Shown here: positions 1 through 64,000 of the stretch, piece after piece
Layout of the letters: each line of letters opens with the position of its first letter
Numbering within the stretch: the first letter of the stretch is position 1
Assembly: GCF_001536285.1 (NCBI RefSeq)
Contig: NZ_FAOZ01000034.1
Coordinates: 1 to 64,000, forward strand
Length of the DNA: 64,000 nucleotides
Direction of reading: 5' to 3'
From: Parafrankia irregularis
GTDB taxonomy: Bacteria > Actinomycetota > Actinomycetes > Frankiales > Frankiaceae
Notes under the pieces: generated by a model
Told to the model about the DNA's origin: nothing
The model's database searches: none
What the model saw: the letters and a program-made list of their open reading frames with translations, nothing else
Translations under genes and position numbers: made by a program

Positions 1-93
1 CTTCCCCAGATCCAGGCCGGCCGCCCGCAGGTAGATGACCTCGTCCTTGACGTCCTGCCGGCCCAACGCCGCCCCCTTCGACCCGATGACCAT
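1..93 (-). mobile_element. N-terminus of probable IS110-family transposase (runs off left edge)
   Basis: Reading leftward from the ATG at 91-93 there are 31 open codons to the window edge. The peptide ends in the motif AAGLDLGK, which looks like the first acidic motif (DLGK) of the RuvC-like DEDD domain at the start of IS110-type transposases. Only the N-terminus is visible, so the rest of the catalytic domain and the serine motif cannot be checked. The start codon lies between the arms of a 9-bp inverted repeat (80-88 and 101-109). Alternative: another small DEDD or hypothetical protein. The family call is inference from one short motif. Confidence 0.45.
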
Positions 94-480
94 CGGTGGA
101 CATCGGGTCGCCTGGAGAGACCAGGGAACGGGCGAATCTGACACACGTGCTCCCGGCAGCCGCCAGGGGCGGCTGCCATGGCACAAACCGTAGTCCCGGA
201 ACCGGCCTCCATCGCCAGCCTTGCTTCACGAGCTCACCGGCATCACAGAATCACCGGCTTACCAGGCGACCCGGCCCTATTTTTCCCTGCATCCGTGGAG
301 GCCAGCGCAGCGGCCTGGCGACCCTTGCTCGGAATCAGCGGCGGCCACGGAAGTCCGAGGCCCAGGCTTCCGTGGCGGGCTCCTGAATGTTCGTTATGTT
401 CGCTTATATCCGCCCGGCTGCCGATCTCGGTCGGCGCAAATTTGCGCCAGGCTCGGGCCGATCGGGCCGGGGTGGGCCGG
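94..480. other. Noncoding stretch with several hairpins upstream of the transposase
   Basis: This 387-bp gap lies between the end of manA and the transposase start, and I see no credible gene in it. It holds a 10-bp stem with a 3-nt loop (155-164 and 168-177) and a 10-bp stem with a 13-nt loop (344-353 and 367-376). The 9-bp stem 80-88/101-109 sits at its left edge. In IS110-group elements the noncoding DNA ahead of the transposase encodes a structured bridge RNA, so part of this stretch could be that RNA, but no element boundary was identified. Confidence 0.4.
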
Positions 481-1866
481 TCAGACGGGCGGGCCGGCGG
501 CGAAGACCCGCCCGGTGCCGGTGAGCCTGAGGGTGGCCGAGCCGGTCACCAGCGCCGAGCATCCCCGGCTCAGGGTCATCGGCGCGAGCGCGGTGCCTGA
601 ACCGTCCGTTCCGGACACCTCGACCTCGCCGTCCACCGCCAGCAGGATGGACGGATTGGCGAGGCTGACCGGCCCGCCGGTGCAGACGGCCTCCCGCAGC
701 GAGAAGTCATCCACCGGCACCACCCAGGTCCGCAGCAGACCGCCGGGGCCGGTCGTCAGGGTTCGCGGACGCAGCACCGGCGCACCGGTCGGCCGCGGGT
801 CGAGGATGCGCAGGAGCTCGTTGACGTCGATGTGCTTGGGCGTGAGACCACCGCGCAGCACATTGTCCGACGTGGCCATGATCTCGATGCCGACGCCCTG
901 GATGTAGGCGTGCAGCAGTCGGGCGGGCTGGAACAGCCCCTCGCCGGGCTGAAGCGTGACGTCGTTGAGGAGCAGTGCCGCCGCGATGCCGACATCGCCG
1001 GGATGGGTCGCGGCGAGCAGCCGCACCAGATCAGCAGCGCGGCGTAGCTCGGCGTCGGCGTCGGCGGGCACCCGCTCGGCGGCGCTCACCACACCGGCCG
1101 CGAGGTCGACACCGGCCTGCGCCGGCAGGGTGAGCAGGCTACGCAGCACCTGGGTCGCGCCGCCGGTCGGGTCGGTCGCCAGCGGCGCGAACGCCGCGAT
1201 CAGACCGGGGTGACCCAGCCCGCGCGCGATCGCCAGCGTGGTGGCCGGAGCGCGGATGCCGGCCAGCGCCCGGAACGGCGTGAGCGCGACGATCAGCTCG
1301 GGCTTGTGGTTGCGGTCGCGGTAGCGCCGGCGAGGATCGCCCAGCGCGATGCCGGCGGCCTGGTCCGCGTCGAAGCCGGCGCGGGCCTGGTCGAGGTCGG
1401 GATGGACCTGAAGCGACAACGCCTTGTCGGCCGCGAGCACCTTCAGCAGGAAGGGAAGCTCGCCGACCAGGTCCGCCGCGGCACGGCGGGCGCCCAGATC
1501 GGCCGCACGCGGCCGCGGGGCGGGCTCCACAACCTCGGCCGGGGCCTGCGGATGAGTGCCCAGCCACAGTTCGGCGACGGGCTCCCCGTCGGCCGGAACA
1601 CCGAGCAGCTCGGGGATGGCGGTGGTGGAACCCCAGGCATACCGCTGGGACTGACCGAAAAGCTCAAGGACGCGAACCGGGCTGCGGCCTGGTGGCGTAC
1701 GTACTGTCGGCACCGGCGACGTGCCGGTCGCCGTACCCGTGCCGGTACCTGTGCTGGCGGTGGACATTTCGCCGGTGCCCGTGCTGGCGGTGCTCGTGCT
1801 GGCGGTGCTCGTGCTGCCGCTGTCGGTGCCTGCGGCGCTGGTCGGCGCGGTCTCCCCGATGGTCAC
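481..1866 (-). CDS. manA: Mannose-6-phosphate isomerase, class I
   Basis: Interconverts fructose-6-phosphate and mannose-6-phosphate in the cytoplasm and feeds GDP-mannose synthesis with manB nearby. The domain runs from about residue 64 to the end of 461 residues. Probable zinc ligands are Q153 and H155 in LQVHPD, E190 in HKPEL and H319 in LHAY, and a type I region GIEIMATSDNVLRGG follows. The first ~60 residues are low-complexity Ser/Thr/Ala/Gly made by short tandem repeats (about 1735-1830) and are not part of the enzyme, so the true start may lie inside; the GTG at 1866 gives the longest frame. Placement with manB, the Trm112-like gene and the SIS isomerase is common in Actinobacteria, although here manA is on the opposite strand and on the other side. 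Confidence 0.93.
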   Translation of the reverse strand: MTIGETAPTSAAGTDSGSTSTASTSTASTGTGEMSTASTGTGTGTATGTSPVPTVRTPPGRSPVRVLELFGQSQRYAWGSTTAIPELLGVPADGEPVAELWLGTHPQAPAEVVEPAPRPRAADLGARRAAADLVGELPFLLKVLAADKALSLQVHPDLDQARAGFDADQAAGIALGDPRRRYRDRNHKPELIVALTPFRALAGIRAPATTLAIARGLGHPGLIAAFAPLATDPTGGATQVLRSLLTLPAQAGVDLAAGVVSAAERVPADADAELRRAADLVRLLAATHPGDVGIAAALLLNDVTLQPGEGLFQPARLLHAYIQGVGIEIMATSDNVLRGGLTPKHIDVNELLRILDPRPTGAPVLRPRTLTTGPGGLLRTWVVPVDDFSLREAVCTGGPVSLANPSILLAVDGEVEVSGTDGSGTALAPMTLSRGCSALVTGSATLRLTGTGRVFAAGPPV

Positions 1867-1938
1867 ACGTCTCTCCGTCCCCGCCTCGGCGGTCGTGACT
1901 CGGTTCTGGCCTGGAGTCGGGCGAATGTCGCGACAGGC

Positions 1939-2427
1939 CTATTCCTCGTCGCCCCAGCCGTGACCTTCGGGGTCGATCACTGCTGGGTCGACGTCCATCA
2001 TCTCAGCCACCTGATGGATGATCGCGTCGAGGACGAGCTCCGCGAGATCCTCGGTGATGAGGGCACGCGCCTCCAGCGGACGCCGGTAGACGACGATCCG
2101 CCGGGGCGTGGCGGAACGGCCCTTGCCGCTCGCCGGCTGGTAGGCCGCGAGCGGAACGTTGTCATCGGTGGCCGGGTCGACGGGGGGCACGTCCTCGACC
2201 GCGAACTCGACGTCGGCCAGCTCGGCGGACCATCTGTGGTCCAGGTGTTCGACCGCGTCCAGGACGAGGTCGTCGAAGCGTTCACCGCGGGTCGCGTAGG
2301 CGGGCACATCGGGCGGGAGCAGCGTGCCACGCATGCCACGGCCGCGGCGGTCACGTCGGCGGCGCGGCGGGACCGGACGCGTGGCCGTGGGAAAGAGCGC
2401 CCTGGGCGTGCCGGCAGGTTCGGCCAT
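1939..2427 (-). CDS. Zincin-like metallopeptidase family protein, active site degenerate
   Basis: Predicted 162 residues from the ATG at 2427. The N-terminus is basic and Pro/Arg-rich (about 1-40), followed by a small conserved domain with IVVYRRPLEARA and an acidic C-terminus. It matches the actinobacterial family annotated as metallopeptidase (zincin-like) that sits beside DUF3499 and manB. The helix that would carry HEXXH in active zincins reads LVLDAIIHQVAEMM and has no HEXXH, so proteolytic activity is doubtful. It is divergent from the DUF3499 gene across a 270-bp promoter region. The open frame continues upstream of 2427, but that part is not conserved-looking. Confidence 0.75.
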   Translation of the reverse strand: MAEPAGTPRALFPTATRPVPPRRRRDRRGRGMRGTLLPPDVPAYATRGERFDDLVLDAVEHLDHRWSAELADVEFAVEDVPPVDPATDDNVPLAAYQPASGKGRSATPRRIVVYRRPLEARALITEDLAELVLDAIIHQVAEMMDVDPAVIDPEGHGWGDEE

Positions 2428-2697
2428 CGTGACAGAGTAACGCCATTTCTTCCGGACGATCACAGCGACGGTGTGGCCGGGAGGCCGGCGGAGGCCCGCA
2501 ACCCCCACGTAGGGGTACCCGACCAGGAGCGACACGACGTCAGAAGCCGGTTTTGGTCGAAGTGCGCCCGTAGTTCTGGTGTAATTGTATGCGTGGAGCA
2601 ACCGAGTGATAAGCGCTGCGTCACAGTGACCTCTGTCGGTGCGCGACACGACGGGCGGTGGTGGCCGTCGTCCGTTCCGGGGTCTACCGTCCGGAAC

Positions 2698-3108
2698 GTG
2701 AAGCCTCGGCGCTGCTCCCGCTCGGCCTGTTCCGCGGCCGCGATCGCCACGCTCACCTACGCCTACGCGGAGTCCACCGCCGTACTCGGTCCGCTGTCGC
2801 CGTTCGTCGAGCCGCACTCCTACGACCTGTGTGGGGTCCACGCTGATCGGCTGACGGTGCCGCTCGGCTGGGCGGTGGTCCGCCTGGAGGCCGAGCAACA
2901 GTCCGGGCCGGAGCGGGCAGCCGACGACCGGGCAGCCGACGACATCGAGGCGCTCGCGGACGCCGTGCGTGACACCACGCCCCGTCGTGGCCCGGAACCG
3001 CCCGGCGGCTCTGGGCCCGTGCCGCCTGGCCCGCCCGGTCCGGCCGGTCCGTCGGGTCCGCCCGGGGGGCGTCGCGGCCATCTGCGCGCCGTGCCGAGCC
3101 CGTCCTAG
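2698..3108 (+). CDS. DUF3499 family protein
   Basis: Predicted 136 residues from the GTG at 2698. The conserved core KPRRCSRSACSAAAIATLT and YAESTAVLGPLSPFVEPHSY, followed by YDLC..H, contains cysteines and a histidine that could form a small metal-binding knuckle. This is the DUF3499 family of unknown function, found upstream of manB in many Actinobacteria. The C-terminal third is Pro/Gly-rich and ends in a 30-bp tandem repeat that supplies the stop codon. Start chosen because family members begin just before the RRCS motif; the frame is open far upstream without similarity. Confidence 0.85.
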   Translation: MKPRRCSRSACSAAAIATLTYAYAESTAVLGPLSPFVEPHSYDLCGVHADRLTVPLGWAVVRLEAEQQSGPERAADDRAADDIEALADAVRDTTPRRGPEPPGGSGPVPPGPPGPAGPSGPPGGRRGHLRAVPSPS

Positions 3109-3145
3109 GGCCCACGCGCCGTGCCGAGCCCGTTCCAGGGCCCGG
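3086..3145 (+). repeat. 30-bp tandem repeat over the DUF3499 stop codon
   Basis: Two copies, 3086-3115 and 3116-3145, differ at four positions. The first copy contains the TAG stop of the DUF3499 gene; in the second the same place reads CAG. The second copy therefore looks like former or duplicated coding tail now left outside the gene. Confidence 0.8.
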
Positions 3146-3336
3146 CGGTTAGTGCCACAGCGGTAGGGCCGCAGCGGCCCACTTGTCCAAACGCCGTCGG
3201 CGCATGATCCTGACCATGCGTCATGCGGTGTCGCCGCGAGCCCGCCACGCCGGGCAAGGCGCTGGAGTTGTTGTCGGCGGGTGCGGATAGGGTCAACCCG
3301 GTCGATCGACGCCTGTCAGGAAAGGGTGGTTGCGGG

Positions 3337-4701
3337 GTGCACGACCTCACACGAATCTTCAAGGCGTACGACGTGCGAGGCGTGGTGCCATCCGAGTTCG
3401 ACGAGGAGGTGGCCCGGGCCACCGGCGCCGCGTTCGTGCGGCTGCTCGGCGCGGATCGGATCGTCACCGCCCACGACATGCGTGAAAGCTCGGTACCCCT
3501 GGCCGCGGCCTTCGCGGACGGTGCCACCAGCCAGGGTGCGGACGTCATCGCCGCCGGCCTCGGGTCGACGGACCTGCTCTACTTCGCCGCCGGCTCGCTC
3601 GGCCTGCCCGGTGCGATGTTCACGGCCTCGCACAATCCAGCGAAGTACAACGGCATGAAGCTGTGCCGGGCCGGCGCCGCTCCGATCGGGCAGGAGACGG
3701 GCCTGGCGGACATCAGGGCGCTGATCGAGGCGGGCATCCCGGAGCACACCGGCCCGCGCGGCACCGTCACCACCCGGGACCTGCGGGACGACTACGCGCG
3801 CCACCTGCGCTCCCTCGTCGACCTGACCGGCATCCGGCCGCTGACGGTGGCCGTGGACGCCGGCAACGGCATGGCGGGGCTGACCGTCCCGTGCGTGCTC
3901 GGCGGGCTCGGCCTGACGATCATCCCGATGTACTTCGAGCTCGACGGGAGCTTCCCCAACCACGAGGCGAACCCGATCGAGCCGGAGAACCTGCGTGACC
4001 TGCAGGCCAGGGTGCGTGCGACGGGGGCGGACATCGGCCTCGCCTTCGACGGCGACGCCGACCGGTGCTTCGTCGTCGACGAGCGGGGTGAGATCGTCTC
4101 CCCGTCGGTCATCACCGCGCTGGTGGCCGAGCGTGAGCTTCGCCGGGAGCCGGGCGCCACCATCATTCACAACGTGATCGTCAGCAGGGCCGTCCCCGAG
4201 CTGGTGGCGCAGCGTGGTGGTGTGCCCGTGCGCACCCGGGTGGGTCACTCGTTCATCAAGGCGGAGATGGCCCGAACGGGCGCCGTCTTCGGTGGCGAGC
4301 ACTCGGGCCACTTCTACTTCCGCGACTTCTGGCGTGCCGACTCCGGCATGCTGGCGGCCCTGCACGTCCTGGCGGCGCTCGGCGAACAGAGCGGCCCGCT
4401 GTCCGACCTGCTGGGTGGTTACGCGCGGTATGTCACTTCCGGTGAGATCAACTCCGAGGTGGCTGACGCCGAGCTGGCGATGAGCCTGGTGGCGAAGGCC
4501 TACGCGGACCGGGCGATCGACGTCGATCACCTGGACGGGCTCACGGTCTCGCTGGCGGACGGGTCCTGGTTCAACCTGCGGCCGTCGAACACCGAGCCAC
4601 TTCTGCGCCTGAACGTCGAGGCGCGCGATGATGCGTCCATGTGCCGGCTGCGTGACGACGTTCTCGTCAGCATCCGCGGTGGAAGGGAGAACTCTGCATG
4701 A
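3337..4701 (+). CDS. manB: Phosphomannomutase/phosphoglucomutase
   Basis: Cytoplasmic alpha-D-phosphohexomutase that converts mannose-6-P to mannose-1-P (often also glucose-6-P to glucose-1-P). Predicted 454 residues. The phosphoserine loop is TASHNP at 96-101 (Ser98), the Mg-binding loop DGDADR at 238-243, the sugar-binding loop GGEHSGHF, and the C-terminal phosphate loop RPSNTEPLLR. The start is the GTG at 3337, preceded by AGGAAAGGG; the frame is open to 3223 but that part lacks family features. Its stop overlaps the next gene's ATG (ATGA), so the two are translated as a unit. Confidence 0.95.
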   Translation: MHDLTRIFKAYDVRGVVPSEFDEEVARATGAAFVRLLGADRIVTAHDMRESSVPLAAAFADGATSQGADVIAAGLGSTDLLYFAAGSLGLPGAMFTASHNPAKYNGMKLCRAGAAPIGQETGLADIRALIEAGIPEHTGPRGTVTTRDLRDDYARHLRSLVDLTGIRPLTVAVDAGNGMAGLTVPCVLGGLGLTIIPMYFELDGSFPNHEANPIEPENLRDLQARVRATGADIGLAFDGDADRCFVVDERGEIVSPSVITALVAERELRREPGATIIHNVIVSRAVPELVAQRGGVPVRTRVGHSFIKAEMARTGAVFGGEHSGHFYFRDFWRADSGMLAALHVLAALGEQSGPLSDLLGGYARYVTSGEINSEVADAELAMSLVAKAYADRAIDVDHLDGLTVSLADGSWFNLRPSNTEPLLRLNVEARDDASMCRLRDDVLVSIRGGRENSA

Positions 4702-4898
4702 GCCTCGATCCCCTGTTGTTGGAGATCCTCGCCTGCCCGTGCCCCGAGCACGCCGCGCTGCGGGAGGAGACGCTGGACGGTGCTCCGGTGCTCGTCTGCG
4801 CGTCCTGCGGGCTGGCTTTCCCGGTTCGGGACGACATTCCGGTCATGCTCCTCGACGAGGCGAAGCCCTTCCCGGCCGCGGCCGGATCCTCGTCCTGA
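4698..4898 (+). CDS. Trm112 family protein
   Basis: 66 residues. It begins LDPLLLEILACPCPEH and has a second CASCG knuckle followed by FPVRDDIPVML, the typical layout of bacterial Trm112/YcaR-like small zinc-ribbon proteins. Here the first knuckle is CPCPEH (C-x-C) and the second CASC. Related proteins in eukaryotes activate methyltransferases; the role in Actinobacteria is not settled. The start overlaps the manB stop by 4 bp and the next gene follows 19 bp downstream, consistent with a manB-Trm112-SIS operon. Confidence 0.9.
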   Translation: MSLDPLLLEILACPCPEHAALREETLDGAPVLVCASCGLAFPVRDDIPVMLLDEAKPFPAAAGSSS

Positions 4899-4917
4899 TC
4901 GGCGTCGTGCGGCCCGG

Positions 4918-6066
4918 GTGAACCTTGACGAGTCCCTTCTGGACGACGCGGGCCGTCTCGAGGCCGCTGATGCGCTGAGCCTGCTTCCGCACACCGCCTC
5001 GGCCGCGCGGCAGGTCCGCGAAAGCTGGCGGTTGGCGCAGGAGGCCGGCGTGGCCGCGCTCAGCGCGGACGGCCGGCCACGCGCGATCGTGGTGACCGGG
5101 GTCGGTGCCTCCGGTCTGGCTGCCGATGTGCTGGACGCGGTCGTGGGCACGGCCGCCCCGGTGCCGGTGATCACCCATCGCAGGCATGGGCTCCCGGGCT
5201 GGGTCGGCGTCGCCGATGTGGTCCTTGGTGTCTCCGCGTCGGGCACCTCGGCGGAGACCTGCTCGGCCGTCGAGGAGGCGCTGCGGCGTGGCTGCCGGCT
5301 GGCCGTGGTCTGCCCGCCGGACACCCCGCTGGCTCATCTCGCGGGCCTCGCCCGCGCGCCGTTCGTGGCGTTGCCGACGGCGCGGCCCGCCCAGGCGGAT
5401 CTGTGGTCGCTGGCCGTTCCGCTGCTCGCCGTCGCCGCGGCGCTCGGCCTGCTGCGCGACGGCGGCGCCTCGGTCGAGGCCGCCGCGGTGCGTCTGGAGG
5501 AGACGGCGATCCGGTGCCGTCCGGCCAGCGAGTCGTTCGTCAATCCGGCGAAGACGCTGGCGCTGGAGCTGGCCGGGTCGCTGCCGCTGTGGTGGGGGAC
5601 CACCCGGCTCGCCGAGGTCGCGGCCCTGCGGGCGGCTGCGATGCTCGCCGTGAACGCCTGGTACCCGGCGCTGGTCGGTGCCCTGCCGCATCCGGCCTAC
5701 GAGCAGGCGGCCCTGCTGGGTGGGGCGTTCGGCTCGGGCGCGGGCGGTGGCGCCGACGACGACCTGGATGACTTCTTCCGTGACCGGGTCGACGACGAGG
5801 CCCGTACCCGCCTGCGCCTGCTCGTCCTGCGGGACAGCGCGGGCGAGCATCCCGACGTCGGCCAGGCTGCCGAGCGTGCCGTGGCACTGGCGCAGCAGCG
5901 CGGCATCGGGGTGACCGAGTTCCGGCTGGACGGCGCGACGCCGCTGGAGCGGTTCGCGTCGATCGTAGGGCTGATCGACTTCGCCGCCGTCTATCTCGGG
6001 CTCGGGCTTGGGGTGGACCCGGCGGCCGCTCCCCGCCTGCGACCGTTGGACAGCACCACTCGCTGA
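4918..6066 (+). CDS. SIS-domain protein, phosphosugar isomerase-like
   Basis: Predicted 382 residues from the GTG at 4918. An SIS (sugar isomerase) fold is shown by VTGVGASGLAADVLDAV near residue 61 and GVSASGTSAET near 103, followed by VNPAKTLALELAGSLPLWWG and a C-terminal helical segment of the bifunctional phosphoglucose/phosphomannose isomerase type. It probably handles hexose-6-phosphates in the same route as manA and manB. Third gene of the manB operon. The region around LGGAFGSGAGGGADDDLDD is a Gly/Asp-rich insert. The substrate is inferred from context. Confidence 0.85.
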   Translation: MNLDESLLDDAGRLEAADALSLLPHTASAARQVRESWRLAQEAGVAALSADGRPRAIVVTGVGASGLAADVLDAVVGTAAPVPVITHRRHGLPGWVGVADVVLGVSASGTSAETCSAVEEALRRGCRLAVVCPPDTPLAHLAGLARAPFVALPTARPAQADLWSLAVPLLAVAAALGLLRDGGASVEAAAVRLEETAIRCRPASESFVNPAKTLALELAGSLPLWWGTTRLAEVAALRAAAMLAVNAWYPALVGALPHPAYEQAALLGGAFGSGAGGGADDDLDDFFRDRVDDEARTRLRLLVLRDSAGEHPDVGQAAERAVALAQQRGIGVTEFRLDGATPLERFASIVGLIDFAAVYLGLGLGVDPAAAPRLRPLDSTTR

Positions 6067-6229
6067 CCGCTGCGGCGTCGCCGGGCTGTGGCTCCCGCCG
6101 TTCATGGCATATGCCGAACCGGGTCGTCCGGCCCCGAGTTTTTCGTGAGTTCGTGAGGCGGATTTCCTGCGCGACCGTAGGGATCCGTGCCGAAATCCAC
6201 GCGGTGCGGACGCCCGATCCCCACGGCCG

Positions 6230-6269
6230 ACTGGCCGAGGGCTCAGTTACCACCGAGCCCTCGGCCAGT
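6230..6269. terminator. Bidirectional hairpin terminator
   Basis: Perfect 15-bp inverted repeat, 6230-6244 and 6255-6269, with a 10-nt loop. It sits between the end of the SIS gene (+) and the end of the PBP gene (-), the expected place for a shared terminator. There is no clear T-tract. Confidence 0.75.
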
Positions 6270-6304
6270 CACGGGAATGCCTCTCCCGGGAGCGGTGCCG
6301 GCGG

Positions 6305-8959
6305 CTATCGGCGCGGTCCGGTGCCACCACCGGCACCGGATTGCTGGCCGCCGCCGTTCTGTTGGCTGCCACTCCCCGAGCTCTGCTGGCCGGTCTGGCC
6401 GGAGGTGGCCGCTCTCGGGGTCTGGGTGCTGGTCAGGCCGGGAATCTGGATGCCCTGCAGCAGGTCCTCCGCGCTCGGCAGGGTGGGGGTCGCCGGGGCC
6501 GGCACTGTGTTCATCAGACGGCCGCCCTTCGTGCCCCTGGCGGTTTTCGGGTCCGCCGCCGGCAGTGCCACGACGGGCTGGTCCTTCAACGCCGCCTTCA
6601 TCGTGCGGCCCCAGATGAGTGCCGGCAGGTCACCGCCGTACACGTGGCCCCAGTTCCGCCCGTCGGCGAAGACGTTGGTCAGGGGGTTGCCGACCGCCCC
6701 GTTGGGGTCACCGACCGCCACCGCCGCCGCGATCTGCGGGGTGTAGCCGACGAACCAGGCGCTGGAGAAGCCGTCGTTGGTTCCCGTCTTGCCGGCCGCG
6801 GGGTGGTCGAAGCGAGCCTTGGTGCCGGTGCCCTGGGTGAGGACACCCGCCAGGATGCTGGTCACCGTGTCGGCCACGCCCTCGTCGAGGACACGCTCGC
6901 ACTTCGGGCTGTTGCCGACGTCGATCTGCTGGCCGGCGGAGTCGACCACCGAGCTGGCGAACCGGGGCTCACATCGGACGCCGCCTGCGGCGAGCGTGGA
7001 GTAGGCGACGGCCATGTCCAACGGGGTCACATACTCGCCACCGATGGTCACGTCGCCCTTGGTGGCGGGGATGTTGGCGAGGTGGGCGGGGTCGACGCCG
7101 AGCCGGGTGGCCATCTCGACCACCGCCGGCACCCCGATCTCCTCTTCGAGCTGGATGAAGTAGGTGTTGACCGAGTCCCAGGTCGCGTCGTCCATACGGT
7201 AGACGCCGGCCTCGGCGGGGTCGGCGTTCTGGAAGCCCTTGGCGCAGTCGCCCTTGCCGCGGTCGAGGGGGAAGGCGTCGGTCTCGTAACAGGCCGGTGA
7301 GTAGTAGGCCGTGTTCACCCCGTACCCCTGCTCCAGGGCCGCCGCGAGGGTGAATGTCTTGAAGGTCGAGCCGGGCTGGAAGGCAGGCTTGACCTTCGCT
7401 GAGGAAGCCGGCAGCGGAATCACCGTCTGGTTGGCGGCGACATCGTGACCGTAGGTGCGGTTGACCGCCATGGCGAGGATCGCCCCGGTCCCGGGCTGGA
7501 TGACCACCTCGGTGGCGGATACCCGGTTGTCCCGGGGAATGGTCGCGTCGACCACGGTCTGTGCCGCCTGCTGCACCTGCGTGTTGAGGGTGGTCTGGAT
7601 GGTCAGGCCACCCTCGTAGATGCGGCGGTTCCGTTCTTCCAGGGTGTCGCCCAATGCCTTGTTGTTCTGCAGTTGGGTACGGATGTAATCGCAGAAGAAC
7701 GGCGCGCTGGACGTCTCACAGGAGTCCTGTGTGGTGGGCCGCTCCTTGATGACGTCGATCGGCATCTGCTTCGCCGCGTCGGCCTGCGTCTGGCTGATGT
7801 AGTGCTCGTCCGCCATCCGGGTCAGCACGGTGTTGCGCCGTTCGAGGGCCGCCTCCGAGTGGTTCACCGGGTCGTAGCTGGAGGGGCTCTGCACCAGGCC
7901 GGCGAGCAGAGCCGCCTGGTCCAGGGTGACGTCCTTGATCGAGACGCCGAAGTAGTGCTCGGCGGCGGTGCCCACTCCGTACGCGCCGTCACCGAAGTAG
8001 GCGATGTTCAGGTACCGCTCGAGGATCTCGTCCTTGGAGAACCGCTTCTCGATCTCGACGGCGTAACGCAGCTCGCGCAGTTTGCGGTCCAGCGAGTCGC
8101 CGGCGACGGCCTCTCGATCCTCGTCGGTCGTCGCGTCCTGGAGCAGGACGTTCTTCACGTACTGCTGGGTCAGGGTCGAGCCGCCCTGGGTGGTGGTGCC
8201 GGCCTCGCTGTTGCGTGCGGCGGCCCGCAGGACGCCCTGCGGGTCCACCCCGTGGTGCTGGTAGAAGCGGGCGTCCTCGATCGAGACGATCGCCTCACGC
8301 ATGATCTTCGGGATGTCGGCGCCATCCACGACCTCGCGGTCCTCGGCGCCCCTGAGGGTCGCGATGAGGCTTCCGTCCGAGGCCAGGATCTTGGAGCTCT
8401 GTGGGAGCGGGGGAGTCACGAGGTCCGACGGCAGCGCCAGGAAGTGGTCGGCCGAGGCCTTCGCGAACAGCCCGACCGCGCTCAGAAGGGGCAGCACGAG
8501 CAGGCCGACGGTGACGCCCATCGCGGTCACGACGAGGCCGATGCGGGTGAGCTGGCGGCGGCGGTTGACGGGACGGACCAGGCCGACGGTCGGCGGGCCG
8601 AACGGAAGATCGTCGGGGGTACGGCCGATCTCGTCGGGGGCCCCGCCGTCGCCGCTGTGACCGGAGCCGTTGCCTCCGGAGCCGCTGCGACCGGAGCCGT
8701 TGCCTCCGGAGCCGCTGCGACCGGAGCCGCGGCCGCCGAAGCCGTTGCCACCGGAGCCGTTGCGACTGGAGCGGTTGCCGCCGCGCGCCGAACCGGACGA
8801 AACCCGGCGGCGGGCGGGAAGCGTCGCCAACCGGCCGGCCTGACCCCGCAACCGCCCGGCGGGTGTGCCGCCGTGCTCTCTCGAGTCGCCCTCGGACGCG
8901 GCGTCACCGCGAACCGGGGATGCCGACTCCCGTCCCTGCGCCGTCGTTGTCACCCCCAA
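6305..8959 (-). CDS. Class A penicillin-binding protein (transglycosylase/transpeptidase)
   Basis: Membrane-anchored bifunctional peptidoglycan synthase, 884 residues. A Ser/Gly/Asn-rich cytoplasmic tail (about 1-110) is followed by a TM segment at ~138-168. The GT51 domain has EDARFYQHHG (228-237) and QGGSTLTQQ (258-266). The transpeptidase domain has STFK (531-534, nucleophile S531), SVN (596-598) and KTGTN (from 724). The C-terminus is Gly/Gln/Ser-rich. The start is TTG at 8959; a GTG two codons later (8953) is equally possible. The cytoplasmic tail contains a 30-bp tandem repeat. It stands alone between a terminator and a 242-bp promoter region. Confidence 0.95.
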   Translation of the reverse strand: MGVTTTAQGRESASPVRGDAASEGDSREHGGTPAGRLRGQAGRLATLPARRRVSSGSARGGNRSSRNGSGGNGFGGRGSGRSGSGGNGSGRSGSGGNGSGHSGDGGAPDEIGRTPDDLPFGPPTVGLVRPVNRRRQLTRIGLVVTAMGVTVGLLVLPLLSAVGLFAKASADHFLALPSDLVTPPLPQSSKILASDGSLIATLRGAEDREVVDGADIPKIMREAIVSIEDARFYQHHGVDPQGVLRAAARNSEAGTTTQGGSTLTQQYVKNVLLQDATTDEDREAVAGDSLDRKLRELRYAVEIEKRFSKDEILERYLNIAYFGDGAYGVGTAAEHYFGVSIKDVTLDQAALLAGLVQSPSSYDPVNHSEAALERRNTVLTRMADEHYISQTQADAAKQMPIDVIKERPTTQDSCETSSAPFFCDYIRTQLQNNKALGDTLEERNRRIYEGGLTIQTTLNTQVQQAAQTVVDATIPRDNRVSATEVVIQPGTGAILAMAVNRTYGHDVAANQTVIPLPASSAKVKPAFQPGSTFKTFTLAAALEQGYGVNTAYYSPACYETDAFPLDRGKGDCAKGFQNADPAEAGVYRMDDATWDSVNTYFIQLEEEIGVPAVVEMATRLGVDPAHLANIPATKGDVTIGGEYVTPLDMAVAYSTLAAGGVRCEPRFASSVVDSAGQQIDVGNSPKCERVLDEGVADTVTSILAGVLTQGTGTKARFDHPAAGKTGTNDGFSSAWFVGYTPQIAAAVAVGDPNGAVGNPLTNVFADGRNWGHVYGGDLPALIWGRTMKAALKDQPVVALPAADPKTARGTKGGRLMNTVPAPATPTLPSAEDLLQGIQIPGLTSTQTPRAATSGQTGQQSSGSGSQQNGGGQQSGAGGGTGPRR
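8661..8780 (-). repeat. 30-bp tandem repeat in the PBP N-terminal tail
   Basis: Two perfect 30-bp copies (8661-8690 and 8691-8720) and degenerate continuation to about 8780 encode GSGGNGSGRS-type repeats ahead of the TM helix. The array is likely prone to length variation between strains. Confidence 0.85.
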
Positions 8960-9005
8960 CGTCCGGTCCGGCCAGGTGGGCCGGAACTCGTTCTGGCGGA
9001 CCCGC

Positions 9006-9017
9006 CAAGCATGCTTG
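9006..9017. promoter_or_regulatory. 12-bp palindrome upstream of the PBP gene
   Basis: CAAGCATGCTTG is a perfect palindrome about 50 bp upstream of the PBP start, in the 242-bp gap to the RDD gene. It could be an operator; nothing else supports that. Confidence 0.25.
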
Positions 9018-9201
9018 ACACCGCGCCGCGCCGCTCACCCGGGCCCTGGGAAGGTCATCAGGTGCGGGCTCCGGCGCGTGGCCCGGGGGCGCAAGATCCG
9101 AATTGTCGCGATCACCCCGGAGGATCCCATCGGGTCAGACGCTAGACGACGCCAGTCAGTTCCGGCCAGCCGGCCCGGTCACATATCACGCTCTGCCGGG
9201 A

Positions 9202-10020
9202 CTACCCGGGGTATCGCGGCCCGGGGTATCGCGGCGGGCGGGCCGCGGTTGTGATGATCATGCGTTGGTAGGCGCGGCGGGTGCGCTCGGCGAGCACTGC
9301 GGACAGCACGGCCCATTCGGGCGTTCCCGGGGGCGGGGGTGGGGTGACGGCCGCGAGGACCTCGGCCAGCAGCTCGCCGCCCATGCGTGTCCGGGCGTCG
9401 TCCGAGAGCTGGTTCGCGCGGTCCAGGAACCGCCGGGTCCGCGCCGCCAGGTCATCGTCGACGCCGGTCAGGTCCAGCAGGGCCGCCCAGCCGGCCAGCG
9501 GCGGGGGAACCACGGGTGGCACGCTGACCGTGCGCGGCACCCGCACCTGCAGAACGATGGTGCCGGCGACGAGGTCGCCCAGCCGCTTGGACCTTCGTGA
9601 GACGGTCATGCTGATGATCGCGGGTACGGCGGCCAGCACCCCGGGGCGTTCCGCGACGACTCCGATCAGCCCCCTGACCAGCGCGTGGCGGAATCGGATC
9701 GGCCCACCGTCGTCGCGGACGACCCGCAGGCCCAGCGTCATCTTGCCGAGGGTGCGTCCGCGCAGGAGCGTCTCGCAGGCCACCGGGTAGCCGAGCATCG
9801 TGACCACGTAGACGGCCAAGACCAGGGCCGTCAGCATGGCCTCGTCGTCCGGCCCCACGACCTCGAGCGTTCCGATGACGATGGCGATCTGGGCGACGGT
9901 CTGGATGGCCAGATCGACCATCCCGGCGATCATGCGGGAGCCGAGCCGTGCCACGCGCAGGTCGATGGGTACGGCCTCGCCCGTGACCAGCTGGTTCGTT
10001 TCCAGGCCGAGCCCGCTCAC
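9202..10020 (-). CDS. RDD family membrane protein
   Basis: Predicted 272 residues from the GTG at 10020. After LVTGEAVPIDLRVARLGSRM come several hydrophobic segments: ~IAGMVDLAIQTVAQIAIVIG, an Ala/Leu/Val helix before LGYPVACETLLRGRTLGKM, and a third after FRHALVRGL. Arg and Asp in the first two segments are the RDD signature. The C-terminal ~100 residues are cytoplasmic. Function unknown. It is divergent from SpoIIM, as in many Actinobacteria. The frame is open to a GTG at 10089, but 10020 has GGAAG six bases ahead and begins at the conserved part. The C-terminus ends in a short direct repeat (PRYPGPRYPG). Confidence 0.85.
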   Translation of the reverse strand: MSGLGLETNQLVTGEAVPIDLRVARLGSRMIAGMVDLAIQTVAQIAIVIGTLEVVGPDDEAMLTALVLAVYVVTMLGYPVACETLLRGRTLGKMTLGLRVVRDDGGPIRFRHALVRGLIGVVAERPGVLAAVPAIISMTVSRRSKRLGDLVAGTIVLQVRVPRTVSVPPVVPPPLAGWAALLDLTGVDDDLAARTRRFLDRANQLSDDARTRMGGELLAEVLAAVTPPPPPGTPEWAVLSAVLAERTRRAYQRMIITTAARPPRYPGPRYPG

Positions 10021-10127
10021 GGGCGGCTTCCGGGGTCCGCGGGCCGCTGATCGGTCATCTGTACCCCGCTCGTGTTTCGTGCCCGGCACGCAGTGCCATA
10101 GGCCGGTCTGGAAGAGTAAGAGTAGCC

Positions 10128-11138
10128 ATGGACCTCGATGCGTATGTCGCCGTCCACCGTCCCGAGTGGGTCCGGTTGGGCCAGCTTGTCGACCGTGCCG
10201 CGCGCCCCCGGCGGATGTCGATCGGCGAGCTGGACGAGCTGGTCGATCTGTACCAGCGCGCGGCCACCCACCTGTCGGTGATCCGTGATCGTTCCCATGA
10301 CCCGCGCCTCGTCGAGGATCTGGCGAGTCTGGTCATCCGGGCGCGGGCCGCGGTCGTCGGCGCCCCGGATGTCGGCTGGCACGTCCCCGCCAGGTACTTC
10401 GCGGTGACCTTCCCGGCGGCGGTCTACGCACGCTGGCGCTGGGTGGTCGGGGTGACGCTGGGCTCGCTGCTGCTCGCGCTGGCCAGCGCGCTGTGGATTC
10501 TGAACGACGCGCAGGCCCGCGCCAGGGTCATCCCGCCCGACGAGGTGACGGCCCTGTGCCGGCATGATTTCGCGGCCTATTACTCGGAGCACCCGGCGTC
10601 GTCCTTCGCCAGCCTCGTCTGGACCAACAACGCCTGGGTGTCCGCGCAGGCGGTGGCGCTCGGAGTGCTGCTCGCCGTGCCCACGCTGCTGGTCCTGGGG
10701 CTGAACGCGCTGAACCTCGGCATCATGGGCGGCTACATGGGCAGCTGCGGCGAGGGCGGCCAGTTCTTCTCGCTGATCCTCCCGCACGGTCTGCTGGAAC
10801 TCACCGTGGTCTTCGTCGCCGGCGCGGTGGGCCTGCGGCTGGGGTGGGCGATCATCGCTCCGGGAGTGCGCCGCCGCTCCGAGGCACTGGCCGCCGAGGG
10901 GCGCGCCGCCGTCGGGATCGTGCTCGGGATGGCGGTAGTGCTCGCGGTGTCCGGGGTGATCGAGGCGTTCGTGACTCCGTCCTCGCTGCCGACCTTTGTC
11001 CGCATCGGTATCGGCGTCGTGGCCTGGGCCGGGTTCGTCGCCTACGTGTGGATCTACGGCCGCCGGGCCACCGCGGCCGGCGAGAGCGGTGATCTGGACG
11101 CGGCCCTCGCGCAGGACCTCGCGCCAGTCGAAGCCTGA
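10128..11138 (+). CDS. Stage II sporulation protein M (SpoIIM/DUF95) family membrane protein
   Basis: 336 residues from the ATG at 10128. The N-terminal cytoplasmic part MDLDAYVAVHRPEW.. is typical of actinobacterial SpoIIM-like proteins. A TM helix at ~WVVGVTLGSLLLALASALWIL is followed by a SpoIIM core with NNAWVSAQAVALGVLLAVPTLLVLGLNALNLG, an HG(L/I)LEL turn and two more helices. The role is unknown outside Firmicutes sporulation. It is divergent from RDD (107 bp apart) and tail-to-tail with the DUF58 operon, the conserved arrangement. Confidence 0.9.
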   Translation: MDLDAYVAVHRPEWVRLGQLVDRAARPRRMSIGELDELVDLYQRAATHLSVIRDRSHDPRLVEDLASLVIRARAAVVGAPDVGWHVPARYFAVTFPAAVYARWRWVVGVTLGSLLLALASALWILNDAQARARVIPPDEVTALCRHDFAAYYSEHPASSFASLVWTNNAWVSAQAVALGVLLAVPTLLVLGLNALNLGIMGGYMGSCGEGGQFFSLILPHGLLELTVVFVAGAVGLRLGWAIIAPGVRRRSEALAAEGRAAVGIVLGMAVVLAVSGVIEAFVTPSSLPTFVRIGIGVVAWAGFVAYVWIYGRRATAAGESGDLDAALAQDLAPVEA

Positions 11139-11183
11139 CCGGGACGGAGCTCCGAGCTCAGGGCCGGCGTTCAGGGCTGGAGT

Positions 11184-12482
11184 TCAGAGCCGACCGTGGG
11201 CCTTCAGCGTGAGGTAGGTGTCGGTGACCGCCGTCGCGTACTGGGCTGGCGCGACGTCGACGACCTCGACCCCGCGTTGGCGCAGCACGGCCGTCAGTTC
11301 ACGCCTGCGCAGCAGGGCCTGTTCCGCGGCCGCCGCGGCGTAGACCTGCGTGACGTCGCCATGCCCGGCGGCGAGCTCGTCCAGCCGGGGGTCGCGCAGG
11401 GCGGCCACCAGCACGGTGTGCCGGGAGATGAGCGTGGGCAGTGCCGGCAGCAGGCTCTCCTCGATCACCGCCGGCACCAGGTCCGTGAAGATCACAACAA
11501 GGGCCCGGCGGGACGCCGCCCGCAGCACCGTGGTGGCCATCACCTCGTGGTCGGCTTCGACCAGCGCCGGCTCGAGGGTCGCCATCGCCTCGCTCATCCG
11601 GGCCAGCAGGCCCTGGTCACGTGCGTGCGCGACGGTCAGCCGCGCGGTGCTGTCGTACGCGGTCAGGCCCACCCGGTCACCGGCCCGCAGCGCCACCGCC
11701 GTGAGCAGCAGCGCGGCGTCCATCGCGTGGTCGAGGCGGGGGACGTCGCCGACGCGACCGGCCGAGGTCCGGCCCGAGTCCAGCACGCAGATGACGCGCC
11801 GGTCCCGTTCCGGGCGGTAGGTACGGACGACCACCGAGCCGTGGTGGCGGGCGGTGGCGCGCCAGTCGATCGTCCGCACGTCGTCGCCCACGACGTACTC
11901 ACGCAGGCTGTCGAACTCCGAGCCGGCGCCGCCGCCGCGCAGCGCGACCTCGCCCTCCACCTCGCGCAGCCGCGCCAGCGCGGCCGGCAGGTGCCGGCGG
12001 GAGAGGAACGGCGGCAGCACCCGCAGCCGCCAGGGCGCGTGGTGGCGGCCCTGCCGGCCGGCGAGCCCCATCGGGCCGAGTGACCGCACCGTGATCCGGA
12101 CGGGCTCCCGGTCTCCACGCCGGGTCGGGCGCAACGTCGTCTCCAGGAAACGCCGCTCACCCGCGGGCACCGTGACGGTGTGCACGCGGGGCTGGGCACC
12201 GGCCGACGGCACCCACGAATCCCTGACCCGCGCCCGCAGCGTCCGACGTCCACCGTTGGCGACGGTCAGCGTGAGGGTCACCGGCTGCCCGAGCCGGGCC
12301 GACGTGGGGCCCGACCGGCTGAACGCACACAGACGCACCCGGGCCGCCAGCCCCAGGTCGACGGCGACCAGCAGGAGGATCAGAAGGTTCACGAGCACGA
12401 AGGCCAGGCCGGGGTCGGGGGAGAGGCCCACCACGACGATGCCCAGCGCGACCAGCGCGACGGTACGGCCGGTGACAGCCAC
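11184..12482 (-). CDS. DUF58 domain-containing protein
   Basis: 432 residues, GTG start at 12482. Two N-terminal TM helices (~7-45), a beta-rich region, then the DUF58 signature GSEFDSLREYVVGDDVRTIDW near residue 200, and a vWA-like fold with VICVLDSGRTSAGRVG. Usually partnered with MoxR ATPases, where it may act as a membrane-linked co-factor in complex assembly; the molecular role is not established. It is the last gene of the operon, 9 bp after MoxR. Confidence 0.9.
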   Translation of the reverse strand: MAVTGRTVALVALGIVVVGLSPDPGLAFVLVNLLILLLVAVDLGLAARVRLCAFSRSGPTSARLGQPVTLTLTVANGGRRTLRARVRDSWVPSAGAQPRVHTVTVPAGERRFLETTLRPTRRGDREPVRITVRSLGPMGLAGRQGRHHAPWRLRVLPPFLSRRHLPAALARLREVEGEVALRGGGAGSEFDSLREYVVGDDVRTIDWRATARHHGSVVVRTYRPERDRRVICVLDSGRTSAGRVGDVPRLDHAMDAALLLTAVALRAGDRVGLTAYDSTARLTVAHARDQGLLARMSEAMATLEPALVEADHEVMATTVLRAASRRALVVIFTDLVPAVIEESLLPALPTLISRHTVLVAALRDPRLDELAAGHGDVTQVYAAAAAEQALLRRRELTAVLRQRGVEVVDVAPAQYATAVTDTYLTLKAHGRL

Positions 12483-12491
12483 GGTCGGCCG

Positions 12492-13583
12492 CTACCGGGG
12501 AACGGGCACGACGGCGAGCACCTGGTCGAGCACGATGTCGGCGGTCACACCATCCTGCTCGGCCTCCGGGCGGAGGCTGATGCGATGGCGCAAGGTGGAT
12601 CGGGCCAGCGCCTTGACATCGTCCGGCGTCGCGTAGCCGCGCCCGGACAGCCAGGCCCAGGCGCGGGTGGTGGCCAGCAACGCCGTCGCGCCACGCGGGG
12701 AGACCCCGAGCTGGACGGCCGGCGCCGACCGGGTGGCCCGCGCGATGTCCACGATGTAGCCGAGAACCTCGCGCTGGATCTGCACCCGGGCCGCCGCGGC
12801 CTGCGCCGCCGCGAGATCGGCCGGGCCCGCCACCGGCCGGACCCCGGCCGCCGCCAGGTTCCCCGGGTCGAAGCCCTCCGCGTGGTGAGCCAGGATGCGC
12901 ACCTCGTCCTCGCGTGGCGGGAGCGGCAGCGTGACCTTCACCAGGAAACGGTCGAGCTGCGCCTCCGGCAGCGGGTAGGTGCCTTCGTGCTCGATCGGGT
13001 TCTGGGTGGCGAGGACGGCGAACGGCGACGGCAGCCGGCGCGCCTGCCCATCCACGGTGACCTGCCGTTCCTCCATGACCTCGAGCAGTGCGGCCTGCGT
13101 CTTCGGTGGGGTCCGGTTGATCTCGTCGGCGAGCAGCAGGTTCGTGAAGACCGGGCCCTGGCGGAAGGTGAACTCGCTGGTCCGGTTGTCGTACACCAGC
13201 GAGCCGGTGACGTCGCCGGGCATGAGGTCCGGGGTGAACTGCAGGCGCTTGGTGTCGAGGGACAGCGCCGCCGCCAGCGTCCGGACGAGCAGGGTCTTCG
13301 CCACGCCCGGCACCCCCTCGAGCAGGACGTGGCCGCGGCACAGCAGCGCGACCACCAGCCCGCTGACCGCGGCCTCCTGGCCTACGACCGCCTTCGCGAC
13401 CTCGTTGCGCAGCGCCATCAGAGACTGCCGGGCGGTCTCGGCGTCGGGCGGAGGAGGCGTCCGGGGCGTCGGCGACGGTGAGCGCAGCGTCTCCGAGCCC
13501 ATGGACTGCGGCCCGGAGGCTACTGGCACTGCCGTCTGCGGGGACGACTCGGTCGGAGCCGCACCGGAGTTCGGGGACGTCAC
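12492..13583 (-). CDS. MoxR family AAA+ ATPase
   Basis: 363 residues, cytoplasmic ATPase. A Pro/Ser-rich lead (1-48) is followed by the AAA+ core: Walker A GVPGVAKT (90-97), Walker B LLADEINR (DEIN 153-156), sensor ATQNPIEHEGTYPLPEAQLDRF and a C-terminal lid. The family is thought to act as a chaperone for vWA/DUF58 partners. The start GTG at 13583 overlaps the DUF4350 stop (GTGA), which fixes it; a much longer frame exists upstream but is not coding here. Confidence 0.93.
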   Translation of the reverse strand: MTSPNSGAAPTESSPQTAVPVASGPQSMGSETLRSPSPTPRTPPPPDAETARQSLMALRNEVAKAVVGQEAAVSGLVVALLCRGHVLLEGVPGVAKTLLVRTLAAALSLDTKRLQFTPDLMPGDVTGSLVYDNRTSEFTFRQGPVFTNLLLADEINRTPPKTQAALLEVMEERQVTVDGQARRLPSPFAVLATQNPIEHEGTYPLPEAQLDRFLVKVTLPLPPREDEVRILAHHAEGFDPGNLAAAGVRPVAGPADLAAAQAAAARVQIQREVLGYIVDIARATRSAPAVQLGVSPRGATALLATTRAWAWLSGRGYATPDDVKALARSTLRHRISLRPEAEQDGVTADIVLDQVLAVVPVPR

Positions 13584-15121
13584 CTTCTGCCCACCTGTCG
13601 ATCGAGTTCGTGTAGTTCGCCGGCCAGCCGGACGAGCGTGATGTCGCTGTCGGTCGCGGGTGCGGCCTCCGCACTGGTTGCCGCACCGGCCACCGTGCCC
13701 GTGGGACCGGTGTGCTGGCCAGTGCCGTGTGGAGATGGTGCGGCCCCTCCACCGGGGATGTGCTGGTGGCCCCCAGGGGCCCCGGACGGATGGCCCGTGG
13801 GTGCTATGTCCGAACCGTACAGGAGTGATCGGATCTCTACGGGTGACCGACCGGTCTGCTCCGCGACCGCGGCCACCAGCACGGTCGGCTCCGGTTCGTG
13901 CGGGGGCCGCGCGGGGCCGGCGGGGGCGCCGTGCTGGATGCCCAGCCGGTCCGCGAGCCGGACCCGCAGGCCCGCCCGCAGCGCCGCGGCGGCCCCTTCG
14001 CGGGCACGCGCGGCGGCGTAGAGGCGGCCGCGGCCCTCGACGGTTTCCGCGGAACGCACCACCACCGGCAGCGGCTCGGTGACGGGCGGCCCCAGGCGCC
14101 GCCCTCGCCACAGGGCGAAGACGGCCAGCGCGACGAGGGCCTGCAGGAAGCCGACCCAGAACCCGTCCGGCAGCAGGTCGGCCAGGCTCTGCCCGCCGAC
14201 CGCGCCCTCGCTCGCGACGGCCGGCGTCACCCAGTCCAGCTGGGTGTGCCGGGCCAGCAGCCCGAGGGCCAGCGCGGCGTTCCCGGACTCGTCCAGCACG
14301 CCGTTGGTGACGAAGTCGCCGCTGCCCAGGAGAACCAGCCGGCCGCTGGTCTGTTCGGTGAGCCCTGGCCCGGTCGGGGTGAGGACGGCGAGGCGGGCGG
14401 CGTCGGGGAAGCCATAGCAGAGCTCCAGCTCGATGCCGTTGCCAGACCAGCCCTCATGACCCGATCGGAGGATGTCGTCCGCCCGGGTGAACCGGACGTC
14501 GGCCCCGATCGTCGTCGTGCCGGCCACCGTCGCCTCCGGCAGCCCGCACCGCGGCTGGACCTGTCCGTCGGCGAACGCCTCCGCCGGGACAGCCATGACC
14601 GGCATCTCCAGCGCCGCCACGGCGGCCTCCGACGGCGCGACGAGCACGACGTCCGAGCCGGTGTCGGCCAGGCTGACGAGAGCCTGGAGATCGGCCGGGG
14701 ACAGCAGGTCCGGGTCGGTCACGACGACCGTGCGCGACCCGTCGGAGCCCGCGGAGCGCCGCCCCCCGGCAGCTGGACCGGTATCCGTCAGATCCGCGGG
14801 GACCGACTGCCGCGCCGAGACGGTGACGCCCCGCTCGCGCAGGATCTCCGCGACGGCCAGAGTTCCGTGCGGGCCCGGGGAGCCGATGTCGAGGTACCGG
14901 TCACCGCTGGGCCGGCTCGCCACGGCCGCGAGCACCGCGTACACGGTCACAACCGCGGCCAGGACCGCCGCCAGCCGTAAGGCGGCACGCACCGTCGTGG
15001 CCCCCGGGCCGCTGCGGACATGGGTCGGCGAGCCCACACCCCGCCGCCGGCCGGTCGGGGCCGCCGGTCGGGCCGGGCCCGGTGCCGGGGGCCGCGGTGG
15101 GCTGGCCGGTGGCGCGGTCAT
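13580..15121 (-). CDS. DUF4350 domain-containing membrane protein
   Basis: 513 residues. A Pro/Ala-rich N-terminus, a TM helix at ~46-68, an extracytoplasmic Rossmann-like DUF4350 domain (GTLAVAEILRERGVTVSARQ, VVVTDPDLLSPADL, LVLLGSGDFVTNGVLDESGNAALALGLLAR), a second TM helix ~FLQALVALAVFALWRGRRLGP, then a cytoplasmic tail. Function unknown; always found in this MoxR operon type. The start overlaps the preceding DUF4129 stop (ATGA). Confidence 0.88.
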   Translation of the reverse strand: MTAPPASPPRPPAPGPARPAAPTGRRRGVGSPTHVRSGPGATTVRAALRLAAVLAAVVTVYAVLAAVASRPSGDRYLDIGSPGPHGTLAVAEILRERGVTVSARQSVPADLTDTGPAAGGRRSAGSDGSRTVVVTDPDLLSPADLQALVSLADTGSDVVLVAPSEAAVAALEMPVMAVPAEAFADGQVQPRCGLPEATVAGTTTIGADVRFTRADDILRSGHEGWSGNGIELELCYGFPDAARLAVLTPTGPGLTEQTSGRLVLLGSGDFVTNGVLDESGNAALALGLLARHTQLDWVTPAVASEGAVGGQSLADLLPDGFWVGFLQALVALAVFALWRGRRLGPPVTEPLPVVVRSAETVEGRGRLYAAARAREGAAAALRAGLRVRLADRLGIQHGAPAGPARPPHEPEPTVLVAAVAEQTGRSPVEIRSLLYGSDIAPTGHPSGAPGGHQHIPGGGAAPSPHGTGQHTGPTGTVAGAATSAEAAPATDSDITLVRLAGELHELDRQVGRR

Positions 15122-15894
15122 GCCCGGACCGGCGGGGCGTCGTCGGGGGCACGATCCCGGCCGATGGATCCGCGGATGCGCCCGAGGTTCTCGTCCGCGC
15201 GCACGACCACCTCGTAGGCCTCCAGGTTCGCCGGCCTGCCGCCGTACCAGATCTCGCTGAACACCTCGACCGCGACAGCCAGTGCCGCGATCGGGTCGGA
15301 CGGCCCCCCGCCCGTGGTCTCGCCGGCCAGCGGCCGGACTGCGGACGGGCCGGCCACGGTTCGCAGATCGCTGATCAGCTCGTTCGCGGTGCGCCCGGGC
15401 CTCGGATCGAGAACGCCGCGTTCCTCCAGCATCCGGGCGATGGCGCGCAGCCGGGACCGAACAGCCTCCGCGTGGTCCCCCCGCTCGGCCTGGGTGCGCG
15501 ACAGCGCCCGCAGCTGCGCCGCGGTGAGCGGACCGGGCGACGTGGCCTCGTCGAGCTGGAGCCGGGCGGAGCGCCGGACCGGGCCCAGCCACACACGGAG
15601 CACCACAACGAGCGCGACCAGGGCGATGACCAGCGCGAGGACGCCGAGGCCCTGGAAACCGCCGAGGCCGGAGTCCGGATCCGGGGTGAGCCAGTTCCAC
15701 AGGTCGGCCAGCCGGTCGTTGATCCAGTCGATCGTCCGGCTGAACCAGCCGCGCTCGTCATCCCGGTAGATGCTCCTGGACAGCTCCCGGTGGGCCTCCT
15801 CGCGGGCGCCGTCCCTGGTGACCGGCCCACCCGGAAGGCCGCCGGACGACGCGGCCGCGGTCGTCAGGTGGACGCCCGGGCGGGCAATGGTCAT
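15118..15894 (-). CDS. DUF4129 domain-containing protein
   Basis: 258 residues. An amphipathic N-terminus with EEAHRELSRSIYRDDERGWF, a single TM segment (~84-105), then the C-terminal DUF4129 motif: RTANELI, then an Ala/Leu helix and FSEIWYGGRPANLEAYEVVVRADENL. The related motif in transglutaminase-linked proteins is structural; no enzyme is implied here. The start overlaps the upstream gene's stop (ATGA). Confidence 0.85.
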   Translation of the reverse strand: MTIARPGVHLTTAAASSGGLPGGPVTRDGAREEAHRELSRSIYRDDERGWFSRTIDWINDRLADLWNWLTPDPDSGLGGFQGLGVLALVIALVALVVVLRVWLGPVRRSARLQLDEATSPGPLTAAQLRALSRTQAERGDHAEAVRSRLRAIARMLEERGVLDPRPGRTANELISDLRTVAGPSAVRPLAGETTGGGPSDPIAALAVAVEVFSEIWYGGRPANLEAYEVVVRADENLGRIRGSIGRDRAPDDAPPVRA

Positions 15895-17003
15895 GATCCG
15901 GTGCTGCGTTGCCGAGCCGCCTCGGCGAGCGTCACGTCCAGCCCCTCCTTGCGGATGCGCTGATCTATGTAGAGCAGGACGGCGGTGCCGGAGAAGATCG
16001 GGGTGGCGATGGTCGTTCCGATCAGTGTTCCGATCGCGTTGACGATGTGGCCGGCGACGGTCAGGTCGGTCAGCGTCGAGTCGGCGAGGGAGTCGGACGA
16101 ATCCAGGATGACGGTGGTGATGACACTGACGATCATCATCAGGATGCCGCCGACGAGGCCGGCGAGCAGCCCGATGCCGAACACCCGCCACCAGGCCCCG
16201 CGGACGAGGTCGCGCGAGCGTCGCAGCGCCCCTCGCACGGTCTGCCCTTCCAGGACGTAGGCCGGGGAGGCGAGGCTCAGAAAGACGGCGACCACGATCG
16301 CGCCGACTACAAGCGCTATGAGCCCCAGGGCGGACAGCAGCATCACGGCGATGCTCAACACGACCAGGCCGCCCAGTCGCGGTGCGGCTCGCCTGATCGC
16401 CGCGCCGGCCGAGATCCGTGAACCGAGCGCCGCCTCGCTCACCACCACGGCGAGCACGCCGGAGAGGAAGATCCCCAACGCGGTGGTCAGCATGAAGATC
16501 AGCGTTTCGAGGACGATCGACGCCCCGGTCGAGGAGTCCTCGCCGGCGATCATGATGATCGTGATCACGATCTCGACCACCGCGGACACACCGAGAGTCA
16601 GCCCCAGCGTCGCGCCCGGGTTCGCGCGGATCGTGGAGAAGATCCCGTCGAGGATCTCGCCGACCGACAACGGGCGCAGCGGGATCACCCCCGGCTTGGG
16701 TGCGATCGGCGGCCGGCCCCATGGGCCGGGGCCCCAGCCCGGGGGAGGCTGGCCCGGCGCCTGCCCGGGCCAGGGCTGCTGCCCGCCGGACGGATCCCAA
16801 CCGCCGGGTGAGCCCCAACCGCCGGGTGAGCCCCAGCCGCCCGGCGGCTGCCCGGGAGCCTGCCAGCCGCCCGGGGCGCCCCCGTCGCCGCCGGCTGACG
16901 GCGGACTCCAGGATCCGGGAACTGGTGCGCCCCAGGAACCGGGGGATGCCGGCCCGGCCGGTCCGGGCTCATCGGGAGGGGTCTGACCGGCCCCGTCCGC
17001 CAT
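15891..17003 (-). CDS. Multi-TM protein of the glycerophosphoryl diester phosphodiesterase membrane-domain type
   Basis: 370 residues. The first ~105 residues are Pro/Gly/Trp-rich with tandem GGWGSP repeats. Then IPLRPLSVGEILDGIFSTIRANPGATLGL leads into five or six TM helices, the pattern of the DUF7544/GPDPase membrane-domain proteins that open this operon in Actinobacteria. There is no catalytic GDPD domain. Start ATG at 17003 with only the divergent comF promoter region upstream (272 bp), so it is probably the first gene of a five-gene operon ending in DUF58. Confidence 0.8.
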   Translation of the reverse strand: MADGAGQTPPDEPGPAGPASPGSWGAPVPGSWSPPSAGGDGGAPGGWQAPGQPPGGWGSPGGWGSPGGWDPSGGQQPWPGQAPGQPPPGWGPGPWGRPPIAPKPGVIPLRPLSVGEILDGIFSTIRANPGATLGLTLGVSAVVEIVITIIMIAGEDSSTGASIVLETLIFMLTTALGIFLSGVLAVVVSEAALGSRISAGAAIRRAAPRLGGLVVLSIAVMLLSALGLIALVVGAIVVAVFLSLASPAYVLEGQTVRGALRRSRDLVRGAWWRVFGIGLLAGLVGGILMMIVSVITTVILDSSDSLADSTLTDLTVAGHIVNAIGTLIGTTIATPIFSGTAVLLYIDQRIRKEGLDVTLAEAARQRSTGS

Positions 17004-17275
17004 CGTGGTCTCCCTGTGCTCGTGCCGTGCCGTGCGGCTTCTGCCGACTGGCGTACTCGGCACCGCACATCGTCGCAGATTGGCTACGTCCACAACGCGA
17101 TCGGGCGGTCGACGACGACCGTGAACCGTTGATGTTCGTCTGGGGTTCATGGTCGCGGTTGGGTGTCCGGATCGAGACCGGGCGGGTCTGTGCACAGAAG
17201 CGCACTGCGTTTGTCGTTGTCCACAGAGCGGCCCACGGCGGGCGTGGCGCGGTGGGCGCGATTCATGCTCGTTTC

Positions 17276-18124
17276 GTGACCACATCTCCCGTCCGCCGCG
17301 AAGCGCCAGGCCAACACCGCGAAGCAGTAGGCCTGCCGCGTCTGCGTGAGGCGCTGGCGATTCTCGCGGATCTCGTCCTGCCCCGGGCCTGTGCCGGCTG
17401 CGGGCTGCCGGGGTACGCGGCCTGCGCCCGGTGCGTCGCCGCGCTGGCGGGTCCTCTGGTTCTCGCCGCTCCGGGTCCCACGGCCAGCCCGGGGCGGCGA
17501 GGTCACATCGCTGGTGCCTCGTCGTCGCCGTTCCGCACCGTCGCCGCGGCTCGCTTCGAGGGGTCGGCCCGGGCGCTGCTGATCGCCTACAAGGAGCGGG
17601 GGCGCGTCGACCTGGCCCGGGTTCTGGGCGGCGCGCTCGCGCGGGCCGTGGCGGTGGCCGGCCGCGATCTGGACCGGCGGCCGCGGGCTGATGTGGTGCT
17701 GGTGCCGGTCCCCACGACCGCGGCGGCCCGGCGCAGGCGCGGGCTCGATCATGTCGCTCGTCTCGCGGCGGTCGCGGCCAGGGTGATGACCCGGTCGGGC
17801 ACGCGGGCTCGGGTAAGCGGCGCGCTGCGTGTCCTGCGGGCCGGTGCGGACCAGGCCGACCTCGGTGCGGCGGATCGGCGTCGCAACCGCTCGGGTGCCT
17901 TCACCGCGCACCCGGGGGTCCGGCCGCCGTGTCGGCGCGAGATCGTGATCGTGGTCGACGACATCATCACCACCGGCGCGACGGCCGCGGAGGCGATCCG
18001 TGCGCTGCGGGCAGGGGGCTGGGCGCCGTCCGGTGCGGCCGCGATCGCGGCGACACCACTGCGGAGCGCGAGTGCGCCGACGCGACGCGCCACCCTTCGG
18101 GATTGCCCGCCGTACTCCGGCTGA
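17276..18124 (+). CDS. ComF family phosphoribosyltransferase-like protein
   Basis: Predicted 282 residues from the GTG at 17276. The N-terminal zinc finger has C39, C42, C50 and C53. A type I PRTase fold ends in IVIVVDDIITTGAT (about 223-236, PRPP-binding loop). ComF proteins are tied to DNA uptake in naturally competent bacteria; in Actinobacteria the role is unknown. In-frame starts exist further upstream, so the exact start is uncertain. Followed by a long gap before hpf. Confidence 0.85.
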   Translation: MTTSPVRREAPGQHREAVGLPRLREALAILADLVLPRACAGCGLPGYAACARCVAALAGPLVLAAPGPTASPGRRGHIAGASSSPFRTVAAARFEGSARALLIAYKERGRVDLARVLGGALARAVAVAGRDLDRRPRADVVLVPVPTTAAARRRRGLDHVARLAAVAARVMTRSGTRARVSGALRVLRAGADQADLGAADRRRNRSGAFTAHPGVRPPCRREIVIVVDDIITTGATAAEAIRALRAGGWAPSGAAAIAATPLRSASAPTRRATLRDCPPYSG

Positions 18125-18787
18125 AGGAGGAAACTGGGTGCACGCGCTCCGCTCCCGGAGCCGACGGCGTGAGCTTATGGCGAACGCCGCACCGCAGCGC
18201 AGATGCGGTCATCCGGGGTGAGGGCACCGTGGCACACCTGCCACCGCGGCGGATGTGGCCCACGGCCCCCGCCCTGCCTGCCGTCGAAGGCTGCCGGGCC
18301 GGGGTAGGAGCGTGGCGAGGCGGGTGTCGCTGACCGCGTCCAGAGACGCTGCGGCGCGTTCAGGGGCTCCGTAGGCCGGGCCGGAATCTCCCGATTTCGG
18401 CAGGTCGGTTCCGGCATGGATCCGCCCGATGTGGGGAAGGAGCCGAGCGTGGCGGGTCGGTGGAAATCGCGCCGATGCCGTGGTCACCGGGCAGAGCGTC
18501 AGGTGCTCTCACGAAGGGAGACGTCTCGCGGCGCCACTGTCACAAGCCGGCACCAACGAGCCTTTTCCGAAGTCGACTCGGGCTCGCGGCACCCCTGAGA
18601 CCGCGGGCCGTGCGGTGGAAAAGGCTCGATGACTGACACCAGGAACGTTGACAACCTTCGGTGGGATCCCCCGGCGTGGGTCGACATTTGGATCCGCTCC
18701 GGAAGACCACCGAGGCAACCGACTCGCTGGCCGTGCTGATCGAAGGTGGATCGGCCGGCCGGGCCAGGTGAACGGGAGGTGGATCGC
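18125..18787. other. 663-bp gap between comF and hpf
   Basis: No open frame here resembles a gene. It contains the nested inverted repeat listed separately (18557-18628), a TTGACA box at 18648-18653 without a good -10 partner, and the hpf ribosome binding site at its end. Confidence 0.5.
18557..18628 (+). ncRNA. Nested hairpin upstream of hpf (possible leader or small RNA)
   Basis: A perfect 12-bp outer stem (18557-18568 with 18617-18628) encloses an inner 9-bp stem with one G-U pair (18581-18589 with 18601-18609) around an 11-nt loop. It ends 160 bp before the hpf start. It could be a structured 5' leader, a terminator for an upstream transcript or a small RNA. The direction is inferred from the neighbours. 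Confidence 0.35.
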
Positions 18788-19576
18788 GTGGACATCGTGG
18801 TCAAGGGCAGGCACACCGCGGTTCCGGAACGGTTCCGCAGGCATGTCCAGGCCAAGCTCGCCAAGCTTGAGCGGCTCGATTCCAGAGTGATGCGGGTGGA
18901 CGTCGAACACTCGAAGGAGACCAATCCTCGACTGTCCGGCATGTCCGACCGTGTCGAGCTGACCGTCTATTCACGCGGCCCGGTCATCCGTGCGGAGGCT
19001 TCCGCGGGCGACCCGTACGCGGCTCTCGATCGCGCCGCGGCCAAGCTCGCCGAACGCCTGCGGCGTGCTGCCGACCGGAGGGTCCGCCACCACGCCAACC
19101 ATGCCGGCGCGAACCATCCTGGGCCCGGCCGGGCGGGAGCACTGCAGGCCGACCTGGTCCTGCAGAGCACGGGCGAGCCGGCCTCCAACGGGGCCGCCAA
19201 GGTGGCCAGGGGCGTGTTGCACGGTGTTCCGGGCGGGGAGTCCACCGCCGCCGCAGCGGGCAGCGGGCGTGCCGACAGCGACCGTTGGTCGGATGCCGAG
19301 AGCGGCCACGAATCGGACTACTCACCGATGGTGGTACGGGAGAAGACCCACGCTGCCGCGCCCATGACTCTCGACGACGCGCTGTCCAACATGGAACTCG
19401 TCGGCCACGACTTCTACCTGTTCCTCGACGCGAACAGCGGTCTGCCCAGCGTCGTGTACCGCAGGTGCGGATACGACTACGGCGTCATCCGGCTCGCGGG
19501 CTCGGCGGGCCAGAACGGCTCGGGCGACATGAACGGGTCGCGAGAACGCGCGGCGGCGGTCATTTCCGCCGTGTGA
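18788..19576 (+). CDS. hpf: Ribosome hibernation promoting factor, long form
   Basis: 262 residues. The N-terminal ribosome-binding domain begins VDIVVKGRHTAVPERFRRHV; a variable Ala/Gly-rich linker follows, then the C-terminal dimerisation domain VVREKTHAAAPMTLDDALSNM.. to YDYGVIRLAG. Long-form HPF dimerises 70S ribosomes into inactive 100S particles in stationary phase. The GTG at 18788 is preceded by GGAGGT seven bases upstream and matches the usual VDIVVKGR start; a GTG nine bases earlier overlaps the ribosome binding site. Confidence 0.94.
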   Translation: MDIVVKGRHTAVPERFRRHVQAKLAKLERLDSRVMRVDVEHSKETNPRLSGMSDRVELTVYSRGPVIRAEASAGDPYAALDRAAAKLAERLRRAADRRVRHHANHAGANHPGPGRAGALQADLVLQSTGEPASNGAAKVARGVLHGVPGGESTAAAAGSGRADSDRWSDAESGHESDYSPMVVREKTHAAAPMTLDDALSNMELVGHDFYLFLDANSGLPSVVYRRCGYDYGVIRLAGSAGQNGSGDMNGSRERAAAVISAV

Positions 19577-19654
19577 GGGTCGATCCCCCCGGCCGACGTG
19601 GGACCATTTGCCTCGGGTGTCGGACTCCCGGCATCGGTGCACACGGCGGGTTCC

Positions 19655-19698
19655 GTGGGGCGTGCCTGCGACGAGGGGTCGTCGCAGGCACGCCCCAC
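19655..19698. terminator. 20-bp perfect hairpin with GGGG loop
   Basis: Arms 19655-19674 and 19679-19698 are perfectly complementary with a 4-nt loop. It lies 78 bp after hpf and 26 bp before the response regulator ATG, so it may end the hpf transcript or sit in the leader of the next gene. No T-tract follows. Confidence 0.7.
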
Positions 19699-19724
19699 CG
19701 GGGCGGTTCCAGGGGAGGTCGGAG

Positions 19725-20438
19725 ATGACGGTGGACGAGCGGCGTTCCGAGGAGGCGCTGCGGACGCCATCGGAGGCGAATCCCATCCGGGTGCTGATCG
19801 TTGACGACCACGCGTTGTTCCGCCGCGGCCTGGAGATGGTCCTGGCACAGGAGGTCGACATCGAGGTCGTCGGTGAGGCGGCCGACGGCTCGGAAGCGGT
19901 CACCATGGCGGCCGAGATGGCGCCGGACATCGTCCTCATGGACGTTCGCATGCCGCGCCGCGGCGGGATCGACGCCACGAGCGCGATCAAGGAGAAGGTG
20001 CCGAGCGCGAAGATCGTCATGTTGACGATCAGCGATGAGGAGGCCGACCTCTTCGACGCGATCAAGGCGGGTGCCATGGGCTATCTGCTCAAGGAGATCT
20101 CGATCGACGAGGTGGCCGCGGACATTCGCGCGGTCTACAACGGCCAGAGCCTCATCAGCCCGTCCATGGCGTCCAAGCTGCTCAGCGAGTTCGCCGCGAT
20201 GATCAAGACGAAGGACGACCGCCCTCAGCTCCCGACTCCGCGCCTGACCGACCGGGAGATGGAGGTCCTCCGGCTGGTGGCCAAGGGGCTGAACAACCGC
20301 GACATCGCCAAGCAGCTCTACATCAGCGAGAACACTGTCAAGAACCACATCCGCAACATCCTGGAGAAGCTGCAGCTGCACTCCCGGATGGAGGCCGTGG
20401 TCTACGCGGTTCGGGAGAAGCTGCTCGAAATCACCTGA
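19725..20438 (+). CDS. LuxR/NarL-type response regulator
   Basis: 237 residues. The receiver domain has acidic pair D27/D28, phospho-acceptor D73 in LMDVRMP, T101 and K123 (LLKE). The C-terminal LuxR HTH is LTDREMEVLRLVAKGLNNRDIAKQL followed by ISENTVKNHIRNIL. The start ATG at 19725 has AGGGGAGG ahead. No histidine kinase is next to it. A response regulator between hpf and secA is a recurrent actinobacterial arrangement. The preceding hairpin could affect its expression. Confidence 0.93.
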   Translation: MTVDERRSEEALRTPSEANPIRVLIVDDHALFRRGLEMVLAQEVDIEVVGEAADGSEAVTMAAEMAPDIVLMDVRMPRRGGIDATSAIKEKVPSAKIVMLTISDEEADLFDAIKAGAMGYLLKEISIDEVAADIRAVYNGQSLISPSMASKLLSEFAAMIKTKDDRPQLPTPRLTDREMEVLRLVAKGLNNRDIAKQLYISENTVKNHIRNILEKLQLHSRMEAVVYAVREKLLEIT

Positions 20439-20488
20439 CAGGCTGGACGCGCCCTGGCCACCCGGGCATCGGGCCTGGCCTTCGGCGT

Positions 20489-20510
20489 CGGAGGCGCCAT
20501 GGCGCCTCCG
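20489..20510. terminator. Palindromic terminator between convergent genes
   Basis: An 11-bp inverted repeat with no loop, CGGAGGCGCCA/TGGCGCCTCCG, lies 50 bp after the response regulator and 48 bp before the end of the convergent GNAT gene. It is an imperfect hairpin former because of the missing loop. Confidence 0.5.
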
Positions 20511-20558
20511 GCGGCCGCTTTCGGTTCCCGGCAGGCCCAGGGGGCGCCTGCGGGCTGT

Positions 20559-21164
20559 TCAGGCGGGCGGATCTGTCGCCAGGCGTGAGCCGACCCAGCA
20601 GTCGTGCCGGGCGCCGTCGCCGAGAACGATGGCGTGGCGCAGGGTGCCGTCCAGGGAGAAGCCCAGCTTCTGGGCGACCCGCAGGGACCCGTGGTTGCCC
20701 ACCGCGGCCCGCCACTCGACCCGCTCCAGCCCGAGCGCCCCGAATCCCCAACGCAGCAACGCGGCGGCGGCGCGGGTCGTGACCCCCTGGCCACGCGCCT
20801 CGGGGACGCACCAGAAGGCGATCTCGGCGTCACCCTCGTCGGTCATGCTCTGCAGGGAGACGGAGGCCAGCAGCGCCTCCGTGGTGGCGTCGACGACCGC
20901 GAGTGGCGTGCTGGTGGCCGCGGCCCAGGCCGCCCTGGCCTGCCGGCCGACGAAGTCCTCGGCGTGCTCCCGCGTGTACGGCGCGGGGACCTGTGTCCAC
21001 CGCTGGATCTCCGGGTCCTGGCAGGCGCTGAACATCGCGCCCGCGTCGGTCGTTCGCCAGGGGCGCAGATGGAGTGCTCCCGCCGTGATCTCGACCGGTT
21101 CCAGCGGCGGCCGGGCTGGGAGCGGCACCGCCCCGTGCCGATCGGGCCTGATGTCGGGACGCAT
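20559..21164 (-). CDS. GNAT family N-acetyltransferase (RimJ/RimL-like)
   Basis: 201 residues. LHLRPWRTTDAGAMFSACQD opens a GNAT fold. The acetyl-CoA loop is EARGQGVTTRAAAALLRWGF, followed by RVEWRAAVGNHGSLRVAQKLGF, typical of the Acetyltransf_3 (RimJ/RimL) group. The substrate is unknown. A separate gene converging on the response regulator. Confidence 0.9.
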   Translation of the reverse strand: MRPDIRPDRHGAVPLPARPPLEPVEITAGALHLRPWRTTDAGAMFSACQDPEIQRWTQVPAPYTREHAEDFVGRQARAAWAAATSTPLAVVDATTEALLASVSLQSMTDEGDAEIAFWCVPEARGQGVTTRAAAALLRWGFGALGLERVEWRAAVGNHGSLRVAQKLGFSLDGTLRHAIVLGDGARHDCWVGSRLATDPPA

Positions 21165-21525
21165 ACCGTCACGATGCCAGCGTCTGACGTGGCCGTGTCA
21201 GGCGGGCGTGTCGGCGTCGACAGGACGTGTCGGCGTCGACAGGGCGTGTCGGCATCGGCCGGGCAGGTTGATGCACGACTGGCCGTGTTGGTGGCGGGTG
21301 GGCGTGTTGTCCGCCGCCGGTGTCGCCGGCGGGCACCGGCACCACCCCACAGTCGTTGGACATGTCGGTGGGAGAGGGCCGAACGAGGCTGTCCGGGCAT
21401 GCCGATGTGTCCCGGTGAACCCACCGCGTCGCCAGTGGTCCGAGCTGGGGCCGTGGGCGACGATCGAGGGACTAGCATCGTGGTGTCGGTGAGTTCGCCG
21501 ACATGCCTGCCGGAGGGGTTCCGCC
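21165..21525. other. 361-bp region upstream of secA
   Basis: Noncoding region between the divergent GNAT and secA genes. It contains a 19-bp triplicated repeat near the GNAT start (listed separately) and the secA ribosome binding site GGAGGGG just before 21526. No clear promoter boxes were recognised. Confidence 0.4.
21207..21263. repeat. 19-bp tandem repeat, three copies
   Basis: Units begin at 21207, 21226 and 21245 and share CGTGTCGGCGTCGACAGG; the third has diverged. The array lies 40-100 bp upstream of the GNAT start, so it could influence either divergent promoter. There are no spacers, so it is not CRISPR-like. Confidence 0.8.
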
Positions 21526-24465
<2,940 letters not shown>

Positions 24466-24561
24466 CCGCGGCGCAGCGACTGGCGGAGCATGCCTGTGGT
24501 CCGCCGGCCTGCGTGTTCGCGACTCGGCGTTGCCAGGGCTCAGCATCGCCAGGGCCAAGCA

Positions 24562-24595
24562 GAACCGGGGCTGCTCGGTCGGGCAACCCCGGTTC
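24562..24595. terminator. Hairpin after secA
   Basis: A 9-bp inverted repeat, 24562-24570 and 24587-24595, sits between the end of secA (+) and the end of the convergent Rv3235-like gene (-). Confidence 0.6.
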
Positions 24596-24617
24596 CAGAA
24601 CGGTGGGGCGGGCCTGA

Positions 24618-25295
24618 TCAGCCGAGCTGCAAGGTGGTCACCTGCCAGCGGTCCGCGCCGCGCTCCATTCGGAGCGCCAGCGCCCGCATGCGCTGGCCTC
24701 GGCTGATCACGGCGCTGACCTCGGCGATGCCGGGCGTCGGCTCACTGACCCGCACGCTGCGTACCTGACTGGGCTGGCGGTTGGTGAGTGCCGCCGCGGT
24801 CCGTTGGAGGTCGTGCTGAAGGTCGGCGGTCGTCCATGGGGTGAGATGCGCCATCGGGCGCGCACCGGAGAGAACCTCGACGATCAGGCGGACGACGACG
24901 GCGGCGGTGCGCCGCGGGTCCGGTGCCTGCTGTTGCCGTGGGTGCCCGCTCGTTGCCGGGGCGGATGCTGCACGGCGCGGCGGGCTCTGCTCGCGCTGGC
25001 GGGACAGTGGCAAGGTCAGCTGCTCCGGAAGCAGCGGGCGGAGCGCTCCCCGTTCGGCGAGTCGGTGCGCCCCGCTGGTGACCTCCCGAGGCGCTGTCGA
25101 GACGGCGCCGCCGGTGGCTCGTGCGGGTCGTGGCCGGTCGATCGAGCGGTGCCGGGCACCGGGAGCCGCCCCGGTGCCCGGGGCGATCTCGTCGTCGTAG
25201 GGCGGGTCGACGGAGCGCACGGGCAGCAGCCCGGGCACGGCGACCACGTGGGGACGCCGACGACGGGGCAGGGTCAGGGCAGTCGTCGCAGTCAC
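24618..25295 (-). CDS. Rv3235 family protein
   Basis: 225 residues. A Pro/Arg-rich N-terminal half with no clear fold; the conserved C-terminal domain begins RRTAAVVVRLIVEVLSGARP and continues PWTTADLQHDL to QPSQVRSVRVSEPTPGIAEVSAVI and RMRALALRMERGADRWQVTTLQLG. This is the Rv3235-like family of unknown function, typically near secA in mycobacteria and relatives. It lies 79 bp downstream of the LysM gene on the same strand and may be cotranscribed. Confidence 0.85.
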   Translation of the reverse strand: MTATTALTLPRRRRPHVVAVPGLLPVRSVDPPYDDEIAPGTGAAPGARHRSIDRPRPARATGGAVSTAPREVTSGAHRLAERGALRPLLPEQLTLPLSRQREQSPPRRAASAPATSGHPRQQQAPDPRRTAAVVVRLIVEVLSGARPMAHLTPWTTADLQHDLQRTAAALTNRQPSQVRSVRVSEPTPGIAEVSAVISRGQRMRALALRMERGADRWQVTTLQLG

Positions 25296-25374
25296 GGCGG
25301 GCCTTTCACGGCGGTCGGGCGTTTGGGTAGTCGGCTGTCGGGTGGTAAGCGTTGGACGGTCGGAGACGGTCGGC

Positions 25375-26679
25375 TCAGGACGCAGGGGGTGGGACGAGTC
25401 GCTGACCCGGCAGGATCAGATCTGGGTCAGGACCGATCACATCGGCGTTCGCGGACCACCAGCGCGGCCACTCGGCGGCGATCTGGTCGGACGTCGCGCC
25501 CGGGCCGAGGTGGCGGGCGACGATGGTCCAGAGACTGTCGCCCCGCAGCACGACGATCTCGGCTGATCCGTCCGCGCTGGACATCGGGTTCTGTGCCGGT
25601 GCGCCGGGTGCCGTTGCCGGCGTGCCGGTGCCCAGCGGTGCGGCCGGCACGACAGGATCAACGGTTGCCGCGGGCGGTCGGGGTGCCGTGTCCGGCTGGC
25701 TGGGCTGGCTGCTGGGACTGGACTGGCCTGCGGCGGGTCGGCTGGTGGCACTGGTGGGGCGGGTCGGGCTGGGTTGGTTCGTGGGGCTGGTGGCGTTGGT
25801 GGGGCCGGACTGGCTGGTGGTGCCGGACTGGCTGGTGGGGCCGGAGGCTCCGGGCTGGCCCGGCGGGGGGCCCGGCTTGCTGTTCGTGGGATGGCTGAGG
25901 CTGGGCCACCCCTGCTCCGAAGCAGGGGTGGTCGTCGTGGCCGCGGGCAGGCTGGCGGGGTCACGGGCGGTCAGCGCGGTCGACTGCGCCGGGGCCGCGG
26001 CCGTTCCCGCTGCTCGCACCGGAGTCAGCGGCACGATCAGGAGGTCGTCCGGAAGGACGTCTCCGACGGCGGCGCGCAGTTCGTCGGCACTGCCCGTCGA
26101 CGGGCTGCCCGTGGTCGTGCTCTCGAGCCCTGAGCCGTTCGGCCCGGTGTTGTTCGGCCCCGTGTTGTCATGCCCGAGGAAGGGCCAGCTGTTCTGACTG
26201 GTCTGCGGCGAAGCCGTGCCTGTTCCGCCTGGCGCCGCGGACACCGACTGGGTGACGGCGGTCGCGTGCGCTGAGCCGGTGGTGGTGGCGGCGGAGGCGG
26301 GGCTGGCGGCGACGAGCGGGCTGACGCTGGCGGCCACCAGGGTGACTCCGAGCCCGACCTCGACGATCCGGCGGACGGCCCTGGGCAGGACCCGACGGGC
26401 CAGGGCGGCGAAGACACGGCCAGCGGCACCCGGCAGCGCGGCCAGTGCTCCGAGGACCACCCCCGCGCACAACCACAGCAGGCAGATCCAGGCGATGAGC
26501 CCCAGACAGTTGGCGAGGGCCAGCTCGGGTGTTCCGCGAAACCACGGCCAGACCTCGCCCGGCTTCGAGGGGAAGTCGGCCAGCCGTGGACCGAGCAGGA
26601 CCAGTACCGCGGCGATGCCGAGGGCGGCCGTCGCGCCGCCTACCCGAGCGGCGATGTCCCGTCTTGCCCCTGAGATCAT
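25375..26679 (-). CDS. Membrane protein with C-terminal LysM domain
   Basis: Predicted 434 residues from the ATG at 26679. N-terminal TM helices (~11-30, ~57-85, ~107-135) are followed by a long Pro/Ser/Thr-rich linker (~140-360), and the C-terminus has a LysM-like fold: AEIVVLRGDSLWTIVARHLGPGAT to ANADVIGPDPDLILPGQRLVPP. LysM domains bind N-acetylglucosamine polymers such as peptidoglycan. Similar multi-TM/LysM proteins sit near Tad genes in Actinobacteria. The frame extends to a GTG at 26724. Confidence 0.85.
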   Translation of the reverse strand: MISGARRDIAARVGGATAALGIAAVLVLLGPRLADFPSKPGEVWPWFRGTPELALANCLGLIAWICLLWLCAGVVLGALAALPGAAGRVFAALARRVLPRAVRRIVEVGLGVTLVAASVSPLVAASPASAATTTGSAHATAVTQSVSAAPGGTGTASPQTSQNSWPFLGHDNTGPNNTGPNGSGLESTTTGSPSTGSADELRAAVGDVLPDDLLIVPLTPVRAAGTAAAPAQSTALTARDPASLPAATTTTPASEQGWPSLSHPTNSKPGPPPGQPGASGPTSQSGTTSQSGPTNATSPTNQPSPTRPTSATSRPAAGQSSPSSQPSQPDTAPRPPAATVDPVVPAAPLGTGTPATAPGAPAQNPMSSADGSAEIVVLRGDSLWTIVARHLGPGATSDQIAAEWPRWWSANADVIGPDPDLILPGQRLVPPPAS

Positions 26680-26941
26680 GCTCTTCGTACCCGTCCGTCC
26701 GATGTGGATTCGGGTGCCTGACACGGACGATCTTCTTTGCGCTGGCCGTGAGTAGGCAGGGATGACGATCGCTGACCGTGCTGTAAAGCGCGTTAGCTCG
26801 GGGTCAGGGAGCTGATGCGCGAACGGTGCAGTTTGGTTACGTTTGCTTGTGTAACCCGCGAGAGGGTGGATGTCAATCCGCTCTGCCGCGTTTGCTCGTC
26901 TTGGTGACGGTTGATCGGTGAGGGCGGAGGCGGACGCGCGG

Positions 26942-27511
26942 ATGCGCTGGGAAGATCTTTTTTCGGATCTCGAACTGCAATGGGAGGCCGCGGAGGCGGC
27001 CGAGCTGGATGCGGAGATCGCGGACCGGACCCGCAGAGAGGCCGCCTATCTGCGCATGCTCGACCGGATGCGGCCGGCCATCGGCTCCGAGGTGCGCTGC
27101 CTGCTGCGCGGCGGGCCCGGCCCGGGCCCGTTCGCCGTCAACGGCAGGCTCTCCGCGCTGGGTGTCGACTGGCTTCTGCTGAACGAGACGGCTTCGACCG
27201 AGTTGCTGGTGCCGCGAGCCTCGCTGCTCGCGGTCCGTGGGCTGACCGCGGTCTCGGCTCAGCCGGGGCATGAGGGTCGCCTGGCCGCGCGCCTCGATCT
27301 GCGGCATGTCGTGCGGGGGCTCGTGCGAGACCGGTCGGTCTGCGCGGTCACGCTGCTGGGAGGCGCCGCGCTGACCGGCACGCTGCTGCGCGTCGGCGCG
27401 GACTTCCTGGAACTCGCGGAACATCCGCTGGGGGAGTTCGCCCGCAGGACGGAGATCCGCTCCGGCTGGACGATTCCCTTCGACGGGCTCGCCTTCATCC
27501 GCCGGAGCTGA
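26942..27511 (+). CDS. Conserved actinobacterial protein of unknown function
   Basis: Predicted 189 residues from the ATG at 26942. It begins MRWEDLFSDLELQWEAAEAAELDAEIADRTRRE, a helical segment, and continues with a beta-rich region containing two similar strand pairs (NGRLSALGVDWLLL and LTGTLLRVGADFLELAEH), suggesting an Sm/PRC-barrel-like repeat. I recognise the family as widespread in Actinobacteria but know no function. An in-frame GTG at 26918 is an alternative start. Confidence 0.75.
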   Translation: MRWEDLFSDLELQWEAAEAAELDAEIADRTRREAAYLRMLDRMRPAIGSEVRCLLRGGPGPGPFAVNGRLSALGVDWLLLNETASTELLVPRASLLAVRGLTAVSAQPGHEGRLAARLDLRHVVRGLVRDRSVCAVTLLGGAALTGTLLRVGADFLELAEHPLGEFARRTEIRSGWTIPFDGLAFIRRS

Positions 27512-27582
27512 GGGGCGCAAGCGCCAGAACGGCCGTAGCAGGCCAGGGGCGGGCCTGGTCGGTCGTCTGATCGGCCGCCTGG

Positions 27583-27819
27583 TCAGTCGTCGGGAACGGC
27601 CTCGTTGCGACTCATCGGATTCGCCGCGACGAAGGCCCGCGTCTGCTCGTAGGCGCGCTGGATGTAGGCCTCGAGCTCGGTGCGCTCAACGCGCCACTGG
27701 CCCCGCCCGCCGATCTTGATGGCCGGTAGCTCACCAGAGCGGACGAGTGCGTACGTCTGGCTGGCAGAGATGTTGAGGATCTCCGCCACATCGCTGAGCT
27801 GAAGGAAGCGGTCGTTCAT
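27583..27819 (-). CDS. BldC-like helix-turn-helix DNA-binding protein
   Basis: 78 residues from the ATG at 27819, which follows GAGGGGGCG. FLQLSDVAEILNISASQTYALVRSGEL then PAIKIGGRGQWRVERTELEAYIQ is the winged HTH of the MerR/BldC/excisionase type. BldC itself controls entry into development in Streptomyces; whether this is the orthologue needs comparison. A longer frame starts one codon earlier at a TTG. Confidence 0.88.
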   Translation of the reverse strand: MNDRFLQLSDVAEILNISASQTYALVRSGELPAIKIGGRGQWRVERTELEAYIQRAYEQTRAFVAANPMSRNEAVPDD

Positions 27820-28363
27820 CAACGCCCCCTCTCCGGTGACGGTCGGCGCGTCTTCCCTGTGTATCAGAGTTCCCGCATCGCATCGCGTTCGAATGCCTCG
27901 GCTTGTGGATAACTGCGCGCGATACCGCCTGATGGGCTGTCATCTGACAGTTGCCCGGCGGCCGCTTCGAGGCCGACGACACGTCGGCGCTCCCCGGCGC
28001 CCTGTCGTCCATTCTGCGCCGAGCTCCCTCCGGGTCAGTTCCATCAGGCCAGGTCAGGCGCGGTGGCGGCGGTCTGCGCACCCAGCAGCCTTATGCCCGG
28101 CCCGGCCGCTGCGCATCGTGAGGGGGTCGTCAGGCGTCATATGTCAGGAAGGTCGGATGGGGCGGCCGCAGGCGGCGATTGTGACGACGACTCCATGCGG
28201 TATGGCCGAATGGAGGAGTTTGTGGTCGTCGACTACGTACGCTCTGCGACCGTAGGGTTCGTCCAGGCGTCCGCTGCTTCGGGCGGGTCCACCCCGCCCT
28301 GCACCGGCTGTGGCCGGGGCGCGGCTCGACGCGGCTGGAGCAGCGAGGAGTGAGGAGGGCCCG
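27820..28363. other. 544-bp gap with a possible short gene at its right end
   Basis: Divergent promoter region between the BldC-like gene and cpaB. Apart from the 43-codon frame at 28222-28353, nothing coding was recognised. Confidence 0.4.
28222..28353 (+). CDS. Possible 43-residue protein upstream of cpaB
   Basis: A GTG at 28222 has GGAGGAG five bases upstream and opens 43 codons, VVVDYVRSATVGFVQASAAS..., ending in the TGA of the cpaB ribosome binding region, ten bases before the cpaB start. It contains one CTGC pair. The tight ribosome binding site and the operon-like spacing argue for translation; there is no recognised homology. It may be a leader peptide or a coincidence. Confidence 0.35.
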   Translation: MVVDYVRSATVGFVQASAASGGSTPPCTGCGRGAARRGWSSEE

Positions 28364-29188
28364 GTGACCGAGCTGACCGTCGCGCCGGCGCGACCGGAAC
28401 CGACCCCGCCAGTTCCGCCGTCGCCCGCGGCGCGAAGACTGGGCCGGCGCCGTTGGCGGGATTCGCGGCTGCTTGTCGGTGTGCTGCTGGTGCTGGTGTC
28501 CGTCGTGGCCGGCACCCGCCTGTTCACGGCGGCGGATCAGAGCAGGCAGTGGGTCGTCGCCGCCGCGGACCTGCCGGTGGGCCATCTCGTCGTCGACGGC
28601 GACCTTCGAACGGTCAGCGCGCAGCTGGACCACGCCACATCCGACCGTTACTACCCCGGAGATCGGCGCGGTGAGCTCGTCGGGGCCACGCTGGCGCGTC
28701 CGGTCAGCCGCGGGGAACTGCTCAGCGGCGCCGATTTCGCCGGGGCCAGCACCACGGCGACCAGGCTCGTGCCGGTGATCGTCAAGGCTGGCCGGCTGCC
28801 GGCGCTCACCCCGGGCGATCATGTCGACGTCTTCGTCTACCAGCCGGATGCCGCGCCGCCCTCCACCGATGCCGGTACGGGTTCCGGCTCGGGTGCAGGT
28901 TCGGGCTCGGGCGCTGGCTCCGGCTCGTCGGGCAGCGGTGCTGAGCAGCGGGCCGCGGCCAGTGGCGCGGGCGCCGAGATCCAGGTGCTGCACGACGTCG
29001 AGTTCGTTTCCGAGGGCCGGCTGAGCGGCGGTGATCACTCCCTTGAGCTGCGGGTGCCGGTGGAGGACGCGATCCGCGCGGTCGCCGCGTCCCAGAGTGA
29101 ACGGGTCGACGTGGTGAAGCTCGAACGCGATGCGCGGGGTGAGGTCGGGGTGCCCGGCCCGTCCGCGGTGCCGGGGTACGGGCGGTGA
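28364..29188 (+). CDS. cpaB: SAF-domain Flp pilus assembly protein CpaB/RcpC-like
   Basis: 274 residues. A short cytoplasmic Pro-rich tail, one TM helix (~28-52), then an SAF domain (QWVVAAADLPVGHLVVDGDL) and a RcpC-like beta domain (VIVKAGRLPALTPGDHVDVFVY); a Gly/Ser linker (GTGSGSGAGS..) splits it from the last strands. CpaB proteins belong to Tad pilus machines at the membrane. The start GTG at 28364 has GAGGAGGG ahead. Its stop overlaps the tadZ start (GTGA). Confidence 0.85.
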   Translation: MTELTVAPARPEPTPPVPPSPAARRLGRRRWRDSRLLVGVLLVLVSVVAGTRLFTAADQSRQWVVAAADLPVGHLVVDGDLRTVSAQLDHATSDRYYPGDRRGELVGATLARPVSRGELLSGADFAGASTTATRLVPVIVKAGRLPALTPGDHVDVFVYQPDAAPPSTDAGTGSGSGAGSGSGAGSGSSGSGAEQRAAASGAGAEIQVLHDVEFVSEGRLSGGDHSLELRVPVEDAIRAVAASQSERVDVVKLERDARGEVGVPGPSAVPGYGR

Positions 29189-30543
29189 GCCTGCCGATCC
29201 TGACCGCGGTCACCGACTCGGTCGTGGAGGCCGGGCTCGTCTCGGCCTTCGACCGTCATGACCTGGGTGTCACTGTCGTGCGTCGCTGCGTCGACCTTCC
29301 CGACCTGCTTGCCGCCGCGACGACCGGCGCGGCGCGGGCCGCGCTCCTCTCCGCCGACCTGAGGCGGTTGGACAGGGAGGCACTGGCCCGCCTGGCCATG
29401 TCCGGCGTCGCCGTCGTCGGCCTGATAGCGCCCGGCGACGAGGACGCGGATCGTCGGCTGCGTCAGCTCGGCGTCGTCGCTGTGATCACTGCGGACGCCA
29501 CCGCCGAGGTGGTCGCGACCGCGGTGGTCGAGGCCACCAGGGCATTGACGGACCTGGCCGGCCCGCCGGCGCTCCCCGCGGCCTTCAGCGAGCCGCTCGC
29601 CGGCCTGCGACCGCTCGGGCCGGGTTCCTCCGTCGGCGGCGTCGGCGGCGTCGCCGGTCTCGGTGGCATCGACGGCGTCGGCGCGACCGGCGAGCTCGCG
29701 CAGGGCCGAGTGATCGCGGTCTGGGGTCCCGTCGGTTCTCCGGGCCGGACGACGATCGCGCTGGGGCTGGCGGCCGAACTCGCCGGCCTCGGCCGCCCGA
29801 CTCTTCTCATCGACGCGGATTCGTACGGCGGTTCCATCGGCCAGCATGTCGGCCTGCTGGAGGAGGCACCCGGCCTCGCGGCCGCCGCGCGCTCGGCCAA
29901 CCAGGGCCTGTTGGACGTCCCCCGGCTCGCCATGCTGTGTCGGGACCTCGGCGGGGGGCTGCGGGTGCTGCCGGGGATCTCCCGGCCGTCGCGTTGGCCC
30001 GAGCTTCGGCCCACCTCGGTGGAGACGGTCATCGCGCTGTCCCGCCGGCTCGCCTCGTTCGTGGTCGTCGACTGCGGCTTCTGTCTGGAAACGGACGAGG
30101 AGCTTTCCTTCGACACCACGGCACCACGGCGTAACGGCGCGACGCTTGCGGTCCTCGAGGCGGCGGACACCGTGCTCGCGGTCGCGTCCGCCGAGCCGGT
30201 TGGTCTGGTGCGGTTTGTCCGGGGGCTCGCGGAGCTGCGCGAGGTCGTCCCGCACGCCGACCCGCTGATCGTGGTCAACAAGCTGCGCGGCTCGGTGGTC
30301 GGCGGGGATCCGCGCCGCGAGGTGTCGCGTGCGATGGTCCGGCACACCGGGCGTGAGCCCGTGGCACTGGTTCCCCATGATCTCGCCGGTCTGGACGCGG
30401 CGGCGGCTTCCGGCCAGCTCCTGCGCGACATCGCCCCGGCCTCACCGGCTCGGCTCGCGGTTCGGGACCTTGCCGCGGCGCTGGCCGGCGCCACGGCCAC
30501 CTCGCGACGGCGGCGCTCCGCACTGCGCCGGGCGCAACGCTGA
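29185..30543 (+). CDS. tadZ: TadZ/CpaE-like P-loop ATPase
   Basis: 452 residues. The N-terminal third resembles an atypical receiver-like domain (AALLSADLRRLDREALARL). A Gly/Val linker is followed by a MinD/ParA-type domain with VIAVWGPVGSPGRTTIALGL, in which the usual KGGxGKT is GSPGRTT (Arg for Lys), then LIDADSYGGSIGQHVGL and VVVDCGFC. TadZ localises the pilus machine. Actinobacterial TadZ proteins often lack the signature lysine, so ATPase activity is uncertain. The tadA-C genes are 8 kb away. Confidence 0.85.
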   Translation: MSLPILTAVTDSVVEAGLVSAFDRHDLGVTVVRRCVDLPDLLAAATTGAARAALLSADLRRLDREALARLAMSGVAVVGLIAPGDEDADRRLRQLGVVAVITADATAEVVATAVVEATRALTDLAGPPALPAAFSEPLAGLRPLGPGSSVGGVGGVAGLGGIDGVGATGELAQGRVIAVWGPVGSPGRTTIALGLAAELAGLGRPTLLIDADSYGGSIGQHVGLLEEAPGLAAAARSANQGLLDVPRLAMLCRDLGGGLRVLPGISRPSRWPELRPTSVETVIALSRRLASFVVVDCGFCLETDEELSFDTTAPRRNGATLAVLEAADTVLAVASAEPVGLVRFVRGLAELREVVPHADPLIVVNKLRGSVVGGDPRREVSRAMVRHTGREPVALVPHDLAGLDAAAASGQLLRDIAPASPARLAVRDLAAALAGATATSRRRRSALRRAQR

Positions 30544-31113
30544 TCGCCGTTGATCCGCCTTCCATCCCTGCCATCGCGCCCTGTCATCCCTGTCATCGCG
30601 GCTGGCGCCGAGTCCGGCGCCGGGGTCCGTCACGGGGTCTGCCATCGCGGCCGACTCCAGGCGTTCCGGACTGCCCATACCTGATATGGCGAATCAAACC
30701 GCGTGATTTCAGGCTCAGTACGGACAAATTCAACGGTCGCTGATCGGATCGTTGTGACATTCGTCGGGCGGGGCGCCGGCCGTCGGTGACCCCAATGGTT
30801 ACGGGGAGCGATTCAGGGGCATCGAATCGTCGAGCGGTTACCCGCGAGCAGTGGCGAAGTCCTGGCTATGAGCGACAAGGAGGTCGAACATCGCGTCCCG
30901 CGGTGAGCGGTACGCCGCGGCTCGTGTTAACCAGGTCCGGCTGGGTGGCGGACTCGCCGCTATCTGCATCATTCGCCTGTCGGATGGTGATCGGATGGTG
31001 AATCGTCGCTTTCGGGGACGTTAAGTTAGTGTGTGCGTGAAGCGTCATCGCGCAGGTCAGCGCGCTGACGGAACACGTCGATCGCTCGGTCGAGACGACA
31101 GGGGGTGTGTCGG
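30544..31113. other. 570-bp gap upstream of bldD
   Basis: No gene recognised. A short inverted repeat (GGCGCC at 30604-30609 and 30616-30621) could end tadZ transcription. An inverted CCATA/TATGG pair lies at 30675-30689. The last ~100 bp are less G+C-rich and hold the bldD promoter, but I could not fit a BldD box (inverted TnAC half-sites). Confidence 0.4.
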
Positions 31114-31620
31114 ATGAGCCGGGAGTACGCGAAGGCCGTGGGTTCTCGCCTACGGGCAATCCGGATCCAGCAGGGGTTGTCTCTGCAGGGCGTAGAACAG
31201 AAGTCGCGTGGTCGGTGGAAGACCGCCGCGGTCGGCTCCTATGAACGCGGCGATCGGATGATCAGCGTCCATCAGCTGTCGGAGCTCGCCGGCTTCTACG
31301 GCGTTCCGGTCTCCGCGCTGTTGCCAAACGAGGACCAGCTGCCACCGCGGGAACGCAGGCCGCGCACAGTGCTCAATCTCGAGAAGCTCGCCGCGGCGCC
31401 GCCGGACTCGTCTGCCCTGGTGCGGAGATGGGTCGCGCAGATTCAGCGGCAGCGTGACGACTACGCCGGTCACGTGCTGTCCATCCGCGACGGTGACGTC
31501 CGGGCGCTGGCACTGCTGCACGACACGACCCCCCAGGAGTTCGCCGAGAGGCTACGTTCCTGGGGAGTGCTCGAGACCAGCTTCCCCGAGGAACATGAGC
31601 CGCACGAGCCGCCGGAGTAG
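31114..31620 (+). CDS. bldD: Developmental regulator BldD
   Basis: 168 residues. The N-terminal XRE-type HTH reads SREYAKAVGSRLRAIRIQQG then LSLQGVEQKS and YERGDRMISVHQLSELAGFYGV. The C-terminal domain contains RDD at 114-116, eight residues, and RDGD at 125-128. In Streptomyces BldD the RGD-x8-RQDD motif at the same positions binds tetrameric cyclic-di-GMP, which drives repression of development genes. R114, D116, R125 and D128 are kept here, G115 and Q126-D127 are not. The ATG at 31114 is preceded by AGGGGG. Confidence 0.93.
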   Translation: MSREYAKAVGSRLRAIRIQQGLSLQGVEQKSRGRWKTAAVGSYERGDRMISVHQLSELAGFYGVPVSALLPNEDQLPPRERRPRTVLNLEKLAAAPPDSSALVRRWVAQIQRQRDDYAGHVLSIRDGDVRALALLHDTTPQEFAERLRSWGVLETSFPEEHEPHEPPE

Positions 31621-31761
31621 GAGCAGGGCCGGCATTTCTGTCGGGTCGGGCCGGTTGTAGCCAGCAGGCGCGGGCGGCCCGCGAGGGAGCGGCGACATCG
31701 GTGTCACATGCACACCCGGACCTGTGTGGTGGCCGAACGCACCGCGCCGGGAGGTGACGCA

Positions 31762-33123
31762 ATGCCGAGGAAGCGGGCTTCGCACAGGGGACTCGTTCTC
31801 GGTGCGGGCGGTGTGCTCGGATCCGCCTGGATGATCGGCGCGCTGCGCGCGATCGAGACGGAACAGGGCATCGACGTCCGAGACCATGATGTCGTAGTCG
31901 GAACGTCGGCCGGATCGGTCATCGCCGCGCTGCTCGGTCTCGGGGTCGGCGCGGACGTGATGGTGAACTCGGAGCGGGGGATCTTCGAGCCGGGCTATCC
32001 GGTGCTGGACTACCGGGACCTCGGCGCCTCCCTGCCACCCCGGCCACGGATGCGGATGGGGTCGCCGCGGCTGCTGACCGCGACTGCGCTCCATCCCCGC
32101 CAGGCGTCGCCGATGGTGGCGCTGGCGGCCCTGCTTCCGCAGGGGCGCGGGCAGATCGCGGCGATCGGCGACCTGGTCTCCGCGGCGGTGGCGCGCCTCG
32201 ACGAGCCGCTCGATCCGCTCTCGGCGAAGCGTTCGGCGTCCGTCCCGCCCGGTGCCCGGCGCGGACGGACGCCGACGGCACTCAAGCCGAACGGCTGGCC
32301 GCGCAGCCCAGGGCTGCGCGTCGTGGCGATGGACTTCGACACCGGCGGCCGGGTGCTGTTCGGCTCCGAGAGCGCTCCACCGGCCCCGCTGCCGGAGGCG
32401 GTGATGGCGTCGTGCGCGATTCCCGGCTGGTACGCGCCGATCAGAATCGCCGGCCGCCGGTTCGTCGACGGCGGGACCCGCTCGCCTGCTTCCCTCGACC
32501 TCCTCGCGGACTCCGACCTGGACGAGGTGACGGTGCTCGCGCCCGCCTGCTCGTTCGAATGTGACCGCCCGCGCGGTGCCGTCGCGCTCGTCGAGCGGCA
32601 GATGCGCCGGGCCGCGACCCGCCGGCTGGCCCGCGAGATCGAACTCGTCCAGGCCGCGGGCATCCGGGTGACGGTGCTCTGCCCGGGGCCGGAGGATCTT
32701 GAGGTCATCGGCGGCAACATGATGGACCTGACCCGGCGCGCGGAGGTGTTCGAGACGTCGCTGCGTACATCGACGCAGGCCCTGCGGGCGCTGCAGCAGG
32801 TGCCGGTACGTCCGGCGCGGGCCGCCGCCGCGGCCGGTGCCGCCGCGAGCGCGGGTGCGACCGGCCCGCGCCGGACGGGCGCTACCAGTCCGCGTGGCAC
32901 GGGCGCTGCCAGCTCACGAGGTACGGGTGCGACCGGTCCGCGTGGTACGGGTGCGACCGGACCACACGCAGCGGGTGGTACGGGCCGTGGTGCCGGTGCC
33001 ACCGGCCCACGGAGGTCGGAGAAGTCACTGGATCAGCCGGGCCGGGGCGCCCGGGCCACGACCGGCGGTGCGGCCGGCGGCGGTGTGGAGGACCAGAACG
33101 CGGACCTCGGTCTGGTCGGCTGA
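31762..33123 (+). CDS. Patatin-like phospholipase with repeat tail
   Basis: 453 residues. The N-terminal patatin fold has the oxyanion loop GAGGVLG (14-20), the nucleophile elbow GTSAGS (47-52, Ser49) and the catalytic Asp in DGG (236-238), so the Ser-Asp dyad is intact. From ~364 the protein is an Ala/Gly/Thr/Pro/Arg tail of octapeptides resembling GATGPRGT. The ATG at 31762 follows GGGAGGTG; the frame extends to an ATG at 31708. Likely an esterase or phospholipase; substrate unknown. Confidence 0.88.
   Translation: MPRKRASHRGLVLGAGGVLGSAWMIGALRAIETEQGIDVRDHDVVVGTSAGSVIAALLGLGVGADVMVNSERGIFEPGYPVLDYRDLGASLPPRPRMRMGSPRLLTATALHPRQASPMVALAALLPQGRGQIAAIGDLVSAAVARLDEPLDPLSAKRSASVPPGARRGRTPTALKPNGWPRSPGLRVVAMDFDTGGRVLFGSESAPPAPLPEAVMASCAIPGWYAPIRIAGRRFVDGGTRSPASLDLLADSDLDEVTVLAPACSFECDRPRGAVALVERQMRRAATRRLAREIELVQAAGIRVTVLCPGPEDLEVIGGNMMDLTRRAEVFETSLRTSTQALRALQQVPVRPARAAAAAGAAASAGATGPRRTGATSPRGTGAASSRGTGATGPRGTGATGPHAAGGTGRGAGATGPRRSEKSLDQPGRGARATTGGAAGGGVEDQNADLGLVG
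32854..33013 (+). repeat. 24-bp repeats encoding octapeptide tail of the patatin
   Basis: Units like GGTGCGACCGGTCCGCGTGG recur with a 24-bp period and partial decay, encoding GATGPRGT-like octapeptides. Gly occurs at spacings 3,3,2, so it is collagen-like in composition but not a strict G-X-Y triple-helix sequence. Confidence 0.8.
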
Positions 33124-33146
33124 CGCGGGGTTGCCACACTGACCCC

Positions 33147-33638
33147 ATGCGCGTCTACCTTCCCTCCACGCTCACGGCCGCCCGAGCGGTGCTGCGGGAT
33201 CGGACGGTGCCGGCCGGCACCGCGTTCGCGGTCACTCCGGCGCTGCGGGAGTGGTACAGCCAGTCCGACACCGAGGAAATGGAGTTCGCGGCGCTGCAGA
33301 ACGCGGCACGGGCATGCCTGCGCCTGCTGGACGCCGACCCTGACGCCCCGCCACGGCGGTTCGTGTTCGCCGCCGATGTGGAGGAAAAGGGCGTCCGGGT
33401 CCGCGACGACCTGGAGCGGGGCGCGGTGGAGGTGCTCGAGCCCGTCCCGCTGGCCTCCGTCCGCGCCGTCCACACAGACGATCCGGCGGACGACGAGGCG
33501 CAGGCCGCCGTGCGGGCGGCTGTCGACGCGGTGCTCGAGGCTGATCTCGGCAGCGACGACGCCGCCTTCGTCGTCGACGGCGCCGAGGGCTTCGAGCTCC
33601 TGTGGTTCGCCACCCAGGAGCTCGCCGACCTCCTCTGA
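33147..33638 (+). CDS. DUF6912 family protein
   Basis: 163 residues, MRVYLPSTLTAARAVLRDRT.. with AFAVTPALREWY and EEMEFAALQNAARACLRLL. A conserved cytoplasmic actinobacterial family of unknown function. It starts 23 bp after the patatin stop, probably in the same transcript. Confidence 0.88.
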   Translation: MRVYLPSTLTAARAVLRDRTVPAGTAFAVTPALREWYSQSDTEEMEFAALQNAARACLRLLDADPDAPPRRFVFAADVEEKGVRVRDDLERGAVEVLEPVPLASVRAVHTDDPADDEAQAAVRAAVDAVLEADLGSDDAAFVVDGAEGFELLWFATQELADLL

Positions 33639-34160
33639 GTGGGTGGCAGGCGCGCCAGTGAGCGGTGGCAGCCACGCCAGCCCTGGCGGCGTGTAACGGC
33701 GCCCCGCTCGCACGGGCCGGTGCCGCCCGGTCGCACCGCCGGTGAGCTGTGGCGGTGTGATCCGTCGTGTTTCCCCTGTCCTGTCAGCGCCGACACGCCG
33801 GCAGCTGATCCGACAGCGGTCGTTGTTGTCAATTGCTGATTGATTGTCTTTTTGCTTGACCATGTCCGGCGGATGTAGCTCCTCGGCGTCGCCAGGTGAT
33901 CTTCGGTGCCGCGTGATGTAACGGTCGTGTCGTCTCGACGTTGCTTTTGACGCCCCGCGGCGGGCATCGGTCGATGCTCCGAATAGTGTTGTTGCGGAAC
34001 TGGTTGCTCCCTCATGGCTCACCTTGTGTGGGTGTGCCGACGGGTCCGGCTGTGGCTGGCTCGTGGCGTGCTCCACGGCTTCGCGGGGGTTGTCGTCGGT
34101 TCTCCATCGTGTTCCTTGGCCTCGGTATATCTGTGGCGTGACGTAGGAGGCTGGTGAACC
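33639..34160. other. 522-bp gap with A+T-richer patches
   Basis: No gene recognised. A notably A+T-rich patch at about 33820-33860 and a TATAT box near 34126-34130 suggest promoter activity for the following gene, whose ribosome binding site TAGGAGG is at 34144-34150. Confidence 0.4.
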
Positions 34161-35834
34161 GTGCTCTATCTCGCCGGGCAGATTCTGGTCTTCGTCCTCG
34201 TGGCGATGCTGATCGGCGCGGGTCTGGCCTGGCTCTTCCTCGTCGCGCCGCTGCGGCGGCAGGCGCGCCTCGCGGTGCTGTCGGCCACCGGCGGTCCGGA
34301 GGCGGGCTCGGTCTCCGCCCAGGGCACGATGGCCGCGAAGCATCCGCTGGCCGTGGGCGAGCGCGTGGTCGCGGCAGAAGGCGCCGCCGACTCCCAGGAT
34401 CGCGAGCAGCCGGCGCGTCCGAGTAGTCCGAACGCCGCCCGGCCGGGTACGTCTGGCGTGTCTGTGACGTCTGGCGAGCCTGGCGCGGTCCCGGAACGCG
34501 ACGCGGGCGTGCCCCCCGAGACTGCGGCGGCGGCCCGGGCGGCGGAGCCCAGAGGCGCCGCCGGAGACATCGAGGCACTTCTCGGGCGCCTGCGGGAGCA
34601 GGAGGAGAGGTGGTCCGCTGAGAAGGCGGAGCTGGTCACCCGGCTGGGCGCGGCCGAGCGTCAGGCCGTCGAATCCGAGCGGCGGGTTGCGGTCGCCGAG
34701 CAGCAGGTCGCCGATGCGCGGGCCCGCATCGGCGAGATCGAGTCAGCCCTGCGGGCGGCACCCGTCGACGTCGACGCCGCGAGTGCGCCAACGGTCGTCC
34801 AGCCGGTGCCACCGGCAGTTCTGACGGTTTCTGGCATTCCTGCGCCTTCGGCTGATCCGTTCGAAGCCGAGTCCGGGTTCGAATCCGTTGCGGATCTGGC
34901 CCGCGAGACGGCCGAGCTGCGTGAGCAGCTCCAGGAGGCCGAGGCGCGTGCGGCCAAGTTCTCCTCGCGGCTTGCCATGGTCCGCACCGAGGCGGAGGAC
35001 GCCCAGCGGAAGGTGGCCACGATGAGCACACGCCTGGACCGCCACCAGGCGGAATGGGCGGCTGAACGGATCAAGCTGCTCGCTCGTATCGCGGAGGCGG
35101 AGGAGGTGCGGGTATCGATGGCGCTTCCGCCGGCCGACGAGTTCGCCGGATATCAGGAAGAGCTCCCCCTCGCCGTCGATCCGCAGCCCACCGCCGGGCC
35201 GGCGGGGCCCGCCCAGCCGGAGCTGGCGGCTGGTCCGATCGAGGGCGACGAAGGCCACGAGCAGCAGAACTCATCCCCGGGAGTCTGGCCCCAGGGCGAG
35301 CAGTCCCACGACCTGCCGTTCGATGACGTGTTGTCCACAGACGGAGCGCCGTCGGACGACGTGCCGTCGGACGACGTGCCGTCGAACGCCGGGGCCTTCG
35401 ACGCCGGCCCGCTGCTGTGCGCCATCGCAGGCTCCCGCGAGGAGAACCTGGAACTGATCGGTGCGGCGCTTGTCGGGGCAGCCACGTCCGCTGCGATGAA
35501 CGAGCACCATGATCGAGCGAGCATGGATGCCGACAGATCAGATCCTGCTGACGGAATGCCGGTGTCCGTGGCCATCGTGCCGTCCTGGGGCGGGCCAGCC
35601 GAACCCGTCCCGTCATCCGACAATCTGAAGGAGATCGTCGGAGTCGGGCCGGTGGTCGAGTCCCGGCTGCGGGTGCTGGGAATCACCACCTTCCGCCAGC
35701 TCGCAGAAATGGGCGACACCGAAGTCGACCGGCTCGCGAAGATGCTGGATGGTTTCGGCGGCCGGATCATCTCCGACGACTGGGTCGGCCAGGCCCGTGA
35801 TCTTCAGGCCCGGCACCACAGCGGTCTCGCCTGA
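34161..35834 (+). CDS. Membrane-anchored coiled-coil protein with C-terminal helix-hairpin-helix domain
   Basis: 557 residues. One N-terminal TM helix (~6-28), a disordered Ala/Gly-rich stretch, coiled-coil helices at ~140-195 (LREQEERWSAEKAELVTRLG) and ~255-325, an acidic low-complexity segment with DDVPSDDVPS repeats, and at ~485-548 a domain beginning DNLKEIVGVGPVVESRLRVL then GITTFRQLAEM, which resembles helix-hairpin-helix modules that often bind DNA or ring subunits. The layout suggests a membrane scaffold. The start GTG at 34161 has TAGGAGG ten bases ahead. Function unknown. Confidence 0.8.
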   Translation: MLYLAGQILVFVLVAMLIGAGLAWLFLVAPLRRQARLAVLSATGGPEAGSVSAQGTMAAKHPLAVGERVVAAEGAADSQDREQPARPSSPNAARPGTSGVSVTSGEPGAVPERDAGVPPETAAAARAAEPRGAAGDIEALLGRLREQEERWSAEKAELVTRLGAAERQAVESERRVAVAEQQVADARARIGEIESALRAAPVDVDAASAPTVVQPVPPAVLTVSGIPAPSADPFEAESGFESVADLARETAELREQLQEAEARAAKFSSRLAMVRTEAEDAQRKVATMSTRLDRHQAEWAAERIKLLARIAEAEEVRVSMALPPADEFAGYQEELPLAVDPQPTAGPAGPAQPELAAGPIEGDEGHEQQNSSPGVWPQGEQSHDLPFDDVLSTDGAPSDDVPSDDVPSNAGAFDAGPLLCAIAGSREENLELIGAALVGAATSAAMNEHHDRASMDADRSDPADGMPVSVAIVPSWGGPAEPVPSSDNLKEIVGVGPVVESRLRVLGITTFRQLAEMGDTEVDRLAKMLDGFGGRIISDDWVGQARDLQARHHSGLA

Positions 35835-35909
35835 CGGTGCCGCCGTCGCGAGCCGCAGGCCTGTCGCAGGTCGGCTACGGCGCAGACCGAGCTGTGAAGG
35901 TCGGAGCCG

Positions 35910-37826
35910 TCAAAGACCGGAGATGAGGCCCTCGATCTCCGCCTCGACGATGCGCCGATCGGTCACGTCGGCGTAGATCCACACGTGGCCGTGGTAGCCG
36001 TTGGGTCCCGCGAGCGGAATGTGACTGCGTTCGAAGACCCTTCCGTCCGCGAACATCACTGTCTCGCGCCGCATGGTCCGTCGGCGCCGCAGCAGGGTGT
36101 CCAGCCGGCTCGCGAAGCCCGCCGGGTCCTCGACCAGGCCGGGCAGCGGGCGGAGCTGCGCGCGACAGTCCGTGCCCACCAGATCGACCGGGGACTCCGC
36201 GAGATCGAACAGATCGCAGTAGGTCTGGTTCACAGCGACGACCCGGGCGTCCGCATCGGCGACCAGCACCGCTGACGGCAGCTCAGCCATCAGCGCGGTC
36301 AGCCAGCGTTCGCGTTCATGGCACGCGTCCGAGAGACGACGTATCTCGGCGAACGCGCAGTCGCAGCTGTCGTGCCCGGAGCCGCTCGCCGGTCCCGGAG
36401 CCATCGGGCCACCGAAGGACAGTGACGACCCACGGCGCGGCGCGAAGGAACCGGTCGGCCCTGAGGCCAGCGGGTGCGAACCGCCCGCCGGCCCGGAGCG
36501 GCTGGTGCGGTGATGCGCACTCCCCAGATCGCCGTGTGGGGTGACCGCCGCCCGCCATTCCGCGCCGGGGGGGAGCGCGCCGCCGCGCAGCGGCCTCGCG
36601 CCGGGCCCAGGCGCCGGTGGACGAAGCCCGCCTGTACCGGCAGAAAAGTTCCCGTTGCCGTCGCCGGCCGATTCCGGTCCCGGCGCGGTCCGTCCCGTGG
36701 CACGCGCCCGGGTCGGACCGGTAAGCGGCTCAGTCCCGGGCTGATCACCGAGGGAAGCCTGCTCGACGTGAGTCTCACCGAACGGGATCTCACCGAACGC
36801 GGCCTTGCCGAACGGGATCTCGTCGAACGGGATGTCGTTGAACGGAATCTCCCCGGGTCCGGCGTCGTCGAACGGCGTCTCGGTGAAGGACCGCTCGGGG
36901 AGTGGCCGCTCGCTGAACGGCCGGCCTGGGTGCTCCGCGGGCTCGACGGCCGGCGGATCGACCTCGCCCGCGGAGGGCCGCCGAGGAGGCGGAACCGTCC
37001 AGCCCGGACCCGCCGACTCCTCATCGTCGGCGGGGAGGAGCCAAAGGTCGTCGGTGGCCAGATCGAACCGGTCGAGTTCCTCTCGGAGCAGCTCGACGGT
37101 GTCCAACGGCAGGTCGTCTGGTCTGGCGTCGTCGGCAGCGCGGTCATCGTCCGCGGGTTCGGACCCGGCGACCGCTCGATCATTGGCCGTGGTCTCGCCG
37201 GTCCACTCGATCTGCGTGCTGCCACGGTCGCCCGCAGGCTGGTCGACCGCGGGCTCGGCGGCGTCTGGACCCAGCAGCTCGGCGGCCCACAGCGAAGGGT
37301 CGAGGTTGCCCAGTTCCAGATCGCCAAGTTCCAGATCGCCCAGCTCGAGGTCGCCCAGCTCGAGGTCGAACCCGAGCCTCTGGCCGGGCCTTGCCCCTGG
37401 GTTCGGGTCCGGTAGCTCGGCATCCGCCTCGCCACGGTCCGGTACCGCGGTCAGCGTGCCGGCGAAACGGCGATGTCCGTTCTCGCCCACGACCGCGGCC
37501 GCGCGCAGGATCGCCGGCCGCGCCGTCCCGTCCGGCTGAAGCAGCCGGACCGGGATCGAGAGCTCGTCACCCTCGGTTACCAGGAGGTGCCACTGTCTGG
37601 TCACGGTGCGTACATCCTCAGGATGCACGGCGCGTTCCCAGCCGCGCCCCACCGCCTTGTCGCGAGGGACTCCGGTCAGCACGGACCAGTGTCGATTCAC
37701 GAATACATGCCGACCTGAGACGTCGGCGGTGAACACACCGACCGGACAGTTGTCGACAATTCGTCGGAATACATCCCATGCGGTCGCGAACACATCGGAC
37801 GGCTCGGCGCCGTGGTGGGTGTTCAT
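35910..37826 (-). CDS. Two-PAS-domain protein with pentapeptide-like arrays, no output domain
   Basis: Predicted 638 residues from the ATG at 37826. PAS 1 lies at ~15-128 (FRRIVDNCPVGVFTADVSGR, then HWSVLTGVPRDKAVGRGW). Residues 153-177 form an array GDLEL x3-4; residues 302-361 form twelve consecutive pentapeptides of the xPFxE kind. After a Gly/Pro-rich stretch, PAS 2 at ~505-630 (LPSAVLVADADARVVAVNQTY, ending HVWIYADVTDRRIVEAEIEGL). There is no kinase, GGDEF, EAL or phosphatase domain, so the signal must pass through a partner. Separate from neighbours and convergent with the HhH gene. Confidence 0.85.
   Translation of the reverse strand: MNTHHGAEPSDVFATAWDVFRRIVDNCPVGVFTADVSGRHVFVNRHWSVLTGVPRDKAVGRGWERAVHPEDVRTVTRQWHLLVTEGDELSIPVRLLQPDGTARPAILRAAAVVGENGHRRFAGTLTAVPDRGEADAELPDPNPGARPGQRLGFDLELGDLELGDLELGDLELGNLDPSLWAAELLGPDAAEPAVDQPAGDRGSTQIEWTGETTANDRAVAGSEPADDDRAADDARPDDLPLDTVELLREELDRFDLATDDLWLLPADDEESAGPGWTVPPPRRPSAGEVDPPAVEPAEHPGRPFSERPLPERSFTETPFDDAGPGEIPFNDIPFDEIPFGKAAFGEIPFGETHVEQASLGDQPGTEPLTGPTRARATGRTAPGPESAGDGNGNFSAGTGGLRPPAPGPGARPLRGGALPPGAEWRAAVTPHGDLGSAHHRTSRSGPAGGSHPLASGPTGSFAPRRGSSLSFGGPMAPGPASGSGHDSCDCAFAEIRRLSDACHERERWLTALMAELPSAVLVADADARVVAVNQTYCDLFDLAESPVDLVGTDCRAQLRPLPGLVEDPAGFASRLDTLLRRRRTMRRETVMFADGRVFERSHIPLAGPNGYHGHVWIYADVTDRRIVEAEIEGLISGL
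36744..36923 (-). repeat. Twelve-unit pentapeptide array in the PAS protein
   Basis: A 15-bp period in the minus strand encodes residues 302-361: RPFSE, RPLPE, RSFTE, TPFDD, AGPGE, IPFND, IPFDE, IPFGK, AAFGE, IPFGE, THVEQ, ASLGD. A hydrophobic residue sits at the third position of almost every unit. Confidence 0.8.
37296..37370 (-). repeat. GDLEL array in the PAS protein
   Basis: Five 15-bp units (residues 153-177): FDLEL, GDLEL, GDLEL, GDLEL, GNLDP. The middle three are nearly identical in DNA, suggesting recent slippage. Confidence 0.85.
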
Positions 37827-38551
37827 CACTGTCCCCGGGTGAGTGTCGGTCGGCGTGCTCTGAACGCCGCCGCATTCCGCGGCGACGCTGGGGCAGCCGT
37901 GCCCGGTGGGCGTTCGGCGGTACGGGTCAATGGCTGACCGGGCACGTGAATGACCCCCGAGGCAGGCTTCGGCGGCGGTCGGCGACGTGCGGGGCGGTGT
38001 GGGGGAAGTACCGCCGGTCGGCGCGGACCGTGCGTTGTCGGTTTCGAGTGCGGTGGCGCGGCGTTCCAGTTCGGTGGAGTGGCGAGTTCCGGTACTCCGG
38101 TGTGTGGGTGTGTGCTGGCTTTCTGGCCGCCGGCAGATTACCGCTCCAGCGCCTTGATCCCGGCGTATACGGCCGGCGTTTCGGTGCCGATCTGTCGACC
38201 CGTTGTCGGGGTGGATGGCAAACCCGTCCGACCGTGTGGGTGCGTCACGACAACTCGGGCAAAAGTGCCCACGGAGATCGTTGCCAGGCCGGGATGATAG
38301 TTACGGAAAGTAATCGTCGAGGTGTGATCTGGTCGGATCGCGCGCGGTGGGTGGCCGCTGGTGGTCCGACCCGGCGCCAAGGGGTGCCGGAGGTTGTGCG
38401 AACGTTGTTGCTTGAGTACCTGCTTGGAAGGGTTGATAGGGAGTGACCGACTTTCTACGCTTCGTGGCAGGTCTTTCGAAGGTGCGCGGCAGGTTGCGTC
38501 GATGGCGGTGAGGAGCGGCGATTCTCCGTGGCGGCGGTACGCGGGAACTGG
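37827..38551. other. 725-bp gap upstream of tadA
   Basis: The longest noncoding stretch in the window, between the divergent PAS gene and tadA. No protein with recognisable features was found. A 22-codon frame, GTG 38443 to TGA 38511, encodes a basic MTDFLRFVAGLSKVRGRLRR-like peptide just before tadA and is listed only as a finding. Promoters for both genes should lie here. Confidence 0.4.
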
Positions 38552-39871
38552 ATGGATGCGACCTCTCACGTGGAAGGAGAGGTCCGTGAACTGATACGTC
38601 GTCGATCACTCGACCCGGTCCGGGAACCCGCGCACATTCGCCAGCTCGTCGACGACGTTGTCGCCGACTACGAAGAGCGTGCTCTCACCAGTGACCTTCC
38701 TCCGGTGGTGGACCGGGATGCCACCGCCCGTTCGGTCTATGACGCGGTCGCCGGTTTCGGCCCGCTGCAGCGGCATCTCGACGATCCGACGGTGGAGGAG
38801 ATCTGGATCAACGAGCCCGGCCGGGTGTTTGTCGCCCGGCACGGCCGCAGCGAGCTGACCACCGTGATTCTCACCCATGACCAGGTCCAGGACCTGGTGG
38901 AACGCATGTTGAAGTCATCCGGTCGCCGGGTTGACCTGTCCACCCCGTTTGTCGATGCGATGCTTCCCGACGGATCCCGCCTGCATGTGGTCATTCCGGA
39001 CGTCACCCGGGTGCACTGGTCCGTCAACATCCGCAAGTTCGTCCTGTCCGCGTCCAGCCTGGACGAGCTCGTCGCGCTCGGGACGATCACGCCGCACGCG
39101 GCGCTGTTTCTGGAAGCGGCGGTGATCTCCGGGCTGAACGTCATCGTCGCCGGCGGCACCCAGGCCGGGAAGACGACGCTGCTCAACTGCCTGGGCTCCG
39201 CGATCCCCGCCCGCGAGCGGGTGATCAGCGTCGAGGAGGTCTTCGAGCTGCGACTGCGCGCGCCCGACTGGGTCGCCATGCAGACCCGGCAGGCGAACCT
39301 GGAGGGCACCGGTGAGATCCGACTGCGGCGGCTCATCAAGGAGGCGCTGCGGATGCGCCCCGACCGGATCCTCGTCGGCGAGGTGCGTCAGGAAGAGGCC
39401 CTCGACCTGCTCATCGCGCTCAACTCCGGGCTGCCCGGCATGTGCAGCCTGCACGCCAACTCGGCGCGCGAGGCCGTGACCAAGCTGTGCACCCTCCCGC
39501 TGCTGGCCGGGGAGAACGTCACCCACGCCTTCGTCGTGCCCACCGTCGCCTCCAGCGTCGACATCGTCGTCCACCTGGCCAAGGAGGCGGACGGACGTCG
39601 CCGGGTCACCGAGATCGTCGCGCTGCCGGGTCGGGCCGAGGGCGACATCGTCGAGGTGGCCCAGATCTTCCAGACCCACGGCTCGATGCTGCTGCGGGCC
39701 GACGGCTACCCACCCCACCCCGAGCGGTTCCTGCGCGCCGGCTACGACCTGGCCGCGCTGCTCGCCGCACCCGGACACGAGCGCGGCTACCCGCACCCGC
39801 ACCAGAACCAGCAGCAGCCGTACCAGCAGAATCCCTACCCGCACCACCCGCAGATCGCGGTCGAGCGCTGA
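38552..39871 (+). CDS. tadA: Tad pilus ATPase (TadA/CpaF)
   Basis: Predicted 439 residues, cytoplasmic secretion ATPase that powers Flp/Tad pilus assembly. An N-terminal domain (DPTVEEIWINEPGRVFVARHG), Walker A GGTQAGKTT (201-209, first residues atypical), Asp box VISVEEVFELRL, Walker B RILVGEVRQEEALD, and the His box CSLHANSAREAV. The C-terminus is rich in Gln/Pro/His. The start ATG at 38552 is chosen over the GTG at 38528 on a closer GGGAA. The stop overlaps the tadB ATG (TGATG). Confidence 0.93.
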   Translation: MDATSHVEGEVRELIRRRSLDPVREPAHIRQLVDDVVADYEERALTSDLPPVVDRDATARSVYDAVAGFGPLQRHLDDPTVEEIWINEPGRVFVARHGRSELTTVILTHDQVQDLVERMLKSSGRRVDLSTPFVDAMLPDGSRLHVVIPDVTRVHWSVNIRKFVLSASSLDELVALGTITPHAALFLEAAVISGLNVIVAGGTQAGKTTLLNCLGSAIPARERVISVEEVFELRLRAPDWVAMQTRQANLEGTGEIRLRRLIKEALRMRPDRILVGEVRQEEALDLLIALNSGLPGMCSLHANSAREAVTKLCTLPLLAGENVTHAFVVPTVASSVDIVVHLAKEADGRRRVTEIVALPGRAEGDIVEVAQIFQTHGSMLLRADGYPPHPERFLRAGYDLAALLAAPGHERGYPHPHQNQQQPYQQNPYPHHPQIAVER

Positions 39872-40731
39872 TGGGCATGTTCATCGGCCTGCTCTTCGGC
39901 CTCGGCCTGTTCCTGATCGTGATGAGCGGGCGCCCCCGCGCGAGGGCGCAACGAGCCGAGCCCACCTGGGCCCGCAACCTGCGCGAGACGCTCGTCCAGG
40001 CGGGCATCCGCGGCGTGAGCCCCCAGCAGTTCGTCCTGATCAGCGCCGCGCTGGGGCTGGTCGTCGGCCTGGTCGTGCTGGCCTTCTCCGGGACGTTCTC
40101 CCTCGCCGGCGCGTTCGGCGTGTTCGCCTCGCTGCTGCCCCGCCAGCTCGTGCTGCGCCGCCGCCGGGGCCGCATGCACGACCTGCGCGAGGTGTGGCCG
40201 GACGTCGTCGACAACCTCGCCAGCGCCGTTCGGGCCGGCCTGTCGCTGCCCGAGGCGCTCGCGGCGGTGGGTGTGCGCGGCCCGGTGGCGCTGCGCCCCG
40301 CCTTCACCCGCTTCGGCGAGGACTACCGGGCGACCGGTTCCTTCTCGACCTGCCTCGACCGGCTCGCCGACGAGCTGGCCGACCCCGTCGCGGACCGCAT
40401 CATCGAGTCGCTGCGGATGGCCCGTGAGGTCGGAGGCACCGACCTGGGCCGCCTGCTGCGCACCCTGTCGACCTTCCTGCGCGAGGACGCCCGCACCCGC
40501 GCCGAGCTGGAGACCCGCCAGACCTGGACGGTCAACGCCGCCCGGCTCGCGATGGCGGCCCCCTGGATCGTCCTGCTGCTGCTCGCCAGCCGCGGCGAGA
40601 ACGTGCGGGCCTATGACAGCCCGACCGGGGTGGCCGTGCTCGCCGGTGGCGCCGGCGTGTCCGTCCTGGCCTATCTGATCATGAAGCGGATCGGGCGGCT
40701 GCCCGAGGAGGAGCGGGTGCTGCGGCCATGA
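39871..40731 (+). CDS. tadB: Tad pilus platform protein TadB (GspF type)
   Basis: 286 residues. An N-terminal TM helix (MGMFIGLLFGLGLFLIVMSG), two TM helices at ~52-85, a cytoplasmic four-helix GspF domain (WPDVVDNLASAVRAGLSLPEAL), and C-terminal TM helices from AAPWIVLLLLASRG. An inner-membrane platform component working with TadC. Overlaps tadA by 1 bp and tadC by 4 bp (ATGA). Confidence 0.92.
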   Translation: MGMFIGLLFGLGLFLIVMSGRPRARAQRAEPTWARNLRETLVQAGIRGVSPQQFVLISAALGLVVGLVVLAFSGTFSLAGAFGVFASLLPRQLVLRRRRGRMHDLREVWPDVVDNLASAVRAGLSLPEALAAVGVRGPVALRPAFTRFGEDYRATGSFSTCLDRLADELADPVADRIIESLRMAREVGGTDLGRLLRTLSTFLREDARTRAELETRQTWTVNAARLAMAAPWIVLLLLASRGENVRAYDSPTGVAVLAGGAGVSVLAYLIMKRIGRLPEEERVLRP

Positions 40732-41837
40732 GCACTGCGGCGACAGGCGCGTTGGTGGGGCTCCTCTTCGGCGTCGGCCTGGTCATCGTGATCTTCCGAT
40801 CTCCGCCCGCCCGCAAGGTGCGCCTCGCTGACCGGATGGATCCCTACCTGCGGGACACACCGTCCCCGTCCAGGCTGCTCTCGGACGCACCCGAGCCAGG
40901 TGCGGCCGCCGGCCGCCGGGCCACCGACTCCGCCTCGACCTCCTCCGCCACCGCCTCGGGGCCGGGGTCGGGGTCGGCGTCAGCCGGGTCAGGCACGCGG
41001 TTCGCCGCGGGTTCCCGGCGCGGGGCGCACGGCCGGCGCGCGGCCGGCGCCGAGACGCGGATCCTGGTCGGGCTGGGCACGGTGGAGGCGCTGCTCCGCC
41101 CGTTCATCGCGGACGCCGCCGGGCGCCTCGACCGCTTCCTCGGCGGCCGGACCGCGCTCACCCGCCGGCTCGTCCAGGCCGGTGGCCGGACCACCATCGA
41201 GGAGTTCCGGGTCCAACAGGTGATCACCGCGGTGGTCGGTGCGCTGCTCGGGGCGTCCGTGCTGGCGCTGCGCACCCTGCTCGGCATCGGCCCGCCGGCG
41301 CTCGTCGGCGTCGCGCTCGTCGTCGCCGGAACGGCCGGCGGCATCCTGGCCCGGGACTGGTGGCTCACCCGCGCGATCCGCGAGCGCGAGGACCGAATGC
41401 TCATGGAGTTCCCCACCGTCGCCGAGCTGCTGGCGCTCGCTGTCACGGCGGGGGAGTCCGCGATCGGCGCGCTGGAAAGGGTCAGCCGCCTCACCCGCGG
41501 CGAGCTCGGCACCGAGCTGCGGCTCGCGCTGGCCGACGCCCGCGCCGGCGCCACCCTCGTCCAGGCCCTCGAAGGCATCGCCGCCCGCACCTCGCTGCCG
41601 CCACTCACCAGGTTCGTCGACGGCATGGCGGTGGCGATCGAGCGCGGCACACCGCTGGCGGACGTCCTGCGGGCACAGGCCGTGGACGTCCGTGAGGCCG
41701 GCAAGCGCCAGCTGCTGGAAGCCGGCGGGCGCAAGGAGATCGCGATGATGATTCCGGTCGTCTTCCTGATTCTCCCGACAACGGTGATCTTCGCGTTCTA
41801 CCCGGCGCTCGTCAGCTTCACGGTGATCGCGCAGTGA
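40728..41837 (+). CDS. tadC: Tad pilus platform protein TadC (GspF type)
   Basis: 369 residues. An N-terminal TM helix, a Ser/Ala/Gly-rich loop (~60-110), paired TM helices near 163-205, and a GspF domain (EFPTVAELLALAVTAGESAIGALERV; GTPLADVLRAQAVDVREAGKR), ending in two C-terminal hydrophobic stretches (MIPVVFLILPTTVIFAFYPAL). The start overlaps the tadB stop. Confidence 0.92.
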   Translation: MSTAATGALVGLLFGVGLVIVIFRSPPARKVRLADRMDPYLRDTPSPSRLLSDAPEPGAAAGRRATDSASTSSATASGPGSGSASAGSGTRFAAGSRRGAHGRRAAGAETRILVGLGTVEALLRPFIADAAGRLDRFLGGRTALTRRLVQAGGRTTIEEFRVQQVITAVVGALLGASVLALRTLLGIGPPALVGVALVVAGTAGGILARDWWLTRAIREREDRMLMEFPTVAELLALAVTAGESAIGALERVSRLTRGELGTELRLALADARAGATLVQALEGIAARTSLPPLTRFVDGMAVAIERGTPLADVLRAQAVDVREAGKRQLLEAGGRKEIAMMIPVVFLILPTTVIFAFYPALVSFTVIAQ

Positions 41838-41909
41838 CGTTTCCGGTGCCATCCGGCACCGGGCGGTGCCGAACCGATGGCACCGATTGATCGGATCCTG
41901 GGAGGGGAC

Positions 41910-42230
41910 ATGAGAAGGATCAGAGGCAACACCAGCGACGAAGCCGACCGCTCAGCCGGCAACATGGACGGCGACACGGCCTGCCGCACCGCTGGTCGTA
42001 CAGCGGGCAAGCGAGTCGGTGCCACCGTGTCGCGAGCGGCGGCTCGCTGGGCGTCGTGGCGGGCCAGGCTGGCGGCGGCCGGAGCCGACCGCGGCGACGT
42101 GCCCGGCTGGGTGATGGTCACGGTGATGACGGCCGCGCTGGTCGTCGCCATTGCCACCTTGGCGACGCCGGCACTGCAGACCCTCTTCACCTCGGCTATC
42201 GAACAGGTGACCGGCATCGGCGGGAACTGA
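41910..42230 (+). CDS. Flp pilin-like small membrane protein
   Basis: 106 residues from the ATG at 41910 (GGAGGGG ahead). A basic/Arg-rich N-terminus (1-60) is followed by RGDVPGWVMVTVMTAALVVA and a TM helix (~67-88), ending QVTGIGGN. Position directly after tadC and before the TadE genes, and a single hydrophobic helix near the C-terminus, suit a pilin or pilin-like subunit. There is no obvious Flp G/XXXXEY motif, and no prepilin peptidase is present in the window. Confidence 0.65.
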   Translation: MRRIRGNTSDEADRSAGNMDGDTACRTAGRTAGKRVGATVSRAAARWASWRARLAAAGADRGDVPGWVMVTVMTAALVVAIATLATPALQTLFTSAIEQVTGIGGN

Positions 42231-42251
42231 TCGACCGCCCTCGCACCGGCC

Positions 42252-42773
42252 GTGCCCGGGCGAATCCGGAGGTTCCTGCCTGGCGCCAGGAGCCCGCAGC
42301 CGGATGACATCCATACCGCCGGCCCCACTGACCCTGCGGGCACCACTGACCCTGCGGGCCCTGCGGGCACCACTGACCCTGCCGGCGAGACCAGGCCTGC
42401 GGACGGCGGTTCGGCGATCGTCGAGTTCGTCCTGGTCGGGACACTGCTGCTGATCCTCATCCTGGGCGTCATCCAGGTCGGGCTCGTCCTGCACGTGCGC
42501 AACACCCTCGCGGCGGACGCGGCGGAAGGCGCCCGGCACGCCGCGAACCTCGACGTGCCGGCGATCGAGGGCGGCAGCTACGCGCGGCGACTCATCGCCG
42601 AGTCGCTGCCCGGCCGCTCCGACGCCGTCTGCACCGGCCAGGAGGAGGACGGGCCGGGTGACATCCCGCTCGTCCGGGTCACCTGCACCGTGGTCGTGCC
42701 GCTGAGCCTCGTCCCGCTCGGTGACGGCGTCACCGTGACGGTGACCGGCCACGCGCTGAAGGAGACCCCTTGA
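42252..42773 (+). CDS. TadE-like pseudopilin
   Basis: 173 residues. A proline/threonine-rich lead containing repeated TTDPAG units (about 42323-42385) is followed by GGSAIVEFVLVGTLLLILILGVIQVGLVLHVRNT, the TadE signature: a small residue, E, then a hydrophobic helix. The rest is an extracytoplasmic beta-rich domain with a C..C pair. Probably a minor pilin. The start GTG at 42252; the stop overlaps the next gene's TTG start (TTGA). Confidence 0.88.
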   Translation: MPGRIRRFLPGARSPQPDDIHTAGPTDPAGTTDPAGPAGTTDPAGETRPADGGSAIVEFVLVGTLLLILILGVIQVGLVLHVRNTLAADAAEGARHAANLDVPAIEGGSYARRLIAESLPGRSDAVCTGQEEDGPGDIPLVRVTCTVVVPLSLVPLGDGVTVTVTGHALKETP

Positions 42774-43339
42774 GGCCCTCGAGCCGCAGCCGGCGCTCTG
42801 GACGAGTCCGCGGCCGCCGTGCCGGCGGACGTCCGCACCCGTCGCGGTGGCGCCTGTCGCGGCGGCGGCGGCGACCGGCCGAGGGGGACCGCGGCTCGGC
42901 GATGATCGAGTTCGTCGGGCTGTCCCTGGTGCTGCTGATTCCCTTCGTCTACCTGTTCCTGGCCGTCTTCGCCGTCCAACGCGCCGCGTTCGGGGTGACT
43001 CAGGCTGCCCGCGAGGCAGGCCGCGCCTATGCCACCGCCCCCGACGAGACGGCCGGCCTCGAACGCGCCCGACTCGCGGCCCAGCTCGCCTTCACCGACC
43101 AGGGCATCCACGCCGCGCCGGAGATCAGGTTCGCCCCGCAGGGAGCCGACTGCGGCGCGGGCAACCCGGGCGACGGCGCCGCCACCCTGGAACCGGGCGC
43201 CCGCTTTGTCATCTGCGTGCGCGCCCTCGTCCCCCTGCCCGGCGTTGGTGCCATCGCCGGCGGCCTCGCCGATGTCACCGTCAACGGCCAGTTCACCGTG
43301 GTCGTCGACGCATACCGGGCCGACCGGTCAAGCACCTGA
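42770..43339 (+). CDS. TadE/TadG-like pseudopilin
   Basis: 189 residues. An Arg-rich cytoplasmic lead (~1-40) then GDRGSAMIEFVGLSLVLLIPFVYLFLAVFAVQRAAFG, the TadE motif (E in MIEF) and TM helix; the extracytoplasmic part has a C..C pair and ends NGQFTVVVDAYRADRSST. A second minor pilin of the Tad cluster, overlapping the first by 4 bp. A degenerate copy of its 3' end lies at 44641-44687. Confidence 0.85.
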   Translation: MRPSSRSRRSGRVRGRRAGGRPHPSRWRLSRRRRRPAEGDRGSAMIEFVGLSLVLLIPFVYLFLAVFAVQRAAFGVTQAAREAGRAYATAPDETAGLERARLAAQLAFTDQGIHAAPEIRFAPQGADCGAGNPGDGAATLEPGARFVICVRALVPLPGVGAIAGGLADVTVNGQFTVVVDAYRADRSST

Positions 43340-43582
43340 CCTGCGGGTTTGTCGAGCGGATGATCCGAAGTCTCGTGGCATAGCGCTTGGAGGACCGTTA
43401 ACTGGCGGAAACCCGGTGGTACCGGTGCTCTCTGGAGTGTGCAGGGTTACGCCTGATCGTGCGGTTTCACGGCGTCCGACGGACTTTTCGCGGACTGTGA
43501 TTGTGGCTGGTTGTGTCAGCTTGCGCGGCCACCCTCGCCGGCCGAGCGTGGCAATCGCGATGTGCAACCGAGCTGCGGACAG

Positions 43583-43897
43583 TCAGGCGATCTGGCGGAG
43601 ATCGTTACCGTAGTCGAAGATGATCCGCAGGCGGGCGCCGAGTGCCCGGGCGTACCGGCTCAGCGTCGCGACCTCGTTCGCGTCGAGGTCGCCGTTCTCG
43701 ATCTGGCTCACCCGGCCCGGGGAGACGCCCATCAGCTCGGCCACCTCGCGCTGGGTCAGCCCCAGCCGCTTGCGTTCCTCGGCCAGGTGGAACGCGCTGA
43801 TCCAGGCTTCGGTGCGTCCGCGCTCGGCCGCCAGCGTCTCCTCGTCACCGTCGTGCAGTTCGGCGCGGATGTCGTCCCAGTCGTGGAACTCGGTCAT
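43583..43897 (-). CDS. XRE-family antitoxin (HigA-like)
   Basis: 104 residues from the ATG at 43897. An XRE HTH, LAEERKRLGLTQREVAELMGVSPGRVSQIEN, with N-terminal HDWDDIRAELH. It follows a toxin gene by ATGA overlap, the HigBA/RelE-type order with the toxin first. The toxin is disrupted, so this may be an orphan antitoxin that still binds the palindromic site upstream (44297-44312). The ribosome binding site GGGAG lies inside the toxin end. Confidence 0.85.
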   Translation of the reverse strand: MTEFHDWDDIRAELHDGDEETLAAERGRTEAWISAFHLAEERKRLGLTQREVAELMGVSPGRVSQIENGDLDANEVATLSRYARALGARLRIIFDYGNDLRQIA

Positions 43898-44287
43898 GAG
43901 TTCTCCCGCCGTTTCCTCTCGAAGGCCAGCCATGCACCGTAGGCAACCTCTGCCGCGGGGATCGCTGTCCGGTACCACCGCGACCAGTCGCCGGCCTTGT
44001 TGCCGACAACCAGCAGCACCGCCTGCGACCACGGGTCAAAGACGAAGATCACGCGGATCGCGACGTCACGGCCCGATCTCGGCCGCAGCTCTTTGAGGTT
44101 CTTGATTGTTGATCCTGCAGGGTGTCGACGAGGGGCCGCCCGAGCCCGGGGCCGATCTCTGCAGCATGTCGATCGCGATGTTGACCGATCGGTAGGTAGC
44201 CGGGTCCGACTGGCGGAGCACGTGCAACCACTCTCGCACCTCGGACGTGACCTTGATCCTCCATCGTTGGGGTGGCTCCGCCGACAC
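43894..44287 (-). pseudogene. RelE/HigB-type toxin broken by two frameshifts
   Basis: The frame from the ATG at 44287 gives MSAEPPQRWRIKVTSEVREW to DMLQ, typical of phage-Gp49-like HigB toxins. The expected continuation EIGPGLGRPLVDTLQ lies in a second frame, and GSTIKNLKELRPRSGRDVA through FVFDPWSQAVLLVVGNKAGDWSRWYRTAIPAAE lies in a third, ending ERKRRENS. Both shifts fit loss of one G immediately after CTGCAG (44159-44164 and 44115-44120). Everything else is intact, so the loss is recent, programmed or a sequencing error. The stop overlaps the antitoxin ATG. Confidence 0.75.
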
Positions 44288-44296
44288 GGGATCAAC

Positions 44297-44312
44297 TATA
44301 GCTTGAGCTATA
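44297..44312. promoter_or_regulatory. 16-bp palindrome upstream of the toxin-antitoxin pair
   Basis: TATAGCTTGAGCTATA is symmetric with a 2-bp centre and lies 9 bp upstream of the toxin start. XRE antitoxins repress their own promoter, so this is the best candidate operator, and its TATA ends could be part of a -10 box. The assignment is inference. Confidence 0.55.
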
Positions 44313-44876
44313 CATCAACTCCATGTCGACGGAAGGTTCCGCGGAGGGCTGCGCTGACGGTCGAGTTGACAGTCAGGTCGACGGGCGGATCGAGCAGCGG
44401 TGGGCACCAGCGGACGAATCTCTGCCGCCGATGTCGCGGACAGTCGGGTCGAGGGTCAGGTGAGGCTCGCGGGCGCGCTGCGGCGTGATACCCGTAGGTG
44501 CTGCGCGTGGCCGATCGGACGCTGATCTCGACGGGCGAGGCCGCGCCGAAAGGAGATCTTTTGTATCACGGTGAACTGGCGCGCTTTCGTTCACGGCGGA
44601 TCAGGGTCTTCGCAGGTGAGTACAGCGATAACGTGAAAAGAACGGCCAGTTCACCCGGCTCGTCGATGCCTACCGGGCTGATCGTTCGGGGTCCTGGCCA
44701 ACGGCTGCGCTGTCGTGATGACCTGTGGTGCTGTGGCACGGCGCTCCGAACAGCGATAACTGTCGAGGGCGCAACCTGGCGGAGGCAGGGTCTGGAGAAG
44801 AGCCTCGCCGGTTCGTGGGAGTCGAAACGGGCCGGGGAAGTCTCGCCCTCCGGCCGTGGTGGGCGGCCTGTGAGAC
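44313..44876. other. 564-bp gap with TadE-type remnant
   Basis: No intact gene. It includes the TadE-type 3' fragment listed separately (44641-44687). A 147-codon + strand frame (44498-44941) is open but lacks protein-like features and overlaps the tetR end. Confidence 0.5.
44641..44687 (+). pseudogene. Fragment of the TadE/TadG-like gene 3' end
   Basis: The 47 bp read NGQFTRLVDAYRADRS in frame, against NGQFTVVVDAYRADRS at the end of the gene at 42770-43339. The two stretches share 39 of 47 bases by my count, with differences mostly at third positions. No upstream homology remains. Confidence 0.55.
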
Positions 44877-45575
44877 TCAATCAGGTGAGTTGTGGATGCG
44901 TGGCGGCACAGTGCCTGGGGAAGTGCGGTTACCGGGCCTGAAGGCGCCGGCCGATGCTGCGACGGCCGCGTCGTGGGCTGCCTGGTCGGGGAGTCGCTGG
45001 CTGGCTGGTGTGCGGAGAAGGATCAGCTGGTGGTAAAGCGGGGCGGTGGCGGCTATCAGGAGCCGCTGTGGGTCGGTGTCCGCGGGGATTTCCGCGCGGG
45101 TGATGGCGTGGTCGACGACCGGCCGGCAGCGGGTGTAGCGGTCGGTCCAGAAGGCCTGCAGGGCACGGGCCGCTTCCGGTGAGCGGAAGGAAGCGGCGAT
45201 GAGAGCGGTCGTTATCGGCGGGTCCGCGGTGAGAGCGGCGTAGATCTCACGATTGATCGCGGAAAGGTCGCCTTCCAGAGTGCCTGTATCCGGTGGCTGC
45301 CAGCTGCCGGCGGTGGCGTCGGCGAGGACGTCGGCGAGCAGGCCGCCGACGTCGCGCCATCGTCGGTAGACGGTGGTGCGGTGCACACCGGACCGGTCTG
45401 CGATGGTGTCGATGGTGAGGCCGTCGTAGCCGTGTTCGACCAGGTCAGCGCGCACAGCCGCGAGAACCAGCGCCCGGATGCGGGCGCTGCGACCGCCGGG
45501 ACGCGTGCGAACGTCTGCGGGGCCAGGTGGCGGCTGAGGGCCGTCCGGTGCCGCGTCCGGGTGGGGTTGAGGCAT
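44877..45575 (-). CDS. TetR family transcriptional regulator
   Basis: 232 residues. The N-terminal TetR HTH is RADLVEHGYDGLTIDTIADR then SGVHRTTVYRRWRDVGGLLADVL. A TetR_C-like ligand domain follows (INREIYAALTADPPITTALIA, FWTDRYTRCRPVVDHAI). It is divergent from the Vgb-like gene, with a palindrome between them, so that gene may be its target. Confidence 0.9.
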   Translation of the reverse strand: MPQPHPDAAPDGPQPPPGPADVRTRPGGRSARIRALVLAAVRADLVEHGYDGLTIDTIADRSGVHRTTVYRRWRDVGGLLADVLADATAGSWQPPDTGTLEGDLSAINREIYAALTADPPITTALIAASFRSPEAARALQAFWTDRYTRCRPVVDHAITRAEIPADTDPQRLLIAATAPLYHQLILLRTPASQRLPDQAAHDAAVAASAGAFRPGNRTSPGTVPPRIHNSPD

Positions 45576-45630
45576 CGCGAAAGTCCTTTGCCTGACGGGT
45601 GCGACCGTGACACGATGCTAACGCTACATC

Positions 45631-45640
45631 TATCGCGATA
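45631..45640. promoter_or_regulatory. TATCGCGATA palindrome between tetR and the Vgb-like gene
   Basis: A perfect 10-bp palindrome 55 bp upstream of the TetR start and 102 bp upstream of the Vgb-like start. TetR proteins often bind such sites in divergent intergenic regions; the half-sites may extend into imperfect flanks. Confidence 0.4.
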
Positions 45641-45742
45641 AGGGGCTGCGATGATCCGGTCGCGTTGATCGGCGCTGGCGGCAGGTCGCCCCCTTGTCTC
45701 CGGCAGCCATGATCGTGACCGCGCTCTTCCGTCAGGAGACCC

Positions 45743-46666
45743 GTGATTCCCCACCATGGACACGCCCTGATCCGCGAGATGCGGATAGCTGGGCCTGATG
45801 CTGGCCCCTACGACCTGAGCGCCGAGCCAGACGGGACGCTGTGGGTCACGATGGTTCACGCCGGGCGGATCGCGCGGCTGACCCCTGGTGGTCATCTTGA
45901 CTCGTATCAGCTCACCCCGGCCTCCTGCGGGCCGTCGATCATCACCGAGGGTCCGGACGGCGCGATGTGGTTCACCCGCAACCGTGACCACCGGATCGGA
46001 AGGATCGCCCGCGACGGCGCGACCACGTCCTTCCTCGTCCCTACTCCGGACGGTGGGCCCTTCGGTATCACGACCGGCCCGGACGACGCCCTGTGGTTCA
46101 CCGAGATGAACAGTGACCGGATCGGACGCATCACCACCGACGGCACGATCGCCGAGTACCCGCTCCCCGTGACCGGTGCCCTGCCGGCGGCGATCACCGT
46201 CGGAGCCGACCAGTCCGTCTGGTTCACCCTCAACCAGGCCAACGCGATCGGTCGCATCACTCCCGCCGGGAAGATCACGCTTCACCTGCTACCCACCCCG
46301 GGCGCGGCTCCGGTCGGGATCTGCCGGAACACCGATGGCGCGATCTGGTTCGTGGAGATCGCCGCCGGTCAGATCGGCCGGATCCGCACCGACGGAAGGA
46401 TCGAGGAGTTTCCCCTTCCCGATCGGGAGGCCCGGCCTCACGCGATCATCGCTGACCCGCTCACCGGCGGCTGTTGGTTCACCACCTGGGCCGCGGGCCG
46501 GATCGGTCACATCACCCCGGACGGAAAGATCGACGAATACGAACTGCCGACGTCGTCCAGTGAACCGCACGGTCTCACCGTCACCGGAGACGGGACCGTC
46601 TTCGTCGCTCTGGAAACCGGAGGACTCGCGTGCCTGGAGCGGACTGCGGTCGTTTCTGAGAACTGA
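45743..46666 (+). CDS. Virginiamycin B lyase-like beta-propeller protein
   Basis: 307 residues from the GTG at 45743 (AGGAG ahead). Seven-blade-type repeats: (D)GxIWFT followed by RIGRI and DGxIxEYPLP motifs recur about every 42 residues. Vgb enzymes linearise streptogramin B antibiotics by beta-elimination. One late blade reads CWFTTWAAGRIGHI where related blades have WFTE, so a catalytic residue may be missing. Could instead be a propeller lactonase or binding protein. No signal peptide seen. Confidence 0.75.
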   Translation: MIPHHGHALIREMRIAGPDAGPYDLSAEPDGTLWVTMVHAGRIARLTPGGHLDSYQLTPASCGPSIITEGPDGAMWFTRNRDHRIGRIARDGATTSFLVPTPDGGPFGITTGPDDALWFTEMNSDRIGRITTDGTIAEYPLPVTGALPAAITVGADQSVWFTLNQANAIGRITPAGKITLHLLPTPGAAPVGICRNTDGAIWFVEIAAGQIGRIRTDGRIEEFPLPDREARPHAIIADPLTGGCWFTTWAAGRIGHITPDGKIDEYELPTSSSEPHGLTVTGDGTVFVALETGGLACLERTAVVSEN

Positions 46667-47045
46667 CCCCGTTGACCACGGCCACAGCGGTTGGAAGACC
46701 GACTATGTCATGGTGAGCTGATGAGCTCGACCGAGTCCACGGCGCGCCCACGCTCGGCTGCAGGCGCGGACGTGGAAACCGAATAGCGACCGCCTCCACG
46801 GACCAGAGTGACCCGCCAGGGACAACGGTCATCGACACCACCGGCCAGACGATCGTGACCACCGCAGCCCAGATCCTCGACGTCTGGCTGAATCGGCCCG
46901 GAGACCGGAGGTGACGCGACCCCCGGGCGGGAAAGGGGAAATGGGCGTACGCATATCTGTTCCCGGACACGGCGGGCCGGACAGCGTTGACGGCGCGTCA
47001 TGACACCTTGGAGACCCTGCGGTCGGCCAAGGGCGACTCGTCCTC
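46667..47045. other. 379-bp gap with a possible gene remnant
   Basis: An open stretch 46717-46914 (+) encodes 65 residues, DELDRVHGAPTLGCRRGRG to TTGQTIVTTAAQILDVWLNR, whose C-terminal part looks protein-like, but there is no proper start. It may be the tail of a lost gene. I do not recognise it. Confidence 0.35.
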
Positions 47046-47516
47046 TTACGGCGCCAGCAACCGCACCGTGCGGTCATCGGAGCTGACGGCGAGGGTGCGC
47101 CCGTCCGGGGAGAACGCCACGGACTCCAACCGGCCGGTGTGGCCGGTGAGGGTTTGGCCGACGAGGGTGGGTCTGGTGCGGTCGGTGACATCCCAGAAGC
47201 GCACCAGTCGGTCGCCGGAGATGGTGGCGAGGGTGCGCCCATCAGGGGAGTAGGCCAGATCCAGCACCCACAAGAGGGACGGGCTTTCGCCCGAGACGAT
47301 CGGTTCGCCCAGGGCTGTGGGTCGGGTCGGGTTTGTGACGTCCCAGAACCGGGTCGTGTAGTCGGAGGCGCTGGTGGCCAGGGTGCGTCCGTCGGGGGAG
47401 TAGGCGATCGACATCAGCGGGTTGGCGTGGCCGGTGAGGGGCTCGTCGAAGGGGGCCGGACTGGTGCGGTTGGTGACGTCCCACAACCGCGCCGTGCGGT
47501 CGTAGGAGCTATTCAG
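47046..47516 (-). pseudogene. Truncated WD40-repeat protein
   Basis: The coding similarity begins at SYDRTARLWDVTN and contains about three blades with SPDGRTLATSASDYTTRFWDV and GHTGRLESVAFSPDGRTLAVS, ending SSDDRTVRLLAP at the TAA stop (47046-47048). A stop codon lies a few codons upstream and no valid start or N-terminus (kinase, NACHT or TIR domains often precede such propellers) is present. Interpreted as the 3' remnant of a larger WD40 gene. Confidence 0.75.
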
Positions 47517-47907
47517 TGATCATGTCCTGCCGAGGTGTGGACGCCTCGTTCGGATCGTCCCTGATCGCTCTCCGCATAGTGCGATCACCCTAGCGCCGCA
47601 GGGGATCTGCCCGCCTCCGGGCGGGAACGATCCCCCGCAGGCCGCGGAGCACCGACCGGTCCGGCAGCGGCGTCGACAAGGCGATCTCGGTGCGTGCCTC
47701 TGGGGGGCGCGCCGGTGGATCTGATCCCGAAGCAGGGCATGGTCATCGCCGGTGAGACGGACAACCCGGCGGACGCGATCCGCCGGGTGCTGGCCGTGCC
47801 GTTGGAAGGCGCGCCGGCTGAGGAACGGCTACACAGGCAGTGAGTGTCGTTTTCCGCCCCGCCTGCTCGGGCCGATCGTCTCCGGAAACCCTTGAGATGA
47901 TGGGTCG
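47517..47907. other. 391-bp gap with an unidentified 42-codon frame
   Basis: A + strand frame, GTG 47715 to TGA 47843, reads VDLIPKQGMVIAGETDNPADAIRRVLAVPLEGAPAEERLHRQ in two protein-like halves, preceded by G-A-P codons with no start. It looks like the tail of a degraded gene, and I cannot name it. Nothing else is seen. Confidence 0.3.
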
Positions 47908-48402
47908 GTGACGACGGCTGCAGCTGCTTCATCCCTCATCCATGGGTCCTGCACGCTGACCCGTGATCTGGCGGTGCCACCAGGCCGCGTCTTCGCGGCC
48001 TTCTCCGACCTCGCGCTGCGCCAACGCTGGTTCCGCATACCCGGCGAGCCGGGGTCGGCCCATCACGAGCTGGATTTCCGTGTCGGTGGGCGGGAGGTCG
48101 CCCGTGGCACGTTCGCTCCCTCCGGTGTTCCGGAGCAGGTCGAGTATCGCTCGGAATTCCTGGACATCGTTCCCGATGAACGCATTGTGTTCACCTACGC
48201 GATCACGGTTGACGGCCGCCGCCACTCCATATCACTCGTCACCGTGGAGCTGGCCGCGGCGGGATACGGCACACGTGTGACCCGCACCGAACAGTACGTG
48301 TTCCTTGTCCTCACGGGCGATGGCGGGGTCGACGTCGCCCATCTCGAAGGCAGCATGCGGTTGCAGTTCAACGGACTGGAATCGGCCGTAGGCCGTCCGT
48401 GA
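47908..48402 (+). CDS. SRPBCC (AHSA1-like) protein
   Basis: 164 residues. Helix-grip fold with LTRDLAVPPGRVFAAFSDLALRQRWF, VGGREVARGTF and EFLDIVPDERIVFTYAITV, typical of the AHSA1/SRPBCC branch. Such proteins bind hydrophobic ligands in the cytoplasm; the ligand is unknown. Convergent with the YchJ-like gene (23 bp apart). Confidence 0.88.
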   Translation: MTTAAAASSLIHGSCTLTRDLAVPPGRVFAAFSDLALRQRWFRIPGEPGSAHHELDFRVGGREVARGTFAPSGVPEQVEYRSEFLDIVPDERIVFTYAITVDGRRHSISLVTVELAAAGYGTRVTRTEQYVFLVLTGDGGVDVAHLEGSMRLQFNGLESAVGRP

Positions 48403-48425
48403 GCTGGACGGGGCCGGCAACCGGA

Positions 48426-48830
48426 TCACCGGTCGCGGAGCAGCGGTCCCGTGCCGGCATCCACATAGAGCCATTGGCCGTCGATCCGCGTGAACGTGCT
48501 GCGTTCGTGCTGCACGTGACGTTCGCCGTCCGCCGTGCGTGCGATCGCGCGGAATTCCACGACACCGCTGTCGTCGCCGGGGCCGCCGTTCACGGCGTCG
48601 ACGATCTGCAGGGCGCGCCAGGTCAGATCGGCGTCCAGCTCCAGGCGTCTGGGACGGGTTGAAGGATGCCAGGTGCGCAGCAGGTAGGGCGCGAGGCCGC
48701 GGGCGAAGGCGCTGTAGCGGGACCGCATGAGAGCTTCGGCGGTCGGCGCCGGGCGCCCGAGGTGGAAAGGCTCGCAGCACTGCGTGTACTCGAGGCGGGA
48801 GCCGCATGGGCACCGATCGACGACGCTCAT
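48426..48830 (-). CDS. YchJ family (SEC-C motif) protein
   Basis: 134 residues. The N-terminal SEC-C zinc motif is CPCGSRLEYTQCCEPFHLG, followed by PTAEALMRSRYSAFARGLAPYLLRTWH and an NTF2-like beta part to GQWLYVDAG. A small conserved cytoplasmic family of unknown role. Start ATG at 48830. Confidence 0.92.
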   Translation of the reverse strand: MSVVDRCPCGSRLEYTQCCEPFHLGRPAPTAEALMRSRYSAFARGLAPYLLRTWHPSTRPRRLELDADLTWRALQIVDAVNGGPGDDSGVVEFRAIARTADGERHVQHERSTFTRIDGQWLYVDAGTGPLLRDR

Positions 48831-49076
48831 GCCGTGTGGCGCGGTATCACGACGGGCCCCCAGGAACGCATAGCGTGGGCTGAGCTGGTGCCCGACACGC
48901 TATCGCGGTGGGGGTCCCGCCGTCGGGCGCCATGATCCGCGGGTGCGGCGGGGATGACAACTGCCAACGGTCCAGGACGGAACGGGGCCGGGACGTGCGC
49001 GGACGTCAGCCGGCGGCGAGTGGTGGGTAGGGAAGCCGAGGTGGCGGTGGCCGAGGTGGCGGTGGCCGAGGAGACG

Positions 49077-49745
49077 ATGGATCAGGCGGGCACGCCGCTG
49101 GTCTGGTACGTCAGCTACGGGTCGAACCTGCGGTCGTCGCGGCTGGCCTACTACCTGGCGGGTGGGGTGATGCCGGGCACGACCCACACCTACCCCGGTT
49201 GCCGAGACCGCCGTCCGCCGCGTGCCGCCGCACCGCTCCTGCTGCCGGGATCGGTGCACTTCGCCCTGGAATCGAAGGTCTGGGGTGGTGGCATGGCGTT
49301 CTACGACCCGGCGGCGCCCGGGCTGGCCGCGGCCCGCGCGTACCTGCTCAGCCGTCAGCAGTTCGTTGACGTCGCGGCGCAGGAGATGCACCGGGAACCC
49401 GGCGGCGACCTCGACCTGACAGCTCTGACAGCTCTGACCGCTCGGCCCGGCGCCGGCCGGGCCGTTCTCGGGCCCGGCCGGTACGAGACGGTGCTGCTCG
49501 TCGGGTACTGGGGCCCGGTGCCGTTGCTGACGTTCACCGCCCCGTGGGCGCTGGCCGATGTCGCTCTCACCGCTCCTTCCGGCGCCTATCTGGACATGCT
49601 GGCGGCCGGGTTGGGCGAGTCCCACGGCTGGCCGCCGGCGCGGATCGCCGCCTACCTGGCCGGGCTGCCCGGCGCCCGGGGCGTCTGGCAGCCGGACGAG
49701 ATCGCCGGACGTCTCATCGCCGCGGAGGCGACCGAACCCGCCTGA
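49077..49745 (+). CDS. Gamma-glutamylcyclotransferase-like fold protein
   Basis: Predicted 222 residues from the ATG at 49077 (GAGGAG ahead). It begins with VWYVSYGSNL, the YGSNL motif of the GGCT/AIG2-like fold, and continues TYPGCRDR, FALESKVWGGGMAFYDP, and QEMHREPGGDLDL. These are often misannotated as histone deacetylases. Whether it cleaves gamma-glutamyl groups is unknown. The frame extends to 48954 through a low-complexity 15-bp repeat (AEVAV AEVAV), which I consider not native. Confidence 0.78.
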   Translation: MDQAGTPLVWYVSYGSNLRSSRLAYYLAGGVMPGTTHTYPGCRDRRPPRAAAPLLLPGSVHFALESKVWGGGMAFYDPAAPGLAAARAYLLSRQQFVDVAAQEMHREPGGDLDLTALTALTARPGAGRAVLGPGRYETVLLVGYWGPVPLLTFTAPWALADVALTAPSGAYLDMLAAGLGESHGWPPARIAAYLAGLPGARGVWQPDEIAGRLIAAEATEPA

Positions 49746-49852
49746 TGATTCCTTCTCGCCGCGGGTGAGGCGACACGCTGCCATCATCGGCACGCCTGCG
49801 CACCAGGGCGGGCTGACGGCGTCGCGGCAGCCCGGCAGGATCGGCTCTGCTT

Positions 49853-50338
49853 CTAGCCGGCCGACTGCCCTGGGTGTTCCACCGTGCGGGCGAGGATGCC
49901 GAGAGTGGCGCGTAGGGCGGCCTCGGGGATGACGGGGAAGGCGCCTCTGGTGCGATACGCCTCGTCGATCTCGCTCCAGTCGTAGTACGAGGTGACCATG
50001 GTTCCGGCGTCTTCTCGTTCGAGACGGTATCCATACAGGTGGCGCGGTGGGGGATCAAGCATCACCCCTCGGATGGTCCACTCGATCAGCTCGTCGGCGA
50101 CGAACCGCGTGATGACTACGGTGACCTCGTACTTTCCGAGCGGGTAGTCGTTGAGGGACTCGCGGTCCATGTGCATGACGAACTCGTCGCCGACGCCTGT
50201 CGCCGGCTTTCCGTCGCTCCACTGGAGCATCCCGGAACTGTCGATCGACACGTGGCCGCGCGGGTCGCGGAGCACCTCGAAAATCTTCTCGGGCGGCGCC
50301 GCGATATACCGTCGCACCTCGAATCTGGCGTCATTCAC
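49853..50338 (-). CDS. SRPBCC family protein
   Basis: 161 residues from the GTG at 50338, preceded by GGAGGAG. FEVRRYIAAPPEKIFEVLRDPRGHVSIDSS to SYYDWSEIDEAYR shows a START/SRPBCC fold that binds hydrophobic ligands. It lies 50 bp after the Baeyer-Villiger monooxygenase stop on the same strand, probably the last gene of the operon. An in-frame GTG at 50353 is an alternative start. Confidence 0.88.
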   Translation of the reverse strand: MNDARFEVRRYIAAPPEKIFEVLRDPRGHVSIDSSGMLQWSDGKPATGVGDEFVMHMDRESLNDYPLGKYEVTVVITRFVADELIEWTIRGVMLDPPPRHLYGYRLEREDAGTMVTSYYDWSEIDEAYRTRGAFPVIPEAALRATLGILARTVEHPGQSAG

Positions 50339-50388
50339 TGGACGCTCCTCCACCTTGTTCCGCCGTCCTGTTCCTCGGTCTCATCCGA

Positions 50389-52350
50389 CTATCCGATGAC
50401 CAGGTCGTCGTGGTTCGGCCTCCGTAGTCGGTGCCACATCTCGTTTCCGGGGAACGGACAGTTCGTGACCGATCGGCCATGGTCGTTGCGGTAGTAGCTG
50501 TTCGCCCGTGGATCCATGTAGATCTTGTGCTTCTCGCGGGCGTCGAGCTGGTCGTTGTACCGCCAGTAGGCCTCCTCGGTGACCTCGACGGTGCGCTTCC
50601 CGGTGAGGATCAGCTCCTTGGCGAGGTCGAGGAGGTAGCGGGTGACCATCTCCTGGTGGTTGATGACGCCGAGCCCGCCGTACGGGTTCATGTTCGGCCC
50701 GTAGATCAGGAACAGGTTCGGGAAACCTGGGAGCATGGTTCCGATGTAGGCGCGGGGGCCGTCCTTCTGCCAAAGGGTGTGGACCGACAGCCCGTTCCGC
50801 CCGATCACGTCCATCGGCCAGAGGCATTCGTTCGCGCGGAATCCGGTTGCGTAGACGATGACGTCGACCTCGTGGTCGGTGCCGTCGACCGTGCGTACGC
50901 CGGTGGGGGTGATCCGCTCTATCGGGTCGGTGACGAGCGTGACGTCATCGCGCATGATCGCGTCGTACAGGTTGTAGGTGGCATCGACCTGAACGGGCCG
51001 CGCGGAGAACGGTGGGTGCGGCGGGATCATCTTCTCGGCCAGGTCCGGCCGGCTCGCCAGCTTCTTGCGTATGAATGCGACCCGCTCGTCGCGGATCTCC
51101 TTGTTGACCTCGCTGCGCGCGAACTCGTCGTCGAAGTCGGGGTCGATCTCGCGCAGCGGGCCGGACTGGTACGGGCCGAGCAGCCACGTCGTCCGGAAGC
51201 GCATGAAGTGCGGGTGCAACGGCAGGTTCCGGTCCAGCCAGCCGACCTGGTCGGGGAAGGGCGAGAGGTATCCGGTGTGTTCGAAGAGCCACTGCGGGGT
51301 CCGCTGGAGGACGGTGACGTGCCCGGCGAGCTTTGCCAGCTCGGGGACGAGCTGCACGCCCGAACAACCGGTGCCGATCACGGCGAACCGCTTGCCGGCG
51401 AGGTCCAGGTCCTCCGGCCAGCGCGCGGTGTGGAACGCTCGGCCCTCGAATGTCTCCATTCCGTCGATGTGGGGGATGCTCGGCCGGGAGAGCAGCCCGA
51501 CCGCGCTGATGACCGCGTCGGCGCGCAGCACCCGCTCGCCATCCGGGCCTCTGGCCACGACCTCCCAGGTCGAGGTGTCCTCGTCCCAGGTCATCGTGGA
51601 GACCTCGGTGTCGAACACGATGTGCTCGCGCACCCCGAACTCGTCGGCGAACCAGTTGAAGTACTGCTGGTTCTCGTCCCGTGAGCACCATGGTGACGGG
51701 GTTTCCGCCGTTACCCCGAGGATGTGGGTGTAGGCCCGGCTGGGGGAGTCGACGCGGGCACCGGGATAGCGGTTCTCATACCAGGTTCCACCGACACCGG
51801 AGTTCTTCTCCAGCAGGGTGAAGGTGATTCCGGCATGTTTGAGCTGGGCCGCCACGTTCAGGCCGCCCATGCCGCCACCGACGATGACGACGGAGAAGTT
51901 CTGGAGGCGTTGCGGGTCGGGCGCCGGGGTGTCCGCGTCCCAGGACAGCCCGCGGGCCCATGGGTCGAGGCCGAGCTCTTCCACCCACAGCTCGATGTCC
52001 TCGGCCGGTACCTCGTCCACACCCCCGGCCAATGCGAGGCTGCGCGGGAGCCGCTCCCGCGGGCCGGGGCCGAGTGGACCCGCACCTGAGTCGCGATAGT
52101 CCTTCAGGAAACGGGCGGTCCTGCGCCGCAGAATGTCGACGTCGGCTGGGTCGGTCAGCCCGAAGGAAAGATTTCCACCCACATAGCCGGGTACCGGGCC
52201 GATCTTTGTGGCGGCGACGCTCTCATCCCCGGTGAGCTGGTACAGCAGCCCGCGTAAGGCTAAAGGATCGGCGTAGGTCACCGCGTCGTCGATCTGCTCG
52301 TCGCTGGCGTCGAGAAGCTCCGGCCGAGACTGCCCGTTTCCCGTGGTCAC
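50389..52350 (-). CDS. Flavin-dependent Baeyer-Villiger monooxygenase
   Basis: 653 residues from the GTG at 52350. An N-terminal extension (~1-150) typical of HapE-type enzymes, then the FAD motif GGGMGG (158-163), the type I BVMO fingerprint FEGRAFHTARWP (301-312) and the NADPH motif GTGCSG (326-331). It inserts oxygen next to a ketone carbonyl using FAD and NADPH. A preceding SDR and a following SRPBCC gene suggest a ketone or aromatic-ketone degradation module. The substrate cannot be inferred. Confidence 0.93.
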   Translation of the reverse strand: MTTGNGQSRPELLDASDEQIDDAVTYADPLALRGLLYQLTGDESVAATKIGPVPGYVGGNLSFGLTDPADVDILRRRTARFLKDYRDSGAGPLGPGPRERLPRSLALAGGVDEVPAEDIELWVEELGLDPWARGLSWDADTPAPDPQRLQNFSVVIVGGGMGGLNVAAQLKHAGITFTLLEKNSGVGGTWYENRYPGARVDSPSRAYTHILGVTAETPSPWCSRDENQQYFNWFADEFGVREHIVFDTEVSTMTWDEDTSTWEVVARGPDGERVLRADAVISAVGLLSRPSIPHIDGMETFEGRAFHTARWPEDLDLAGKRFAVIGTGCSGVQLVPELAKLAGHVTVLQRTPQWLFEHTGYLSPFPDQVGWLDRNLPLHPHFMRFRTTWLLGPYQSGPLREIDPDFDDEFARSEVNKEIRDERVAFIRKKLASRPDLAEKMIPPHPPFSARPVQVDATYNLYDAIMRDDVTLVTDPIERITPTGVRTVDGTDHEVDVIVYATGFRANECLWPMDVIGRNGLSVHTLWQKDGPRAYIGTMLPGFPNLFLIYGPNMNPYGGLGVINHQEMVTRYLLDLAKELILTGKRTVEVTEEAYWRYNDQLDAREKHKIYMDPRANSYYRNDHGRSVTNCPFPGNEMWHRLRRPNHDDLVIG

Positions 52351-52409
52351 GTCTTCCACTACCTCCGGTTTTCCGTGGTGGCGACATTCGCAGAAGTACG
52401 AGCAGTCGC

Positions 52410-53252
52410 TCAGGCTGGTGGCGGCGGCTGCACAGCCCGCAGATGGTCCGCCATCATCAGCGGTGTAACCGCCATCACCCCGCCGTCGACCGGCAGGACG
52501 ACCCCGGTGATCCAGCGGGCCTCGTCGCTGGCGAGGAACACGGCGGCCCAACCGACGTCCCAGCCGTCGCCGCCCGTGCCCAGCATCGTTGACGCCGCCG
52601 CCATCCGCTGGCGGTAGTCCGCTTCCGGAGTGACACCGACGACCGAGAACAACAACGGGGTCGTGATGTGGCCGGGGGCGATCGCGTTCACCCGGATTCC
52701 CTGCCTGCCGTGCGCATACGCCATGTCGACGGTGAGCGCGTGCATGCCACCCTTCGCCGCGGCATAGCTGGCATAGCCGCCACCGCGGACCCCGGCGATC
52801 GAGCCGATGTTCACGATCGACCCGGAGCCTCTGGCCGCCATCACGGGGACCGCGCTCTTACTCGCGAGGAACATCGTGCGCAGGCTGAGCGCCTGCACCC
52901 GGTCCCAGTCGGCCTCGCTGGTGTCGACGACGGTGCCGGCCGTCGAGACGCCGATGTTGTTCACCAGGACGTCCACCGTGCCGAAGGTGTCGACGGCCGT
53001 GGCGACCATCGCCTCGCAGTCCGCCGCCTTCGTCATGTCCCCGGCGAAGGTGACGGCCTCCCCGCCCTCACCCTCGATGATCTTCTTGGTCTCGGTGGCG
53101 CGGTCGGGGTCGATGTCGGCCAGCACCACTCGCGCGCCCTCGCGGGCCAGCAGAATGGCGCAGCCTCGGCCGGTTGCCATGCCGGGGCCTGGCGTCGAGC
53201 CGGCCCCGGTGACGACGGCGACCTTGCCGCCGAGACGCCCCTGCGTGGTCAT
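52410..53252 (-). CDS. Short-chain dehydrogenase/reductase (classical SDR)
   Basis: 280 residues from the ATG at 53252. The glycine motif TGAGSTPGPG (from 15, expanded relative to TGxxxGxG), NNIG (98-101), catalytic S151 region and YAAAK (Y163, K167) define a classical NAD(P) SDR. Likely oxidises an alcohol to the ketone used by the monooxygenase 60 bp downstream; that is inference from the operon. Confidence 0.93.
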   Translation of the reverse strand: MTTQGRLGGKVAVVTGAGSTPGPGMATGRGCAILLAREGARVVLADIDPDRATETKKIIEGEGGEAVTFAGDMTKAADCEAMVATAVDTFGTVDVLVNNIGVSTAGTVVDTSEADWDRVQALSLRTMFLASKSAVPVMAARGSGSIVNIGSIAGVRGGGYASYAAAKGGMHALTVDMAYAHGRQGIRVNAIAPGHITTPLLFSVVGVTPEADYRQRMAAASTMLGTGGDGWDVGWAAVFLASDEARWITGVVLPVDGGVMAVTPLMMADHLRAVQPPPPA

Positions 53253-53913
53253 TCGCAAACTCCCGGTCGGCGCGTTGTCTGACCAGCACGTTAGTTCGGA
53301 CCGGACGGCGTCACAAGTGGGTGTTCACTTTCTTTGTCGGCCAGAGTCCCGCTCGGGTCGGGTGACGGCTCGTCATCCGGGCTGCCCGCAGGACGCGGCG
53401 GATGAACGCGGCTCGGCTGGTGCGCGCCGGCGCGGAGTAGGCGGACGGAGTAGGCGGACACCGCGTCGGTGCCCCGCCGATCACCGGGCAGGGCGGACCA
53501 TCCGGCGGCTCGTGCTCTCGGATTCGTGCTGATGCGGTGCGCGCGAGGCGATCTTCGTGCTTCCTGTCCGGGCGGGCCGGCGGCAGGCTACGGATCGGAG
53601 CCGGGCTGGGCGTGCCGTCACTCTCGGACTCGGACGACAACGCGGATGAGAATCGACGACGTCACGGTGAACAGGTGCGCTCCACTCACTTCTGAATCGT
53701 TCTTTGCGTCTCGGCGGCGGAGAACGCGGGCTGGGGCTCGTACTTGATAGTCCGGCGAGGCCGGCTTCTCCACGGGAGTCCCGCGGGAGCGTGAGTTCGG
53801 TCCGGCGTGTCGAGCCCGGTTTCGCTGTCCGGCAACCGATGCTCCTCTCGTCCGCGGGAAGATCCGCTGGGAATTCCGGCGTGACTGGCGCGGTGTTTTT
53901 GGGAGAGAGGTCC
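53253..53913. other. 661-bp gap upstream of the EEP gene
   Basis: No gene recognised. It contains a 13-bp tandem duplication (53434-53446 and 53447-53459) and should carry divergent promoters for the SDR operon and the secreted EEP gene. The frame upstream of the EEP start is open to 53704 without protein features. Confidence 0.4.
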
Positions 53914-55020
53914 ATGAAAGTCGCTCGATTCACCGGGCTTGGTTCGAAGGTCCGGTCCAGTTGTATCGTCGGTACACTTCTGTTGGGTGCGCTGGTCGGC
54001 GTCGCTACGCTGCCCAACACGGCCGCGCTCGCGGACGGGCCCGACAGGGCGAACATTCGCGTCATGACACAGAACACGTATGTGGGCAGCGATTACCAGG
54101 CCATTGTCGACGCGAAGACGCCGGCGGAGTTCGCCGCGGCGGTGACGCTGACATACCAGCAGATTCTGGCGTCAGACCCGAAGGCGCGCGCCGCCGCGGT
54201 TGCCCGCGAGATCGTGCGGAACCGGCCCGATCTGGTCGCTCTGCAGGAGGCGGACATCCTACGTACCGGGGCGGCGCCGGCGACGAACGTGCAGTCAGAC
54301 CAGCTCAAGGCTCTCCTCGCCGCGCTCCGCGCGCAGGGCCAGCCCTACCAGCCGGTGGCGATCGTGCCCGAGCTCGATGCCGAGTACCCGAGCACCCTTG
54401 GCTTCGATGTACGCATCAGCGCGCGGAACGTGATTCTTGCCCGGGTCGGTCGCGTCAGGGTGTCGAACCTGCAGGCACAGACGTTCGCGGTCAACCAGGT
54501 GTTCCAGTCCGCGGTCGGCTCGATTACCTTCCGCAACGGCTGGACGTCGGTCGACGCCGTCGTCGGTGGCCGCGCCTTCCGGTTCGTCACGACCCACCTG
54601 GAGTCGAGCCCGCCGTTCACCACGCAGCTGGCGCAGGCGCGGGATCTTGTTGCGAGCGCGGCGAACACCCGGCTCCCGGTGGTGTTCGCCGGTGATTTCA
54701 ACACCACGGCCAACGACCCTCAGAACCCCACATTCCCGACGTACCAGTTCCTGCTTGATTCCGGTTTTGTCGACGCCTGGGCCAAGAAGAACCCCGGAAA
54801 TCCCGGCTTCACCTGCTGCCAGGCGCCCGACCTGCGTAATCCGGTCTCCGCCCTGATTACGCGAATTGATCTGGTCCTCTTCCGTGGAGGCTTCGACGTG
54901 GCCGATGTCCACCGGGTTGGGGACAGTCAGAGTGACCGCACGCCGTCAGGGCTGTGGCCGTCCGACCATGCTGGCGTCGTCGCGACTCTGCGGCTGCCGG
55001 ACCGGGGGCACGGCGGCTGA
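53914..55020 (+). CDS. Secreted endonuclease/exonuclease/phosphatase family protein
   Basis: 368 residues from the ATG at 53914 (GGGAGAGAGG ahead). A Sec signal peptide with hydrophobic core TLLLGALVGVATL and cleavage after ALA about residue 40. EEP motifs: TQNTYVG, LVALQEADI, VVFAGDFNTTA and SDHAGVV at the end. Such enzymes hydrolyse nucleic acid or lipid phosphoesters with a divalent metal. Possible targets include sphingomyelin or extracellular DNA; substrate unknown. Confidence 0.9.
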   Translation: MKVARFTGLGSKVRSSCIVGTLLLGALVGVATLPNTAALADGPDRANIRVMTQNTYVGSDYQAIVDAKTPAEFAAAVTLTYQQILASDPKARAAAVAREIVRNRPDLVALQEADILRTGAAPATNVQSDQLKALLAALRAQGQPYQPVAIVPELDAEYPSTLGFDVRISARNVILARVGRVRVSNLQAQTFAVNQVFQSAVGSITFRNGWTSVDAVVGGRAFRFVTTHLESSPPFTTQLAQARDLVASAANTRLPVVFAGDFNTTANDPQNPTFPTYQFLLDSGFVDAWAKKNPGNPGFTCCQAPDLRNPVSALITRIDLVLFRGGFDVADVHRVGDSQSDRTPSGLWPSDHAGVVATLRLPDRGHGG

Positions 55021-55096
55021 GAGCCGTCATAAGTAGCCGGAACACCCGAGAAGCCCGGTGTACCCAGACACCGCGATGTGCTGGGAGGCCGGTGCG

Positions 55097-55145
55097 GGTG
55101 GCCGTCGTCGTGCCCGCGCAGGCGTGGCGCACGACGACGGCCACC
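55097..55145. terminator. 17-bp hairpin terminator
   Basis: Arms 55097-55113 and 55129-55145 are perfectly complementary with a 15-nt loop, between the ends of the convergent EEP (+) and P450 (-) genes. Confidence 0.75.
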
Positions 55146-55186
55146 GCGCTGAGGTCGATTCCGAGGGGTTCATCCGCACCAGGAGG

Positions 55187-56476
55187 TTACGGCGCTGTTC
55201 GAGTCCCGCTTTGGGTGGTGCGGGGCAGGTCCGACGCCCGTGAGCCCTCCAACCTGACCCGCAGGCTCTGCAGGCCGCGGATGGTCAGGGTCTCGCGATA
55301 GGTCGGCTCCGGATCCAGCACGGCGAAGGCATGCGCGTGGCGCAGCAGCGTCGTCAGGACGATCTCAAGCTCAAGCCGGGCGAGCTGTGCCCCGAGGCAG
55401 AAGTGGATGCCGAGCCCGAACGCCAGGTGGCGAGGAGCCGGAGTGGGGCCGGCGAAGCGGGTCACGTCCAGTCGGTCCGGGTCGGGGAACACCCGGGGGT
55501 CCCGGTTGGCGCCGGCGACCAGGATGACGACGGCCTCGCCGCGGCCGAAGTCCCGGCCGGCCAGGTGCCGATCCTGGAGCGCGACCCGGTTGGTGAAATG
55601 AACCGGCGGATCGAACCGGAGCAGCTCGTCGACGGCCGAGGGGATCAGATCGGGCCGCTCGCGCAGCAGGTTGAGCTGGTCGGGGTGACGGCCCAGGGCC
55701 AGCACCATGTTGCCGGTCATGTGCACCGTCGTCTCGTAGCCGCCGAAGAGCAGCAGTACGCAGATGTCCTGTAGTTCCGTCTCGGTGAGACGATCCCCGG
55801 CGTCGTCGATCGTGGCCAGCTGGCTGATCAGGTCCGGCCCCGGCCGGGCGCGGCGTTCGGCGACCAGCTCGCGGAAGTATTCGGAGAACGCCGCCGCGGC
55901 GATCTCCCGGCCGCGCAGCTCGTCCTCGACGAGCAGCGGATCCGGGTCCAGGCCCCTGGCCAGTGCCCGGACCCAGGTGTCGAAGCGCGGGTGGTCCTCG
56001 ATCGGAACGCCGAGCAGCTCGCAGATCACGGTGATGGGCACGGTCGCGGCAAGATCGGCGACGAGGTCGAACTCGGCGGCGGCGAGCGCGCTGGCCACCG
56101 CGCGTTCGGCGGTCCGTTCGACAAGCGGGCGCAGCCGCTCCATCGCCCGTGGGGTGAACGCCTTGCTGACCAGCCCACGCAGGCGTGTGTGGTCGGGTGG
56201 GTCCATGCGGATGAAGGATCCCGGGATGTTCTCGGCCACGACACCTGGTCGGATGGGGCTGATTCCCGCGGAGTATCCGTGGCCCCACCGAGGGTCGCTC
56301 AGGACCGTCATGCAGTCGTCGTGCCCGGTGACCAGGTGAACGTCGAACGGGGTCGCGACGAGCGGGCCCAGCTCGCGGGCAGCGTGGTAGCAGGGGTACG
56401 GGTCGTTGCGGTTCTCGAGGCTGAACATGTCGAGGACCGTGTCGAGGACCGTCTGGGCCGGGTCGGGGGCAGGCAT
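55187..56476 (-). CDS. Cytochrome P450
   Basis: 429 residues from the ATG at 56476. I-helix GGYETT (245-250; the usual acidic-Thr pair is E-T-T), ExxR as ELLR (284-287), and the heme loop FGLGIHFCLG (353-362, Cys360 ligand). A bacterial class I P450 that takes electrons from ferredoxin; none is nearby. It follows a tetR gene in the same direction by about 200 bp. A longer frame to 56611 lacks features. Confidence 0.95.
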   Translation of the reverse strand: MPAPDPAQTVLDTVLDMFSLENRNDPYPCYHAARELGPLVATPFDVHLVTGHDDCMTVLSDPRWGHGYSAGISPIRPGVVAENIPGSFIRMDPPDHTRLRGLVSKAFTPRAMERLRPLVERTAERAVASALAAAEFDLVADLAATVPITVICELLGVPIEDHPRFDTWVRALARGLDPDPLLVEDELRGREIAAAAFSEYFRELVAERRARPGPDLISQLATIDDAGDRLTETELQDICVLLLFGGYETTVHMTGNMVLALGRHPDQLNLLRERPDLIPSAVDELLRFDPPVHFTNRVALQDRHLAGRDFGRGEAVVILVAGANRDPRVFPDPDRLDVTRFAGPTPAPRHLAFGLGIHFCLGAQLARLELEIVLTTLLRHAHAFAVLDPEPTYRETLTIRGLQSLRVRLEGSRASDLPRTTQSGTRTAP

Positions 56477-56677
56477 CGCCCTTGTCTCCTCGCTTCGGGC
56501 TCGCCCGACATCCAGAGGCCCGTCGGCAGCAGTACTGCGCGGCGAACCTCGGCCGATCATCCGGGCGAGGGGAACAGGTTGGACCCTTCCCCACTGCACC
56601 CTGCCCGGCATCCTGGCGCCCGGCCTGGCGGATCAGAACCCGCAATCAAACGATTCATTCGCTCGCCGGCTGGTTGT

Positions 56678-57325
56678 TCATGATTCTGTTTCTCGCAGTG
56701 CGCCGGCGAGGACCGCGACCACCATTGCGCGGAGGGCATCGGTTCGTGGTGGCGTGCCAGTGCGATCGGCGAACAGCAGATGCCCAGCCCCGATCAGCGC
56801 GGGAGCGAGCGTGTCGATGTCGGCGTCGGCGTTGACGCGACCCAGGTCGCGTTCGGCGGCGAGGTAGGAAGCGATCATGGCTGCGGCCTCCGTCAGGACC
56901 GGGACGCCCACCGGCCAGGTCCGGCGCAGCCGGGCGCGCAGCTCGTCCCGGAAGGTGATGAGGGGGACGATCGCCACGGCCACCGAGGAGAACAGGTCCG
57001 CCAGGACGCCGGTCAGGTTGTCGGCGACGGTTCCGGTGCCGGCGGTCTCGCGCAGGGCGGTGGCCTCGGTGCCGAGTCGGCCGGCGCGGTCGAGCACGAA
57101 CTCGGCCAGGAAGTCGTCGAAGTCGTCGAAGTGCCGGTGCAGGACGCCCTTGGCGCACCCTGCCTCGGCGGTGACCGCCCGGCTGGTCAACGCGCTCGGC
57201 CCCTGCTGGCGCAGGACCCGTTCGGTGGCGTCGAACAACTGGGTGCGCACGTCGCGGATGTGTACCCCTGTCGGCACCGCCGCGTCCTCCTCCTGTGAAG
57301 GCTCCGATCGCTCCCTAGTGGGCAT
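56678..57325 (-). CDS. TetR family regulator, start codon inside its operator
   Basis: 215 residues from the ATG at 57325. HTH LFDATERVLRQQGPSALTSRAV then TAEAGCAKGVLHRHFDDFDDFL, followed by a C-terminal ligand domain. Both its start and that of the divergent methyltransferase lie within one palindrome (57315-57356), so the two genes are probably co-repressed. A later GTG (VPTGVHIRDV) would also work as start but would lengthen the gap. Confidence 0.9.
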   Translation of the reverse strand: MPTRERSEPSQEEDAAVPTGVHIRDVRTQLFDATERVLRQQGPSALTSRAVTAEAGCAKGVLHRHFDDFDDFLAEFVLDRAGRLGTEATALRETAGTGTVADNLTGVLADLFSSVAVAIVPLITFRDELRARLRRTWPVGVPVLTEAAAMIASYLAAERDLGRVNADADIDTLAPALIGAGHLLFADRTGTPPRTDALRAMVVAVLAGALRETES

Positions 57326-57356
57326 GCGCCCACTAGGGTGGGCGCATGCCCACTAG
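57315..57356. promoter_or_regulatory. Perfect 19-bp inverted repeat spanning both start codons
   Basis: Arms 57315-57333 and 57338-57356 with centre TAGG. Each arm carries one ATG, 57323-57325 (tetR, minus) and 57346-57348 (methyltransferase, plus), so both proteins begin with Met-Pro-Thr. A TetR dimer bound here would block transcription and possibly initiation of both. One arm itself contains an inner palindrome (57313-57323 with 57328-57338). Confidence 0.8.
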
Positions 57357-58218
57357 TTCGCAGGATCAACCGCGACCATCGGGGAACGAGCCTCATCGGG
57401 CCAGGCGGGTCGCGGAGTCCTTCGGGGCGGACGCCGAGCGCTACGACCGGACTCGCCCGCACTATCCTGACGCACTCGTCGAGCGGATCGTCGCCGCGAG
57501 TCCCGGGCGCGACGTGGTCGACGTCCTGGACATCCTCGATGTCGGCTGCGGCACCGGGATCGAAGCCCGGCAGTTCCAGGCGGCGGGATGCCGGGTGCTG
57601 GGAGTCGAGCCAGACCCCCGGATGGCCCGGTTCGCGCGGCGCCGCGGAACCGACGTCGAGGTGGCGACCTTCGAGGACTGGGACCCGGCCGGCCGGGATT
57701 TCGACGCGGTCGTCGCCGGCACGGCCTGGCACTGGGTCGACCCGATCGCCGGGGCGGCCAAGGCGGCCCGGGTGCTGCGGCCCGGTGGCCTGATCGCCCC
57801 TTTCCACCACGTCTTCCAGTACCCGCCGGAGATACTGGACGTACTCGGCGCTGCCTACCGGCAGGCCGCGCCGGACACGCCGGTCAACCTCGACCCGCTG
57901 CGCCAGGCCCTGGACGCCTACCAGGCGCTTTTCACCAAGATCGCTGACGGTATCCGTAGTTCGGGCGGGTTCGGTGAACCGGAGCAGTGGCGGTTCGACT
58001 GGGAGCGCACCTACACCCGGGACCAGTGGCTGGACCAGCTACCCACCCACGGCGGGCTCACGCTGCTCCCACCGGATGGGCTGGCGGCGGTCCTGGCGAG
58101 CATCGGCACCGCGATCGACGCGATGGGCGGCAGCCTCACGATGTCCTACGCCACGGTCGCGGTCGTCGCGTCGCGAACCGGCGCCGTCGGATCACAGGGC
58201 GAGTTCGTGGTCCGTTGA
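57346..58218 (+). CDS. Class I SAM-dependent methyltransferase
   Basis: 290 residues. Motif I is LDVGCGTGIEARQF (about 64-77), with VEPDPRM for the acidic post-I residue, then VVAGTAWHWVDP. It resembles methyltransferases 11/25. The N-terminal ~25 residues before SFGADAERYDRTRPHYP are specific to this protein. Its 3' end overlaps the convergent flavin-dependent oxidoreductase gene by 27 bp. Substrate unknown; a small-molecule target is likely given the TetR partner. Confidence 0.9.
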   Translation: MPTSSQDQPRPSGNEPHRARRVAESFGADAERYDRTRPHYPDALVERIVAASPGRDVVDVLDILDVGCGTGIEARQFQAAGCRVLGVEPDPRMARFARRRGTDVEVATFEDWDPAGRDFDAVVAGTAWHWVDPIAGAAKAARVLRPGGLIAPFHHVFQYPPEILDVLGAAYRQAAPDTPVNLDPLRQALDAYQALFTKIADGIRSSGGFGEPEQWRFDWERTYTRDQWLDQLPTHGGLTLLPPDGLAAVLASIGTAIDAMGGSLTMSYATVAVVASRTGAVGSQGEFVVR

Positions 58219-59157
58219 TGCCTGGAGGGCGGGGATCAATGCGCTGACCCGTTCAAGCTGGTCGAGCTGCGAGGTCAGGTCCAGGGCACCCAGCCGGGTG
58301 ACGAGGTGGCGCGCTCCGGCGGCGACATACCGGGCCAGGCCCGTGAGGACCTGGTCGGCCGGGCCGGTGAGCACCGCCTGGATCCTCGCCAGATCGTCCA
58401 GTGGCATCCCGTAGGTGGCCCGGGCGTAGTCCTCCATTGCTCGGCGGCCGCGTTCGGGGTCGTCGTCGATCCGTACCGAGACGAACAGTGCGGGGGTGAT
58501 GTCGCCGTCGGCCCGACCGGCGCCGGCCGCCGCCGTGCGGACGTCCCGGAGCCCGGACGCGTAGTCGGCGGGGTCGGGCGGGTAGGGCAGCCAGCCGTCG
58601 TACATCCGGCCGGTGCGGCCCAGCGCGGCCGGGGTCGCGCCGCCGAGCCAGATCGGTGGGCCGCCCGGCCGGAACGGCCTGGTCGCGGGCGGGAGGTCGG
58701 TGAACCTGAGGAGCTCGCCGTGGAAGGAGCCGGCGCCGTTCCACAACGCCCGCCACAACGCGACCGTCTCGTCCAGTCGGGTGAAGCGCCGTTCCCACGG
58801 CACCTCAGACAGGTCGTAGAACGGGCGGCCGAACGGGCCGGGGAAGCCGGCGCCCACCGCCACCGTGAGCCGCCCGCCGGAGAGCAGGTCGATCGACGCC
58901 AGGGACTGCGCGGCCTGGACCGGCCTGCGCAGGAACGGCAGCAGCGCGCCCGTTCCCAGGGCCACGGCCTCGGTCGCGGGGGCGAGCGCGGCCAACATCG
59001 TCAGCGCTTCGATGCGTGGGCTGATCAGCGTGTCGTTGACGAAGAGCGAGGTGAAACCGAGGCCTTCGGCCCGGCGCCCGAAGGCGACCAGCTCGCGGGG
59101 ATCATCGCCTGGGCCCCACTGGGAGGCGCCGGTCGGAAGCAGTACGCCGATGTTCAT
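58192..59157 (-). CDS. LLM-class flavin-dependent oxidoreductase
   Basis: 321 residues from the ATG at 59157. NIGVLLPTGA, FGRRAEGLGFTSLFVNDTLI and PIWLGGATPAALGRTGRMYDGWLPY match the luciferase-like monooxygenase fold using FMN or F420. Likely oxidises or reduces a small molecule; F420 use is common in Actinobacteria. Divergent from an MmyB-type regulator (90 bp apart) and convergent with the methyltransferase. Confidence 0.9.
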   Translation of the reverse strand: MNIGVLLPTGASQWGPGDDPRELVAFGRRAEGLGFTSLFVNDTLISPRIEALTMLAALAPATEAVALGTGALLPFLRRPVQAAQSLASIDLLSGGRLTVAVGAGFPGPFGRPFYDLSEVPWERRFTRLDETVALWRALWNGAGSFHGELLRFTDLPPATRPFRPGGPPIWLGGATPAALGRTGRMYDGWLPYPPDPADYASGLRDVRTAAAGAGRADGDITPALFVSVRIDDDPERGRRAMEDYARATYGMPLDDLARIQAVLTGPADQVLTGLARYVAAGARHLVTRLGALDLTSQLDQLERVSALIPALQASTDHELAL

Positions 59158-59247
59158 GGCGACGATGCTCGCGGCCGCGTGGTGCGGCAACAATTCCCGG
59201 CAGGGAATGCCCAGCGGCGATACCCAGGCGGGGAAGGCCGTCGGGGA

Positions 59248-60081
59248 ATGCCCGGGAGCCGTCGCCGGTACAACAGATCCGTGGACTTTCCCCGCGCGCT
59301 CCGCGACCGCCGTACCCACCGGCGTCTCAGCCAGCTGGATCTGGCGCTGCGGGCGGGAACCACCCAGCGCCATCTCAGCTTCATCGAGTCGGGCAGATCC
59401 GTCCCCGGCCGGAACATGGTTCTGCGCCTGGCCGAATCACTCGAACTGCCGTTGCGGGAGCGTAACGAGCTGCTGGCCGCCGGATACGCGCCCGTCTACC
59501 CGGAGAGCTCGCTCGACGACCCGGCGCTGGCCCCGGTGCGCGCGGCGATCGAGCACATCGTTCGTGGGCACCTGCCATACCCGGCACTGGTCGTCGACCG
59601 CAACGGTGACCTGATCGCGGCGAACGACACGTTCGACCTGATCACCGAGGGTGCGGCGCCCGAGCTGGTCGGCCCGGGAAAGAACGTCTACCGGCTCGCG
59701 CTGCATCCCGACGGCATCGCGCCGCGGATACGCAACCTCGCCGAATGGGCGCGGCACATCCTGGCGCGCCTGGGCCATCTGACGCGGCTGCGCGCCGAAC
59801 TCGCCGGCTACGTTCCCGAGCTGGCGCCGTCGGACGGGTCTCTCGGTTTCGCGGTTCCGCTCCACCTGGGGTCATCACGCGGTGAGCTGCGCCTGATGAC
59901 GACCGTGACGTCCTTCGCCACCGCCGTCGATGTGACCCTCGCGGAGCTGAAGCTGGAGGCGTTCCTGCCGGTCGACACCGCGACGGCAGCGGCTCTCTCC
60001 GCAGCCGCTCTCTCCGCAGCCGCTCTCTCCGCAGCCGCTCCCTCGGTAGCCGCCCTCTCGGCGGCTACCGAGGCCGGCTGA
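59248..60081 (+). CDS. XRE-HTH regulator with MmyB-like ligand domain
   Basis: 277 residues. HTH ALRDRRTHRRLSQLDLALRAG then QRHLSFIESGRSVPGRNMVL, followed by the MmyB-type domain HLPYPALVVDRNGDLIAAND and LALHPDGIAPRIRNLAEWARHIL. Members often control nearby oxidoreductase genes, here the LLM enzyme. The C-terminus is a stretch of 18-bp repeats (AALSAA). A GTG at 59281 is an alternative start. Confidence 0.87.
   Translation: MPGSRRRYNRSVDFPRALRDRRTHRRLSQLDLALRAGTTQRHLSFIESGRSVPGRNMVLRLAESLELPLRERNELLAAGYAPVYPESSLDDPALAPVRAAIEHIVRGHLPYPALVVDRNGDLIAANDTFDLITEGAAPELVGPGKNVYRLALHPDGIAPRIRNLAEWARHILARLGHLTRLRAELAGYVPELAPSDGSLGFAVPLHLGSSRGELRLMTTVTSFATAVDVTLAELKLEAFLPVDTATAAALSAAALSAAALSAAAPSVAALSAATEAG
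59988..60071 (+). repeat. 18-bp repeats at the regulator's 3' end
   Basis: The units GCGGCTCTCTCCGCAGCC-like recur three to four times and encode AALSAA. They affect only the last ~30 residues. Confidence 0.75.
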
Positions 60082-60291
60082 GGCTTTCCGGGCCGGGTGT
60101 GGCACACACGCACTCGCTGTTGCCGCGATGTTGCGTAGCGGCGCCGAACGTTGGGGAAAGTTTTGGGCTGGCACGTAAACCTGGCCGCACCGAAGTCGCT
60201 CTTAGGAGGTGGAAACAGCCGAAGGGCAGCTGGGGTACCCGGTGGGTGATGTCACCGCCACCAGCGCCCACCAGAGCAGCAGGAGGCGTCG

Positions 60292-61281
60292 ATGGCGGAA
60301 CGTCCTGACAGCCCGTCCCTCATCCGATCGCGGTGGCATCCCTCGGGGCGGCGGCTGACCCGCGCCCTCGGCAGGCTGACGGCGGTGGCCCTGGTCGGGC
60401 TGGTGACCGCCACAGCCGCGGGCCCGGCGTCGGCTGCCGGCCCCGGCGGTGGCGGCCCTGGCGGTGGTGGCGGCCGGACGTCGGCTCCGACCGTGGACGG
60501 GGTGAAGGTCGGCTGGCTGCCCAGGGGCGTCAGCCTCGTCGATGTGCAGCCGACCACACGGATCGGCAGGAATGTCATCGTCGCCCGTTTCGAGGGCGCT
60601 GACACCCGCGTTTCGCTGACCATCCAGCGGGAGACACCGGACGCCACGCTCGATGAAGTGGCCAGCGCCTACGCCCAGTACTACCCCGCGCAGTATCTGG
60701 GACGGATCGCGCTGCGCGGCACCGAAGCCGTCACCCTGCGGGCCAGCAGCGGCGGAATCAACGAGCTGACCTGGGTCGAAGGTGACCCGTCCGTGGTGCT
60801 GACCGTCGGCGGCTCCGTCGGTGGGATCAAGACCCCCACGGTGGGCCCGCTGCCCGAGGCCGACCTGCTCCGCATCGCGGGTTCGCTCACCGTCGGCCCG
60901 GCTCCGGCGCAGACGGCCTGGCAGAAGGCGTCGGAACCGCGGATCAGGGCTGCCTTCCCGGCTGCCCTCAACAGCTCCGAGGCCCCGCCGCGGGTTCCGC
61001 TGGCCGCCGTCGAGAACGGCCAGCGCCTGGTCAGCCTCCTGGAGCAGTTCCGGGCCACCTACCCGGGCCTGACCGCGCAGATCACCGTGAACCAGGTCTA
61101 CGTCTGGGCGCATGACCGTGCCTCGGTCACCTTCACCATCGCCTACAGCTACGGGGGCTTTTCCGGTTCGATCGGTAGCAGCGGCCAGGCAGTGTTCGAC
61201 CACGGCTCCTGGAAGGTCTCGGAGCAGACCTACCGCAACGTGCTCGGACTTGCGTCCGGGCTCGGAGGTGCTGTGGCGTAG
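60292..61281 (+). CDS. Secreted protein linked to a SigE-type sigma factor
   Basis: 329 residues from the ATG at 60292 (AGGAGG ahead). A signal peptide with cleavage near ASA (48), a Gly-rich linker, then two domains. The C-terminal part ASVTFTIAYSYGGFSGSIGSSG, HGSWKVSEQTYRNVLGLA resembles the C-terminal part of the membrane protein at 62029-62895. It may be the cargo or sensor of the adjacent sigma factor system. Function unknown. Confidence 0.78.
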   Translation: MAERPDSPSLIRSRWHPSGRRLTRALGRLTAVALVGLVTATAAGPASAAGPGGGGPGGGGGRTSAPTVDGVKVGWLPRGVSLVDVQPTTRIGRNVIVARFEGADTRVSLTIQRETPDATLDEVASAYAQYYPAQYLGRIALRGTEAVTLRASSGGINELTWVEGDPSVVLTVGGSVGGIKTPTVGPLPEADLLRIAGSLTVGPAPAQTAWQKASEPRIRAAFPAALNSSEAPPRVPLAAVENGQRLVSLLEQFRATYPGLTAQITVNQVYVWAHDRASVTFTIAYSYGGFSGSIGSSGQAVFDHGSWKVSEQTYRNVLGLASGLGGAVA

Positions 61282-61510
61282 CCCGCTGACCAGCGGTTTC
61301 CGGAGGTCATGCGGCCATGATGCGCCGCGCCGCCGGAGCCGGTGACTGCCTGACCGCTCGTCGGCGACGCGCGCGAACCCCGCGCCGCCGGCGACTCACA
61401 GTCGGCTCAGCGTGCCCGCGGGGGCGACGGTCCGCATCACGGCGGACCGTCGCCCCGTCGCCGTCCACGCGGCGGAACCGGGCCGCCGGGCCCATCGATG
61501 GGGGCACTCG

Positions 61511-62029
61511 ATGGACGGGGCGTCCTACGAGTCGTTCGAGGATTTCATCACCGCCTCGGCAGACCGTTTGATGAGGACCGCCTTTTTGCTCACCGGCAAC
61601 CGCCATGCGGCCGAGGACCTGCTGCAGGGCGCCCTGGAACGCACCTATCAGCGATGGGACCGGGACCGGATCGTCACACCGGAGGCCTACGTCCGCCGGG
61701 TGATGGTGAACGCGGCCTCGCGCCGTTGGCGGTCACGGCAGTTCTTCCGGGAGGTGCCGCTGGACGCCGCCGCCGAAAAGGCCGACGCGTCCAGCGCGCC
61801 GGAGCTCGGATTACGGGACCAGGTGCTGCGTGCGCTGCACGAACTGCCGAAACGGCAACGTGCCGTGGTCGTCCTGCGTTATTACGACGACCTGTCGGAA
61901 GCGGCGGTCGCCGAGATCCTCGGCTGCAGCGTGGGCGCGGTCAAATCCCACGCGTCACGGGCGCTGGCCCGGCTGCGGACGAGCCAGCATCTGGGAGATA
62001 TCCGCGTCCGAAGCGAGAGGGGGCACTGA
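61511..62029 (+). CDS. SigE-family RNA polymerase sigma factor
   Basis: 172 residues from the ATG at 61511. Region 2 is ADRLMRTAFLLTGNRHAAEDLL then QGALERTYQRWDR; region 4 is LPKRQRAVVVLRYYDDLSEAAVAEILGCSVGAVKSHASRALARL. This is the actinobacterial SigE-type ECF group. Its stop overlaps the start of the next gene (TGATG). In this family the membrane protein downstream usually antagonises it. Confidence 0.92.
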   Translation: MDGASYESFEDFITASADRLMRTAFLLTGNRHAAEDLLQGALERTYQRWDRDRIVTPEAYVRRVMVNAASRRWRSRQFFREVPLDAAAEKADASSAPELGLRDQVLRALHELPKRQRAVVVLRYYDDLSEAAVAEILGCSVGAVKSHASRALARLRTSQHLGDIRVRSERGH

Positions 62030-62895
62030 TGCCAGCCGAGCCGGCAGATGACGATCGTCCCGGCTCCGGGCCGCGTTCGCAGGTGCGCTCCGGGCGGCAT
62101 GCCGCGCGTCGTTCAGGGCGGCGTTCCAGATCGGGTTCCGGGGCCGGCTCCAGCCAGCCTCCCGTACCTGATCCGGTCTTCGAGCAGACGTTGCGTGAGC
62201 TCTTCGACCGGGCCACTCAGTCCGTCACGGCACCGCCTGGACTGGCCGCCAGAGTGTGCACTCCCGTGCGACCGGGCCGCCCTGGGCGGCGAATGGCGCT
62301 CGCGCTTGGCGCCGTGGTGCTGGCGACGAGCGGCGTGATCCTCGGCAGCGTGACCGTCGTCCGGGACCTCATTCCTGACCGGGGTGCGTACTCCATCGCA
62401 TCAGCGGACGGCAGCACGAGCCCGGGGCCGGCCACCGGGGAGGTCGTACATCCGGATGCGGCGGCGACCAGCGCGGTGTCCACCCCACCGGTGTTCTCCG
62501 GCCCACCGGTGTTCTCCGCTCCGCAGCCCTCCTACGCCCAGCCGGACCAGGCCACGATCGACGAGATCACGACCGCGTTCACCAAGGCCTTCGATGCTTC
62601 CGGCGAGATCGGCGCCGGGTTGGCCTATGTCCAGAACGGCGAGAGCTACCACGACATGGCCGTTCAGTGGAGGCAGCGCTATCCGGGTGTCGCCGCAAGC
62701 CTCAAGGTATCGCCTGAGAACATCAGACTGACCGCCAGCGACCAGGCCGCGGTGAGCCTCCTCATCACCCACTCCGACCCCACGCTCGGTGCGAAGTGGG
62801 GGTACGAGATCAGGCGGGAGGCGAGCGCCGTCCGCATCGCCGGCCGTTGGCTGGTCAGCGCCAGCACGTACTCGTTTCTCGTCGGAACCTCCTGA
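62029..62895 (+). CDS. Single-TM partner of the SigE-family sigma factor
   Basis: 288 residues. A basic cytoplasmic domain (1-89) with LRELFDRATQSVTAPPGLAARV, one TM helix (~90-110), and an extracytoplasmic domain with QATIDEITTAFTKAFD and a final ASTYSFLVG. Gene order (sigma then TM protein) suggests an anti-sigma role, but there is no HxxxCxxC zinc motif. Its outer domain resembles the secreted protein at 60292-61281. Confidence 0.7.
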   Translation: MPAEPADDDRPGSGPRSQVRSGRHAARRSGRRSRSGSGAGSSQPPVPDPVFEQTLRELFDRATQSVTAPPGLAARVCTPVRPGRPGRRMALALGAVVLATSGVILGSVTVVRDLIPDRGAYSIASADGSTSPGPATGEVVHPDAAATSAVSTPPVFSGPPVFSAPQPSYAQPDQATIDEITTAFTKAFDASGEIGAGLAYVQNGESYHDMAVQWRQRYPGVAASLKVSPENIRLTASDQAAVSLLITHSDPTLGAKWGYEIRREASAVRIAGRWLVSASTYSFLVGTS

Positions 62896-62987
62896 GCCGA
62901 GGGCCGGGGCCGACGGGCTGGTTCGGCCGGTCGAGGCCGAGGCGGCGACGATACCCATGCCCAAGGCTGGCCCGGCCACGCCGCCCG

Positions 62988-63845
62988 TCATCCCAGATGC
63001 GCGGCCTCGGGCGTCGTGGGTCCCGGTGTGAGCCAGCGTTCGCGGTATTCCGACGGGCTCTCCCCGGTCCAGGTGCGGAAGGCGCGGGCGAGCGCGCTGC
63101 CGCTGCCGAACCCCACCTCGACGGCGATCTCGCCGACCGACATCGTCGATGTACTGAGCATGGCCATGGCCCGGAACAGCCGCGCCTGCCGCAGATGGTC
63201 CCGCCACGTCTGGCCGAGCACCGCCGCGAATCGGCGCCGCAGCGCGCGCTCGGAGATGCCGACGGCCCGGCACACCGAGACCGCGTCGGCGTCGGCGAGG
63301 TGGCCCGCCGTGTAGGCGATCACGTCCTGGACGATCACGTCGTCGCAGATCGGCAGGGACAGCGGTGCCGTGTGGGCGAGCTGCTGGCGGACGACCCCGG
63401 CCAGCGCGTGGAAGAAGATGCCGGCCTCGGCGGCGTCATCCGTCGCCCCGCTTTCCCCGCACGCCCCGCTCGCCCTGCTCTCACCGTGAATGGGCCACCG
63501 CACCGCGTACCGCATCATCTCCCGCAGCACCGGCGGTACGGCGATGATGGCCGTTCGTGTCTGTGGGAAGGCGAACTCCGCGGGGTCGAAGAAGACCGCG
63601 ATCGTGGTCACGTCCCGCAGTAACGGCGCATGTTCGACGCCGGCCGGAATCCACGCCGCGTGCAGGGGCGGCAGAAGGTAATGCGTCTGCGGGGTGTAAA
63701 TCTCGGCCAGGCCGTCGACGGCGTACTCGATCTCGTGCAGGTCATGCCGATGCCAGTAGGAAATCGGTTCGGTCGCGCGATGTTCCACGGTACCGGCGGT
63801 GACCGTCACGCTCCGGCGCATCGGTATCAGTGGCGCGTCGGGCAC
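62988..63845 (-). CDS. AraC family transcriptional regulator
   Basis: 285 residues from the GTG at 63845. An N-terminal cupin-like arm (WHRHDLHEIEYAVDGLAEIYTPQTHYLLPP) and two C-terminal HTHs, AVSVCRAVGISERALRRRFAAVLG and MSVGEIAVEVGFGSGSALARAFRTWTGESPSEY. Effector and targets unknown; no gene of an obvious regulon is next to it on the right within the window. Confidence 0.92.
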   Translation of the reverse strand: MPDAPLIPMRRSVTVTAGTVEHRATEPISYWHRHDLHEIEYAVDGLAEIYTPQTHYLLPPLHAAWIPAGVEHAPLLRDVTTIAVFFDPAEFAFPQTRTAIIAVPPVLREMMRYAVRWPIHGESRASGACGESGATDDAAEAGIFFHALAGVVRQQLAHTAPLSLPICDDVIVQDVIAYTAGHLADADAVSVCRAVGISERALRRRFAAVLGQTWRDHLRQARLFRAMAMLSTSTMSVGEIAVEVGFGSGSALARAFRTWTGESPSEYRERWLTPGPTTPEAAHLG

Positions 63846-64000
63846 GACCGGATCGTAGTTCGGGGCGCCGCCTGCCCGAAAGCGATCTGGCCGTCGGGGT
63901 GGGCAATCGGGCCGTTCGGGTCGTACCCCGGTGTCGAGATCCCCCTACTGTCGTGCACGCCGGCGGGCCGAGGGGCCGGCCTGGCGACCGGCCCGCGACC

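Follow-up and report, generated by a model that had tools for sequence, protein, structure and literature searches.

The divergent gene pair and the loci compared

The window analysed here (the whole stretch of 64,000 nucleotides of Parafrankia irregularis DNA) carries a divergent pair of genes. On the plus strand, positions 57346–58218 encode a class I SAM-dependent methyltransferase (MTase) of 290 aa (Pfam Methyltransf_11, 1.5e-16), and on the minus strand positions 56678–57277 encode a regulator of 199 aa, MPTGVHIRDVR..., the TetR_N domain of which (PF00440, 1.2e-08, 35.1 bits, cut-off 24) places it in the TetR family. Neither protein scored above the cut-off of any NCBIfam family, and a by-sequence search of solved structures returned only remote relatives. 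The TetR model (mean pLDDT 88.4) matches many TetR-family structures and gives no clear clue to a ligand. For the MTase model (mean pLDDT 82.4) the closest structure is HvrF (9e72), with other small-molecule methyltransferases, including trans-aconitate methyltransferases, among the matches; from the HvrF and trans-aconitate methyltransferase folds we would guess that the MTase substrate is small and acidic, perhaps toxic, and perhaps also the ligand of TetR. Beyond tetR lies a cytochrome P450 gene (55187–56476, minus), and a luciferase-like monooxygenase gene (58192–59172, minus) faces the MTase gene; further on, an ORF resembling a helix-turn-helix regulator and ending at 60081 has a repeated LSAAA tail (about 59980–60075, plus).

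For comparison, TetR relatives came from two sources: the family, in which 16 of 35 genomes gave a match (counting that of the window), and a genome collection, of which the best 80 of 279 loci were kept. Removal from the 101 loci of three without tetR (L002–L004) and three duplicates (L001, L006, L021) left 95, among them the window itself (L005); these loci were collected via TetR similarity and are hence not independent. Of the 86 on which most counts below are based, no two have the same first 60 coding bases; these 86 were also sorted by genus label into 33 groups, family loci without a genus name forming one group. A replicate set of 19 non-duplicate loci came from 33 others (L102–L134), the remaining 14 being duplicates or lacking an MTase frame at the exact match. 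Five of the 21 plasmid records that matched TetR were examined, and ten further loci (L137–L146) were checked for both genes and stand outside the codon and -10 counts.

Two tandem palindromes form the inverted repeat

The earlier note had described a perfect inverted repeat between the two genes, and this description holds: CTAGTGGGCATGCGCCCAC TAGG GTGGGCGCATGCCCACTAG at 57315–57356 has 19-nt arms (57315–57333 and 57338–57356) that are 100% complementary, with 4 nt between them. The two ATGs placed within it are also present, at 57325 (minus) and 57346 (plus) with 20 bp between, and both open frames read Met-Pro-Thr. Such arms lie beyond chance, since 40 simulated windows, drawn from a first-order Markov model that keeps the neighbour frequencies, had longest perfect arms of 9–14 (loop up to 12). 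The window contains one longer perfect inverted repeat, at 19655–19698 (20-bp arms, 4-bp loop, no T run), near a ribosome-hibernation-factor-like ORF (18746–19576) and across the start given for a response-regulator ORF (19608–20438), which probably begins further on; both names were read from the translations.

That the repeat at 57315–57356 serves as one TetR operator, as had been proposed, is borne out by comparison in regard to its operator character, the number being two. O1 (57318–57333) reads GTGGGC-ATGC-GCCCAC within an extended palindrome of 24 bp (57314–57337) and falls between the predicted -35 and -10 of the MTase gene; O2 (57338–57353) reads GTGGGC-GCAT-GCCCAC, has its dyad between 57345 and 57346, and contains MTase codons 1–2 and two bases of codon 3. 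With the tandem pattern RTGGGC-NNNN-GCCCAY, allowing at most two mismatches in O1 and three in O2, tandem operators were found in 86 of the 95 loci, 77 of them without a mismatch, six with one and three with two. Among these 86 the O1 arms are nearly invariant and its four central bases vary. The two complete palindromes keep a fixed spacing: the spacer is 4 nt in 51 loci, 5 in 33, 3 in one and 10 in one, which puts the dyads at a distance of 20 or 21 bp in 84/86 and of 20 bp in the window. The O1 centre is the reverse complement of the O2 centre in just 18 of the 86, and since a long perfect palindrome needs complementary centres, the repeat of the window is largely a by-product of two like sites. 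O1 and O2 are treated here as putative operators, to which TetR would bind.

A wider look recovered three more loci: one with a shorter O1 centre (L008), one with the tandem further off (L067), and one in Nocardia (L091) in which the MTase gene lies upstream of tetR in the same direction, the tandem operator and the embedded start codon staying with the MTase gene. Three loci (L029, L041, L071) have a single palindrome and no MTase hit, and three (L020, L044, L086) have no palindrome. The missing MTase is uninformative at L041, where the sequence extends for 168 bases on that side; for L029, L044, L071 and L092 it extends for about 3 kb. L092 has the tandem operator but no MTase hit within that distance.

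The MTase start codon and its predicted promoter lie in and around O2

Translation of the MTase gene is expected to begin at ATG 57346, the first A of which is the predicted +1 of a leaderless transcript; the next in-frame ATG, GTG or TTG is codon 57. At this place in O2 an RTG stands in 85/86 loci (ATG in 78, GTG in 7) and in all 33 genus groups by majority, as against 42/86 at the mirrored place in O1, and the lone exception, a CTG, is L092, which has no MTase hit. Given that the centre of O1 is variable and that of O2 is constant at the start codon, we argue that the constant bases serve translation and not TetR. The RefSeq annotation, which is computed, also places the MTase start at the O2 ATG in L132, L133 and L134.

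The promoter is predicted from the same loci. A -10 hexamer, TAGGGT, lies at 57334–57339 (plus), beginning 12 bp ahead of the ATG and with 6 nt between hexamer and start codon; A2 and T6 are present in 85/86 loci and the full TANNNT in 62/86, and the -10 is kept by majority in 33/33 genus groups and in 18 of the 19 replicate loci. At the -35 place, TTGACG with at least four matches, 17–18 bp upstream of the -10, occurs in 58/86 loci compared with 2.7% at background positions, a consensus derived from the same loci as were scored; it holds in 20 of the 33 genus groups and in 18 replicate loci. In the window this place (57311–57316, plus, 17-bp spacer) reads CTCCCT, with 2/6 matches, and is probably weak; in the sister species it reads TTCCCT (3/6). 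An E. coli-type consensus scan of 57150–57500 returned no promoter and no terminator-like site.

A survey of leaderless genes (PMC3160421) puts their TANNNT some 12 bp ahead of the start codon, and this is the position of the MTase hexamer. Likewise, as far as the available parts of two other reports go, leaderless mRNAs arise from 21.0% of primary starts in Streptomyces coelicolor (PMC4895711), and in a Mycobacterium smegmatis selection without a Shine–Dalgarno sequence translation needed ATG or GTG at +1 (PMC4633059). It counts against a leaderless start that a Shine–Dalgarno-like 4-nt match precedes that of the MTase gene in 10/86 loci. The comparison favours the leaderless transcript foreseen in the earlier note for the MTase half of the locus (TAGGGT, 6 nt, ATG), and the end of the -10, the +1 and the first three codons, codon 3 by two of its bases, would lie inside O2.

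A mirrored hexamer within MTase codons 3 and 4

Reflection of the MTase -10 about the O2 dyad leads to 57352–57357 on the minus strand, within MTase codons 3–4, where the window reads ACTAGT. A minus-strand TANNNT occupies this place in 68/86 loci, so that two separate hexamers, and not the single -10 of a shared bidirectional promoter, flank the dyad there. The codons concerned are otherwise rare: codon 3 is ACT in 74/86 loci (by majority in 29 genus groups), compared with 26 of 1314 Thr codons in gene bodies, and codon 4 is NTA in 68/86 (25 genus groups; 11 of the 19 replicate loci), compared with 96 of 22607 body codons. NTA is absent at codon 4 in 18/86 and in 8/19 of the further loci. Codon 4 is AGT in the window and AGC in the sister species, the mirrored hexamer being absent from both; in the window it would have been lost or was never present. 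We suggest that in many relatives the mirrored hexamer is perhaps the likely -10 of tetR, lying inside the MTase gene.

A different explanation of NTA at codon 4, which we regard as possible though rather unlikely, is that it reflects outer contacts of TetR with O2, or a requirement that the first codons be AT-rich, and has nothing to do with a tetR -10. In its favour, NTA sits at the edge of O2, and a search for the tetR -35 at spacings of 15–19 found no locus among the 86 with 4/6 matches at any of the five spacings. However, O1, presumably a site of the same protein, has TANNNT on its two flanks in 0 and 6 of 86 loci, from which it seems that TetR does not need the hexamer. Moreover, the fixed bases are limited to T at +10 and A at +11, with GC-rich sequence again from codon 5, and the distance of the mirrored hexamer from the dyad equals that of the MTase -10. 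A tetR -10 in codons 3–4 would agree in part with the suggestion that the promoters run over each other's start, which may apply to the tetR promoter of many relatives; the window is without the hexamer, and its tetR promoter was not placeable, TAGGGA at 57317–57312 (minus) being a weak candidate.

At 11 of the 86 loci (L032, L033, L051, L056, L058, L064, L065, L069, L082, L093, L101) codon 4 is TTA, a codon found twice among the 22607 body codons. Since TTA codons in Streptomyces need the bldA tRNA, the -10 constraint could put the MTase under developmental control in that genus.

The tetR start most likely lies outside the operators

The most likely start of tetR is GTG 57277, preceded at 8 nt by the Shine–Dalgarno sequence AGGAGGAGG (57286–57294, minus). 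A motif search found RTG-Pro-Thr-Gly at the corresponding place in 82/86 loci (GTG in 68, ATG in 14), the motif being also the key by which the start was sought; in the other four the start was assigned by eye (L018 TTG, L079 ATG, L084 GTG, L095 TTG). A Shine–Dalgarno match of at least 4 nt precedes the likely tetR start in 81/82 loci, as against 0/86 at the mirrored O1 place, which speaks against the leaderless tetR transcript that had been expected. P2, T3 and G4 are invariant in 18 aligned TetR proteins, and the computed RefSeq annotation begins tetR at the GTG in L132 and L134 and four codons later in L133.

The earlier note had instead proposed that tetR begins at the ATG at 57323–57325 (minus), inside O1 and in frame in the window, so that both start codons would be set symmetrically in one operator and both genes would be leaderless. 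This model we consider very improbable. The open frames of the window do fit it, and seven other loci have an open frame with ATG at precisely the mirrored position in O1 (8/82 with the window; 11/82 if GTG is counted as well), with some in-frame ATG, GTG or TTG within O1 in 32/82; in-frame start codons of the latter kind are what GC-rich palindromes with GTG ends would give. Against it, the Shine–Dalgarno sequence and the conserved Pro-Thr-Gly belong to the start at 57277, and in the sister species L022, with a 94% identical TetR, the extension of tetR is interrupted by an in-frame TGA. The gap between the tetR start and O1 varies in length (17–113 nt). Over the three frames the mirrored O1 place is distributed as 25/21/36 of 82 loci, being in frame with tetR (25/82) at about the chance rate; a stop precedes O1 in 13/82. 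A start at ATG 57325 is thus unlikely. Considering that the frame is open to O1 in 69/82 loci and that 32/82 offer an in-frame start there, a TetR longer than the GTG-started form may nevertheless be made in some loci. Over the loci compared, the symmetric arrangement of open in-frame ATGs is kept in 8/82, the window included, and lacking in the sister species. Of the two start codons assigned to the operator, that of the MTase gene is in O2 and that of TetR is most likely GTG 57277; accordingly just the MTase half of the reported symmetry looks real.

Occurrence of the tandem operator in other genomes

An exact scan of 393 genomes of the class found the tandem pattern in 40, distributed over five families, at one place each and including the window's own; the pattern demands RTG in O2, and the scan is therefore silent on the frequency of RTG. 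A reversed-pattern control gave no match in the 393 genomes. In the genome of the window (9.5 Mb) no second place matches the extended O1 pattern at fewer than three mismatches. By TetR, Parafrankia sp. EUN1f (94% identical) is the nearest relative with a name. Two TGGGC-NNNN-GCCCA palindromes also lie upstream of an MTase gene in each of two distant TetR relatives (L135 and L136, 43% and 46% identity); operator and start codon are apart there because the MTase is annotated with a leader, and this group may serve as an outgroup for how the start codon entered the operator.

That O1 and O2 belong to a regulator other than the adjacent TetR is scarcely credible, given that TetR and MTase hits adjoin all 40 of the 40 scan places, and that L029 and L071, with tetR and no MTase hit in about 3 kb, yet keep one like palindrome. 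Least credence of all is given to a role of the repeat in the RNA of either gene or of both, where it would form a hairpin serving as attenuator, as terminator or to lock the start codon: the 42-nt repeat does fold at -40.6 kcal/mol (z -9.35), but a long hairpin requires the complementary centres found in so few loci, the arm bases are nearly invariant and do not covary, the predicted leaderless MTase mRNA begins inside the hairpin and its first 55 nt fold like shuffled sequences (z 0.30), and 57150–57500 has no terminator-like site by the consensus scan.

A model for the TetR/MTase divergon

Taken as a whole, the locus is very probably an autoregulated TetR/MTase divergon with two tandem TetR operators, the MTase start codon in O2 and a leadered tetR. 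Sequence comparison supplies the tandem operators, the embedded start, the -10 and -35 places, the likely tetR start and the constraint on codons 3–4. From these we infer how the divergon may work, namely TetR binding and its cooperativity, both transcription starts, the tetR promoter, the ligand and the MTase substrate. RNA polymerase would start at the A of the MTase ATG and yield a leaderless mRNA, O2 spanning the last bases of the -10, the transcription start and the sequence up to codon 3. Two TetR dimers, possibly binding cooperatively about two helical turns (20–21 bp) apart and hence on one face of the DNA, would block MTase transcription by covering the DNA between promoter spacer and codon 3, and they would come off in the presence of a small ligand, which may be the substrate of the MTase. 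In the opposite direction tetR would be transcribed with a leader, from which the GTG, led by its Shine–Dalgarno sequence and lying 40 bp beyond O1, would be translated. In many relatives the tetR -10 may mirror that of the MTase gene about the O2 dyad, and we propose that one bound dimer would then shut both promoters.

For most relatives a further reading has, in our judgement, somewhat better than even chances: a single 24-bp palindrome, TANAGTGGGC-NNNN-GCCCACTNTA, would be at once the operator, two -10 hexamers facing each other, two transcription starts placed back to back at its dyad, and the leaderless +1 with codons 1–4, thereby fixing Met-Pro-Thr-Leu/Ile at the N terminus. On this view the second -10 would have been lost from the window, making it a derived member.

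Relation to known systems

Operators that overlap start codons are known. In Mycobacterium abscessus, the MAB_4384/mmpS5–mmpL5 system (PMC5895659) is alike in the divergent pair with a palindromic operator between the genes, in an operator model with two TetR dimers and in the repression of both regulator and target; as described in the available part of that report, it has a 27-bp intergenic palindrome, whereas here there are two complete palindromes, one of them over the start codon of the target, which is an MTase gene. The reports on leaderless actinobacterial genes (PMC3160421, PMC4895711, PMC4633059) describe, in their available parts, no operator spanning the end of the -10, the +1 and the first codons; the transcription start proposed here is a predicted one. 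Bidirectional promoters (PMC12825309) resemble the present arrangement in their pseudo-symmetric DNA and two opposed polymerase starts, with one binding event preventing the other. According to the available text, however, they share a -10 and their starts are mostly 18 bp apart (also 10 or 23), while here each direction would have its own hexamer, the two being opposed across 12 bp, and the starts are predicted to lie back to back at the dyad. Among the matches listed in searches of the open literature, titles and the openings of abstracts gave no description of this gene pair or of a 24-bp fusion of operator, promoter and start codon, and six operator strings had no match in printed open literature. 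The parts of the system are of known kinds, and their fusion, with operator, promoter, start codon and a probable opposed -10 in 24 bp, which several actinobacterial families retain, was not found described among those matches.

Finally, the locus offers a clear natural case, present in scores of genomes, in which the beginning of a protein seems to be set by the binding site of a repressor, and it opens to experiment the question of how a single 24-bp repressor site could be shared by two RNA polymerases. It also indicates that the start codon of tetR may be misplaced when an open frame alone is trusted. The rare codons at positions 3 (ACT) and 4 (NTA) look to be preserved by needs at the level of DNA, and, if the reading of the 24-bp palindrome is true, such needs would force on the MTase genes of these actinobacteria codons that they otherwise hardly use.
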